Shown: positions 1-39,099 of the stretch, piece by piece
Position numbering within the stretch: position 1 is the first letter of the stretch
Layout: every line of letters begins with the position of its first letter
Assembly: GCA_021732625.1 (NCBI GenBank)
Contig: JAKFUP010000055.1
Span: 1 to 39,099 of the forward strand
Source: Hyphomicrobiales bacterium
GTDB taxonomy: Bacteria > Pseudomonadota > Alphaproteobacteria > Rhizobiales > Xanthobacteraceae
Reading direction: 5' to 3'
DNA length: 39,099 nucleotides
Program-made: the position numbers and the translations under genes
The notes under the pieces: model-generated
What the model was told of the DNA's origin: nothing
Databases searched by the model: none
The model's input: only the letters and a program-made list of their open reading frames with translations

Positions 1-1261
1 TATGCACCACAGGGACTGACGTTCCACCAGCAATCTGTACCAAGCATCCGATATTGCCGGCCGCGATCATATCCGGCTTCACCGTTGCGATATTGGCGAG
101 CTTTCTGTCGCGCAATCTCCTCGCAATTTCTGGCTGGAGGATGTTGTAGGTTCCTGCCGAGCCGCAACACAAATGACTCTCGGGCACATCTTTCACCACG
201 AAACCGCTCTTGGAAAGCAATTCTTTCGGAAGCTGTGTGATTTTCTGTCCGTGCTGCAAAGAACACGACGAGTGATACGCGACGACGATATCGCTGCGGC
301 TCTCGGGATAGGATAGCCCGATACTGTCGATGTATTCGGTAATGTCCTTTGCGAGCGCTGAGACCTTCGCAGCCTTTGCCGCGTAGGCACCATCCTCGCG
401 CAGCATGTAGCCGTAGTCCTTGATCGTCGTTCCACACCCCGATGTGGTGACGAGGATCGCATCAAGATCGCCACGGTCAATCTCTCTGGTCCAGACGTCG
501 ACGATCGCACGCGCACGGCGCAACGCATCGTGCTCCTGGCCCATGTGATGCGTCAGCGAGCCGCAGCACTCCTCGCCTGCAGCGAGCGTCACCTCGATAC
601 CGTGACGATTGAGCAGGCGGATGGCCGCCTGATTGATACCGGGCGATAGAACTTTCTGGGCGCAACCCTGCAGCAGCACCACACGGCCGCGCTTGTTCCC
701 CGACGCCGGAAATGTGGTCCCGCCAGCCGGTCCAGCGGGCGGCAGAGACGCCGGCGCCAGCGCGAACATCGCCTTGATCCGGCTCAGGAATGTCGGTCCT
801 GCCGAAACGGCGGGCGACGGCAGCAAGGCGGCAAGCGGCCGCCCGAGGCGCGCCATCACCATGCCCACCCGGAACAGTCCCGGACGCGGCAAGACAAACC
901 CGAGCATGCCGCGCAGCGCGCGTTCGCTCAGTGGCCGTTTGTAACGCTCCTCGACCCGCGCACGCCCCTGATCGATCAGGTGCATGTAGTGGACGCCGGA
1001 CGGACATGTGCTCATGCAGGACAGGCAGGACAGGCAGCGGTCGACGTGTTTGACCACATCCGCCGTCGGCTTGTTGTCCTTTTCCAGCATCTCCTTGATC
1101 AGATAGATGCGGCCGCGGGGACTATCGAGTTCGTCACCAAGCAGGACGTAAGTCGGACAGGTCGCGGTGCAGAAGCCGCAATGGACACAGGCGCGCAAAA
1201 TCTTGTCGGCTTCGGCGATATCCGGATCGGCCATTTGCGCGAGGGTAAACTCGGTTTTCAT
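1..1261 (-). CDS. glcF: Glycolate oxidase iron-sulfur subunit GlcF, 3' end cut by window edge
   Basis: Fe-S subunit of membrane-associated glycolate oxidase, which passes electrons from the GlcD/GlcE flavin subunits toward the respiratory chain while glycolate is oxidised to glyoxylate. Reading back from the ATG at 1261 there are two ferredoxin-type [4Fe-4S] clusters near the N-terminus (CVHCGFCTATCP, then CLSCLSCMSTCP) and two CCG domains (GEECCGS and HLCCGSAG), which is the standard GlcF order. The frame stays open to base 1, so the C-terminus lies outside the window and about 420 residues are seen. The start overlaps the glcE stop as ATGA, indicating translational coupling in a glcDEF operon. 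The call is secure; the main alternative, a related CCG-type reductase subunit such as LutA/GlpC, is unlikely given glcD and glcE next door. Confidence 0.95.
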   Translation of the reverse strand, partial: MKTEFTLAQMADPDIAEADKILRACVHCGFCTATCPTYVLLGDELDSPRGRIYLIKEMLEKDNKPTADVVKHVDRCLSCLSCMSTCPSGVHYMHLIDQGRARVEERYKRPLSERALRGMLGFVLPRPGLFRVGMVMARLGRPLAALLPSPAVSAGPTFLSRIKAMFALAPASLPPAGPAGGTTFPASGNKRGRVVLLQGCAQKVLSPGINQAAIRLLNRHGIEVTLAAGEECCGSLTHHMGQEHDALRRARAIVDVWTREIDRGDLDAILVTTSGCGTTIKDYGYMLREDGAYAAKAAKVSALAKDITEYIDSIGLSYPESRSDIVVAYHSSCSLQHGQKITQLPKELLSKSGFVVKDVPESHLCCGSAGTYNILQPEIARRLRDRKLANIATVKPDMIAAGNIGCLVQIAGGTSVPVVH

Positions 1262-2487
1262 GCGCGCGTCATCCGGCCACGGTTAAAGATATCGCGCGGG
1301 TCGAAGCTCGATTTCACCCGGCGGTTCAACGCCGCAACGCCCTCGCTGTGCGGATGGAACACGTCAATCGCGCGACGCAACGGATCAGAGCCGCGAATCA
1401 GCGTGGCATGGCCGTCAATGGCTGCGAGTTTCGAACGAAGAAGTCCGGCATGCGCATCGGCCGACGGCGGTAGAGCCGCCCAGATCAAGCCGCCGCCCCA
1501 GTCATAAATCACATCACCACCGGTCTCGCGCGCAAGCTCGCGGCCAAACGCGCCGCCGGACGCAGGCGGGCAGACGATGCGCCAGACCGGCCACGCGCCG
1601 AGTGGGCCGGATGCCGCAAACGGCGTGACGTCGCGGATCGCCACCCATGCAGCCTGTGATGCCTCATCCTCGCATCGGTCCGCCTTGCCGAACGACACCA
1701 AGGCCGCGGTCAATGAATTGGCCCGATGCACCACCGAAGCGCCGATACCTTCCAGCCGCAGCAATGTCACAGCGCCTTGCGATCCGAGACCGGCCAGAAC
1801 GCCGGTCGCGCCGCGAAAAGCCGATTGCGGCAGGTGCGCCGCGCCCGAGACATCGAACGACGACCCAAGCGCGGCGCTCATTGCGCGCGTGGCCGTCACA
1901 TCGTCGAGGCCATGCAGCACCAGCGTGACCTCGTGCTCGGCCTTGGGCATGACTTTGAGGGTCACCTCGGTCATCACCGCCAGCGTGCCCCAGGATCCCG
2001 CGATCAGCTTGCAGAGATCGTAGCCGGTGACGTTCTTCACCACCTTGCCACCGGCCTTGAAGCTCTCTCCGAAGCCAGAGACCGCCGCAACCCCGAGCAG
2101 ATGATCGCGCGCGCCGCCGGACTTGATCCGGCGCGGACCGGCGAGACCTGCGGCAATGGTGCCGCCAATGGTTCCGGACAGCGAAGCCGTGCCGAGCAAA
2201 GCTGACGTGTCCATGGGCTCGAAATCGAATTCCTGATTCTTGGAATCGATCAGCGACTTGATATCCGCCATCGGTGCGCCGGCCTCGACGGTGAGGATCA
2301 GCTCGTTCGGCTCGTAGGACGTGACGCCATTGAGCGCGGACAGATCGAGCACCGCATTGGTCGCCATGGGCTGGCCGACGGCGCGTTTTGTGCCGTGACC
2401 GACGACCTCGAGCGGCTGTTCGGCCGCGATCGCGGCTTGCACCGCCTGCTCGACGTCCTTGGCATCGCGAATTTTCAGAATGTCCAC
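1258..2487 (-). CDS. glcE: Glycolate oxidase FAD-binding subunit GlcE
   Basis: Second flavin subunit of glycolate oxidase, about 409 residues. It has the N-terminal part of an FAD-binding PCMH/FAD_binding_4 domain (EVVGHGTKRAVGQP, then LSGTIGGTIAAGLAGPRR, then KNVTGYDLCKL) and ends in the short C-terminal HPHSEGVAALNRRVKSSFDP segment with NRGRM typical of GlcE. I chose the GTG at 2487 (protein begins MDILKIRDAKD). It lies 14 bases after the glcD stop and has a GAGG eight bases ahead, whereas the frame open upstream of it would overlap glcD by more than 100 bases. It sits between glcD and glcF in one operon and overlaps glcF by four bases. Compared with GlcD it lacks the full C-terminal FAD-oxidase domain, as is normal for the family. 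Confidence 0.93.
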   Translation of the reverse strand: MDILKIRDAKDVEQAVQAAIAAEQPLEVVGHGTKRAVGQPMATNAVLDLSALNGVTSYEPNELILTVEAGAPMADIKSLIDSKNQEFDFEPMDTSALLGTASLSGTIGGTIAAGLAGPRRIKSGGARDHLLGVAAVSGFGESFKAGGKVVKNVTGYDLCKLIAGSWGTLAVMTEVTLKVMPKAEHEVTLVLHGLDDVTATRAMSAALGSSFDVSGAAHLPQSAFRGATGVLAGLGSQGAVTLLRLEGIGASVVHRANSLTAALVSFGKADRCEDEASQAAWVAIRDVTPFAASGPLGAWPVWRIVCPPASGGAFGRELARETGGDVIYDWGGGLIWAALPPSADAHAGLLRSKLAAIDGHATLIRGSDPLRRAIDVFHPHSEGVAALNRRVKSSFDPRDIFNRGRMTRA

Positions 2488-2501
2488 GTCAAGCGCCTCG
2501 A

Positions 2502-3995
2502 TCAGAACCGCGGCAGATCGGGGAATGCGAGCTTGCCGCCGTGGACATGCACGCGGCCGAGTTCGGCGCAGCGATGCAGCGTGGGAAAAACCTTGCCCGG
2601 ATTGAGCAGGCCTTGCGGATCGAACGCGCACTTGATCCGCTGCTGCTGGGCAAGGTCGATATCGCTGAACATCTCGGGCATCAGATCGCGCTTCTCGACG
2701 CCGACGCCATGTTCGCCGGTGAGCACGCCGCCGAACTCGACGCAGGCACGCAAAATGTCCGCACCGAAGGCTTCCGCCTTGTCCATCTCGCCAGGCTTGT
2801 TGGCATCGTACAGGATCAGCGGATGCAGGTTGCCGTCACCGGCGTGGAAGACGTTAGCGACGCCGAGACCGTACTTTTGCGACAGCTCGCGGATTCGCGT
2901 CAGCGCCTGCGGCAGCTTGCCGCGCGGAATGGTGCCGTCCATGCACAGATAGTCCGGCGATATTCGCCCCACTGCTGGAAACGCCGCCTTGCGGCCCGAC
3001 CAGAACAACAGCCGCTCTTTCTCGGAGTTAGAAATTTGCAGCGTGGTCGCACCGCAATCCTTTGCGATCTTCTCGACGCGCGCGATCAGTTCGTCGACCT
3101 CGACCTCGGGCCCATCGAGTTCGCATATCAGCAACGCCTCGACCTCCAGCGGATAGCCGGCGTGTACGAAAGCTTCGGCGGCGTGGATCGCCGGCTTGTC
3201 CATGATCTCCATGGCGCCGGGAATGATACCGGCGCCGATCACGCGCGCCACGCATTCGCCGGAGGCTTCGACCTGCGGAAATCCGATCATCAGAGCGCGT
3301 GCGGTTTCAGGCTTCTTCAGGATACGGACCGTCACTTCAGTCACGACGCCGAGCAGACCTTCCGAACCGGTAATGATCCCCATCAGGTCGTAGCCGGCCT
3401 GCTCCGGCGCTTTACTTCCAATGCGCAGGACCTCGCCGTTGATGAGAATGATCTCGCAGCCGAGCACATTGTTGGTGGTCATGCCGTATTTCAGGCAATG
3501 CACGCCGCCGGAGTTTTCGCCGATGTTGCCGCCGATGGTACAGGCGATCTGCGACGACGGATCGGGCGCGTAGTAAAAACCCTCGTGCTCGACGGCCTGG
3601 CTGATGGCGAGGTTGGTGACGCCGGGCTCGGTGATCACGGTGCGGTTCTCGTAGTCGATATCGCGGATGCGCTTGAACTTGCCCATGCCGAGCAGCACGC
3701 CGTCGGCCAGTGGCAGCGCGCCGCCGGACAGCGATGTGCCCGCTCCCCGCGGCACCACCTTGATGCCGTTGTCGTGGCAGTATCTCAAAACCCGGCTGAC
3801 CTGTTCGGTGGTATCCGGCAACACCACCACCATCGGCGGCTGGCGATAGGCGGTAAGACCGTCCGACTCGTAGGGCTGCATCTCGGCGGCGCTGTCGATC
3901 ACCCCCTCGCCCGGCACGATCTCGCGCAGGGCGGCCACGATCGACGAACGGCGATCGAGAATCGCCTGATCGGGAACCGGCATCATGATGGACAT
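2502..3995 (-). CDS. glcD: Glycolate oxidase catalytic FAD subunit GlcD
   Basis: FAD-linked oxidase of 497 residues, the usual GlcD length. The PCMH-type FAD domain carries PRGAGTSLSGGALPLADG and IGGNIGENSGGVHCLKYG. The C-terminal FAD-oxidase domain carries HAGDGNLHPLILYD and GVLTGEHGVGVEKR, with the His and Glu residues expected for D-lactate/glycolate-type dehydrogenases. It oxidises glycolate, for example from 2-phosphoglycolate salvage, to glyoxylate at the membrane together with GlcE and GlcF. The ATG at 3995 has a GGAG eight bases upstream; an internal Met-Met four residues later is a weaker choice. It heads the glcDEF operon. No GlcC-type GntR regulator is visible nearby, so control is unknown. 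Confidence 0.96.
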   Translation of the reverse strand: MSIMMPVPDQAILDRRSSIVAALREIVPGEGVIDSAAEMQPYESDGLTAYRQPPMVVVLPDTTEQVSRVLRYCHDNGIKVVPRGAGTSLSGGALPLADGVLLGMGKFKRIRDIDYENRTVITEPGVTNLAISQAVEHEGFYYAPDPSSQIACTIGGNIGENSGGVHCLKYGMTTNNVLGCEIILINGEVLRIGSKAPEQAGYDLMGIITGSEGLLGVVTEVTVRILKKPETARALMIGFPQVEASGECVARVIGAGIIPGAMEIMDKPAIHAAEAFVHAGYPLEVEALLICELDGPEVEVDELIARVEKIAKDCGATTLQISNSEKERLLFWSGRKAAFPAVGRISPDYLCMDGTIPRGKLPQALTRIRELSQKYGLGVANVFHAGDGNLHPLILYDANKPGEMDKAEAFGADILRACVEFGGVLTGEHGVGVEKRDLMPEMFSDIDLAQQQRIKCAFDPQGLLNPGKVFPTLHRCAELGRVHVHGGKLAFPDLPRF

Positions 3996-4126
3996 CGACT
4001 ACGCTCCGTGTCGGCGTGCAACCGGCATGCCGTGAGCCATGGTTCAAGCATGCTTGGAGATGTTTGTGTAGACGCAATGCAACGATATCAGCGGCGGCGA
4101 CAGGCGCGGCCGAACCCTTGGCAGCA

Positions 4127-4426
4127 TCAGCCCTTGCGCGAATGCATTCGTTGCAGTGACGGTGCACCGGCCGGGAAATGTCCCTCGCGGCGGCTTGCGA
4201 GAAATGCCAGGCCGGCCGGCGTCAGTTCGACCTGAGGCGGCTGGCCCCGAATCGCACGGCGCATCACCAAGCCGCGATCCATCGCGTCCTCCCAGACTGT
4301 CAACCGCGGGCATGACGTGCGCCACACCTCCATCACCTCGGCATAAGAGCGAGGCTCGCGCGCGATCCATTCGAGGAAATCGAGGATCAGCGGATCGAGC
4401 GAGGATGTGTCGAGCAAGGATGTCAT
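4127..4426 (-). CDS. Small winged-helix-like hypothetical protein
   Basis: A 99-residue protein I do not recognise by name. The ATG at 4426 has a strong GGAGG six bases upstream, which supports translation. The pattern resembles a small winged helix: an N-terminal helix (LILDFLEWIARE), a central recognition-like segment (YAEVMEVWRTSCPRLTVWEDAMDRGLV) and a wing-like end (PPQVELTPAGLAFLASRR). It could be a transcription regulator of the small wHTH type, but no DNA-binding residues can be asserted. There are no membrane segments or cysteine motifs apart from one Cys. It lies between tetR and glcD, 61 and 131 bases away, on the same strand, so it could be co-transcribed with either. Family-level assignment is uncertain. 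Confidence 0.7.
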   Translation of the reverse strand: MTSLLDTSSLDPLILDFLEWIAREPRSYAEVMEVWRTSCPRLTVWEDAMDRGLVMRRAIRGQPPQVELTPAGLAFLASRREGHFPAGAPSLQRMHSRKG

Positions 4427-4487
4427 GACGGCCTCCAGCCAGACCGAAGGTATAGCAACGCAGATTATACCCGAAGCGGCGAAGATT

Positions 4488-5168
4488 TCAGCCGCTCATC
4501 GCTGCGGCTTTGACCGGCAGCAGGCTCGCCTGCACCACGAGGCCACGGGCGCGTGCGTCCATCACGCCGACCGCACGCAGCGCCAGAAGCGACACGGTCT
4601 GGACCGCGTCGCGCATCTTGATCGGATCGTCGAGGCCCTCCGGCGCAAGCGGACCGACCAAGGCTTCGTGCAGAGCGCCAATCACGGCGGTCGCGGCAAG
4701 TGCCGTATCCTGCGAAGGAAGATGGTTGGCACGCATCGCCGCCTCGATCCGCTGTCCAATTTCGACAGCAATCTCGCGGCGGCTGGCAATCCGCTGATGA
4801 GACACGTCCACATCGACCGGCTCGGCGAGAATGCCCCACGACAGCTTGCGATGCATGATGACATGAACCGCGACCGTCGTGATGGCGGCAGCCAGCGCCG
4901 ACATCGGCCCCGGAGCAGCATCCGCCGCGCGGCGAATCGAAGCGAGTTCATCGCGCGACACATCCGCGATCAGTTCGGAAATCAGATCGGCCTTGGACGG
5001 GAAATAGCGATAGACCGTGCCAGCGGCGACATTGGCCCGGCTGGCGACAGGCGCAATCTGAACCGCGGCCATTCCACCTTCAGCCGCGGCATCGCGTGCC
5101 GCGGTGAGAATGTTGCTGCGGCGTGCTGCGAGACGCCGCACCACCTGATGGGTCCGCCGATAAACCAT
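4488..5168 (-). CDS. TetR/AcrR family transcriptional regulator
   Basis: A 226-residue TetR-type repressor. The N-terminal helix-turn-helix is clear: ILTAARDAAAEGGMAAVQIAPVASRANVAAGTVYRYFPSKADLISEL, shown here only as a description of residues about 20-66 and including the diagnostic GTVYRYFPSKADL. The rest is a helical ligand-binding domain without recognisable specificity. The ATG at 5168 is chosen because AAGGG lies six bases ahead. The open frame extends further upstream but without a better initiator. It lies 98 bases downstream of azlD in the same orientation, so it may control azlCD or itself. An inverted repeat 27-42 bases upstream of its start (CTGAA/TTCAG) is a possible operator. 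Confidence 0.88.
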   Translation of the reverse strand: MVYRRTHQVVRRLAARRSNILTAARDAAAEGGMAAVQIAPVASRANVAAGTVYRYFPSKADLISELIADVSRDELASIRRAADAAPGPMSALAAAITTVAVHVIMHRKLSWGILAEPVDVDVSHQRIASRREIAVEIGQRIEAAMRANHLPSQDTALAATAVIGALHEALVGPLAPEGLDDPIKMRDAVQTVSLLALRAVGVMDARARGLVVQASLLPVKAAAMSG

Positions 5169-5194
5169 TGAGCGCCCTTGTTTCCCCACAAAAA

Positions 5195-5210
5195 CTGAAC
5201 ACGAATTCAG
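5195..5210. promoter_or_regulatory. Candidate TetR operator (CTGAA-N6-TTCAG)
   Basis: An interrupted inverted repeat with 5-base arms lies between the azlD stop and the tetR start, 26 bases from the start codon. Its position suits autoregulation by the TetR protein. The arms are short and chance occurrence is possible. Confidence 0.3.
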
Positions 5211-5266
5211 ACGGGTGACAAGACAGATCGCTGGTGGCAATGAAAATTCGCAGTGCAGCAAACTGG

Positions 5267-5587
5267 TTAGCCGCTGAATCCGATCGCGCGCGCCAGCGCG
5301 GCAACACCCATGCCGGTCATAACCGCAAGGAAGTCATTGCGCTTGATGACGGTCACGCCAATCGCGGCTGCGATCGCAAAAATCACCACGGCGCCGCCAT
5401 TGAGAACCACCGGCGCAATAGCGGCGATAATGATCGAGCCCGGCAGTGCATTGAGCATGCGACGGATACGCGGCGTCACCGGCACATAGCCCATCAGCCA
5501 GTAACCACCGAGGCGCGACGCCACCGTAACGACGGTCATCACAACGATCGCGATCCAGACGTCAGTTCTGCCGGGATCAAGCATCAT
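5267..5587 (-). CDS. azlD: AzlD family small membrane subunit of an amino-acid exporter
   Basis: A 106-residue, very hydrophobic protein with about four predicted membrane helices and the AzlD hallmarks: TVASRLGGYWLMGY near the N-terminus and RMLNALPGSIIIAAIAP in the middle. AzlD is the small partner of AzlC; characterised pairs export branched-chain amino acids or their analogues. The start at 5587 overlaps the azlC stop by 11 bases, an arrangement that normally implies coupled translation and equal stoichiometry. A second Met one codon later is equally possible. The next gene downstream is a TetR regulator. Confidence 0.88.
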   Translation of the reverse strand: MMLDPGRTDVWIAIVVMTVVTVASRLGGYWLMGYVPVTPRIRRMLNALPGSIIIAAIAPVVLNGGAVVIFAIAAAIGVTVIKRNDFLAVMTGMGVAALARAIGFSG

Positions 5588-6314
5588 CGTTGCCGCTCAT
5601 GAGACCGGCGCTGATCGCGCCCGACAGTGAACCCACGATGATGAACCACCAGCCCGGCAACACCTGCTGCACAACGAGTGCGACACCACCCGCCACGAGC
5701 CATGGCAGCGCCGAGCTGCGTCCGCGCCATGCGGGCACCAGCAATGCAGCGAAGAACGCCGGAAACACCAGATCGAGCCCGTAGATTTTCGGATTGGCCA
5801 GCTGCTCGGCGAGAAAAAACCCGGGCAGCGCTGCGACGAACCACGCCGCGTAGAGCATCAGACCGCCGCCGAGGAAATACGACGCATCGGAGCCGCCGCG
5901 CTCGCGATACCGCAGCGACAGCAACCAGCCAGCATCGGTAATGAACAGCAGCGGCGGATAGGCCTGCCAGGCCGGCAGCGTGCCGAACCACGAACGGAAC
6001 GTCGCGCTCATCAGGAAGAAGCGGATATTCACTGTCAGCGTCAAAAGCGCCAGCGTCGCGATCGAAGAAGCGGTCAAAACGTCGGGCCAAGACTGCACGG
6101 CGACAAACTGCGACATGCCGCCATAGACCAGGCCCATGAAGCCCTGCACTTCCAGCAGCGTGAACTTCTTCTGGGCGCACAGCGCGCCGAACGCCATGCC
6201 GAAAGCCAGCGTCCCCGGCACGACCGGGAATACGGAGCGCGCACCCTGAATCAGGCCCTCGCGCGTCCAGTGCGCCGGTGATGATGTAGCCGGTGAAGAC
6301 ATGGAATCAGTCAT
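5577..6314 (-). CDS. azlC: AzlC family branched-chain amino acid exporter large subunit
   Basis: A 245-residue integral membrane protein with the AzlC signature: GARSVFPVVPGTLAFGMAFG near residue 25, then MGLVYGGMSQFVAVQ, then TLTVNIRFFLMSATFR. About six to seven hydrophobic segments are visible. With AzlD it would form an exporter for branched-chain amino acids or similar small metabolites. The ATG at 6314 is preferred over an in-frame TTG at 6365. No strong ribosome site is visible for either, and a further ATG at 6302 is possible. The gene lies downstream of a GC-rich palindromic repeat. Substrate is inferred from the family only. Confidence 0.88.
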   Translation of the reverse strand: MTDSMSSPATSSPAHWTREGLIQGARSVFPVVPGTLAFGMAFGALCAQKKFTLLEVQGFMGLVYGGMSQFVAVQSWPDVLTASSIATLALLTLTVNIRFFLMSATFRSWFGTLPAWQAYPPLLFITDAGWLLSLRYRERGGSDASYFLGGGLMLYAAWFVAALPGFFLAEQLANPKIYGLDLVFPAFFAALLVPAWRGRSSALPWLVAGGVALVVQQVLPGWWFIIVGSLSGAISAGLMSGNDDA

Positions 6315-6439
6315 GAGTTGTCGGCGATGCACATTGAATAGCGATGCATGCAGAGGTGCGGGCAATCGCGCGTAAGGTCAATCGCCGAGGAACACATGCA
6401 TATCGACCATGCGTGGGCGAAACTTCAGCGACGTTCTTT

Positions 6440-6563
6440 CCCTCCCCCTTTGTGGGGAGGGTGGCGCATTGCGAGTGAAACGAGCAACGCGACGGATGGG
6501 GGTTTGCGGCACCCCACCCCGGCCTCCGCTACGCTCGGCCGACCCTCCCCATCAAGGGGAGGG
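6440..6563. repeat. Palindromic intergenic repeat with CCCTCCCC/GGGGAGGG arms
   Basis: Two hairpins, each CCCTCCCC with a short loop and GGGGAGGG, stand at 6440-6461 and 6543-6563. The two halves are inverted relative to each other across a GC-rich middle containing GGGGGTTTGCGGCACCCCACCCC-like sequence (described, not exact). This layout matches multi-copy palindromic intergenic elements common in Bradyrhizobiaceae. It fills the gap between azlC and the next gene and contains no credible reading frame. Confidence 0.75.
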
Positions 6564-6594
6564 ATGCAACGAGCACTGAGCAATTCAGCGGCGA

Positions 6595-7209
6595 TCAACC
6601 CGCGCTCGGATGCCACAGCGGCGCGAATCCCAGCCGAAGCACATTGACGATCGCCGGCGGCGTCAGCACCCCAATGCTCTCACCACGAGGCCGCTTTTTC
6701 GGAACGCCATAGCCCGACGGCGACCACGGCAACAAAGCGCGGCCCTTTAAGGCGAAAGCGTCCTGTCCCGACAGCGTGACAACCGCGCCATCCGGCAAAT
6801 CATCGAGCTTCATTTGATGAATGCGTTTCGTCTTGCTGCGTGGGTCGATGCGCTGCGCATGCAGCACGTCGTCCATGTCAGGCGCACTTGGCCGCGCGCC
6901 CTTCGCGTAAAAGCGTTCGGCAAAGGCAAGCGCATCCGCACGGCGGCATTCGAAGCAAGGCCGGTGACCGGCGGCGAGCGCAGTCACTTCATCGAGAAAA
7001 AACAGTTCGGTGTAGTAGCGGCCCCAGACATTGCGCTGGCGGTTCTTGAACGACAGCACGCAGCAGATCCATTGCCGGGATGCGTAGCGGCGGCGGCCGA
7101 GCGTCTGGTCATCGCGATGAAACTTGCCACCGCGATTGCCGAACAATAGCCCGCGTGCAGGCAAGGCCAGCAACTCACCGAACGGATCGACGCGGTTCTG
7201 CAGGGGCAT
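6595..7209 (-). CDS. Conserved hypothetical protein with Ada-like Cys motif
   Basis: A 204-residue protein of unknown function. Residues about 49-90 resemble the metal-binding domain of the Ada methyl-phosphotriester protein: an early Cys pair (WICC, C49-C50), then FFLDEVTALAAGHRPCFECRR, where Ada proteins have a segment of the form FF-x-EA-x-AAGFRPC-x-RCRP. C85 and C88 would be the second ligand pair. The C-terminal half contains KTKRIHQMKLDDLPDGAVVT and no recognised domain. No AraC helix-turn-helix and no methyltransferase active site (PCHRV) are present. The gene sits directly downstream of the ftsH terminator, so it probably has its own promoter. The zinc-binding assignment is inference from pattern. 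Confidence 0.75.
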   Translation of the reverse strand: MPLQNRVDPFGELLALPARGLLFGNRGGKFHRDDQTLGRRRYASRQWICCVLSFKNRQRNVWGRYYTELFFLDEVTALAAGHRPCFECRRADALAFAERFYAKGARPSAPDMDDVLHAQRIDPRSKTKRIHQMKLDDLPDGAVVTLSGQDAFALKGRALLPWSPSGYGVPKKRPRGESIGVLTPPAIVNVLRLGFAPLWHPSAG

Positions 7210-7230
7210 GGCAACAGCCTACAACAGCCC

Positions 7231-7260
7231 AAAACAAAACGGGCGCCGAAGGCGCCCGTT
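7231..7260 (-). terminator. Rho-independent terminator of ftsH
   Basis: On the minus strand a perfect 9-base stem (ACGGGCGCC/GGCGCCCGT) with a TTC loop is followed by TTTTGTTTTGG. It begins about 40 bases after the ftsH stop, so ftsH transcription should end here. Confidence 0.9.
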
Positions 7261-7299
7261 GAGTGTCAGATAGTGGCAGCAATCAAGCAGTATCAGCAA

Positions 7300-9216
<1,917 letters not shown>

Positions 9217-9306
9217 TGAACTTCCCTAGCGGTCGCGCGGTTCGCGGCCCTTCAATCGATAGATATCTGAACTGTCTTGAGGTTTCGCCGCGACCGTCCG
9301 GTTGTT

Positions 9307-9338
9307 AATCTAGGTGCGCGCCCCTGCCGTTCCAAGGG
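9307..9338 (-). promoter_or_regulatory. Candidate ftsH promoter (sigma70- or RpoH-like)
   Basis: On the minus strand TTGGAA and TAGATT are separated by 17 bases. The same bases can be read as CCCTTGGAA, 15 bases, CCTAGATTA, which resembles a heat-shock (RpoH) promoter. Transcription from it would give a leader of about 85 bases. FtsH is heat-shock regulated in several bacteria, which fits but does not prove the RpoH reading. Confidence 0.45.
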
Positions 9339-9345
9339 AAACGCA

Positions 9346-9418
9346 ATTGCCCAGTTTCCGAAGTTCGTAAATATTTGCCACAACTCCCCTGCGCGAACTT
9401 CGGAAACTCAAGGGCAAT
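9346..9418. repeat. Long inverted repeat upstream of ftsH promoter
   Basis: The left arm 9346-9367 and right arm 9394-9418 are reverse complements over ATTGCCC, a 3-base indel, then AGTTTCCGAAGTTCG. The 26-base loop is AT-rich. It abuts the candidate ftsH -35 region, so it may be an operator, a transcript-end hairpin for tilS, or a copy of a repeat element. No U-run follows it on the minus strand. Confidence 0.7.
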
Positions 9419-9437
9419 CGCAAAACTATAAGCTTTA

Positions 9438-9510
9438 GTGCCGCTTTTCGATCTGACGTTCCTGATCTTGTACCAGCATCAGGTATTTAGGAACTTCAGA
9501 TCGGCGGCAC
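9438..9510. repeat. Second inverted repeat in the tilS-ftsH gap
   Basis: A 73-base imperfect palindrome: GTGCCGC, CGATCTGA-x-GTTCC and CCTGAT on the left (9438-9466) pair with ATCAGG, GGAAC-x-TCAGATCG and GCGGCAC on the right (9478-9510), with small bulges. As RNA it would fold into a long hairpin. There is no following U-run, so it does not look like a simple terminator. Confidence 0.7.
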
Positions 9511-9584
9511 CAGCGACTATTTAACGCATATTCGCGGACTTCAGGCTGAAATTATCGATTTAAATCCGGGTTTTTTCACGGTGG

Positions 9585-10655
9585 TTAAGCACGGGGCCCT
9601 CGATCTTGCCTCTTGCCTTGTACCGCACGGCGGCGCGGCGCAGCCGAAATGCTGAGGTAGCCGCGTTCCAAAGCCACCACGGCACCGGCAAGGCTCCGCT
9701 TGAACCGCGATCCCGATCGGGGCTTTGCATCTGCCAGTAATGCTCGGTCGAGCGCATCTGCGAGGGCCTCCGCCTTGCCGAGTTCGGCCGGGCCTTCGTG
9801 GCCATTGGCGTTGATGGCCCGAACCAGCAACCGCAGCCGGATTTCGGCGGGCAGCGAGGCAAATGCCACCGCGTCGATTGTCCAGCGCAGAGGCTGCTGC
9901 TCGACGGCGACCAGAGCACGCAGCGCGTGATCCAGCACGGTATCGAGAGCGGCGTTGGCACGGGCGAGACGGCCTGACAGCCGGACCAGAGTAGGACCGT
10001 CGATGCCCTCGCCCCCCAAAGCCGGCAGCAGCGCCCGCAGCCGCGGCCGCAGGAAAGCTGGATCGTGATTGGTCGGATCGGAAGCGAACCCGATACCGGC
10101 GGATTCGAGCGTCGCGATCAATCGCGATTTCGGCACACCGAGCAACGGCCGGCACAGGATCAGGTCATCGCGCTGCGACTGTCGCGCCATCGCCGCAAGA
10201 CCCGCGATGCCACTGCCGCGGGCAAGCCGCATCAGGATGGTTTCGGCCTGATCGTCGCTGGTGTGGGCGGTGACGATATGCATCGCGCCTTCAGAACGCG
10301 CGGCGCGTGCCAGAAATCCGTAGCGCGCCTCACGCGCAGCCGCCGGCAAACCGGTCTTTGGCTTAGGACCCTGCCAGCGCAGCGTCCGGTGCGCGACATC
10401 GAGTTGCGAAGCGAAGCGTTTGACATCGCGTGCCTCGCCCGCGCTCTCGTCGCGCAGGCCATGATCGACAGTCACCGCGATCAGACGCGGGCCTTTTTTC
10501 AGCGCCCCCCGCCATCGCGCGGCGAGCCACAGCAACGCGGTCGAGTCCGGGCCGCCGGAGACGGCAAGCACGAGCGCCGGCGCGGCAGCGAGTTGGCCGA
10601 ACAGCGCGCTCGCTTCGGCTGACGCAATGACGGTGTTTTTGCGAAGCATAGCCAT
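9585..10655 (-). CDS. tilS: tRNA(Ile)-lysidine synthetase TilS
   Basis: ATP-dependent enzyme that converts the wobble cytidine of tRNA-Ile(CAU) to lysidine, an essential decoding step. Of 356 residues, the PP-loop SGGPDS lies at 33-38, followed by VDHGLRDESAGEA, then TGLPAAAREARYGFL and TAHTSDDQAETILMRLARGSG, all typical of the N-terminal catalytic domain. The central DPTNHDPAFLRPRLR motif is also typical. The C-terminal part is shorter than in E. coli TilS, as usual in alphaproteobacteria. The frame is open further upstream, but the ATG at 10655 (or 10649) fits the family's N-terminus and excludes the palindromic repeat. No strong ribosome site is seen. It lies between cpoB and ftsH, the conserved order. 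Confidence 0.93.
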   Translation of the reverse strand: MAMLRKNTVIASAEASALFGQLAAAPALVLAVSGGPDSTALLWLAARWRGALKKGPRLIAVTVDHGLRDESAGEARDVKRFASQLDVAHRTLRWQGPKPKTGLPAAAREARYGFLARAARSEGAMHIVTAHTSDDQAETILMRLARGSGIAGLAAMARQSQRDDLILCRPLLGVPKSRLIATLESAGIGFASDPTNHDPAFLRPRLRALLPALGGEGIDGPTLVRLSGRLARANAALDTVLDHALRALVAVEQQPLRWTIDAVAFASLPAEIRLRLLVRAINANGHEGPAELGKAEALADALDRALLADAKPRSGSRFKRSLAGAVVALERGYLSISAAPRRRAVQGKRQDRGPRA

Positions 10656-10676
10656 CCGGCGAACATACAACACATC

Positions 10677-10790
10677 CGTCACTGCGAGCGAAGCGAAGCA
10701 ATCCAGCTTAGAAAAAATCTGGATTTCCTCGTCGCGGAGCCTGTACTCGGACGGCGCGAAGCGCCGATCCGGGTGCTCCTCGCAATGGCG
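10677..10790. repeat. Palindromic intergenic repeat, TGCGAGCGAAGCGAAGCAATCC family
   Basis: It begins CACTGCGAGCGAAGCGAAGC followed by AATCCAG, continues through CTGGATTTCCTCGTCGC, and ends with the inverted GCTCCTCGCAATG. This is the ATTGCGAGGAGCGAAGC type of dispersed palindrome found in Bradyrhizobiaceae genomes. It separates cpoB from tilS and holds no gene. Confidence 0.8.
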
Positions 10791-10810
10791 CAGCGGTTGA
10801 AATTGATGAC

Positions 10811-11926
10811 CTAGCAGCCGGCGCGCTTCTGTTCGCGCTCGACGCCCTGTTTCACGCCACCGGACGCCTTCGGATATTTGCGTCCGACCTCGCCGAAGGC
10901 GGCGCACGCGGCATCCTTCTGCTTCAGCGCGGCGAGCGACTGGCCAAGACGCAGCAGCGAATCCGGCGCTTTGGCCGACGTCCCGTGCTTGCTGGTCACT
11001 GTCAGAAAAGACTCCGCCGCATCGTTGTATTGCTGACGCTGGAACTGGCTTTCGCCGAGCCAGTATTGCGCATCCGCCGTCAGACGGTCGCTCGGATATT
11101 TCTGCACAAAGGCGCGCATGGTTTCTTCGGCGAGCGCGTAGTCCTTGCGCTGCATGTAGCCGATGCCGAGATCGAACTCGTCGCGCGGCGTCTGGCCCGG
11201 CGGCAAGGTGGTGAGGCCCGCCTGCGCACCCGGTGCACGCTGCGGCGGAATGCCTTGCTGAGCGCCGCCAGCATTCGGGGTGCGAGGACTGGTGGTGGCA
11301 AGATCAAGGGGCTCGCCCGGATCGCGGCCGCCCGGCGCGCCGATTCGCTGATCGCCTTGCCCAGCCGGAATCGGCAGTTGCCCGCCGCCAAGCGCGCGCG
11401 GCACGCCCGGCGCATTGGGATTGGCGCCCGGATCGAACGCATCGCCACGGCGTCCGGAGGGCTGTCCCTGCGGTTGCTGAATCGGAGCCGGTTGGCCTTG
11501 TGGAATCTGGCCTTGCGGAATCTGACCCTGCGAAACTTGGGCTTGCGGCGGCTGATTGATCGCCGGCTGCTGACGAATGGGCGGCGCGGACGGTTGCTGT
11601 TGCACGGGCGGCGGAAGCTGCGCGACGGGCGCCTGCTGCTGCACAGACGCTGCGCCACCCTGCGCACGCAACTGCTCCTCCAGCTGGCGAACGCGAAACT
11701 GAAGCTGCTCGTTCTGGCCGGTGAGCTGGCGCACCATGTTCTCCAGCCGCTCGACGCGCTGCGGGTCTTCATCGCTGTCGCGATTGTCAGGCGCGGGTTG
11801 ATTGGCGCGCGGGTTATCGCGGGAGAACAGATCGGGGAAGAGTTGCGCCGACAACGGCGCAGGCACGGCAAGGACAGCCGCTGCAATCAGCAGCGGCAAG
11901 GCGAAGGCATTCGGTTTGAAGCTCAT
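10811..11926 (-). CDS. cpoB: Tol-Pal accessory periplasmic protein CpoB (YbgF)
   Basis: Periplasmic protein that links the Tol-Pal machine with septal peptidoglycan synthesis in E. coli. Of 371 residues: a Sec signal peptide (LLIAAAVLAVPAPLSAQ, cleavage near 28), a coiled-coil trimerisation segment at about 55-89 (VERLENMVRQLTGQNEQLQF and following), a long low-complexity Gln/Pro linker at about 95-245, and a C-terminal TPR domain (FDLGIGYMQRKDYALAEET, then AQYWLGESQFQRQQYNDAAE, then LLRLGQSLAALKQKDAACAAF). The linker includes the tandem QGQIPQGQIPQGQ, encoded by 15-base DNA repeats near 11493-11552. The ATG at 11926 has AGGT six bases ahead, itself part of a triple direct repeat. It is downstream of pal as expected. 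Confidence 0.93.
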   Translation of the reverse strand: MSFKPNAFALPLLIAAAVLAVPAPLSAQLFPDLFSRDNPRANQPAPDNRDSDEDPQRVERLENMVRQLTGQNEQLQFRVRQLEEQLRAQGGAASVQQQAPVAQLPPPVQQQPSAPPIRQQPAINQPPQAQVSQGQIPQGQIPQGQPAPIQQPQGQPSGRRGDAFDPGANPNAPGVPRALGGGQLPIPAGQGDQRIGAPGGRDPGEPLDLATTSPRTPNAGGAQQGIPPQRAPGAQAGLTTLPPGQTPRDEFDLGIGYMQRKDYALAEETMRAFVQKYPSDRLTADAQYWLGESQFQRQQYNDAAESFLTVTSKHGTSAKAPDSLLRLGQSLAALKQKDAACAAFGEVGRKYPKASGGVKQGVEREQKRAGC

Positions 11927-11976
11927 GGTGACCTGATAGTGTTGGTGACCTGATGATGTTGGCGACCTGATAGCGT
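11926..11976. repeat. Three 17-bp direct repeats spanning the cpoB ribosome site
   Basis: Units at 11926-11942, 11943-11959 and 11960-11976 read TGG(T/C)GACCTGAT(A/G) followed by four variable bases on the plus strand. On the cpoB mRNA each unit carries CAGGT, and the unit next to the ATG supplies the functional-looking ribosome site. The array ends exactly at the start codon. Confidence 0.85.
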
Positions 11977-12103
11977 TGACGTCATGGTGGCGTCGTCCAC
12001 ATCCCGCACCGGTAGATACCGGCGCATCGTCAGCGCTTCCAATGAGCGGCTGAGTACGCCGAAAATGTGACTTTTACAAAGTCTCCTTCAACCCGCAAAC
12101 GCG

Positions 12104-12142
12104 CAAAACCAAAATAAAACCGGCGCCACTTGGGCGCCGGTT
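12104..12142 (-). terminator. Rho-independent terminator of pal
   Basis: On the minus strand a 10-base perfect stem (AACCGGCGCC/GGCGCCGGTT, loop CAAGT) is followed by TTTTATTTTGGTTTTG. It begins 26 bases after the pal stop, so most pal transcripts should end before cpoB. Confidence 0.9.
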
Positions 12143-12167
12143 GAATTATCCGATTGGCAGCGAAGGC

Positions 12168-12662
12168 TTACGAACTGGCGTTCAGCACCGTGACCGCGCG
12201 GCGGTTCTGCGACCAGCAGGAGATGTCGTTACAGACTGCCACCGGACGCTCTTTGCCGTAGGAGATGGTGCGCATCCGCGATGGATCGATGCCGCGAGAG
12301 GAAAGATAGGTACGCACTGACTGGGCGCGGCGGGCACCGAGCGCGATGTTGTATTCGCGGGTGCCGCGCTCGTCGGCATGCCCTTCGATGGTGAAGGCGT
12401 AACGGTTATACTGCTGCAACCATCGCGCCTGCTTGTCGAGGGTCGCGATCGCTTGCGGCGACAACTCGGTCTGATCACTCTCGAAGAAAACACGATCGCC
12501 GACATTGACCACGAAATCCTGCTGGCTGCCCGGCGTTGCCGCACTCGCCAGCGCACCGTCAGCGCCAAGCGGGTTCTTGTTGGCGCAAGCGCCCATCGAC
12601 AGTGCCACAGCCAGCACAGCTGCCAGCTTCAATCCCTGGAGGGTTCGCACGTAACTGTTCAT
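12168..12662 (-). CDS. pal: Peptidoglycan-associated lipoprotein Pal
   Basis: Outer-membrane lipoprotein of 164 residues that binds peptidoglycan and TolB and ties the outer membrane to the wall at division sites. A signal peptide ends in the lipobox LSMGAC, with C26 the lipidation site. The OmpA-like domain includes VFFESDQTELSPQA, TIEGHADERGTREYNIALG and RMRTISYGKERPVA, with the Asp and Arg of the HADERGTREYN motif that contact meso-diaminopimelate. The ATG at 12662 is preceded by GGAGGCTCCGGA. In related genomes pal normally follows tolB directly. Here about 5 kb of other genes lie between them, although strand and order are kept. Confidence 0.97.
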   Translation of the reverse strand: MNSYVRTLQGLKLAAVLAVALSMGACANKNPLGADGALASAATPGSQQDFVVNVGDRVFFESDQTELSPQAIATLDKQARWLQQYNRYAFTIEGHADERGTREYNIALGARRAQSVRTYLSSRGIDPSRMRTISYGKERPVAVCNDISCWSQNRRAVTVLNASS

Positions 12663-12680
12663 TCCGGAGCCTCCACGCTC

Positions 12681-12709
12681 ACTAGATCGGACTAAATCGG
12701 ACTTTCCGG
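12681..12709. repeat. Three 10-bp direct repeats upstream of pal
   Basis: ACTAGATCGG, ACTAAATCGG and ACTTTCCGG follow each other directly, 19 bases before the pal start codon. The first two units are nearly identical and the third is decayed. Confidence 0.6.
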
Positions 12710-12763
12710 CTAAGCGGGCGCCGGTTAGCCGCCGAGAAAATGCTTACTATCCATATTCTTGCA

Positions 12764-12806
12764 CGTATTCCGGTCGCAAAACCGGTATCCACTTTTGCAG
12801 AATACG
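12764..12806. repeat. Palindromic repeat with CGTATTC/GAATACG arms
   Basis: Outer arms CGTATTC and GAATACG enclose GCAAAA and TTTTGC around ACCGGTATCCAC. The core GCAAAACCGGTATCCACTTT resembles the dispersed CGGAAAACCGGTATCCACTT-type element of Rhizobiales. Confidence 0.65.
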
Positions 12807-12988
12807 CCCATATCCGGTTTACCGCGCTTTAGTTAAGCGAACCTTCCGTCAACCTTGATGCGGTGTTGCCCGGGTCGCTCAAATGCCCACAAACCACGTA
12901 AAGCCGCTGCGATAGTTAATGGGGTGTAAATGTGGCGTGACGGTGAAGGCCGCGCCACCGCATTGTGTATGACGGCAATTGCCGGCAC

Positions 12989-14314
12989 CTACGTGGCAGT
13001 CAAATCGACCATCTCCTCGCCATCCAGCACGCGATGCGCCCGGTCGAGGTCGAGGTCTTTTTCCCAAGCCGCGATCACGACGGTGGCGACGCAGTTCCCG
13101 ATCAGGTTGCCCACGGCCCGCGCCATGCCGACGAACCAGTCGACCGACAGCACAAGGACTAATCCAATGGCTGGAATAGTCGGCACCGCGTTGAGGGTCG
13201 CGGCCAGAATGACGATGGCGGAGCCGGGCACGCCATGTGCGCCCTTTGACGTCACCAGCGAGATACCGAGCACCAGCAGCAAGTCTCCAAACGACAACGG
13301 GGTGTTTGTAGCCTGCGCGATGAACACAACCGCGAGCGTAAGGTAGATCGAGAACGCATCGAGGTTGAAGGAGTAACCGGTTGGAACCACCAGCCCGACC
13401 ACAGAATCCTTGGCGCCCATCCGCTCCAGCTTGCGCATGATCTGCGGCAACACCGCATCCGACGACGCGGTTGCCAGCACGATGGTCAACTCTTCGCGCA
13501 GATAGGCGAGGAACTTGAAGATATTCAGCCCGGCCATGCGCATCACCGCGCCAAGTATCACCAGCACGAAGAACGCGACCGCCACGTAGAACAGCGCGAC
13601 CAGCGACAGCAATTGCTTCAATGACCCGACACCGTAACGCCCGACCGTGTAGGCCACAGCGCCGAGCACGCCGAGCGGCGCCAGCCGCACGATCAGCCCC
13701 ATGGCCTTGAACAGCACGGCGGCGACCGCGTCGATCATCGCAGTCACCTTGTCGCCCTTTTCGCCCACCAGCGCGAGACTGACGCCAAAGATCACCGCGA
13801 AGAACAGAACCTGCAGCACGTCGTTGCGCGCCAGCGCATCGAACGACGTGGTCGGAATAATGTTGAGGATGAAAGAGCCAAGACCGCCGCCCTTCAGCTT
13901 TTGCGCGTTGTCGCTCGCGGTGGTGATCGCCTTGGCGTCGAGGGTGGAGATATCGATGTTCATGCCGTGCCCCGGCCCGAACACGTAAGCCAGCACGATG
14001 CCCAGAACCAGGGCAATCGTCGTCATCACCTCGAAGTAGATCAGCGCCTTGACGCCGACACGCCCGACTTTCTTGAGGTCACCCGCACCAGCGATACCGT
14101 GCACCACCACACAAAACACGATCGGCGCGACGATCATCGAGATCAGCTTGAGAAAACCGTCGCTCAGGATTTTCAAGCCGACGGCAAAACCCGGCGCGGC
14201 CATGCCGATCACAATTCCCAGCACCAGCGCTGCAAGGACCTGAACAAAAAGCGATTTATAAAGAGGCGCGGCGTGTGAGGTGGCTGGCGGGGTCGCGATC
14301 GCTGTTGTCGTCAT
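12989..14314 (-). CDS. dctA: C4-dicarboxylate:proton/sodium symporter DctA
   Basis: Inner-membrane importer of succinate, fumarate and malate, 441 residues, of the DAACS (GltP/DctA) family. Features in order: N-terminal LYKSLFVQVLAALVLGIVIG; the SMIVAPIVFCVVVHGIAG helix; the first re-entrant hairpin with its serine-rich tip (ATASSDAVLPQIMRKLE); PTGYSFNLDAFSIYLTLAVV, with the conserved Asn-Leu-Asp; and the second hairpin SKGAHGVPGSAIVILAATL. These are the substrate- and cation-binding elements of the family. It lies between pal and a FeeM-like gene on the same strand. No DctBD two-component system is visible in the window. It is the first of three genes separating pal from tolB. Confidence 0.93.
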   Translation of the reverse strand: MTTTAIATPPATSHAAPLYKSLFVQVLAALVLGIVIGMAAPGFAVGLKILSDGFLKLISMIVAPIVFCVVVHGIAGAGDLKKVGRVGVKALIYFEVMTTIALVLGIVLAYVFGPGHGMNIDISTLDAKAITTASDNAQKLKGGGLGSFILNIIPTTSFDALARNDVLQVLFFAVIFGVSLALVGEKGDKVTAMIDAVAAVLFKAMGLIVRLAPLGVLGAVAYTVGRYGVGSLKQLLSLVALFYVAVAFFVLVILGAVMRMAGLNIFKFLAYLREELTIVLATASSDAVLPQIMRKLERMGAKDSVVGLVVPTGYSFNLDAFSIYLTLAVVFIAQATNTPLSFGDLLLVLGISLVTSKGAHGVPGSAIVILAATLNAVPTIPAIGLVLVLSVDWFVGMARAVGNLIGNCVATVVIAAWEKDLDLDRAHRVLDGEEMVDLTAT

Positions 14315-14407
14315 AGGAGTGCTCCTGTCCGGATCACACCTTACAAAGCAAGCGGTATGCCATTACGCCTTCATTGAATGAGTTTGGCCGACGCCGCCGG
14401 CAGCGCC

Positions 14408-15148
14408 TCAGTGAGTCGCGAGCTTCAGGGGGAGCGGAAAGGGCGGCACATCGGCGGGCGCGAGCGGGTGGCTCTTTTGCTCGAACAACTGCGACCGCTC
14501 GATCGGCGTCGAGCGGAACATCGGGTAGCGGGCGTAAACCCGCTCCCGCATGCTCGGATAATGCACCGCCATCAGGCTCAGCGGCTTCGTCAGCGTCGGA
14601 TAGGGGCGCGGCTCGCAGAGCACCTTGTGCAGGAAAACGCGGCGATAGAACGCCTGATGCTCTTTACGCACCGTTGCCGTGCCGAGATCGGCCTTGAAGT
14701 GCGTGCAGGCGACATAGGCCAGCCGCAGCGTCACGTAAGGCAGTGCCGGAAATTTCACTTCACGCGCGGGATCGGCAACGAAGCGGTTTGGATCGACGAT
14801 CGTCCGGCCGAGATCGAGTTCCGGCTTCAGCAGATCAGGGAAAGTTTCGACCGCGGGCGTATCCGTAATGTCCGGTGTCGCGACCGAAATTCGCAGCGAA
14901 CTGACCAGAGAGCCGTCGATAAAGATGCCGAAGATCCAGGAGTTCGGAGCGTCGTCGAAACGATCCGTCAGGCGCTGGTCGCTACGCGGCGCAATCGCTG
15001 ACTCATGAAGGTAAGCGCGATACCGCAGGCGATAGATCGCCTCTTTCTCGGCTTCCGTTCTCGCGACACGATACTCAACGCGACTTAACAGTTCCATGCC
15101 CCGCTCTGGAGAATTTCGTGCCGTTATTGGTCCGATCGTCGAACCCAT
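14408..15148 (-). CDS. FeeM-like N-acyl amino acid synthase (GNAT fold)
   Basis: A 246-residue protein resembling the FeeM/autoinducer-synthase branch of the GNAT fold, whose members join an acyl chain from acyl-ACP to an amino acid. Visible family traits: YRVARTEAEKEAIYRLRYRAYLHE near the N-terminus (shown in part); DGSLVSSLRISV as the central strand; then LRLAYVACTHF, VRKEHQAFYRRVF and the closing EPRPYP motif typical of FeeM-type proteins. The ATG at 15148 has GGGGA about eight bases ahead; an internal ATG at 15097 is a good alternative because the family similarity begins there. It lies 199 bases downstream of a GGDEF-EAL gene on the same strand, and a CtrA-like box precedes it. Product and acyl chain are unknown. 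An ordinary acetyltransferase cannot be excluded. Confidence 0.6.
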   Translation of the reverse strand: MGSTIGPITARNSPERGMELLSRVEYRVARTEAEKEAIYRLRYRAYLHESAIAPRSDQRLTDRFDDAPNSWIFGIFIDGSLVSSLRISVATPDITDTPAVETFPDLLKPELDLGRTIVDPNRFVADPAREVKFPALPYVTLRLAYVACTHFKADLGTATVRKEHQAFYRRVFLHKVLCEPRPYPTLTKPLSLMAVHYPSMRERVYARYPMFRSTPIERSQLFEQKSHPLAPADVPPFPLPLKLATH

Positions 15149-15207
15149 TCTTCAATCCCCAGAACTAGCCATGTTCGCTTGAGTTGAACGTGGCAGCCGG
15201 AGATACG

Positions 15208-15222
15208 TTAACGTTTTCCTAA
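15208..15222. promoter_or_regulatory. CtrA-like box upstream of FeeM-like gene
   Basis: TTAA-N7-CTAA on the plus strand, read TTAG-N7-TTAAC on the coding strand, matches the CtrA consensus TTAA-N7-TTAAC at all but one position. It lies about 60 bases before the start codon, a typical distance for a regulated promoter. The left half also sits in the palindrome ACGTTAACGT. Confidence 0.4.
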
Positions 15223-15347
15223 TCTCTGCGCAAAGCAGACCATCATTTACAGTTAATCCTGCGGCGCTCTCGCTCAGTTACCGTTGTCACCCAGCCAGAT
15301 ACCGGCCTCGCCCAAAACTTGCCGCAATCACAAATCCGGGAGAACAA

Positions 15348-17687
15348 TCATGCGATCGTTCTCGATTTTTCAGCACGCACCTTCTCGACCGGAGCCGGAC
15401 GGGCGTGCGACGCTGCAAGCAGTTCACGAATTTGCGATGACGGAACAGGCTTGCTGAACAGAAAACCTTGCGCCTCGTTGACAGTGCCCTCGGCGTTGAC
15501 GAGTTCGAGCTGCTCGTTGGTTTCGATGCCCTCGACCACGACCGACATGCCAAGGTCCGCGCTCAGTCGCGCAACACCGCGCAGCAGCGTCAGCGGCCGC
15601 TCCTTATTGATCCCCTCGAGGAACGAGCGGTCGATCTTGACCTTGTGCAGCGGGAACGTGTGCAGATAGCTGAGGCTCGAATAGCCGGTGCCGAAATCGT
15701 CGAGCGAGATGCGAATCCCCGCGGCGCCGAGCTTGGCGAGAATCTCGTGGGTGAGCTGGGTGTTGCGCAGCAACGATGACTCGGTGATCTCGATCTCGAG
15801 GCGTCGCGCAGGTAACCCTGACACTTCAAGCGCGTAACGAACCTCGTTGAGCACGTCGCGCTGATGGAACTGCTGGGTCGAGAAGTTGACCGCAACACTG
15901 ACCGGCTCAGGCCACTTCATGCACTCCATGCAGGCCTTGCGCAGAATCCAGCGGCCGAGATCGACGATCAGGCCCATGTCCTCGACGACCGGAATGATAT
16001 CGGCAGGTGAAACCATGCCGCGCTCGGGATGATTCCAGCGCAGCAAGGCCTCGCAGGTTGTGATGCGGCCGGTCTTCAGGTTGACCAGCGGCTGATAGTA
16101 AAGCTCGAAACCGTCGTTCGCGAGCGCCTGGCGCAGGTCGAACTCCAGCACGCGCCGCGTCTCCAGGGCCTTCTCCATTTCAGGCCGGAAGAAGCAGAAC
16201 GTGCCGCGTCCGTCCACCTTGGCGCGGTAGAGCGCAAGATCGGCGTTCTTCAGCAGATTGTCGGCGCTCACGCCCGGTGATGTCATCGCGATGCCGACGC
16301 TCGCGCCGATCTCCAGCTGGTGACGATCGACCTCGTAGCGCTCGCTGAGCTCCTCGACGATGCGGCGTGCGAGATTGGCCGCGTCCTCGTTCGATTTGAT
16401 GTCCTTCTGGAACACGACGAACTCGTCGCCGCCGAAGCGGGCGACAAAATCCTCCGGCCGCAGCATCACACGCAGCCGGTCCGCAACCATGCACAGCAAC
16501 TGATCACCGCAGGGATGGCCAAGGGTGTCGTTGACCTGCTTGAACTGATCGAGGTCGATGAACAGCAGGGCCGACTTCGCGGTTTCGCCCGATGTTGCCA
16601 GAATCCGGTCGATCTCGTTGCGGAAGCTGACCCGGTTCGGCAGGCCGGTCAGTTCGTCGAACCGCGCCATACGGCTGATCTTGGCTTCAGAGTTGCGCCG
16701 CTCGGTGATGTCCTCAACCAGCATCACCACGCCGCCAGCCGCCATCGGCTGGAACGTCCAGGACAGCGCGCGCTCGCCATTCTCGGCCTGTTCGGTAGTG
16801 GTGATTTCGGTGGCTCGCGCGCCGTCGATGGCCTGGACGATGGCGGTGGCGCCCGCAACAGTGACCGTTCTGGCGCGAACGCACGCGGCAATCACGTCGC
16901 CGACATCTGCGCCTTCATTCACGAGGTCGCTACTCAGCCGCATCATGGTGCCGAAGTGGTAGTTCATCACCGCCAGCCGGCCATCGGCGCGGAACATGCA
17001 CAGGCCATGCGGCATGTTGTTGAGCGCGGTATCAAACTGGCGGGCGATCAAGGCGACGCGCTCGGTCGCGGTCAGCGCCTTCACGAAGATCCGGTGCAGG
17101 TTAAGATTGATGTACTTGAGGCCGAGAAAGAACAGGCCGAGCAGAACGGCAAGGCCGATGTAATAGGGATCGCCGTACAGCGCGAGCCCGGCTGACATCG
17201 GCGCGCAGGACAGCAGGATGTGCGACTGGATGATCTTCGGCCGGCCATAGTTGCGGCCGACGCTGCCTGCGATGTAGCCGATGGTCACCGAGGTGCAGAG
17301 CATGTGCGACACGGTGTCGTTGGTGCAGTAGAGCACCGCGAAACACCAGATGCCCAGCGCGCTGGCATAGAGATCGGCGCCGACCTTGTAGCGCTGCTCC
17401 CAGTACACGGCGCGCTCGGGCGTCAGCGGAGTGTTACGGCGCTCCTTCTCGTACACGTACATCTGCCAGGCACGGCCACTGCCCACGGCCAAAATCCAGA
17501 CCGCGCAAGGCCACAGCACCCAGTTGCCGGTTTTCGCCGCGGTCAGGAACGACGCAATGGTCGCGCAGAGGTTGCCCGCAAACATCGGAGCAAAATTCTG
17601 GAACAGCGAATCGACCAGCGCCGCATAAATCGAAGGTGTCAGCGCAGAATCGTCCCGGCGGCCTTTGTCGAGATCAACCAGTTGCAT
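15348..17687 (-). CDS. Membrane PAS-GGDEF-EAL c-di-GMP signalling protein
   Basis: A 779-residue protein that can in principle both make and break cyclic di-GMP. Order: an N-terminal membrane region with about five hydrophobic segments (residues 30-200), a PAS-like domain (about 218-330, FDTALNNMPHGLCMFRADG and VEDITERR), a GGDEF domain with intact GGDEF at 419-423 and the RxxD inhibitory site (RPED) five residues before it, and an EAL domain with EALLRW from 546 and DDFGTGYSSL near 663. Both active-site signatures are intact, so loss of either activity cannot be read from the sequence. The ATG at 17687 is preferred to an upstream GTG at 17717 that lacks a ribosome site. It sits between tolB and the FeeM-like gene; a CtrA-like box lies about 75 bases upstream. 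Confidence 0.92.
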   Translation of the reverse strand: MQLVDLDKGRRDDSALTPSIYAALVDSLFQNFAPMFAGNLCATIASFLTAAKTGNWVLWPCAVWILAVGSGRAWQMYVYEKERRNTPLTPERAVYWEQRYKVGADLYASALGIWCFAVLYCTNDTVSHMLCTSVTIGYIAGSVGRNYGRPKIIQSHILLSCAPMSAGLALYGDPYYIGLAVLLGLFFLGLKYINLNLHRIFVKALTATERVALIARQFDTALNNMPHGLCMFRADGRLAVMNYHFGTMMRLSSDLVNEGADVGDVIAACVRARTVTVAGATAIVQAIDGARATEITTTEQAENGERALSWTFQPMAAGGVVMLVEDITERRNSEAKISRMARFDELTGLPNRVSFRNEIDRILATSGETAKSALLFIDLDQFKQVNDTLGHPCGDQLLCMVADRLRVMLRPEDFVARFGGDEFVVFQKDIKSNEDAANLARRIVEELSERYEVDRHQLEIGASVGIAMTSPGVSADNLLKNADLALYRAKVDGRGTFCFFRPEMEKALETRRVLEFDLRQALANDGFELYYQPLVNLKTGRITTCEALLRWNHPERGMVSPADIIPVVEDMGLIVDLGRWILRKACMECMKWPEPVSVAVNFSTQQFHQRDVLNEVRYALEVSGLPARRLEIEITESSLLRNTQLTHEILAKLGAAGIRISLDDFGTGYSSLSYLHTFPLHKVKIDRSFLEGINKERPLTLLRGVARLSADLGMSVVVEGIETNEQLELVNAEGTVNEAQGFLFSKPVPSSQIRELLAASHARPAPVEKVRAEKSRTIA

Positions 17688-17761
17688 AGGTGCTCGTGCT
17701 TTCGGACGTTCAAGCACGCACGTTTACATGTGGGTCATGAAATTTTTCTGAGGGAACATCG

Positions 17762-17776
17762 TTAGCAAACCGTTAG
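17762..17776. promoter_or_regulatory. Weak CtrA-like box upstream of GGDEF-EAL gene
   Basis: TTAG-N7-TTAG on the plus strand (CTAA-N7-CTAAC on the coding strand) has the right 7-base spacing but one mismatch in each half. It lies about 75 bases upstream of the start. Confidence 0.25.
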
Positions 17777-17896
17777 CGCTGCGTTGGGAAAACGCTGAAA
17801 TGCCCATGATTTCAGCATTCTAGGCAAAGTTTGCCGCACGTCGGAGCGCGGCAGTCAAACCGCGCCGTCAACCAAGCGTTTACGATAGCCGCGCGC

Positions 17897-19249
17897 CTAA
17901 GACAGCAGCGGCGACCAGGCGGGATCCGATGCAAATCCCGGTGTCGGCACGCGCTGTTCGTTGCGGCCCGAGATATCGACGGTGAACAACGACGGTCCCG
18001 CATTGCCCGGCGGATCGCGGAAGAACATCAGCACGCGGCCGTTCGGCGCAAACGTCGGGCCTTCGTTATGGAAGCCCGAAGTGAGAACGCGCTCGCCCGA
18101 TCCGTCGGGCTTCATGATACCGATCGAAAATTGTCCGCCGCCTTGCTTGGTGAAAGCAATGTAGTCGCCGCGCGGCGACCACACCGGCGTCGAATAGCTG
18201 CCCTCGCCGAAGGAAATACGCTGCGCTGCACCGCCGGTCGCGGCCATCACGTAGACCTGCGGGCGTCCACCACGATCGGACTCAAAGCAAATTTTCGAAC
18301 CGTCAGGCGAATACGACGGCGAAGTATCGATTGCCGGAGTATCGGTCAGACGCGTCGCCGACTTTGACCGAAGGTCCATCACGAACAGATTGGAATTGCC
18401 GCCCTGCTGCAGGCTCATGATAACGCGCTGGCCGTCTGGCGAAAACCGTGGCGCAAACGACATGCCGGGGAAGTTGCCGACGATCTCGCGCTGGCCGGTC
18501 TCGACGTTGAACAGATAGACCCGGGGATCGCCTTGGCCGAATTCCATGTAGGTGATTTCCTGCGTCGTCGGCGAGAAGCGCGGCGTCAGCACGAGGTCGG
18601 CGCCGCGCGTGAGGTAGCGCACATTGGCGCCGTCCTGATCCATGATCGCGAGCCGCTTGACGCGGCGCTCCTTCGAGCCGCTCTCGTCGACGAACACCAC
18701 GCGGCTGTCGAAGTAACCCTTCTCGCCGGTCAGACGTTCGTAGATCTGATCCGAGATGATGTGAGCGATACGCCGCCAGTATTCCGGCGAGGTGAAATAC
18801 TGTTGGCCGGTGAGCTGCTGGCCAGCCGGCACGTCCCACAGACGGAATTCGGCCTTCAGCCGGCCATCGCCTTGGCGCGTCATGCGGCCTGTCACCAGCG
18901 CCTGAGCGTTGATGGTGCGCCAGTTGGCGAACTGCGGCGCGGTGTCGATGTTGTTGACCCTCTCGATGAAGGCCGCCGGATCGATCGGCGCGAACAATCC
19001 GCTGCGCTTGAGATTGTTGGTGATGACCTGCGAGACGTTGGCACCGACCTCGCCATCCGCCGGGGTACCGGCGACGAAGTTCGGAATTGCAATCACCAGC
19101 GGCGCGACATTGCCCTCGGTCACTTGCAGCCGGGTCTGCGCCAGCGCACCGCGCGGCACAAGGAGACTCGCGGCTGTCCCTGCACCGCCGATGAGGGCGT
19201 CGCGGCGGGTCAGCGGCAACGGGGGAAGGCGGCGGGACGTCACGGACAT
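17897..19249 (-). CDS. tolB: Tol-Pal system beta-propeller protein TolB
   Basis: Periplasmic protein of 450 residues that shuttles between Pal and TolA. The N-terminal alpha/beta domain ([20 protein letters not shown] and following) is followed by a six-bladed WD40-like propeller with repeated motifs such as [38 protein letters not shown] and [12 protein letters not shown]. The signal peptide has a twin-arginine pattern ([18 protein letters not shown] ... ALAQ), so export may be by Tat rather than Sec as in E. coli. The start is an ATG at 19249, 72 bases after tolA, in the tolQRAB operon. Pal, its usual neighbour, is displaced about 5 kb downstream. Confidence 0.96.
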
Positions 19250-19321
19250 CGGGGGCTCACTGCGGAATCAAAAATGAAATCTGGGCACGAACGCTTTTAA
19301 GAATCAGCCGGCACGTGGCGC

Positions 19322-20305
19322 TCATGTCGAGCCGCGGAACATCTGGCGCGGGTCGAACGTGACAATCATGTCTTTCCACTGCTCGTAAGTCGCAGGCTGC
19401 AACATATCGAACGGCTGCCCTTGAAGAACGGCGCGAAGCGCTGCGTCGGCGGCAGCCTGATAGCGCGGCGAAGTGCCCCGCGAAACGATTTCGGGCGGCC
19501 CGGCCAGGCGTTTTTCCGGCGTGAGACGGATACGGATATCGACAACGAGTTCTTCCGGCCGCTCGGTACCGGCCTGCAAATTCCAGAGCTTCGTCAGACG
19601 CGCACGCAACGCATCGAGCTCGGACTGCGACAGTGTTGCAGCAGTGCCGCGCGCCGAGCCGAGCGATGCCGACGAATTCAGTTGCCCGCCCGTCGCCGCT
19701 TGCCGCGTCGGATCGCGCTTGTCGAGCAGGGCTGCGATCTTGCTCTGGTCGAACTGATATTCCTGCTTCGGCTTCGGCGGAGGCGGCGGCGCAGCCTTGG
19801 CCTGCGGTTTCGGCGGAGGTTTCTTGCTCTCATCCTTTTTCAAAGCCTCGGCAATCGGATCCACCTTGGGCGGCGGCTCCTTTTTTTCGATCGGCTTCGG
19901 TTCGTCTTTGGGCTTTTCTTCCGCAACCTGCTTCGGTGGATCGGGCTTCTTCTCGACCGGCTTCTCTACAGGCTTCGGCGGTTCAGGTTCCGATGCTGCG
20001 GTCTGCACCGGCGGCTTCTTGTCGGCGACCTTGCCGACGGCTTCGTCGATCGGCTGTGCGTCGGCGATCTTCTCAACCAGCGGCTTCGGATTTTCTTTCT
20101 GTCCGGTCTTGATACCGGCAGTGATCTTCGAGAGCTGATCGGCGGAGATGATATCGACCGGCATCGACTCGACCGGAGACGCCTCGAGCGGGCGCGTTAC
20201 GAACGTCACCAGTCCCCAGCCGATGATGACCACATGCAGAAAGATCGACGCGAACATGCTTCGGTCGATCTGCTTGATCCTGCTCCAGACGTTCGACAGG
20301 TTCAT
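19322..20305 (-). CDS. tolA: Tol-Pal system bridging protein TolA
   Basis: A 327-residue inner-membrane protein spanning the periplasm to reach TolB/Pal. One N-terminal membrane helix (about 17-37, MFASIFLHVVIIGWGLVTFV) is followed by a long Pro/Lys/Glu-rich region (about 70-185, EKPVEKKPDPPKQVAEEK and similar) and a small C-terminal TolA/TonB-like domain (LRARLTKLWNLQAGTERPEE, then AADAALRAVLQGQPFDML). The ATG overlaps the tolR stop as ATGA, so the two are translationally coupled. The low-complexity region is proline-rich rather than the Ala-rich helix of E. coli TolA, which is common in alphaproteobacteria. Confidence 0.93.
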   Translation of the reverse strand: MNLSNVWSRIKQIDRSMFASIFLHVVIIGWGLVTFVTRPLEASPVESMPVDIISADQLSKITAGIKTGQKENPKPLVEKIADAQPIDEAVGKVADKKPPVQTAASEPEPPKPVEKPVEKKPDPPKQVAEEKPKDEPKPIEKKEPPPKVDPIAEALKKDESKKPPPKPQAKAAPPPPPKPKQEYQFDQSKIAALLDKRDPTRQAATGGQLNSSASLGSARGTAATLSQSELDALRARLTKLWNLQAGTERPEELVVDIRIRLTPEKRLAGPPEIVSRGTSPRYQAAADAALRAVLQGQPFDMLQPATYEQWKDMIVTFDPRQMFRGST

Positions 20306-20754
20306 GTCCCCTGCTCGACCTCCGTTACCAGCGCGAGCCGCTTGAACCCCGCGCTCGACAGTTGCCCCATGACCCGCGCCACCGTTCCGTAGTCGGCCTT
20401 CTTGTCCGCGCGCATGAATATACGCTCATCGAGCCCACCGCGGGCGTCCGTGATTGCCTTTAGTTTCGGCACCAATTCCTTCAGATCGACTTCGGTATCG
20501 TTGATGAAGACCTTGCCTTTAATGTCGACCGACAATTGCAGCGGTTGCTTGTCCTGCTCGATACTCTTGGCCTGGGTCTGAGGCAGGTCGAGCGGCACGC
20601 CGACCGTCAGCAGCGGCGCCGACACCATGAAAATAATCAGCAACACCAGCATGACGTCGACCATCGGCGTCACGTTGATCTCGGCTATGGGCGCGGCACG
20701 GCGTCGGCCGCGCCGTCCCCCGCCACCCGACGCACTTGATGCGCTCATCCCCAT
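20302..20754 (-). CDS. tolR: Tol-Pal biopolymer transport protein TolR (ExbD family)
   Basis: A 150-residue ExbD/TolR protein forming the proton channel with TolQ. A Gly/Arg-rich start leads into AEINVTPMVDVMLVLLIIFM, the single membrane helix with the essential Asp at position 33. The periplasmic domain contains LPQTQAKS and ERIFMRADKKADYGTVARVM. The ATG at 20754 is followed by a second Met two codons later; neither changes the domain. It is separated from tolQ by 146 bases that contain a palindromic repeat, whereas these genes are usually adjacent. Confidence 0.95.
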   Translation of the reverse strand: MGMSASSASGGGGRRGRRRAAPIAEINVTPMVDVMLVLLIIFMVSAPLLTVGVPLDLPQTQAKSIEQDKQPLQLSVDIKGKVFINDTEVDLKELVPKLKAITDARGGLDERIFMRADKKADYGTVARVMGQLSSAGFKRLALVTEVEQGT

Positions 20755-20789
20755 GATGGCCTTCCGTTCTGCTTCATCTATCCCTTTTC

Positions 20790-20887
20790 ATCCTTCGAGG
20801 CTCGCCGTAAGAGCGGCTCGCACCTCAGGATGACGTTACCTTTAGAGACGTCACCCTGAGGTGCGCGCCCTTGCGCGCCTCGAAGGG
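20790..20887. repeat. Palindromic repeat between tolQ and tolR (CCTTCGAGGC / CACCTCAGGATGACG family)
   Basis: Outer arms CATCCTTCGAGGC and GCGCCTCGAAGG enclose inner arms GCACCTCAGGATGACG and CGTCACCCTGAGGTGC. This matches the CATCCTTCGAG...CCTCAGGATGAGG dispersed palindromes of Bradyrhizobiaceae. It lies inside the tolQ-tolR gap and could form an mRNA hairpin that alters the TolQ:TolR ratio. Confidence 0.85.
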
Positions 20888-20900
20888 CACGGCGTTGCCG

Positions 20901-21599
20901 TCATGCTCGCTCATCGATCTGCCGTGACAAAATCGCGGAAAACTCGTCGGCGAAACCTTCAAGCCGCTGGGCCTGACGGTTCACCTCTGAATTGAACTTA
21001 TTGTAGAAAATAGTCGCTGGAATGGCAGCGATAAGGCCGATCGCGGTCGCAAACAGCGCTTCCGCGATACCGGGCGCCACCACCGCGAGGGAGGTATTCT
21101 TCGATGCGGCGATCGATTGGAAGCTCGACATGATGCCCCAGACGGTGCCGAACAACCCAACGAAGGGGCCGGCCGAACCGACCGTCGCCAGCACCAGAAG
21201 CCGGCGCTCAAGCCGTTCCACTTCACGCGAGATCGACACGCTCATCACCTTCTCAATGCGCATCTGAAGCCCTGCGACAGACCGCGTCTGGCTTTCGAAC
21301 GACCGTTTCCATTCGCGCATCGCGGCGACAAACAGCGCCGCCATCGATTGCGTCGGCTTGCTCGACAGTGCGCGGTAAAGATCCTCGATCGACTCGCCCG
21401 ACCAGAACGCCTGCTCGAAGCGATCCATGGCCCGCTTGGTCCGCCCGTAGAGAAAAATCTTGTCGATGGCGATGGCCCAAACCCAGACGGAGCAGGCGAG
21501 CAAACCCAGCATCACCGTCTTGACGACCAGATGAGCCTGCCAGAACAGCGTGATCAGCGACACGTCGGTGGCGACCGCCGGCAAGTCGGCTGGAGTCAT
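20901..21599 (-). CDS. tolQ: Tol-Pal proton channel protein TolQ
   Basis: A 232-residue MotA/TolQ/ExbB protein. There are three membrane helices: residues about 20-45, and the long pair in the C-terminal half (ATVGSAGPFVGLFGTVWGIM, then VAPGIAEALFATAIGLIAAI). With TolR it converts proton flow into motion of TolA. The ATG at 21599 is chosen for its GAGAGG nine bases ahead; the frame extends eight codons further upstream from a TTG without a ribosome site. It is the first gene of tolQRAB. ybgC, usually directly upstream, lies about 6.6 kb away beyond an accessory block. A CtrA-like box lies about 215 bases upstream. Confidence 0.95.
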   Translation of the reverse strand: MTPADLPAVATDVSLITLFWQAHLVVKTVMLGLLACSVWVWAIAIDKIFLYGRTKRAMDRFEQAFWSGESIEDLYRALSSKPTQSMAALFVAAMREWKRSFESQTRSVAGLQMRIEKVMSVSISREVERLERRLLVLATVGSAGPFVGLFGTVWGIMSSFQSIAASKNTSLAVVAPGIAEALFATAIGLIAAIPATIFYNKFNSEVNRQAQRLEGFADEFSAILSRQIDERA

Positions 21600-21811
21600 G
21601 GCTAAAGTCCTCTCACAACGCAAAATCCCGAAACGGAACGGACAAAACCCGCTCCGTAGCCGCGCGGCAAACCGCGCTTGTGTGCGCCGCCAACCCTTTC
21701 ATGTCGCTTGGGAAAGCCCGTCCCGGAGCTTGCCAGAGGCTTCCCCTGCCAACATGTCAAAACGAGGGCCTTGCGGCGCTGTTTGCACTCCTCAACCAAA
21801 CGCTGAACATG

Positions 21812-21827
21812 GTTAAGGAGAGGTTAC
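21812..21827. promoter_or_regulatory. CtrA-like box upstream of tolQ
   Basis: On the minus strand GTAA-CCTCTCC-TTAACCAT matches TTAA-N7-TTAAC with one mismatch and includes the common TTAACCAT half. It lies about 215 bases before tolQ and 35 bases after the stop of the preceding gene. Confidence 0.4.
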
Positions 21828-21861
21828 CAAGACCTTTCAAATGGAACCGATCCGACCGGAC

Positions 21862-22491
21862 TTACAGACTGAAAATCGCCTTCTCGAGACCGACAATCCG
21901 GGCCAGCGCCCGCACCTCGTTCTTCTGGGCCTCATTGAGCTGCTTGATGAACGGACCGACCGCGTCCTTGAGTTGCTGGATTTCGTCGCCTTCAAGATCG
22001 ATCGGCGGAATACCGGGCGATGAACTGCGCTTGTTGGCTTCATAAAGCCGCGTCACGACGACACGCAGCGCATTCTCGACCGGCGGCCAGTAGCTTTCCT
22101 GTTTCTTCGACAACCGGAGCCGCGACTTCATGCTGGCCAGCGTCGCATCGTTGAGTAACGCGCTCGATGCCTTCGGCAACGGCTTGGGCGCGGCGCGAAC
22201 GACCGCGGGCCGGATCGCCTTGGGAAATGCGAGATAGGATTGCGCGGTCTCCAGACTGTGGGTCACCAGTTCACCAGCAGGCCGCTCTGCATCACGCAGC
22301 CGCAGTTCAGGCGCCAGCCTGTCGCGTTTGCCGTCGGCGTTCGGGACCGGCAGCGGTTTGTCGCGGTCACCTTGCCCAAGCAGCAAATCGAAAGTCGATG
22401 TGAGATAGCCGCCGGTATGCGCGGCAACGACACCGGCTGCCGCCGCACAGACCGTCAGCACTACCAACGTGAGTTGGACCGTTCGTCTCAC
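21862..22491 (-). CDS. Secreted hypothetical protein with CpxP/Spy-like motif
   Basis: A 209-residue protein with a cleavable-looking N-terminus (MRRTVQLTLVVLTVCAAAAG) and otherwise hydrophilic sequence, so probably periplasmic. The segment ATLASMKSRLRLSKKQESYW resembles the LTxxQ repeat region of the CpxP/Spy superfamily. The C-terminal half is helical (LKDAVGPFIKQLNEAQKNEV). No catalytic residues can be named. It lies just upstream of tolQ on the same strand, with 262 bases between them. A role as an envelope chaperone or sensor is inference from the motif and location. The start at 22491 is an ATG. Confidence 0.65.
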   Translation of the reverse strand: MRRTVQLTLVVLTVCAAAAGVVAAHTGGYLTSTFDLLLGQGDRDKPLPVPNADGKRDRLAPELRLRDAERPAGELVTHSLETAQSYLAFPKAIRPAVVRAAPKPLPKASSALLNDATLASMKSRLRLSKKQESYWPPVENALRVVVTRLYEANKRSSSPGIPPIDLEGDEIQQLKDAVGPFIKQLNEAQKNEVRALARIVGLEKAIFSL

Positions 22492-22606
22492 CGGCTCCGA
22501 ATATCCCCTCGTATCCCCGATCTGGACGCTCTGCGATGCGTCTTAAATAAGGCTTTCCGACGCCGCTTTCGACTGCAAATCGCCCCTTATTGCCCCTTGG
22601 AGCATA

Positions 22607-22641
22607 CAAAACCGCCCGCCTGCGGATGCAGACGGGCGGTT
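22607..22641 (-). terminator. Rho-independent terminator of the DUF2852 gene
   Basis: On the minus strand a stem AACCGCCCG/CGGGCGGTT with an inner CTGC/GCAG stem is followed by TTTTG. It begins about 30 bases past the DUF2852 stop. Confidence 0.75.
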
Positions 22642-22672
22642 GGGATCGTCGTTGAAGCGTGGTGGTGCAGTC

Positions 22673-23149
22673 TCAGTTCTGCGATGGATTGGCCGGCGGC
22701 GGTGTGGGCCGCGACTTGTGCTCCGACATGAACTGGTCGAACTCGGCCTTGTCCTTGGCGTGGCGCAGCCGGTCGAGGAAATCCTTGAACTCGGTTTGCT
22801 CTTCCTCAAGGCGGCGCAGCGTCTCGACGCGATAGTCATCGAAGGCGCGATTACCGCTCGATCTCGATGTGGAGTAAAATCCGCGGCCATCCATACGGTC
22901 GCGCATCCGTTCCATTTTGTACTGCATCCGCTCCATCTTGTCGGCAAAGCGGCCGTGGCGATTCCAGCAACCCATTTTCCTGCTCCAGAGTGTGAAAAAG
23001 AGAAGTGCGAGGCCAACCGGCCACCAGATGATGAAGCCGAGCACCGTCAGCAAGATCCAGCCAGGGTGCCGCGGCGAGTTGAGAAAGCCCGGATTCCGCT
23101 CATCGAAATGTGGGCGGCCCCAGCGATCGAAGTCTGCGGTGTTGGACAT
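22673..23149 (-). CDS. DUF2852 family membrane protein
   Basis: A 158-residue protein matching the alphaproteobacterial DUF2852 family. A short N-terminal stretch (FDERNPGFLNSPRHPGWI) leads to one membrane helix (LLTVLGFIIWWPVGLALLFF), followed by a charged helical cytoplasmic tail (ADKMERMQYKMERMRDRMD, then YRVETLRRLEEEQTEFKDFL, then FDQFMSEHKSRP). Function is unknown. The ATG at 23149 has GGAG seven bases ahead; the frame is open upstream but overlaps the next gene's downstream sequence. A clear terminator follows, so it is probably a single-gene transcript. Confidence 0.85.
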   Translation of the reverse strand: MSNTADFDRWGRPHFDERNPGFLNSPRHPGWILLTVLGFIIWWPVGLALLFFTLWSRKMGCWNRHGRFADKMERMQYKMERMRDRMDGRGFYSTSRSSGNRAFDDYRVETLRRLEEEQTEFKDFLDRLRHAKDKAEFDQFMSEHKSRPTPPPANPSQN

Positions 23150-23300
23150 ACGTTTCTCCATTGTCCGGTGACTGCCACCGTGAATGTAAATAACATTCAC
23201 ATACCTAAACCGTCCAGAGCAATTGTCAAGCAAAGGTCCACAAATTCTCTGGAGGGACGCGGCGATCTGCCGCGCAGCGCCTGAACCGGGACGGAGCGGA

Positions 23301-23978
23301 TCAGCCTGGTTTGCCGTCTTTCGGCATCTCATGTTGATGAGTATCGGTCGGAAATCCGAGCCCCTTCAAATAGATCAAGACACCCGCCTCAAGCAGGTCT
23401 TCCGCGGACATCGGCAGCGTGCGCCTCGCTGAATCGCCGCGACCAAACAGCGACGCAATTCCATGCGACAGCGACCAGATGTGCAACGCCATCATCAGCG
23501 CCGGAGGTTTCGTCACGCCCGGCGGGGTCATCGCGACAAGGCGTTCGGAGGCGAGCCGGATAATGTTGAAAGCCCGCTCGCTCGCAACGGTTAAATGCGG
23601 ATTGAGATGCAGCGGAACGCCTGACTCGAACATCGCCGAGTAGAGCGCAGGCTCGCTGCGCGCAAACGCGAGATAGGTTTTGCCCAATCGCTGGAACGCC
23701 GTCGGTGTATCAGGCCGGCCTTCATCCCATGACGCGACCAGCGCCGCCTCGAATTGTTCGAAGCCACGCTGCGCAATGCTGGCCAGCAATTCATCGCGAT
23801 CGCGGAAATGACGATAGGGCGCAGCCGGGCTGACGCCGGCAAGACGCGCGGCATCAGCAAACGTGAAGCCACCCGGCCCCTTCTCGGCGATCAGACCGAG
23901 AGCCGCGTCCTGCAACGCCTCTTTTAGATTGCCGTGGTGATAGCCCTCACGGCGGCCACGATCTTTGCGCCAACCCAT
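23301..23978 (-). CDS. TetR family regulator with WHG-type C-terminal domain
   Basis: A 225-residue TetR-type repressor. The HTH region (residues about 12-60) begins with GYHHGNLKEALQDAALGLI and includes LAGVSPAAPYRHFRDRDELL. The C-terminal domain carries HIWSLSHGIASLFGRG, the WHG motif of this TetR subgroup. Ligand unknown. The start is the ATG at 23978. It lies between a DUF2852 gene (151 bases downstream) and the end of the ArsR-led operon (178 bases upstream), all on the same strand, so its target could be itself or either neighbour. An inverted repeat lies just upstream of its start. Confidence 0.9.
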   Translation of the reverse strand: MGWRKDRGRREGYHHGNLKEALQDAALGLIAEKGPGGFTFADAARLAGVSPAAPYRHFRDRDELLASIAQRGFEQFEAALVASWDEGRPDTPTAFQRLGKTYLAFARSEPALYSAMFESGVPLHLNPHLTVASERAFNIIRLASERLVAMTPPGVTKPPALMMALHIWSLSHGIASLFGRGDSARRTLPMSAEDLLEAGVLIYLKGLGFPTDTHQHEMPKDGKPG

Positions 23979-23992
23979 GTGAAGGGCTTTTA

Positions 23993-24016
23993 CATGACTC
24001 GGGACGCCGCGTCATG
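23993..24016. promoter_or_regulatory. Candidate operator CATGAC-N12-GTCATG
   Basis: Six-base inverted arms lie 15-38 bases upstream of the WHG-type tetR start codon, a sensible place for an autoregulatory operator. Confidence 0.35.
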
Positions 24017-24156
24017 CGTCTTTCGGAAACAGGTGGAAGTATGGTTTCGCTCTTCCGCAGCGCTCCACGGTTGGACGGCCGATCAACCTGAAAAAGTCAG
24101 CCAGCCAGTCAGGTCGAGCCGGGCATGGACCAGCGCAGCAGCGCGCTGCCGGTCCA

Positions 24157-24627
24157 TCAGGCTTTCACCGCATCATCGAGGCGGTCGAGACTTTGCGCCC
24201 AGCCCTGCTCCATGCCGGCCAGCATCTGCGGCGCAATCGGGGCGACAGCGATCGCATCGGCATGAACCGTGAGCTTTGTAGCGCGGCCGGAGGCCTCAAA
24301 CGAGATCACCGCAGCCTCGCTGAGCTGGATGCCTCCATCGCGATCGACGGCCTCGGCGCTGAATACCAGGCGATGAGGTTCGACAATCTCATGGAACGTC
24401 CCGGTCATCGGGTAGACGTTGCCGTCGGGAGCCATCATGTGGACCAGCATTTTGCCGCCGGGCCGCACGTCGATATCGCACACCGGATTGGTAAAACCCT
24501 TCGGTCCCCACCACTGCGCGAACTGTTCCGGCACTGTCCATGCCTTGAATACTGCCTCGCGCGGCGCGTTGATGACGCGAGTCATGGTCATCACGACGCG
24601 ATCGGGCAGTTTGGTTCGTGCGTTCAT
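24157..24627 (-). CDS. SRPBCC/AHSA1 domain protein
   Basis: A 156-residue START-like (AHSA1) protein with a hydrophobic ligand pocket fold: MTRVINAPREAVFKAWTVPE at the N-terminus, FAQWWGPKGFTNPVCDIDVR with the typical WWGP motif, GTFHEIVEPHRLVFS, and the C-terminal helix MEQGWAQSLDRLDDAV. It is the last gene of a six-gene, same-strand operon led by an ArsR regulator, 13 bases after the yjbR-like gene. Relatives are commonly encoded beside ArsR regulators. Their biochemical role is mostly unknown, with lipid or xenobiotic binding suggested by the fold. Confidence 0.9.
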   Translation of the reverse strand: MNARTKLPDRVVMTMTRVINAPREAVFKAWTVPEQFAQWWGPKGFTNPVCDIDVRPGGKMLVHMMAPDGNVYPMTGTFHEIVEPHRLVFSAEAVDRDGGIQLSEAAVISFEASGRATKLTVHADAIAVAPIAPQMLAGMEQGWAQSLDRLDDAVKA

Positions 24628-24640
24628 GACATCATCCTTT

Positions 24641-24979
24641 CTAAGCCTTGCTCTTTTTCACTTTTTTTGGCGGCGGCACCGCGTGACGCCATGCCGTCTC
24701 CAGTGCGGCTTTCATTTCGTCTGACGTCACCGCTTTCAGCGTCAAAGTGGTCCAGCCCTGCACGCCCCATGTATTCGGAATTCGCTTGAAGCCATCCGGC
24801 GCGGTCAGGCATTTCAGCTCCTGCTCGTCCGGTGTGAATTTGAGATTCACCGATTTTCCGTCTGCGGCTAGCGTCGCGTAGATACGCTTTACCTTGAACG
24901 CCGCGCGGTCGAAGTGCGGCGCTTCGCTCGTGCCCTCCAGCGTGAGAGCGATCTTGCGGAACTGCTGAGCCGTCGCCAT
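24641..24979 (-). CDS. MmcQ/YjbR family protein
   Basis: A 112-residue protein with the MmcQ/YjbR double-wing-like fold pattern: FRKIALTLEGTSEAPHFDRA, FKVKRIYATLAADGKSVNLK and WGVQGWTTLTLKAVTSDEMK. Members are annotated as DNA-binding by analogy with CyaY-like folds, but a cellular role is not established. The ATG at 24979 is chosen because it removes an unrelated N-terminal extension; GGGAA lies upstream. The C-terminus is lysine-rich. It sits in the ArsR-led operon, 16 bases after an SRPBCC gene and 13 before the AHSA1 gene. Confidence 0.88.
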   Translation of the reverse strand: MATAQQFRKIALTLEGTSEAPHFDRAAFKVKRIYATLAADGKSVNLKFTPDEQELKCLTAPDGFKRIPNTWGVQGWTTLTLKAVTSDEMKAALETAWRHAVPPPKKVKKSKA

Positions 24980-24995
24980 CGCTGCACTTTCCCGA

Positions 24996-25532
24996 TTACG
25001 CCTCGGAAATACGCTTGAGATTGGCAAGGCCGATCTCGAAATCGCCGCCCACCATCTTGTCCATGTTGATGAACACACTCATGACCTTGCCGATATAGGC
25101 ATTGGGACCCTGCATCACCCACGTCACCTGAGTGCTGTCGCCCTGCGGCACGAGGATGAAATCAACGACGTTATTGGCTTCGAACGGCCTCGTAAATTCG
25201 AGTTTGATCGTCACCTGCGACGGCGCAGCAGTATCCGTGATCGTCATCTTGCCGGTCCCGACATTCTTGTCGCCGTCCCATGCGTAGGTCGCGCCCTTTC
25301 CGGACGAAGGCGAACTGATCTCGCGCTTCATCGCCGGATCCTTGTGCTCATAGGGCGACCACGTCGTGAAACCCTGCAGATCGCTGATCAGCGGAAAGAT
25401 CTCCTGCGGCGGCGCCTTGATCGTCGTCGACCGCGCGACACGAAAAACATCCGGCTTGGTGGTGGCGTAGATCAAAACCGCAGCAATCGCGATCGCCAGA
25501 ACAACCGCTATGATGGTGATGACTTGCAACAT
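24996..25532 (-). CDS. Membrane-anchored SRPBCC (polyketide cyclase-like) protein
   Basis: A 178-residue protein with an N-terminal membrane helix (LQVITIIAVVLAIAIAAVLI) and an SRPBCC domain: RSTTIKAPPQEIFPLISDLQ, FTTWSPYEHKDPAMKREI, and a late MVGGDFEIGLANLKRI helix. The WSPYEHKDP motif is typical of the polyketide cyclase/dehydrase-like subgroup. The domain is probably on the periplasmic side or at the membrane surface and likely binds a hydrophobic molecule. It lies in the ArsR-led operon between a DoxX-like membrane protein (21 bases upstream) and the yjbR-like gene (16 bases downstream). Confidence 0.88.
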   Translation of the reverse strand: MLQVITIIAVVLAIAIAAVLIYATTKPDVFRVARSTTIKAPPQEIFPLISDLQGFTTWSPYEHKDPAMKREISSPSSGKGATYAWDGDKNVGTGKMTITDTAAPSQVTIKLEFTRPFEANNVVDFILVPQGDSTQVTWVMQGPNAYIGKVMSVFINMDKMVGGDFEIGLANLKRISEA

Positions 25533-25553
25533 CGTTTTCTCCTGAAACGATTT

Positions 25554-25973
25554 TCAGATGCGGCGAACCGGAAACTGCGCGCGAATCTCCGGGTCGCGCA
25601 AGTACAGGCCGCCCCAGATCAGAAGACCCAGATAAACCCCGAACAGCGTATGGCTGAATAGCGGATTGCCGATGCGGACATGGGTTGCAATCGCGCCACC
25701 GAGATAGCCGGTCAACAGAACGGCGCCGAGCAGCGCCGTGCGCGGCCAGACATAAAGCGCGGTGCAGACCAGCAGCAACACCCCGAGACTGCGGGCGAGT
25801 TCAACGGTTGCGGGGTAGCCGAGCTGCTGCATCGTTTCTGTCACGATCGGCAGCGGCACCAGCTTGATGGCGCCGTCGAAAATCAAAAACAGCACGACCA
25901 GACCTGTGAGAATCCGGCCGGTCCAGAGCATGCCGCGAGACGTCCCGAGCGCCGGTTGCGAGATAACAGTCAT
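25554..25973 (-). CDS. DoxX-like membrane protein
   Basis: A 139-residue protein with four hydrophobic helices and the DoxX-like (DoxX_2) pattern: RILTGLVVLFLIFDGAIKLV, TMQQLGYPATVELARSLGVL, LLTGYLGGAIATHVRIGNP and LIWGGLYLRDPEIRAQFP. The ATG at 25973 follows an AAGGA-rich stretch; the open frame upstream is not supported. DoxX-like proteins often travel with SRPBCC, VOC and ArsR genes, as here, but their role is not settled. Proposals include quinone- or thiol-linked redox functions. It is the third gene of the ArsR-led operon. Confidence 0.85.
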   Translation of the reverse strand: MTVISQPALGTSRGMLWTGRILTGLVVLFLIFDGAIKLVPLPIVTETMQQLGYPATVELARSLGVLLLVCTALYVWPRTALLGAVLLTGYLGGAIATHVRIGNPLFSHTLFGVYLGLLIWGGLYLRDPEIRAQFPVRRI

Positions 25974-26039
25974 GACATCCGTTTCCTTTACGTCAGAGAA
26001 CGGACGCCGCTGGCGCGGCATCCATTCAGATCAAATTGC

Positions 26040-26483
26040 TTAGGGTTGCGGCATTTTCATTGCTTCGGGCTTCGGATGCGCGAAACTCCATGCATGGCCG
26101 AACGGATCGAGCACCTGTCCGTAACGCGCGCCCCAGAACGCATCCATCGGCGGCATCGTGATTGTGGCGCCGGCATCGACCATGCGCTTGATCGCCGAAT
26201 CGCAGTCCGGCACTTCGATGTGGATCGTGACCGAGGTGCCCTTCAATTGCTTTGGCGGCTGGTAGTGATTGCCACCATGCTGCGCGGCGAATTCCGGGAA
26301 TGCATCGACCACGAAAATGCGCGCGCCGAGCACGTTGATCTCGGAATGCATCAGCCGATTGCCGTCTTCGTACGGCATACGAAACGTTTCGGTCGCGCCG
26401 AGGCCCTTCTTGTAGAATTCGAGCGCGGCGTTGGCGTTATCGACAACCAGATGCGGGGTCACAGTCTGTAGTTTCTCAGTCAT
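26040..26483 (-). CDS. VOC (glyoxalase/PhnB-like) family protein
   Basis: A 147-residue vicinal-oxygen-chelate protein of the PhnB-like group: TVTPHLVVDNANAALEFYKK opens the first beta-alpha-beta-beta-beta module and TSVTIHIEVPDCDSAIKRMV the second, ending in the PFGHAWSFA motif. Candidate metal or substrate contacts are His and Glu residues in these strands, but a full VOC metal triad cannot be confirmed by eye. It could be an isomerase, dioxygenase-like or binding protein. It is the second gene of the ArsR-led operon, 60 bases after arsR and 66 before the DoxX-like gene. Confidence 0.9.
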   Translation of the reverse strand: MTEKLQTVTPHLVVDNANAALEFYKKGLGATETFRMPYEDGNRLMHSEINVLGARIFVVDAFPEFAAQHGGNHYQPPKQLKGTSVTIHIEVPDCDSAIKRMVDAGATITMPPMDAFWGARYGQVLDPFGHAWSFAHPKPEAMKMPQP

Positions 26484-26543
26484 TTTTGCACTCCTGAACG
26501 GGACTTAGTCGAGTAAAACTCAAATTGGACAAAGCGATTGCCG

Positions 26544-26960
26544 CTATTTCTTTCCGCCGCGCTTTTTGTCTTTCGGCGGCTTCGGATTTCGAGGACCTCT
26601 CGGACTCCTCGGTCTTTGCGGCGGCAGGCCCTGTAATTCGCGCAGATAATCGTCGAGGCGGTCGAGACGCTGCTCCCAGAACTGCCGGTACTGATCCAGC
26701 CACTCATCGAGACTTTTCAACGCCTGCGGTTCGATCTTGCAGGGCCGCCATTGCGCCTCGCGGCTTCGCGTGATGAGGCCGGCACTTTCCAGAACCTTCA
26801 GATGCTTCGAGATCGCAGGTCCCGACATATCGAACGGTTTCGACAATTCGGTGACTGTCGTCTCGCCCCGCGCCAGCCGCGCGATGATGGCGCGGCGGGT
26901 CGGATCGGCAAGGGCTGCGAACGTGGCACTCAGCGGGTCCGGGGACATAGCCGGGGGCAT
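26544..26960 (-). CDS. ArsR family (non-metal type) transcriptional regulator
   Basis: A 138-residue winged-helix repressor. Residues 7-90 match the ArsR subgroup found with AHSA1 genes: TFAALADPTRRAIIARLARG, VTELSKPFDMSGPAISKHLK (recognition helix), VLESAGLITRSREAQWRPCK. The metal-site motif ELCVCDL of ArsR/SmtB sensors is absent. The tail is Arg/Lys/Pro-rich and ends KDKKRGGKK. The ATG at 26960 has no visible ribosome site and sits only 5 bases from a near-palindromic operator, so the message may be leaderless; an ATG at 26948 is the alternative. It leads an operon with VOC, DoxX-like, SRPBCC, YjbR and AHSA1 genes and probably represses it. Confidence 0.92.
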   Translation of the reverse strand: MPPAMSPDPLSATFAALADPTRRAIIARLARGETTVTELSKPFDMSGPAISKHLKVLESAGLITRSREAQWRPCKIEPQALKSLDEWLDQYRQFWEQRLDRLDDYLRELQGLPPQRPRSPRGPRNPKPPKDKKRGGKK

Positions 26961-26965
26961 TGATA

Positions 26966-26993
26966 AACCATCTGGTTAATTAACTGATTGGTT
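26966..26993. promoter_or_regulatory. Candidate ArsR operator/promoter
   Basis: A 28-base dyad: outer arms AACCA and TGGTT, centred on the perfect palindrome GTTAATTAAC. It is AT-rich in a GC-rich genome and begins 5 bases before the arsR start codon, so a bound ArsR would block both polymerase and ribosome access. Confidence 0.6.
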
Positions 26994-27037
26994 CAGTAAT
27001 TAATCCGGCTTCGCCTGTCAAGCAATGGTTCAGCAAT

Positions 27038-27646
27038 TTAGATGGAGCGTCGTTGCGATCGCTCGGGCCGGGTCAACATCAAGCGCCTGTGCGATCGCAT
27101 CAGCGCCCGCGAAAACACTTTTCTGTCGTTGACCGCACGCGCCAGCACCAGCGCGCCCTGAATCTCGAGTACCGCCTGCTCGGCCAGATGCCGCGCGACT
27201 GTTGGCGAATGACCCAGCTTGCGCAGCGCCAACGCCAGTGCATCGACCCACGCGACGAAGTATTCCTTCACACGATCGGCGAAAAGATCGCGCGCATTGC
27301 CGAGCGCGACAACGCCGATCAGGCACACGCGACGTCCGGAGCGGAAATAAGTGTCCACGCCAGCGAACATATCCGCGATTCCGCCGCGCGGATCGGACGC
27401 CTTGCGCAGCGGCCGATAGATCTCTGTGACGAACCACGCATCGATCGACCCCAGCACCTCGGCCGCCATCTGCTCTTTCCCACCGGGAAAGAAGTGATAG
27501 AGGCTGCCCTTGCCGAGGCCGGTCGCCTCCGAGATCAGCGCCAGCGACGCGCCCTCGTAGCCATGCGCACGAAAAACCTCTCCCAAGGCCGAGAGCAATT
27601 CTGCTCGGCCTGCAAGCGAGCTTTTTGTGCGGGCTGGCTCAGGCAA
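27038..27646 (-). CDS. TetR family regulator (LmrA/YxaF-like)
   Basis: A 202-residue TetR-type repressor. The HTH contains ELLSALGEVFRAHGYEGASL and GLGKGSLYHFFPGGKEQMAA; the FPGGKEQ extension marks the LmrA/YxaF-like subgroup. The C-terminal domain includes VCLIGVVALGNARDLFADRV. It starts one base after the DUF1348 stop on the same strand, so the pair is surely co-transcribed and probably co-translated. A perfect inverted repeat overlapping the promoter of the pair is its likely operator. LmrA-type regulators respond to small aromatic compounds in characterised cases; the ligand here is unknown. Confidence 0.92.
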   Translation of the reverse strand: MPEPARTKSSLAGRAELLSALGEVFRAHGYEGASLALISEATGLGKGSLYHFFPGGKEQMAAEVLGSIDAWFVTEIYRPLRKASDPRGGIADMFAGVDTYFRSGRRVCLIGVVALGNARDLFADRVKEYFVAWVDALALALRKLGHSPTVARHLAEQAVLEIQGALVLARAVNDRKVFSRALMRSHRRLMLTRPERSQRRSI

Positions 27647-27647
27647 G

Positions 27648-28115
27648 TTACAATGGGCTTTCAGTCAGGCCGGGATAATCCGCTGGACGCGGACCGGGGG
27701 CTGGCCAGAGGAAGCGCCGCTCGCTCTCCTTGATGACGGTATCGTTGATGCTGGCTTCGCGGCGTCTCATCAGTCCAGCTTCGCTGAACTCCCACTGCTC
27801 ATTGCCGTAGGAGCGGTGCCACTGGCCATCGGCATCATGCCACTCGTATTGGAAACGCACAGCAATACGATTGTCGTGAAACGCCCACAGATCCTTGATC
27901 AGGCGATAATCCATCTCCTTTTCCCATTTACGCTTGAGAAATTCGACGATGGCAGGCCGGCCCTGAAAGAACTCGCCGCGGTTACGCCAGGTACTGTCTT
28001 CGGTATAGGCGAGTGATACCCGCTCGGGATCGCGAAAATTCCAGGCGTCTTCCGCCATGCGCGCCTTCTGCGCAGCGGTTTCCTTTGTGAAAGGCGGAAA
28101 AGGCGGACGGGACAT
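27648..28115 (-). CDS. DUF1348 family NTF2-like protein
   Basis: A 155-residue member of the DUF1348 family with an NTF2-like fold: [59 protein letters not shown], then [20 protein letters not shown] and the final [16 protein letters not shown]2-like proteins form cone-shaped pockets and can be enzymes or binding proteins; no activity is established for this family. The ATG at 28115 is chosen for GAGGAAA nine bases upstream, rather than a longer frame that would run through the operator. It is the first gene of a two-gene unit with a TetR regulator. Confidence 0.92.
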
Positions 28116-28154
28116 GGCGGCGATTTCCTCACTGGCTTGATCCGGCGTGCGGAA

Positions 28155-28181
28155 ATTGTACCTATTGGTACAAAATATCAA
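28155..28181 (-). promoter_or_regulatory. Promoter with overlapping TetR operator for DUF1348-tetR
   Basis: The perfect inverted repeat TTGTACC-TATT-GGTACAA (28156-28173) overlaps a minus-strand -10-like TACAAT (28155-28160) and sits between it and a -35-like TTGATA (28176-28181; spacing 15). Binding there would block polymerase. It lies about 40 bases upstream of the DUF1348 start. Confidence 0.7.
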
Positions 28182-28216
28182 GAGCGTTTGCGAAATCTCG
28201 AGATCAGATTTGCCTG

Positions 28217-28675
28217 TCAAGGCAAGGTTGTTTGGTCCGCCCGCATCAGGATACGAAGCGCCTTCGGGATTGGTTTTGCCCGGCCATCGGATACGAACGC
28301 CACCTTCACTTTGGCCTCAACCAGAATCTCCGTGCCGCGCGACACCTTTTGCCCGAGCGTCATCGAAGCGCCTTTGACCTCGAGTGGCCAGGTGGTGACT
28401 TCCAGCAAGTCATCCATTCGCGCAGGTCGGAGAAATTCAAGCTGCATCGATCGCACGACGAAGGCAAAACCCGGCGCCTCGGCTTCAGCCTCGGCAAACA
28501 GTGCGTGCTGATCGGCACCCAGCAGCCGCAGATAGTTGGTGCGGCCGCGCTCCATGAATTTCAGATAATTGGCGTGATAGACGATGCCGGAAAAATCAGT
28601 GTCTTCATAATAGACCCGGACCTGCATGACATGCCGGCCGTCGCGTACCGCACCATCGAGATTGTTCTCTGCCAC
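28217..28675 (-). CDS. ybgC: Tol-Pal-associated acyl-CoA thioesterase YbgC
   Basis: A 152-residue hot-dog-fold thioesterase. The YbgC signature is present: [20 protein letters not shown], with the catalytic Asp, then [14 protein letters not shown] and [19 protein letters not shown] chose the GTG at 28675 because GAGGA lies five bases upstream; the longer frame starts at an ATG inside a region that would run into the tandem repeat. In related genomes ybgC directly precedes tolQ. Here an accessory block of about 6 kb lies between them. It probably hydrolyses short-chain acyl-CoAs or acyl-ACP and is linked to envelope lipid metabolism. Confidence 0.93.
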
Positions 28676-28727
28676 GGGTTCCTCACACGAAATGCCCGTC
28701 CGTGTTTGCCGCTCAACAGGCGCGAGG

Positions 28728-28792
28728 GCAAGTCTTATGCGCAAGTCTTATGCGCAAGTCTTAAACGCAAGTCTTAAACGCAAGTCTTATGC
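28728..28792. repeat. Five tandem 13-bp repeats at the phosphoesterase 3' end
   Basis: Five units of GCAAGTCTTA(T/A)(G/A)C run head to tail (28728, 28741, 28754, 28767, 28780). The last unit contains the stop codon of the phosphoesterase gene, so each copy carries one TAA on that strand. It is a candidate variable-number repeat. Confidence 0.9.
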
Positions 28793-29701
28793 GCCGCGAT
28801 TTCCGCCGAGCGTTACCAGCACGATTTCAGGCGGCATGCCAAGACGGAACGGCATGATGCTGCATCCGAGACCGCCGGAGACCACCACATCGCATTTTGT
28901 GTGCGTGTGGCCATAGGCGAACTTGCTTCCGTATCGCGACGGCACCACCGGAGACCAGCCGAACAGCCGAATTTGCCCGCCATGGGTATGGCCGCTCAAT
29001 TGCAGTGCGACCCGCTCAGGCATGCGCATTGCTACATCCGGTTCGTGTGCAAGCATGATGACCGGCGCATCGTCGGTGACTTTCGCGAGCGTCGCATTCA
29101 GATCGTCGACACCAATACGATCGATATGTCTGAGCACGCGCGCGGGCAGATAAGCCAACTGATCGCCAAGACCGGCAAGCCAGAAGGCTCGGCCGTCTTT
29201 TTGCAGTCTCACCGCATCGTTCTCGTAAACCGGAATGCCGGCGCGTTCGAGTTCGCGGCGCGCAACCGTGTGCCCTTGCCCCGAGCGCTGGACCGCTCTG
29301 TCTTCCCACCAATCGTGATTACCGAGGATGGCATGCACCCCGAGCGGCGCTTTCAACCCGGCAAGCACCGGCGCCCATTCGCTGGCCGGGATCGGAGTGG
29401 CGGTCGAGCGCATACCGCTTTCATAATCGCCGAGCAGGACGATGATGTCGGCGTTCAGCGCGTTGGTGCGCGCGACGATCTCCGCAATGCGATCGAGCGG
29501 CATCCACGGATCGCAGGCGTGAACATCTGCAACGGCCGCGATCTTCAGCGGAAAATCTTTCGGCCATTGCGGTGGCGCGAGATCGTAGGGCGTGACGCGA
29601 AGCCGATGGGTCGGCTCGATCCCGAATCCATAGGCAACGGTGGACGCCCCGAAGGCGCTGATGCCCGCGGCAAGACGCAGAAAATGACGGCGTGAAATCA
29701 T
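28787..29701 (-). CDS. Tat-exported metallophosphoesterase (YaeI-like)
   Basis: A 304-residue calcineurin-like phosphoesterase. The N-terminus SRRHFLRLAAGISAFGASTV is a twin-arginine signal. Metal-binding motifs follow: VADVHACDPW (DxH), LLGDYESG (GDxE), LGNHDWWED (GNHD), LAHEPDVAM, and GHTHGGQI (GHTH). This matches the YaeI/phosphodiesterase group. The start is the ATG at 29701. It lies between ruvB (97 bases upstream) and ybgC, on the same strand, and is not part of the usual ruvCAB-ybgC order. Its stop codon lies in the last unit of a 13-bp tandem array. Substrate unknown. Confidence 0.9.
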   Translation of the reverse strand: MISRRHFLRLAAGISAFGASTVAYGFGIEPTHRLRVTPYDLAPPQWPKDFPLKIAAVADVHACDPWMPLDRIAEIVARTNALNADIIVLLGDYESGMRSTATPIPASEWAPVLAGLKAPLGVHAILGNHDWWEDRAVQRSGQGHTVARRELERAGIPVYENDAVRLQKDGRAFWLAGLGDQLAYLPARVLRHIDRIGVDDLNATLAKVTDDAPVIMLAHEPDVAMRMPERVALQLSGHTHGGQIRLFGWSPVVPSRYGSKFAYGHTHTKCDVVVSGGLGCSIMPFRLGMPPEIVLVTLGGNRGA

Positions 29702-29798
29702 GTATGGTTAATCGTGATGCTCATGCTTCATCGTAGATACGATTGAAGCGGAATTTGGGTGCAGATAATCACGGCCGGCGTATCGACAAGATCGTGCG

Positions 29799-30854
29799 TT
29801 AGTTGGACGCATCGTCCTGATCGCCACCGCCAAACAGCCCAAACTGCGATGGATCGCGCGATGGTTCTGAAAGCCCAAGATGACGGAAAGCGTGGCTCGT
29901 TAACAAACGTCCACGTGGCGTGCGCTGCAGATAGCCGCACTGGATCAGATAAGGCTCGATAATGTCTTCGATCGCGTCACGCGGTTCGGACAACGCCGCG
30001 GCCATGGTCTCGACGCCGACCGGCCCGCCGCCGTAGTTCAGCGCAATCGTCGTCAAGTAGCGGCGATCCATCGCATCGAGGCCGGCTGCATCGACTTCCA
30101 GCGCGCTCAGGGCGTGATCGGCGATCTTGCGGTCGATTGCGCTGGCGTCAGCCGCCGAGGCAAAGTCACGCACCCGCCGCAGCAAACGGCCCGCGATACG
30201 CGGGGTGCCCCGTGCGCGCCGGGCGATTTCATTGGCGCCATCTGGTGACATCCCGATCTCGAGCACCCGCGCACCGCGGGTGACGATCTTTTCCAATTCC
30301 TGCTCGGTATAGAAATTCAGCCGCACCGGAATGCCGAAGCGATCGCGCAGCGGATTGGTCAGCAGACCCGCGCGCGTGGTGGCGCCGACCAGCGTGAATT
30401 TCGCGAGATCGATCTTCACCGAGCGTGCCGCCGGTCCCTCACCGATGATGAGGTCGAGCTGGAAATCCTCCATCGCCGGATAGAGCACTTCTTCGACCGC
30501 CGGATTGAGCCGATGGATTTCGTCGATAAAGAGCACGTCGCGCTCCTCGAGATTGGTCAGCAGCGCCGCGAGGTCGCCGGCTTTTGCAATCACCGGACCC
30601 GACGTGGCCCGAAAGCCGACGCCAAGTTCGCGCGCGACGATCTGCGCCAGCGTAGTCTTGCCCAATCCAGGCGGGCCGACGAACAGCACATGATCGAGCG
30701 CCTCGCCGCGCTTGCGCGCCGCATCGATGAAAATCTGCAAGTTGGCGCGCGCCTGCTGCTGGCCGACGAACTCCGACAACAATTGCGGACGCAGCGATGT
30801 ATCGCCGACATCATCGGAGCGGCGCTCGGGCGTGACGAGGCGCGAGGTGCTCAC
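29799..30854 (-). CDS. ruvB: Holliday junction branch migration ATPase RuvB
   Basis: A 351-residue AAA+ motor that drives branch migration of Holliday junctions with RuvA. Walker A GPPGLGKT at 60-67, Walker B with DEIH at 111-114, the RuvB intervening and winged-helix regions ([37 protein letters not shown]). The start codon is GTG at 30854, overlapping the ruvA stop as GTGA. The length is normal for alphaproteobacteria. It is part of the compact ruvCAB operon with four-base overlaps at both junctions. Confidence 0.98.
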
Positions 30855-31468
30855 TTCGCTAGCTCCTTCAGCCCGAGCCGAATGAGTTGCGCCGTCTCAG
30901 CCTTGTCGCCGGCACTGCGGGCGGCACTCGCAATCGCGGCCGCCGCCTGCGGATGACCATAACCCAGATTGACCAGAGCCGAGATCGCGTCAGTGATGGG
31001 ACGCGGTGCGCGGTTGTCATCGATCGCGCCTGACAATTGCACCACCGCCGGATCGATATTGGCGAACGCTGGCACCTTGTCCTTCAACTCAGTGACGATG
31101 CGTTCCGCCACTTTGGGCCCGACGCCGGGCGTGCGCGCCACCGCGGCCTTGTCACGCAACGCAATGGCATTGGCGAGATCGGGCGGCGTCAACGTGCTCA
31201 ACACCGCCAGCGCCACTTTCGCGCCGACGCCTTGCACGGTCTGCAGCAGGCGGAACCACTCGCGCTCCATGTCGGTGCGGAAACCGAACAGCTTGATCTG
31301 ATCCTCGCGGACATAAGTTTCGATCGAGAGCGTTGCGCCCTCGCCCGGCGTCGGCAGAGCCTGCAAGGTGCGCGCCGAGCAATGCACCTGATAGCCGACG
31401 CCCGAGACGTCGAGGATCACGTAATCCTCGCCGTAAGAATCAATCAAGCCCTTGAGCTTGCCGATCAT
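30851..31468 (-). CDS. ruvA: Holliday junction DNA helicase subunit RuvA
   Basis: A 205-residue protein that recognises the four-way junction and loads RuvB. Domain I OB-fold ([20 protein letters not shown]), domain II helix-hairpin-helix motifs ([19 protein letters not shown] and [20 protein letters not shown]), and domain III at the C-terminus ([19 protein letters not shown]), the RuvB-binding part. The ATG at 31468 overlaps the ruvC stop as ATGA, and its own stop overlaps the ruvB start. Confidence 0.98.
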
Positions 31469-31977
31469 CGCGCCACCGCCAGCTTCAATGCGAGGCTCTG
31501 GCGATGATGCGCGTGCGTGATCGCAATGGCGAGTGCGTCGGCGGCATCCGCCGATCCCGGATTGGCCTTTGGCAGGAGAATACCGAGCATCACCCTGATC
31601 TGGTTCTTGTCGGCATGGCCCGCACCGACCACGGTTTTCTTCACGAGGTTCGGCGCGTATTCGGCGACAGAAATTCCGAACGCCGCCGGCGCCAGCATGG
31701 CGACGCCGCGCGCCTGCCCGAGCTTGAGCGTCGATGCACCATCCTTGTTGACGAAGGTCTGCTCGATCGCGGCTTCCGCCGGACTGAATTCGCCGAGAAT
31801 GCGCGCGAGGCCCTGATGGATCGCGAGCAGACGCTCTGCCAGCGGCGAAGTCTCGCGCGATTCCACCGATCCGCAGCCGACATAGATCAGGCGATTGCCG
31901 TCCACGTCGATCACGCCCCAGCCTGTGCGGCGGAGACCGGGATCGATGCCGAGAATGCGAATCGGAGCGCGGTGCAT
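31465..31977 (-). CDS. ruvC: Holliday junction resolvase RuvC
   Basis: A 170-residue endonuclease that cuts Holliday junctions symmetrically. The catalytic acidic residues are in place: D12 in [15 protein letters not shown]72 in [11 protein letters not shown], and D144/D147 in [18 protein letters not shown]. The ATG at 31977 gives the family N-terminus; an upstream TTG at 32016 adds a doubtful extension. It is the first gene of ruvCAB; yebC precedes it by about 90 bases on the same strand. Confidence 0.97.
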
Positions 31978-32068
31978 GGCTATTGATAGCCTTGGGACAA
32001 GCCCAATCCTAGGCAAAGCTATTCGCGGAGTGCCGGCTTTCCCTCTCCCACAAGGACAGAGGGTCTGT

Positions 32069-32815
32069 TCACGCCCCCAACTTCGCCATCAGAATGTCGG
32101 AGATCTCGAAGTTGGCATAGACGTTCTGGACGTCGTCATGCTCGTTAAGATTGTCGAGCAGCTTGAGCAGCTTTTCGCCGGTCTCGTCATCGACCGCGAT
32201 GGTGTTCTGAGGTTTCCAGGTAAGACCCGACTTGCGCGCTTCGCCGAATTTGGACTCCAGCGACTTTGCCACTTCGGCAAATGAGTCCGGCGAGGCGGAA
32301 ACCTCGTGGCCGCTGTCGGCCGATACCACGTCATCAGCACCCGCATCGATCGCAGCTTCCAGCATGGCATCGGCGGATGCGACTTTGGCGTCGTACTCGA
32401 TCGATCCGATGCGATCGAACATGAACGCGACCGATCCGGTTTCGCCGAGGTTGCCGCCGGACTTGGTGAAGAACGAGCGGATGTCGGAGGCGGCGCGATT
32501 GCGATTGTCGGTCAGTGCCTCGACGATCACCGCGATGCCGCCCGGGCCATAACCCTCGTAACGGATCTCGTCATAGCTCTCGGTATCGCCGCCGATCGCC
32601 TTCTTGATCGCGCGTTCGATATTGTCGCGCGGCATATTCTCCTGACGCGCCGCGATCACCGCTGCGCGCAGACGCGGGTTCATTGCCGGATCAGGAGTAC
32701 CAAGTTTCGCAGCCACCGTGATTTCACGCGCGAGCTTGCCGAACATCTTGGACTTCATCGCGTCCTGACGCCCCTTGCGGTGCATGATGTTCTTGAATTG
32801 GGAATGGCCGGCCAT
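32069..32815 (-). CDS. yebC: YebC/PmpR family protein (TACO1-like)
   Basis: A 248-residue protein of the YebC family, seen with ruvC in many bacteria. [20 protein letters not shown] is the typical N-terminus. It also has [34 protein letters not shown] and the [20 protein letters not shown] signature. Members bind DNA as regulators in some species, and recent work on the family links some of them to translation of proline-rich stretches. Which role applies here cannot be told. The ATG is at 32815, and the divergent gap to the plus-strand chemoreceptor gene starts there. Confidence 0.96.
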
Positions 32816-32950
32816 GTCGGATCTTTCGAAGTCTGGTCTCGCGAAGTGCTCTCAATTGTGGTCGCGGCGCGGGGTTATAGGCCCGAAGCGGCCCGAAATC
32901 AAAGACTTGGTCGATCCGCTCGGGGGTGCGGCTCCCTGCCGCAAACAGGG

Positions 32951-32965
32951 TTAACCGTTGGTTTA
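32951..32965. promoter_or_regulatory. CtrA-like box upstream of the chemoreceptor-like gene
   Basis: TTAA-CCGTTGG-TTTA matches TTAA-N7-TTAA with one mismatch, 62 bases before the start codon at 33027 and in the divergent gap with yebC. Confidence 0.45.
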
Positions 32966-33026
32966 CAGGGTAATGGGAAACTCCCGCCAGACGGAAAATG
33001 ACCCCTTCCGAACTCCGGGATGCGTA

Positions 33027-34778
33027 ATGGCATTTGCACTGTTTCGCCGGAGTCCGGCGCCTGAGAACATATCCGCCGCAGCCGCTGTAGCCGAACAGGC
33101 TGCGCCTGCTGTCACGCCGGTCGTGCCCGCGGACGACTCCTCGAAAGCCATTCTCGATCTGCTTCAGCTCGAACTCGGCACCATGATCCGCCAGCTCGAA
33201 CGTGCGGCGAATTCGGTAGCCATCGGAGCGGAGTCAACTGCGGCCACACTCTCGACCATTCGCGTACGCACCGAAAATCTCACTGGACGATCCAGCGAAG
33301 CGCAATCGACTGCTGAGAGCTTCTCTCTCGCCGCCGACAAATTCACCCATTCCGCAGACGGGATCGGCTCACAGGTCCGCGATGCGACCAGGCTTGCCGA
33401 CGACGCCAGCGCTGCGGCGCGCGAGGCCAGTGAAAACGTCGATCGCCTGCGCGAATCCTCCGCCGCCATCGGCAACGTGGTCGATCTCATCGCGAGCATC
33501 GCGCGTCAGACCACGCTGCTCGCGCTCAACTCGACCATTGAGGCAGCGCGTGCCGGTGAAGCCGGAAGAGGCTTCGCTGTCGTCGCATCCGAAGTGAAGG
33601 CGCTTGCGGTGCAAACGCAAAACGCCACGGAAGAAATTCGCAAGAAGATCGATGCCCTGCAACAGGACGCGATGAATTCGATCGGTGCCGTGCATCGCAT
33701 TTCAAAATCGATCGATGCCATCCGGCCGGTGTTCGAGACGGTCAACGGCGCGGTTGCGGATCAAAGCGCCACCACCGGCGAAATAGCGATCAACGCCGCT
33801 GCCGCGTCGAGTTTCATCGCCTCGGTCGGCGACGGCGCCAGCCAGATCGACAGCGCGACGCGCGAGGCCGAGACCCATGGTATCAGCGTCGCGAAGGCTG
33901 GACAGGCGGTCATGATATTCGCCGGCAAGCTCAAGGCGCGTTGCGCCATGCTGTTGCGGCAAGATGCTAACGCCGTCATCCCTCGGCTGCCTTGCAAGCT
34001 GCCGATCGAACTCAAGCCGAAGAACAAGGCAGCCATCGCGGCCGACGTATTTGAAATCTCCACTGCCAGCCTGCTCATCGTCGGCGCCGGTGTCTCGATG
34101 TTGCCTATCGGCGAAACCATCGACGTCATTCTGACGGACATCGGCGATTGCCGCATCCGGATCACTGCGCACAATGCTGTGGGCACCGAGGCCGTTTTCG
34201 CATCGCCTGACGCGGCGCTCGCCGACCGGATCGAAGATAAGGTCTGGGCCATCCAGGATTCCGGAACGCAGGATGTGATGCTTGCGATGGAAGCTGGCGA
34301 AGCATTGAACACAATTTTCAACGACGCTATCGCGCGCGGAGACATCAGTCTCGACGATCTGTTCGACGATAACTATGCCGTCATCGAAGGCTCCGAGCCG
34401 GTGCAGCACCGCACGCGGATTCTCGATTGGGCCGACCGCACACTGCCATCGTTCCAGGAGGCGTTTCTGGCCAAGGATTCGCGTCTCGCGTTCTCGGCCT
34501 GCATCGACCGCAACGGATATTTGCCGGTGCACAACAATATCTATTCACATCCGCAGCGCGCCGGCGACGTGGCATTCAACACTGCAAACTCACGCAATCG
34601 CCGCATCTTCAATGACGCCGCAGGACTAGCCGCCGGGCGCAACACCCGCGCCTATCTGGTTCAGACCTATGCCCGCGACATGGGTAACGGCCAGAAGATC
34701 ATGATGCGCGAGATCGACGTGCCGATCCGCGTCGGCGGCCGTCACTGGGGCGGATTTCGGACGGCGTATAAGCTCTGA
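33027..34778 (+). CDS. Soluble methyl-accepting chemotaxis-like protein with C-terminal sensor region
   Basis: A 583-residue protein without membrane segments. An N-terminal coiled-coil carries the MCP signalling tip at about 158-193 ([20 protein letters not shown], then [17 protein letters not shown]). A middle region (about 320-395, [20 protein letters not shown] and [12 protein letters not shown]) resembles a degenerate PilZ domain that has lost its c-di-GMP arginines. The C-terminal region (about 420-583, [20 protein letters not shown] and [20 protein letters not shown]) resembles a sensor segment found in other soluble MCPs. The signalling tip thus precedes the sensor, the reverse of classical receptors. 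The ATG at 33027 is preferred to an upstream in-frame GTG/ATG set. The only plus-strand gene between 1 and 38 kb; a CtrA-like box lies upstream. Confidence 0.85.
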
Positions 34779-34847
34779 CTTCATTCTTCTGACGAAACGT
34801 CGGATGATATTCAGCTCAACTCGCAAATACAAACTTTTACAATTGGC

Positions 34848-35651
34848 CTAGCTTTTGAAGCGCGCCGGATATCCATTAGCTATTCTGTCGAATGTTTTAT
34901 CTGAGGGTTTGTGAACTCCGATTATGTGCTGAGGATTAAGATCGCACTTAGAGTAAAGATCGAAAGCTTCTCTAGGTGGCTGACAACCCAAAGTGCGCGC
35001 AAATGTTATCGCAGCTGATCGAGATGCAGAATAGCAATGCCGCGTAACAGCTATCGGCACGCCTATTTCAAATACGACTGGACTACCAATTAGTCCAATT
35101 TTTTGCAGTAACGAGTCGCGCTCAGGCAAGCAGAAATAAACAGCTTCTCCGCCCCAATAAGCAAGAAGCGGCTCGACACCGCTATCGTCAACCGCAATTG
35201 GATGAGACGTCATCCAGAATTTCCCGAGTCGCGATGTGTTCTTTTCTTGGAATGGGCTCCTATGCAAGATTTCTGCTGCTTCTGTTTCAGAAAGACGGAA
35301 TGCGGCTACTTGAAATCCCAAGCGCTGCGTTAAACTATCGACTGTGGAAATATGGATACCCGAGCGTTTGACAACTTCCAGCTCATCATCAGTCAACCGA
35401 GTATAGTGCCAAGCTCTGATTGAGCGGAGCTCCATTGCTGGCATCAACCTGTCTTCAACGAGGTCACGATAATCGCTCGCAAATAGATTGGTTGGATGGG
35501 GCATCGTGTGGTCGGAAGCCTCGCGCTCATAAAACTGGCGTTGGTCTGTCTCCCAATAATTCTTTACGAGATCCGCCCTTGCTTCCAAGATCGAGCGAAG
35601 ATCTGAGTCAAATGTTTCATAATCCCAAATATCGATGGGCATGGTCATCAT
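34848..35651 (-). CDS. Orphan hypothetical protein of AT-richer composition
   Basis: A 267-residue protein I do not recognise. Base composition is visibly lower in GC than all neighbours and codon use is different (frequent AAT, ATA, TTA-type codons), pointing to recent transfer. Visible landmarks: RAWHYTRLTDDELEVVKRSG (81-100), which places a His-Tyr-Thr before a helix ending in Gly-Ile; FWMTSHPIAVDD; YWGGEAVYFCLPE near 165; and a C-terminal LNPQHIIGVHKPSD. The His-Tyr plus Gly-Ile arrangement is loosely like ADP-ribosyltransferase folds, but this is a guess. The ATG at 35651 has a weak ribosome site; the ATG at 35642 is possible. It lies 11 bases downstream of ymdB and may be read from its promoter. 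No toxin-antitoxin partner is visible beside it. Confidence 0.75.
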   Translation of the reverse strand: MMTMPIDIWDYETFDSDLRSILEARADLVKNYWETDQRQFYEREASDHTMPHPTNLFASDYRDLVEDRLMPAMELRSIRAWHYTRLTDDELEVVKRSGIHISTVDSLTQRLGFQVAAFRLSETEAAEILHRSPFQEKNTSRLGKFWMTSHPIAVDDSGVEPLLAYWGGEAVYFCLPERDSLLQKIGLIGSPVVFEIGVPIAVTRHCYSASRSAAITFARTLGCQPPREAFDLYSKCDLNPQHIIGVHKPSDKTFDRIANGYPARFKS

Positions 35652-35662
35652 TTTGTTGAGAT

Positions 35663-36484
35663 CTAAACCCAGAACCCCGGCTTCGCCTCGCTGAGCACGC
35701 CGCCGATCCGGACCGGCGCAACGCGCGTTGCTAACCCTGTCTTGTCGTCAGTCTCGACTGCAACACCTGACAGTGTCGCAACACCTTCCGCTGGCTCGAA
35801 GCGGCCTTGCGGATAACCGCGCAGGAAACGTCCCATCGGCTCGTTGCGATCCATGCCGATGATCGATTCATAATCCCCGGTCATGCCCGCGTCGGTCATG
35901 TAAGCCGTGCCTTGCGGCAAGATACGGTGATCGGAGGTCGGGACATGCGTGTGCGTGCCGACAACAAGGCTGGCGCGGCCGTCGCAAAAATATCCGACAG
36001 CCTGCTTTTCACTCGAAGCTTCGCCATGAAAATCCACGAGCACCGCGTCGCAGGCCTCGCGCAACGGACAGGCGCTCAACTCCTTTTCCAGCGAAGCAAA
36101 CGGATCGTCAAACGGCTGCATGAAGACACGGCCGATGGAGTTGATGACGAGCGCCCGCTTGCCATTCTTGGTATCGACCAGCGCCGCGCCGCGACCCGGC
36201 GTGCCTTTGGGAAAATTCGCGGGCCGGATCAGACGCGGTGCGCGCTCGATAAACACCAGCGCTTCTTTCTGATCCCACGCATGATTGCCGAGCGTGATCG
36301 CATCGGCGCCCGCTTCCAGCAACTCGTTGTAGATCGTTTCGGTGATGCCGAATCCGCCCGCGGAGTTCTCACCATTGATGACGACGAGATCGAGCGACCA
36401 GTCGCGGACCAGTCCGGGCAGAGTTTCGTTCACGGCCGTGCGGCCGGTTCGCCCCACCACATCGCCGATAAAAAGAATACGCAA
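35663..36484 (-). CDS. ymdB: YmdB family metallophosphoesterase
   Basis: A 273-residue protein of the YmdB (TIGR00282-type) phosphodiesterase family; the Bacillus relative hydrolyses 2',3'-cyclic nucleotides and 3',5'-cAMP. Metal-site motifs: MRILFIGDVVGRTGR, VINGENSAGGFG, LGNHAWDQKE, VDFHGEASSEKQA and VGTHTHVPTSD. The start is a TTG at 36484 with GAGG six bases ahead, as no ATG is in place. It follows the 5-FCL gene by 60 bases made of decayed tandem repeats, and is followed by the AT-richer orphan gene. Confidence 0.93.
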   Translation of the reverse strand: MRILFIGDVVGRTGRTAVNETLPGLVRDWSLDLVVINGENSAGGFGITETIYNELLEAGADAITLGNHAWDQKEALVFIERAPRLIRPANFPKGTPGRGAALVDTKNGKRALVINSIGRVFMQPFDDPFASLEKELSACPLREACDAVLVDFHGEASSEKQAVGYFCDGRASLVVGTHTHVPTSDHRILPQGTAYMTDAGMTGDYESIIGMDRNEPMGRFLRGYPQGRFEPAEGVATLSGVAVETDDKTGLATRVAPVRIGGVLSEAKPGFWV

Positions 36485-36555
36485 TTTAACCTCGCGAAAT
36501 TTTAACCGGCCAAGTTTAGCCGTGCCAAATTATCGTTGCCAAATTAACCTTGCCA
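36483..36555. repeat. Degenerate tandem repeat filling the 5-FCL/ymdB gap
   Basis: Five 14-15 base units on the minus strand: TGGCAAGGTTAATT, TGGCAACGATAATT, TGGCACGGCTAAACT, TGGCCGGTTAAAATT, TCGCGAGGTTAAATT. The first unit is the end of the 5-FCL gene (Trp-Gln-Gly-stop) and the last supplies the ymdB ribosome site and TTG start. Confidence 0.8.
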
Positions 36556-37152
36556 CGTGTCGATGACTTCGCGCTCCGTTAGCACACAATGGAGCCGGAC
36601 GTCGTGCGGTTCCGCCGGAACGGTATCGATTTGCTGCGCGGCAAACGCGATGCCGATGGCCACGATTCGCTTTTTGCTGCGCAGCAAGTCGAGGCTGCGG
36701 TCGTAATGCCCCGCGCCGTAACCAATACGGTGACCTGCGCGATCGAACGCCGCGAGCGGGACGATTGCGATATCGGGCACCACTTCCTCTGCATCGGCGG
36801 ATGGCTGGAAAATGCCGAGCGGACCGCGCACCAGCGGTGTATCGATTGTCCATTCGCGGAAGATCAGCGGCTGATCGCGGCCAACGATCACCGGCAGCGC
36901 CAGGATCATGCCGCGTTGACTGAAACGCTTCATGAGAGGAAACGGATCGATCTCGCTTCTGATCGGTGCATAGCCGGAGACGACCGAGCCGCTCGGCATT
37001 TCAATCGGCAACGAGTGCGCGGCAATCGCTTGCGCGGCGGCGGCGCGTTGTTCGGCGGGAATCGCATCGCGGCGCGCCAGGGCGGCGACGCGCAGTTGGG
37101 CTTTCGATTCTTTGAGAGGATCGGACAGCTGACACTCTCTGCCGTCAAACAA
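36544..37152 (-). CDS. 5-formyltetrahydrofolate cyclo-ligase
   Basis: A 202-residue enzyme that converts 5-formyl-THF to 5,10-methenyl-THF using ATP. Family motifs: KAQLRVAALARRDAIPAEQR at the N-terminus (K-x-x-LR), SVVSGYAPIRSEIDPFPLM, VPDIAIVPLAAFDRAGHRIG and the nucleotide/substrate motif GYGAGHYDR. The only reasonable initiator before the conserved KAQLR region is a TTG at 37152; no strong ribosome site is visible, so the start is uncertain. It is directly downstream of the 6S RNA gene, about 10 bases from its 3' end, the conserved zapA-ssrS-fcl (ygfA) arrangement. Confidence 0.9.
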   Translation of the reverse strand: MFDGRECQLSDPLKESKAQLRVAALARRDAIPAEQRAAAAQAIAAHSLPIEMPSGSVVSGYAPIRSEIDPFPLMKRFSQRGMILALPVIVGRDQPLIFREWTIDTPLVRGPLGIFQPSADAEEVVPDIAIVPLAAFDRAGHRIGYGAGHYDRSLDLLRSKKRIVAIGIAFAAQQIDTVPAEPHDVRLHCVLTEREVIDTWQG

Positions 37153-37161
37153 AACTTAAAG

Positions 37162-37323
37162 TGCGAAGCCGTAGACGCCGTTGAAGCACTCGATCCCGGA
37201 GTTCCCTACGAAAGTAGGTGGGCACCATATAACCGGGCCCACGGGCCCGGTCAGGGACAGTTCCCTAAAGGATCGATAAGGCCCCGGGGATATATGGCTC
37301 CTGACGCGCGACACAGCTTCGCA
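37162..37323 (-). ncRNA. ssrS: 6S RNA (SsrS)
   Basis: About 162 bases between zapA and the 5-FCL gene, the conserved home of 6S RNA. On the minus strand the ends pair (TGCGAAGC with GCTTCGCA), CGATCC pairs with GGATCG, and the apical stem ACCGGGCCC/GGGCCCGGT is perfect. Between them are unpaired regions with TAGGGAACTGTCCC and a small CCTAC/GTAGG hairpin, an open-complex-like bulge. A -10-like TACATT (plus strand 37329-37334) lies six bases before the proposed 5' end; the -35 is poor. It mimics promoter DNA to hold RNA polymerase. The exact ends are estimates. Confidence 0.8.
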
Positions 37324-37368
37324 GAGCCAATGTAGCGATGATTGGCGGATGATACCAGTACGCCCCAT

Positions 37369-37482
37369 TGTCATTCCGGGATGCGCCGCAGGCGCAGACC
37401 CGGAATCCAACGAGCAGCAAATTCTGAGTTCGTTGAAAACCTGGATTCCGGGTTCGGACCTGCGGTCCGCCCCGGAATGACA
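37369..37482. repeat. Palindromic intergenic repeat, TGTCATTCCGGG family
   Basis: Outer arms TGTCATTCCGGG and CCCGGAATGACA enclose GACCCGGAATCCA and CTGGATTCCGGGTTC. This matches the GTCATTCCGGGGCGC-type dispersed element of Bradyrhizobiaceae. It separates zapA from the 6S RNA promoter. Confidence 0.88.
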
Positions 37483-37486
37483 GACA

Positions 37487-37870
37487 TTAACCGATCGCGA
37501 TACCGCCGCCGATCGAGCGGTTCAGCGCCTGTGTCGTCTTCTCGATCCGCTCGGCGGCGGAATTCAGCGCCGACGCCACCGCGGTTTGCGTCGCTTTCGC
37601 GCGTTCGGCCGCGATCACGCGCACGTCGCGCAGCGCCTCAAGCTCTTCCTCGATAGCCAGGATGCGCGCGGTTGCATCGGTCAGTTCATCGGCCACCGTC
37701 AGCGCAGCCATCACAGTCAATCGCTGGTCGCCGATTTCGCCGAATTTTCCGCGCAAACCTGTAATGCGCGTTTCTAGGCTCTCCGCGAGACGCAGCAGCC
37801 GTGCCTCCTGCCCCTCTTCGCAGGCCATGCGATACTGCCGGCCATTGATCGTCACGTTGATATGACTCAC
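37487..37870 (-). CDS. zapA: Cell division protein ZapA
   Basis: A 127-residue FtsZ-ring stabiliser. MSHINVTINGRQYRMACEEG is the conserved N-terminal head (NVTINGR-Y), followed by LLRLAESLETRITGLRGKFG and a long helical coiled-coil tail (ATARILAIEEELEALRDVRV). The GTG start at 37870 overlaps the upstream DUF4164 stop as GTGA, indicating coupling. ZapA promotes bundling of FtsZ filaments at mid-cell. Its end is next to a palindromic repeat. Confidence 0.93.
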   Translation of the reverse strand: MSHINVTINGRQYRMACEEGQEARLLRLAESLETRITGLRGKFGEIGDQRLTVMAALTVADELTDATARILAIEEELEALRDVRVIAAERAKATQTAVASALNSAAERIEKTTQALNRSIGGGIAIG

Positions 37871-38196
37871 GACGTCTCTCCCGGCTCGATCACCTCGCGG
37901 ATCGTCGCAATCGCTGTATCAAGCTTGCCGGCGATCTCCCGATTGGTGCGCTCCAGCGATCGCGACTGCACCAGCGCCTGATCGAGTTCGTTGGCGAGCC
38001 GCGAGCGGTCGGTGCCCAGCGCCTGAATGCGCGCGGCCAGTTCATCTTCATCGCGATCGGATTCGACGCGGCGCTCCACTGCGGCCTCCAGTGCATCGAG
38101 CGCGAAGACAAGCCGCTTCGTCGCAGCCTCGATATCGGCAACGCTGCCGGTCCCGCTGTCGGAACTGCCAAATTGTCGGACGTGGCGATCGGTCAT
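37867..38196 (-). CDS. DUF4164 family coiled-coil protein
   Basis: A 109-residue protein almost wholly coiled-coil (VADIEAATKRLVFALDALEA, ELAARIQALGTDRSRLANEL, LVQSRSLERTNREIAGKLD). It matches the short alphaproteobacterial DUF4164 family encoded before zapA. Function unknown; the tight overlap with zapA suggests a division-related or ZapA-partner role, which is inference. The ATG at 38196 starts MTDRHVRQFGS; the longer frame upstream lacks support. It is divergent from transketolase. Confidence 0.8.
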   Translation of the reverse strand: MTDRHVRQFGSSDSGTGSVADIEAATKRLVFALDALEAAVERRVESDRDEDELAARIQALGTDRSRLANELDQALVQSRSLERTNREIAGKLDTAIATIREVIEPGETS

Positions 38197-38481
38197 AGCC
38201 AAGAGATCGGCCCTCTCAAGCCAAATCACACTCGCGGAAACTGCAAAAGTGGCTGTTCGGCAAGCGTTTACAAGTGAAAATTTACGTGGCCTGAGAGGGC
38301 CGCGCAACGGCGGCGGGAAAGCTATGCACCGCTAAGCGGGTGTGGGCTGGCCGAAGTTCTGCCCGGTCTTGGAGTCGCAGGAGGCAGATGCTAGCCTTCC
38401 TCGGCGCGATGTCCTGTTGCGCAGCCGCGCGATCAATCAACCGCGCGCTCCTATTCCATAAAGCGATTGCGGGCCAACTTC
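38197..38481. other. Divergent intergenic region between DUF4164 and tkt
   Basis: These 285 bases must hold promoters for the zapA unit (minus) and transketolase (plus). I see no convincing -35/-10 pair, riboswitch, RNA gene or repeat. No CbbR- or other regulator gene is adjacent. Confidence 0.5.
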
Positions 38482-39099
38482 ATGAACGAGCGCGTTGATT
38501 CTTTCAAATTGGCCAATGCCATCCGTGCGCTGGCAATGGACGCCGTCGAGCAGGCAAAATCCGGCCATCCCGGCTTGCCGATGGGCTGCGCCGACATTGC
38601 GACCGTACTGTTCAACCAGTTCCTGAAATTCGATGCCGCCGATCCGGAATGGCCGGATCGCGACCGCTTCGTGCTGTCCGCCGGTCATGGCTCCATGTTG
38701 CTGTATGCATTGCTGTATCTGACCGGCAACAAGACCATGACGATCGACGAGATCAAGCGATTCCGCCAGCTTGGATCGCTGACCCCCGGTCACCCGGAAA
38801 ATTTCGTCACGCCCGGCATCGAGACCACCACCGGCCCGCTTGGCCAAGGCATCGCGACTGCCGTCGGCATGGCGATGGCGGAGCGCCATCTCGCCGCTGA
38901 ATTCGGCAGCGACCTCGTCGATCATACCACTTACGTGCTCGCCTCCGACGGCGACTTGATGGAAGGCATCAGCCAGGAAGCCATCGCGCTCGCCGGCCAT
39001 CTAAAGCTCAACAAACTGATCGTGCTGTTCGACGACAACGGTATTTCCATCGATGGTCCGCTGTCGATTGCCGACTCGGTCGATCAGGTCGCGCGCTTC
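38482..39099 (+). CDS. tkt: Transketolase, 3' end cut by window edge
   Basis: N-terminal 206 residues of transketolase, which moves two-carbon units between sugar phosphates in the pentose phosphate and Calvin cycles. Thiamine-diphosphate domain motifs: [74 protein letters not shown], and the metal/TPP motif [14 protein letters not shown] with DDNGISIDG. The ATG at 38482 starts [17 protein letters not shown], typical of the family. The frame is open to the end of the window. It follows the divergent zapA unit; genes that would tell whether it belongs to a gap-tkt or cbb cluster lie outside. Confidence 0.95.

Follow-up and report, generated by a model that had tools for sequence, protein, structure and literature searches.

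A six-gene run headed by an ArsR-family repressor

The window, a stretch of 39,099 nt, comes from a relative of Bradyrhizobium and carries a run of six minus-strand genes encoding ArsR, VOC, DoxX-like, membrane-anchored SRPBCC, YjbR, and soluble AHSA1 proteins (Table 1). All six open reading frames lie where the initial annotation had put them, and the intergenic gaps of 60, 66, 21, 16, and 13 bases (with the DoxX start taken as the ATG at 25973) bear out its description of an ArsR-led run with operon spacing. Every product exceeds the Pfam gathering score of its family (HTH_20/HTH_5, Glyoxalase, DoxX_2, Polyketide_cyc2, YjbR, and AHSA1); the AHSA1 match scores 104.1 bits where 22.1 is required, and its gene shares the strand of arsR in a run with gaps of at most 66 bases. 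Four histidines of the VOC protein are kept in all ten aligned sequences, the window's included. ArsR, AHSA1, and VOC are common families, and the DoxX–membrane SRPBCC core together with its regulator is the less common part. The hairpin at the AHSA1 stop codon possibly marks the end of the unit; a terminator scan returned 11 terminator-like sites, none of them at the operon end, and this hairpin was not among them.

Table 1 Features of the six-gene run and its flanks, by position in the window.
Feature	Position	Strand	Remark
Upstream flank, TetR + DUF1348	27038..28220	-	Synteny anchor, outside the operon
-35 box TTGACA of the arsR promoter	27016..27021	-	Read from sequence
Candidate operator dyad AACCAATCAGTTAATTAACCAGATGGTT, 28 bases	26966..26993	.	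5 bases before the arsR ATG at 26960
ArsR-family repressor, 138 aa	26544..26960	-	Without metal ligands; single Cys (C74), in the wing
VOC (glyoxalase-fold) protein, 147 aa	26040..26483	-	Pfam Glyoxalase 1.7e-14
DoxX-like (DoxX_2) membrane protein, 139 aa	25554..25973	-	Pfam 2.9e-19
Membrane-anchored SRPBCC (Polyketide_cyc2), 178 aa	24996..25532	-	Helix 2-23, then START-like fold
YjbR protein, 112 aa	24641..24979	-	Pfam 3.4e-10
AHSA1 soluble SRPBCC protein, 156 aa	24157..24627	-	Pfam 8e-30
GC-rich hairpin at the AHSA1 stop codon	24125..24157	-	z -2.44; without a T run
Downstream flank, TetR + DUF2852	22673..23978	-	Synteny anchor, outside the operon

The AlphaFold2 model of the membrane SRPBCC protein (pLDDT 91.7) has a helix-grip fold, with effectively tied structural matches to PYR1 (Z 16.4), PYL10 (Z 16.2), and the bacterial protein CV1439 (Z 15.9). 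A PDB sequence search with the same protein gave no match up to E 1.

The ArsR protein had been annotated as a non-metal regulator, and an alignment of 54 proteins (scores over 120 only, as for the ArsR tree) agrees. By what we take to be the criteria for a metal site, the window protein has no such ligands in this alignment, neither a Cys pair nor a conserved His in the C-terminal helix; its one cysteine, C74, is kept in 46 of the 54 proteins. Metal sensing was ruled out on the absence of ligand residues, despite a match over residues 11–84 to the NCBIfam metalloregulator model NF033788 (87.3 bits, cut-off 55). An SdpR autorepressor was also rejected, with 63.9 bits on the NCBIfam SdpR model against a cut-off of 100. 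The accessible part of one source describes a Brucella ArsR as a metal-responsive autoregulator (PMC8509827).

A likely ArsR operator next to the arsR start codon

The 28-base dyad that the initial annotation had placed 5 bases before arsR is found there; it spans the leader up to the start codon, after a TTGACA box and ahead of the six tightly spaced genes. The box is followed by a 17-base spacer and then by TACTGA, which overlaps the first base of the operator and is likely, judging from its sequence, the -10 element of the arsR promoter. A generic sigma-70 scan of the window found no promoters, the TTGACA box included.

Taken alone, the dyad is weak and within chance, since it is self-complementary at 20 of 28 positions and shuffling the 150-base stretch by dinucleotides reaches this level in 111 of 2000 runs. 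It is a likely operator because it is conserved in other genomes, where the pattern AACC-N5-GTTAATTAAC-N5-GGTT recurs at the same place upstream of other arsR genes. The window 28-mer was matched at p < 0.05 (each) in 36 of 53 other ArsR upstream stretches and at p < 0.01 in 30, a count in which one void stretch (L014, without upstream DNA) stands as a miss. The 17 stretches without an operator at p < 0.05 include those of the four SRPBCC-linked loci of family f23, in which arsR is an internal gene of the operon. In the 41 operator sites, which were chosen without regard to TTGAC, the distance from the start of this box to the operator is exactly 28 nt in 23 cases and 27–29 nt in 28; the ribosome-site count covered 39 of the 41 leaders, the other two lacking a start codon within range. 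An assembly-wide search at up to three mismatches returned one site, the exact one in the window, and no second full operator of a wider ArsR regulon. Recurrence, the single assembly site, and the TTGAC spacing thus support the dyad as a likely ArsR operator, as had been proposed. The half pattern AACCANNTGGTT has one further occurrence, on contig C30.

Transcription into arsR might instead be read-through from the upstream TetR gene. An own arsR promoter is the simpler reading: the upstream TetR genes of the window and its close relative L005 are different ones, ending about 80 and about 130 bases before arsR, respectively, and yet both loci retain promoter and operator.

Conservation of the gene set

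The membrane-SRPBCC survey took the regions of 40 of 74 other matches, leaving out G109 and G191 (with scores like that of G074) and weaker ones, and the ArsR survey took 40 further regions from the matches listed, again leaving out weaker ones. Neighbours were labelled by profiles on stop-to-stop open reading frames; the gene caller missed or misplaced some short genes. The co-occurrence expected in related genomes proved partial. The full set is present at 2 of 54 membrane-SRPBCC loci, the window and L005, with the same gene order, and membrane SRPBCC is absent from all 40 further ArsR loci, so the six genes do not hold as a conserved unit. By regulator, the 54 membrane-SRPBCC loci divide into 10 linked to ArsR, 24 linked to ECF42, and 20 linked to neither.

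Synteny with the ECF42 locus of the family

The counterpart locus in family f1, that of the window, has the order YCII-ECF42-DoxX-SRPBCC-VOC and is collinear with the window locus. Downstream, TetR, DUF2852, and up to nine more window genes are collinear in all eight genomes of genus g2 and in G236. Window gene 12989 has its match in relatives at a non-collinear place. The upstream flank of the window locus is near the counterpart locus only in G194 and G171; it is found from DUF1348 on in G216, lies 25 kb away in G270, and did not turn up in the regions extracted from G112, G143, G035, G253, G236, and G077. Directly upstream of arsR, L005 carries a divergent GST-TetR pair, and the same pair precedes YCII-ECF42 in all eight g2 genomes and L006 (TetR 52–58%, GST 66–69% identical); the pair in G236 is 44% (TetR) and 66% (GST) identical, and the window locus itself has none. 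Together, gene order and flanks strongly indicate that the window locus is the positional counterpart of the family's ECF42 locus.

An ECF42-type promoter, TGTCG-N16-18-CGTC, lies at most 250 nt upstream of the start of SRPBCC or DoxX at 15 of the 24 ECF42-linked loci (218 nt out in one of them, L053) and is lacking within that distance at the other nine. None of the 10 ArsR-linked and none of the 20 other loci has it within 250 nt, and the antisense motif gave one match in 68 upstream stretches. At the window locus, the ECF42 sigma gene, the YCII gene, and the TGTCG...CGTC promoter are all absent. The C-terminal extension DUF6596, the mark of ECF42, was found in neither the window assembly nor the L005 genome, and the other sampled members of the family all carry it (10 of 10). 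The window assembly, at 90.6% completeness, may have missed an ECF42 gene. No order-wide tie of ArsR control to ECF42 loss was seen (ECF42 absent in 6 of 10 ArsR-linked genomes vs. 165 of 297 overall).

A proposed exchange of regulators

We read the locus as a regulator replacement, in which the membrane output would be unchanged and the sigma factor swapped for a repressor. The six genes probably form a dedicated, self-repressed operon, with ArsR and its operator in place of the family's ECF42 control over DoxX and SRPBCC. The sigma factor would have been lost from the locus in the window's lineage, and the output genes would now answer to an ArsR and operator like those that accompany the common ArsR-AHSA1 module. 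An ArsR dimer is predicted to bind AACC-N5-GTTAATTAAC-N5-GGTT and, once bound, to block RNA polymerase, repressing arsR and the five genes that follow. ArsR may then be freed from the operator by a small ligand or by a thiol reaction, for which the conserved wing Cys74 is one candidate. DoxX and the membrane-anchored START-fold protein could act as a membrane unit binding a hydrophobic molecule, with VOC, YjbR, and soluble AHSA1 acting on or buffering the same compound. The fold and the families would fit the suggestion of the initial annotation that a hydrophobic or electrophilic compound is sensed at the membrane.

We are evenly divided on whether a self-repressing ArsR replaced ECF42 at one orthologous locus, over the same DoxX-SRPBCC output, and such exchanges took place more than once in the order. 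The SRPBCC rows speak against an ArsR link that arose a single time (p-AU 0.028); the starred branches by themselves force just one ArsR origin.

Relation to known systems

A description of the ArsR-COG3832 module is reportedly the work of Makarova, Wolf and Koonin in 2009. The accessible part of the 2009 source presents ArsR and COG3832 (AHSA1/START) as a two-gene module (PMC2701414), so the view that the joint function of the set was undescribed does not stand for the ArsR-AHSA1 association. As far as that part of the source goes, module and window locus share an ArsR without metal motifs, AHSA1 in one unit, and several copies per genome. Unlike the pair, the window has VOC, DoxX, membrane SRPBCC, and YjbR between ArsR and AHSA1, and its locus appears to descend from, or to have taken the place of, an ECF42 locus. 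Because four genes separate ArsR and AHSA1, we regard the operon as an expanded relative and not a plain member of the module.

In the accessible part of another source (PMC3338718), Rv2034-Rv2035-Rv2036 of Mycobacterium tuberculosis form one operon, arsR followed by a Polyketide_cyc2 gene, and Rv2034 is a self-repressing ArsR with a footprint from -30 to +3 and a palindrome adjoining the start codon. The window locus resembles this system in its ArsR gene with a palindrome by the start codon and its Polyketide_cyc2 gene. It differs in operator letters, the Rv2034 site being CCGTAAGT-N4-ACTTACGG (20 bp), and in its DoxX, VOC, YjbR, and AHSA1 members, of which that part of the source mentions none; Rv2034 is also said there to act on many other genes, whereas one full site was found for the window ArsR.

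ECF42 loci are covered, in the parts accessible, by work on S. meliloti RpoE10 (PMC6180224) and by a review (PMC8999054). With those of family f1, the window locus has in common its chromosomal place and the output genes DoxX and membrane SRPBCC; unlike them, it would be controlled by a repressor instead of a sigma factor, with no ECF42, YCII, or TGTCG...CGTC element. This collinearity with an ECF42 locus holding DoxX and membrane SRPBCC, read from gene order, is the new point; we found no paper joining ECF42 with ArsR, or with DGPF, in the open-licence literature, where absence says little. The accessible parts of the sources cited here name no natural signal for ECF42 sigma factors or ArsR-AHSA1 repressors. 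If ECF42 and ArsR were exchanged over the same membrane genes, their signals would be the same or closely related. The locus would tie two signal problems together, predicting related signals for ECF42 and ArsR-AHSA1, and an inducer search in either system could draw on the other. For such a search, it supplies a defined 28-bp candidate operator and a simple reporter.

Alternative explanations

The whole ArsR-VOC-DoxX-SRPBCC-YjbR-AHSA1 cassette could be of outside origin, because its SRPBCC and DoxX are only 55–63% identical to their counterparts at the family locus. Import would have displaced the resident ECF42 cluster, with no change of regulator on resident genes. Similar ArsR-(DUF6958)-VOC-DoxX-SRPBCC sets exist in family f20 (L061 and L062), and grouping the window rows with these was not rejected (p-AU 0.132). 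Against import, the flanks are the resident ones, and grouping SRPBCC with the family's own rows costs 1.36 log units, vs. 14.65 with L061/L062. Descent with the family was not rejected for SRPBCC (p-AU 0.443) or, likewise, for DoxX (p-AU 0.195). We consider import rather unlikely.

For COG3832, toxin-antitoxin-like action or self-sacrifice against an antibiotic has been proposed; we think it quite improbable that ArsR-AHSA1 is such a module here, with the other genes as passengers. The accessible part of PMC2701414 lists ArsR-COG3832, with metal motifs missing, as a TA-like stable pair and gives antibiotic resistance, exemplified by CalC, as the most plausible role; an AHSA1 gene also adjoins three further ArsR genes of the window genome. 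In the operon, however, AHSA1 comes last, four genes away from arsR, most of the 54 membrane-SRPBCC loci have no labelled AHSA1 gene within 5 kb, and the membrane SRPBCC scores 17.6 bits on the Rv0910-toxin model against a cut-off of 100.

That common small stress-type genes came together by chance, leaving arsR and its operator as the only unit, would agree with the full set at so few loci and with a YjbR gene close to membrane SRPBCC in 2 of the 30 genomes that had a YjbR match, but is very improbable given the tight gaps, the gene order kept in L005, ArsR-SRPBCC linkage spread over several families, and DoxX directly before SRPBCC in 13 of 54 loci.

A probable ArsR-led operon with ordinary parts

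The six genes proposed in the initial annotation were found again, all on the minus strand, and Pfam backs every name (see table). Intergenic gaps from arsR to the AHSA1 gene measure 60, 66, 21, 16, and 13 bases, and the AHSA1 stop carries a GC-rich hairpin that lacks a T run. Purine-rich ribosome sites were seen by eye before the VOC, DoxX, SRPBCC, and AHSA1 genes, and none was seen by eye in the arsR leader (26961–26993). An AGGA/GGAG/GAGG site occurs in only 1 of 39 scorable operator-bearing arsR leaders, the site being absent because the operator occupies the leader, and this may keep repressor synthesis low relative to the downstream genes. A 263-aa open frame antisense to VOC and DoxX is probably a by-product of codon bias in the underlying genes.

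Coordinates and layouts of the operon and of related features
Feature	Location	Coordinates	Strand	Basis or layout
ArsR	window	26544–26960	−	ORF reading, Pfam above gathering score
VOC	window	26040–26483	−	ORF reading, Pfam above gathering score
DoxX-like	window	25554–25973	−	ORF reading, Pfam above gathering score
Membrane SRPBCC	window	24996–25532	−	ORF reading, Pfam above gathering score
YjbR	window	24641–24979	−	ORF reading, Pfam above gathering score
AHSA1	window	24157–24627	−	ORF reading, Pfam above gathering score
Putative operator	window	26966–26993		28-base dyad
Antisense frame	window	25680–26471	+	263 aa
Second exact AACCANNTGGTT site	window genome (G000), contig C30	5755–5766
Two ArsR-AHSA1 pairs	window genome (G000), contig C56	5398–8281		<3 kb apart, opposite orientation
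GST-TetR pair	L005	2022–3446		divergent
ArsR locus	L061, L062			ArsR-DUF6958-VOC-DoxX-SRPBCC-DUF1579
ArsR locus	L066			ArsR-SRPBCC-YjbR
ArsR locus	L067			ArsR-AHSA1-SRPBCC-VOC
ArsR locus	L077	5117–8581		DoxX-AHSA1-ArsR-double AHSA1-RibD-membrane SRPBCC

A putative operator phased to a TTGAC box

The window dyad is self-complementary at 20 of 28 positions and proves nothing alone, because 111 of 2000 shuffles equalled it. We therefore rely on comparison with the DNA upstream of arsR in 53 further homologues (proteins 36–75% identical; one stretch void, near-identical L005 left out). The 28-mer was matched at p < 0.05 in 36 of the 53 and at p < 0.01 in 30, where chance would give about 3 at p < 0.05, although these p values are not fully independent since related genes share ancestry. 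Common to the sites are three blocks, AACC, GTTAATTAAC, and GGTT, with 5 variable bases in each of the two spacers between them. Among 41 sites with at least 16/28 matches (window and L005 included), a TTGAC, which played no part in choosing them, starts exactly 28 nt upstream of the operator in 23 and 27–29 nt upstream in 28. With up to 3 mismatches allowed, a search of the 3.77-Mb assembly finds the consensus at a single site, an exact match at the window locus. On sequence grounds, the candidate operator is conserved, phased to TTGAC, and unique in the assembly. The shorter half pattern AACCANNTGGTT has a second exact site elsewhere in the window genome, on contig C30.

ArsR would bind at this operator and repress a single mRNA. 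The nearest tested model is Rv2034, described in PMC3338718 as an autorepressor with a palindrome within its footprint (−30 to +3); its operon holds a Polyketide_cyc2 gene, and a lipid link is suggested there. In an alignment of 54 ArsR proteins, neither paired Cys residues nor a conserved His at the C-terminal end is present from which a metal site could be built. The wing residue C74 is retained in 46 of these proteins; that it does the sensing is a guess, and so are the class of ligand and what DoxX, VOC, YjbR, and AHSA1 do. Of solved structures, chain 3f6o is the closest in sequence (4.8e-27).

ArsR and ECF42 neighborhoods across the order

We compared 54 loci with a membrane SRPBCC gene, labeling genes with profiles built from those loci. 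Besides the window, the species collection supplied 13, and a survey of 297 genomes of the order supplied 40 of its 74 other matches. The joint occurrence suggested earlier holds in part: the full six-gene set is confined to the window and its close relative L005 (2/54), while ArsR lies near SRPBCC in 10/54. Within 3.5 kb of SRPBCC, an ArsR gene lies at these 10 loci, one for the sigma factor ECF42 (marked by DUF6596) at 24, and neither at 20. Layouts of the ArsR-linked loci vary (see table). DoxX of this type stands immediately 5′ of SRPBCC in 13/54 loci, and YjbR is seldom linked to membrane SRPBCC (2/30 genomes). A variant in family f23 (L074, L077, L079, L082) has ArsR mid-operon, with no operator before arsR; in L074 a PNPOx-type oxidase follows. 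DoxX-SRPBCC or VOC-SRPBCC pairs occur at L058 and L060 and at L063, L065, L069, L071, and L072, where ArsR and ECF42 are both out of range, and a third control mode may lie behind such pairs.

Among 40 further ArsR loci, an AHSA1-profile ORF is present in 38 (37 on the ArsR strand) and membrane SRPBCC in none. The window genome has four ArsR genes of this kind, and AHSA1 genes adjoin the other three, matching the two-gene module of PMC2701414. Two such pairs lie close together on contig C56.

A TGTCG-N16-18-CGTC promoter, modeled on S. meliloti RpoE10 start sites given in PMC6180224, occurs within 250 nt upstream of the SRPBCC or DoxX start in 15/24 ECF42-linked loci, in contrast to 0/10 ArsR-linked and 0/20 other loci in the same scan (antisense control, 1 match). 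At L010 and L011, the orthologue of the window VOC has this same motif ~60 nt before its start, and hand-reading placed an ECF42-type motif ~40–105 nt before the DoxX start in 7/15 further DoxX loci without SRPBCC.

Probable exchange of regulator at one locus

We queried relatives' genomes with 42 window genes. On the downstream side, TetR, DUF2852, and as many as nine more genes are collinear in all 8 genomes of g2, a genus within the window's family, and in G236, which lacks SRPBCC at the counterpart locus. Upstream, the window TetR and DUF1348 are present in G194 and G171, DUF1348 onward in G216, and DUF1348 25 kb away in G270; they were not found in the stretches taken from the other six genomes, and G077 gave no matches to the queries. 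A GST-TetR pair lies just 5′ of YCII-ECF42 in all 8 g2 genomes, L006, and G236, and is absent from the window. L005 bridges this gap because DUF1348-TetR, the divergent GST-TetR pair, and arsR all stand there in that order, which strengthens the collinearity and leaves us reasonably confident in our preferred explanation. The shared flanks therefore indicate one place with two contents, YCII-ECF42-(DoxX)-SRPBCC-VOC in relatives versus ArsR-VOC-DoxX-SRPBCC-YjbR-AHSA1 in L005 and the window. The anatomy of the locus, its synteny, and the contrast in promoter motifs are all seen directly in sequence.

DUF6596 occurs in 132/297 genomes of the order and in all 10 other sampled family members, and was not found in the window genome (90.6% complete) or that of L005. 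It is missing from 6/10 ArsR-linked genomes, about the share seen in the order as a whole, and ArsR control and ECF42 are thus not mutually exclusive in general. In the SRPBCC tree, g2 rows cluster with named Bradyrhizobium. By parsimony, the ArsR label changes 5 times across the SRPBCC tree and the SRPBCC link 5 times across the ArsR tree; starred branches require only a single change in either tree. A constraint that keeps the 10 ArsR-linked SRPBCC rows as one group is disfavored (p-AU 0.028). The tests do not reject a grouping of the window with its own family, for SRPBCC (p 0.443) or for DoxX (p 0.195), or a grouping of its SRPBCC with L061/L062 of family f20 (p 0.132).

Replacement of the regulator at this locus is well supported, whether by re-regulation of resident genes or by arrival of a ready cassette. 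We regard the operon as an enlarged form of the ArsR-AHSA1 module, at what is either a former ECF42 locus or a parallel one; its parts are ordinary, and the exchange of control is the interesting aspect. P. putida ECF-10 is tied to oxidative and antibiotic stress in PMC8999054 and PMC6180224, which would agree in kind with a stress output here.

Predicted fold of the membrane SRPBCC protein

An AlphaFold2 model built from 52 sequences (pLDDT 91.7) places a helix at residues 2–23 before a helix-grip domain. The modeled fold would be compatible with binding some hydrophobic molecule and names none. Foldseek returned 281 matches at E up to 0.001. PYR/PYL hormone receptors tie with START-like proteins from bacteria as the top structural neighbors (Z 15–16).
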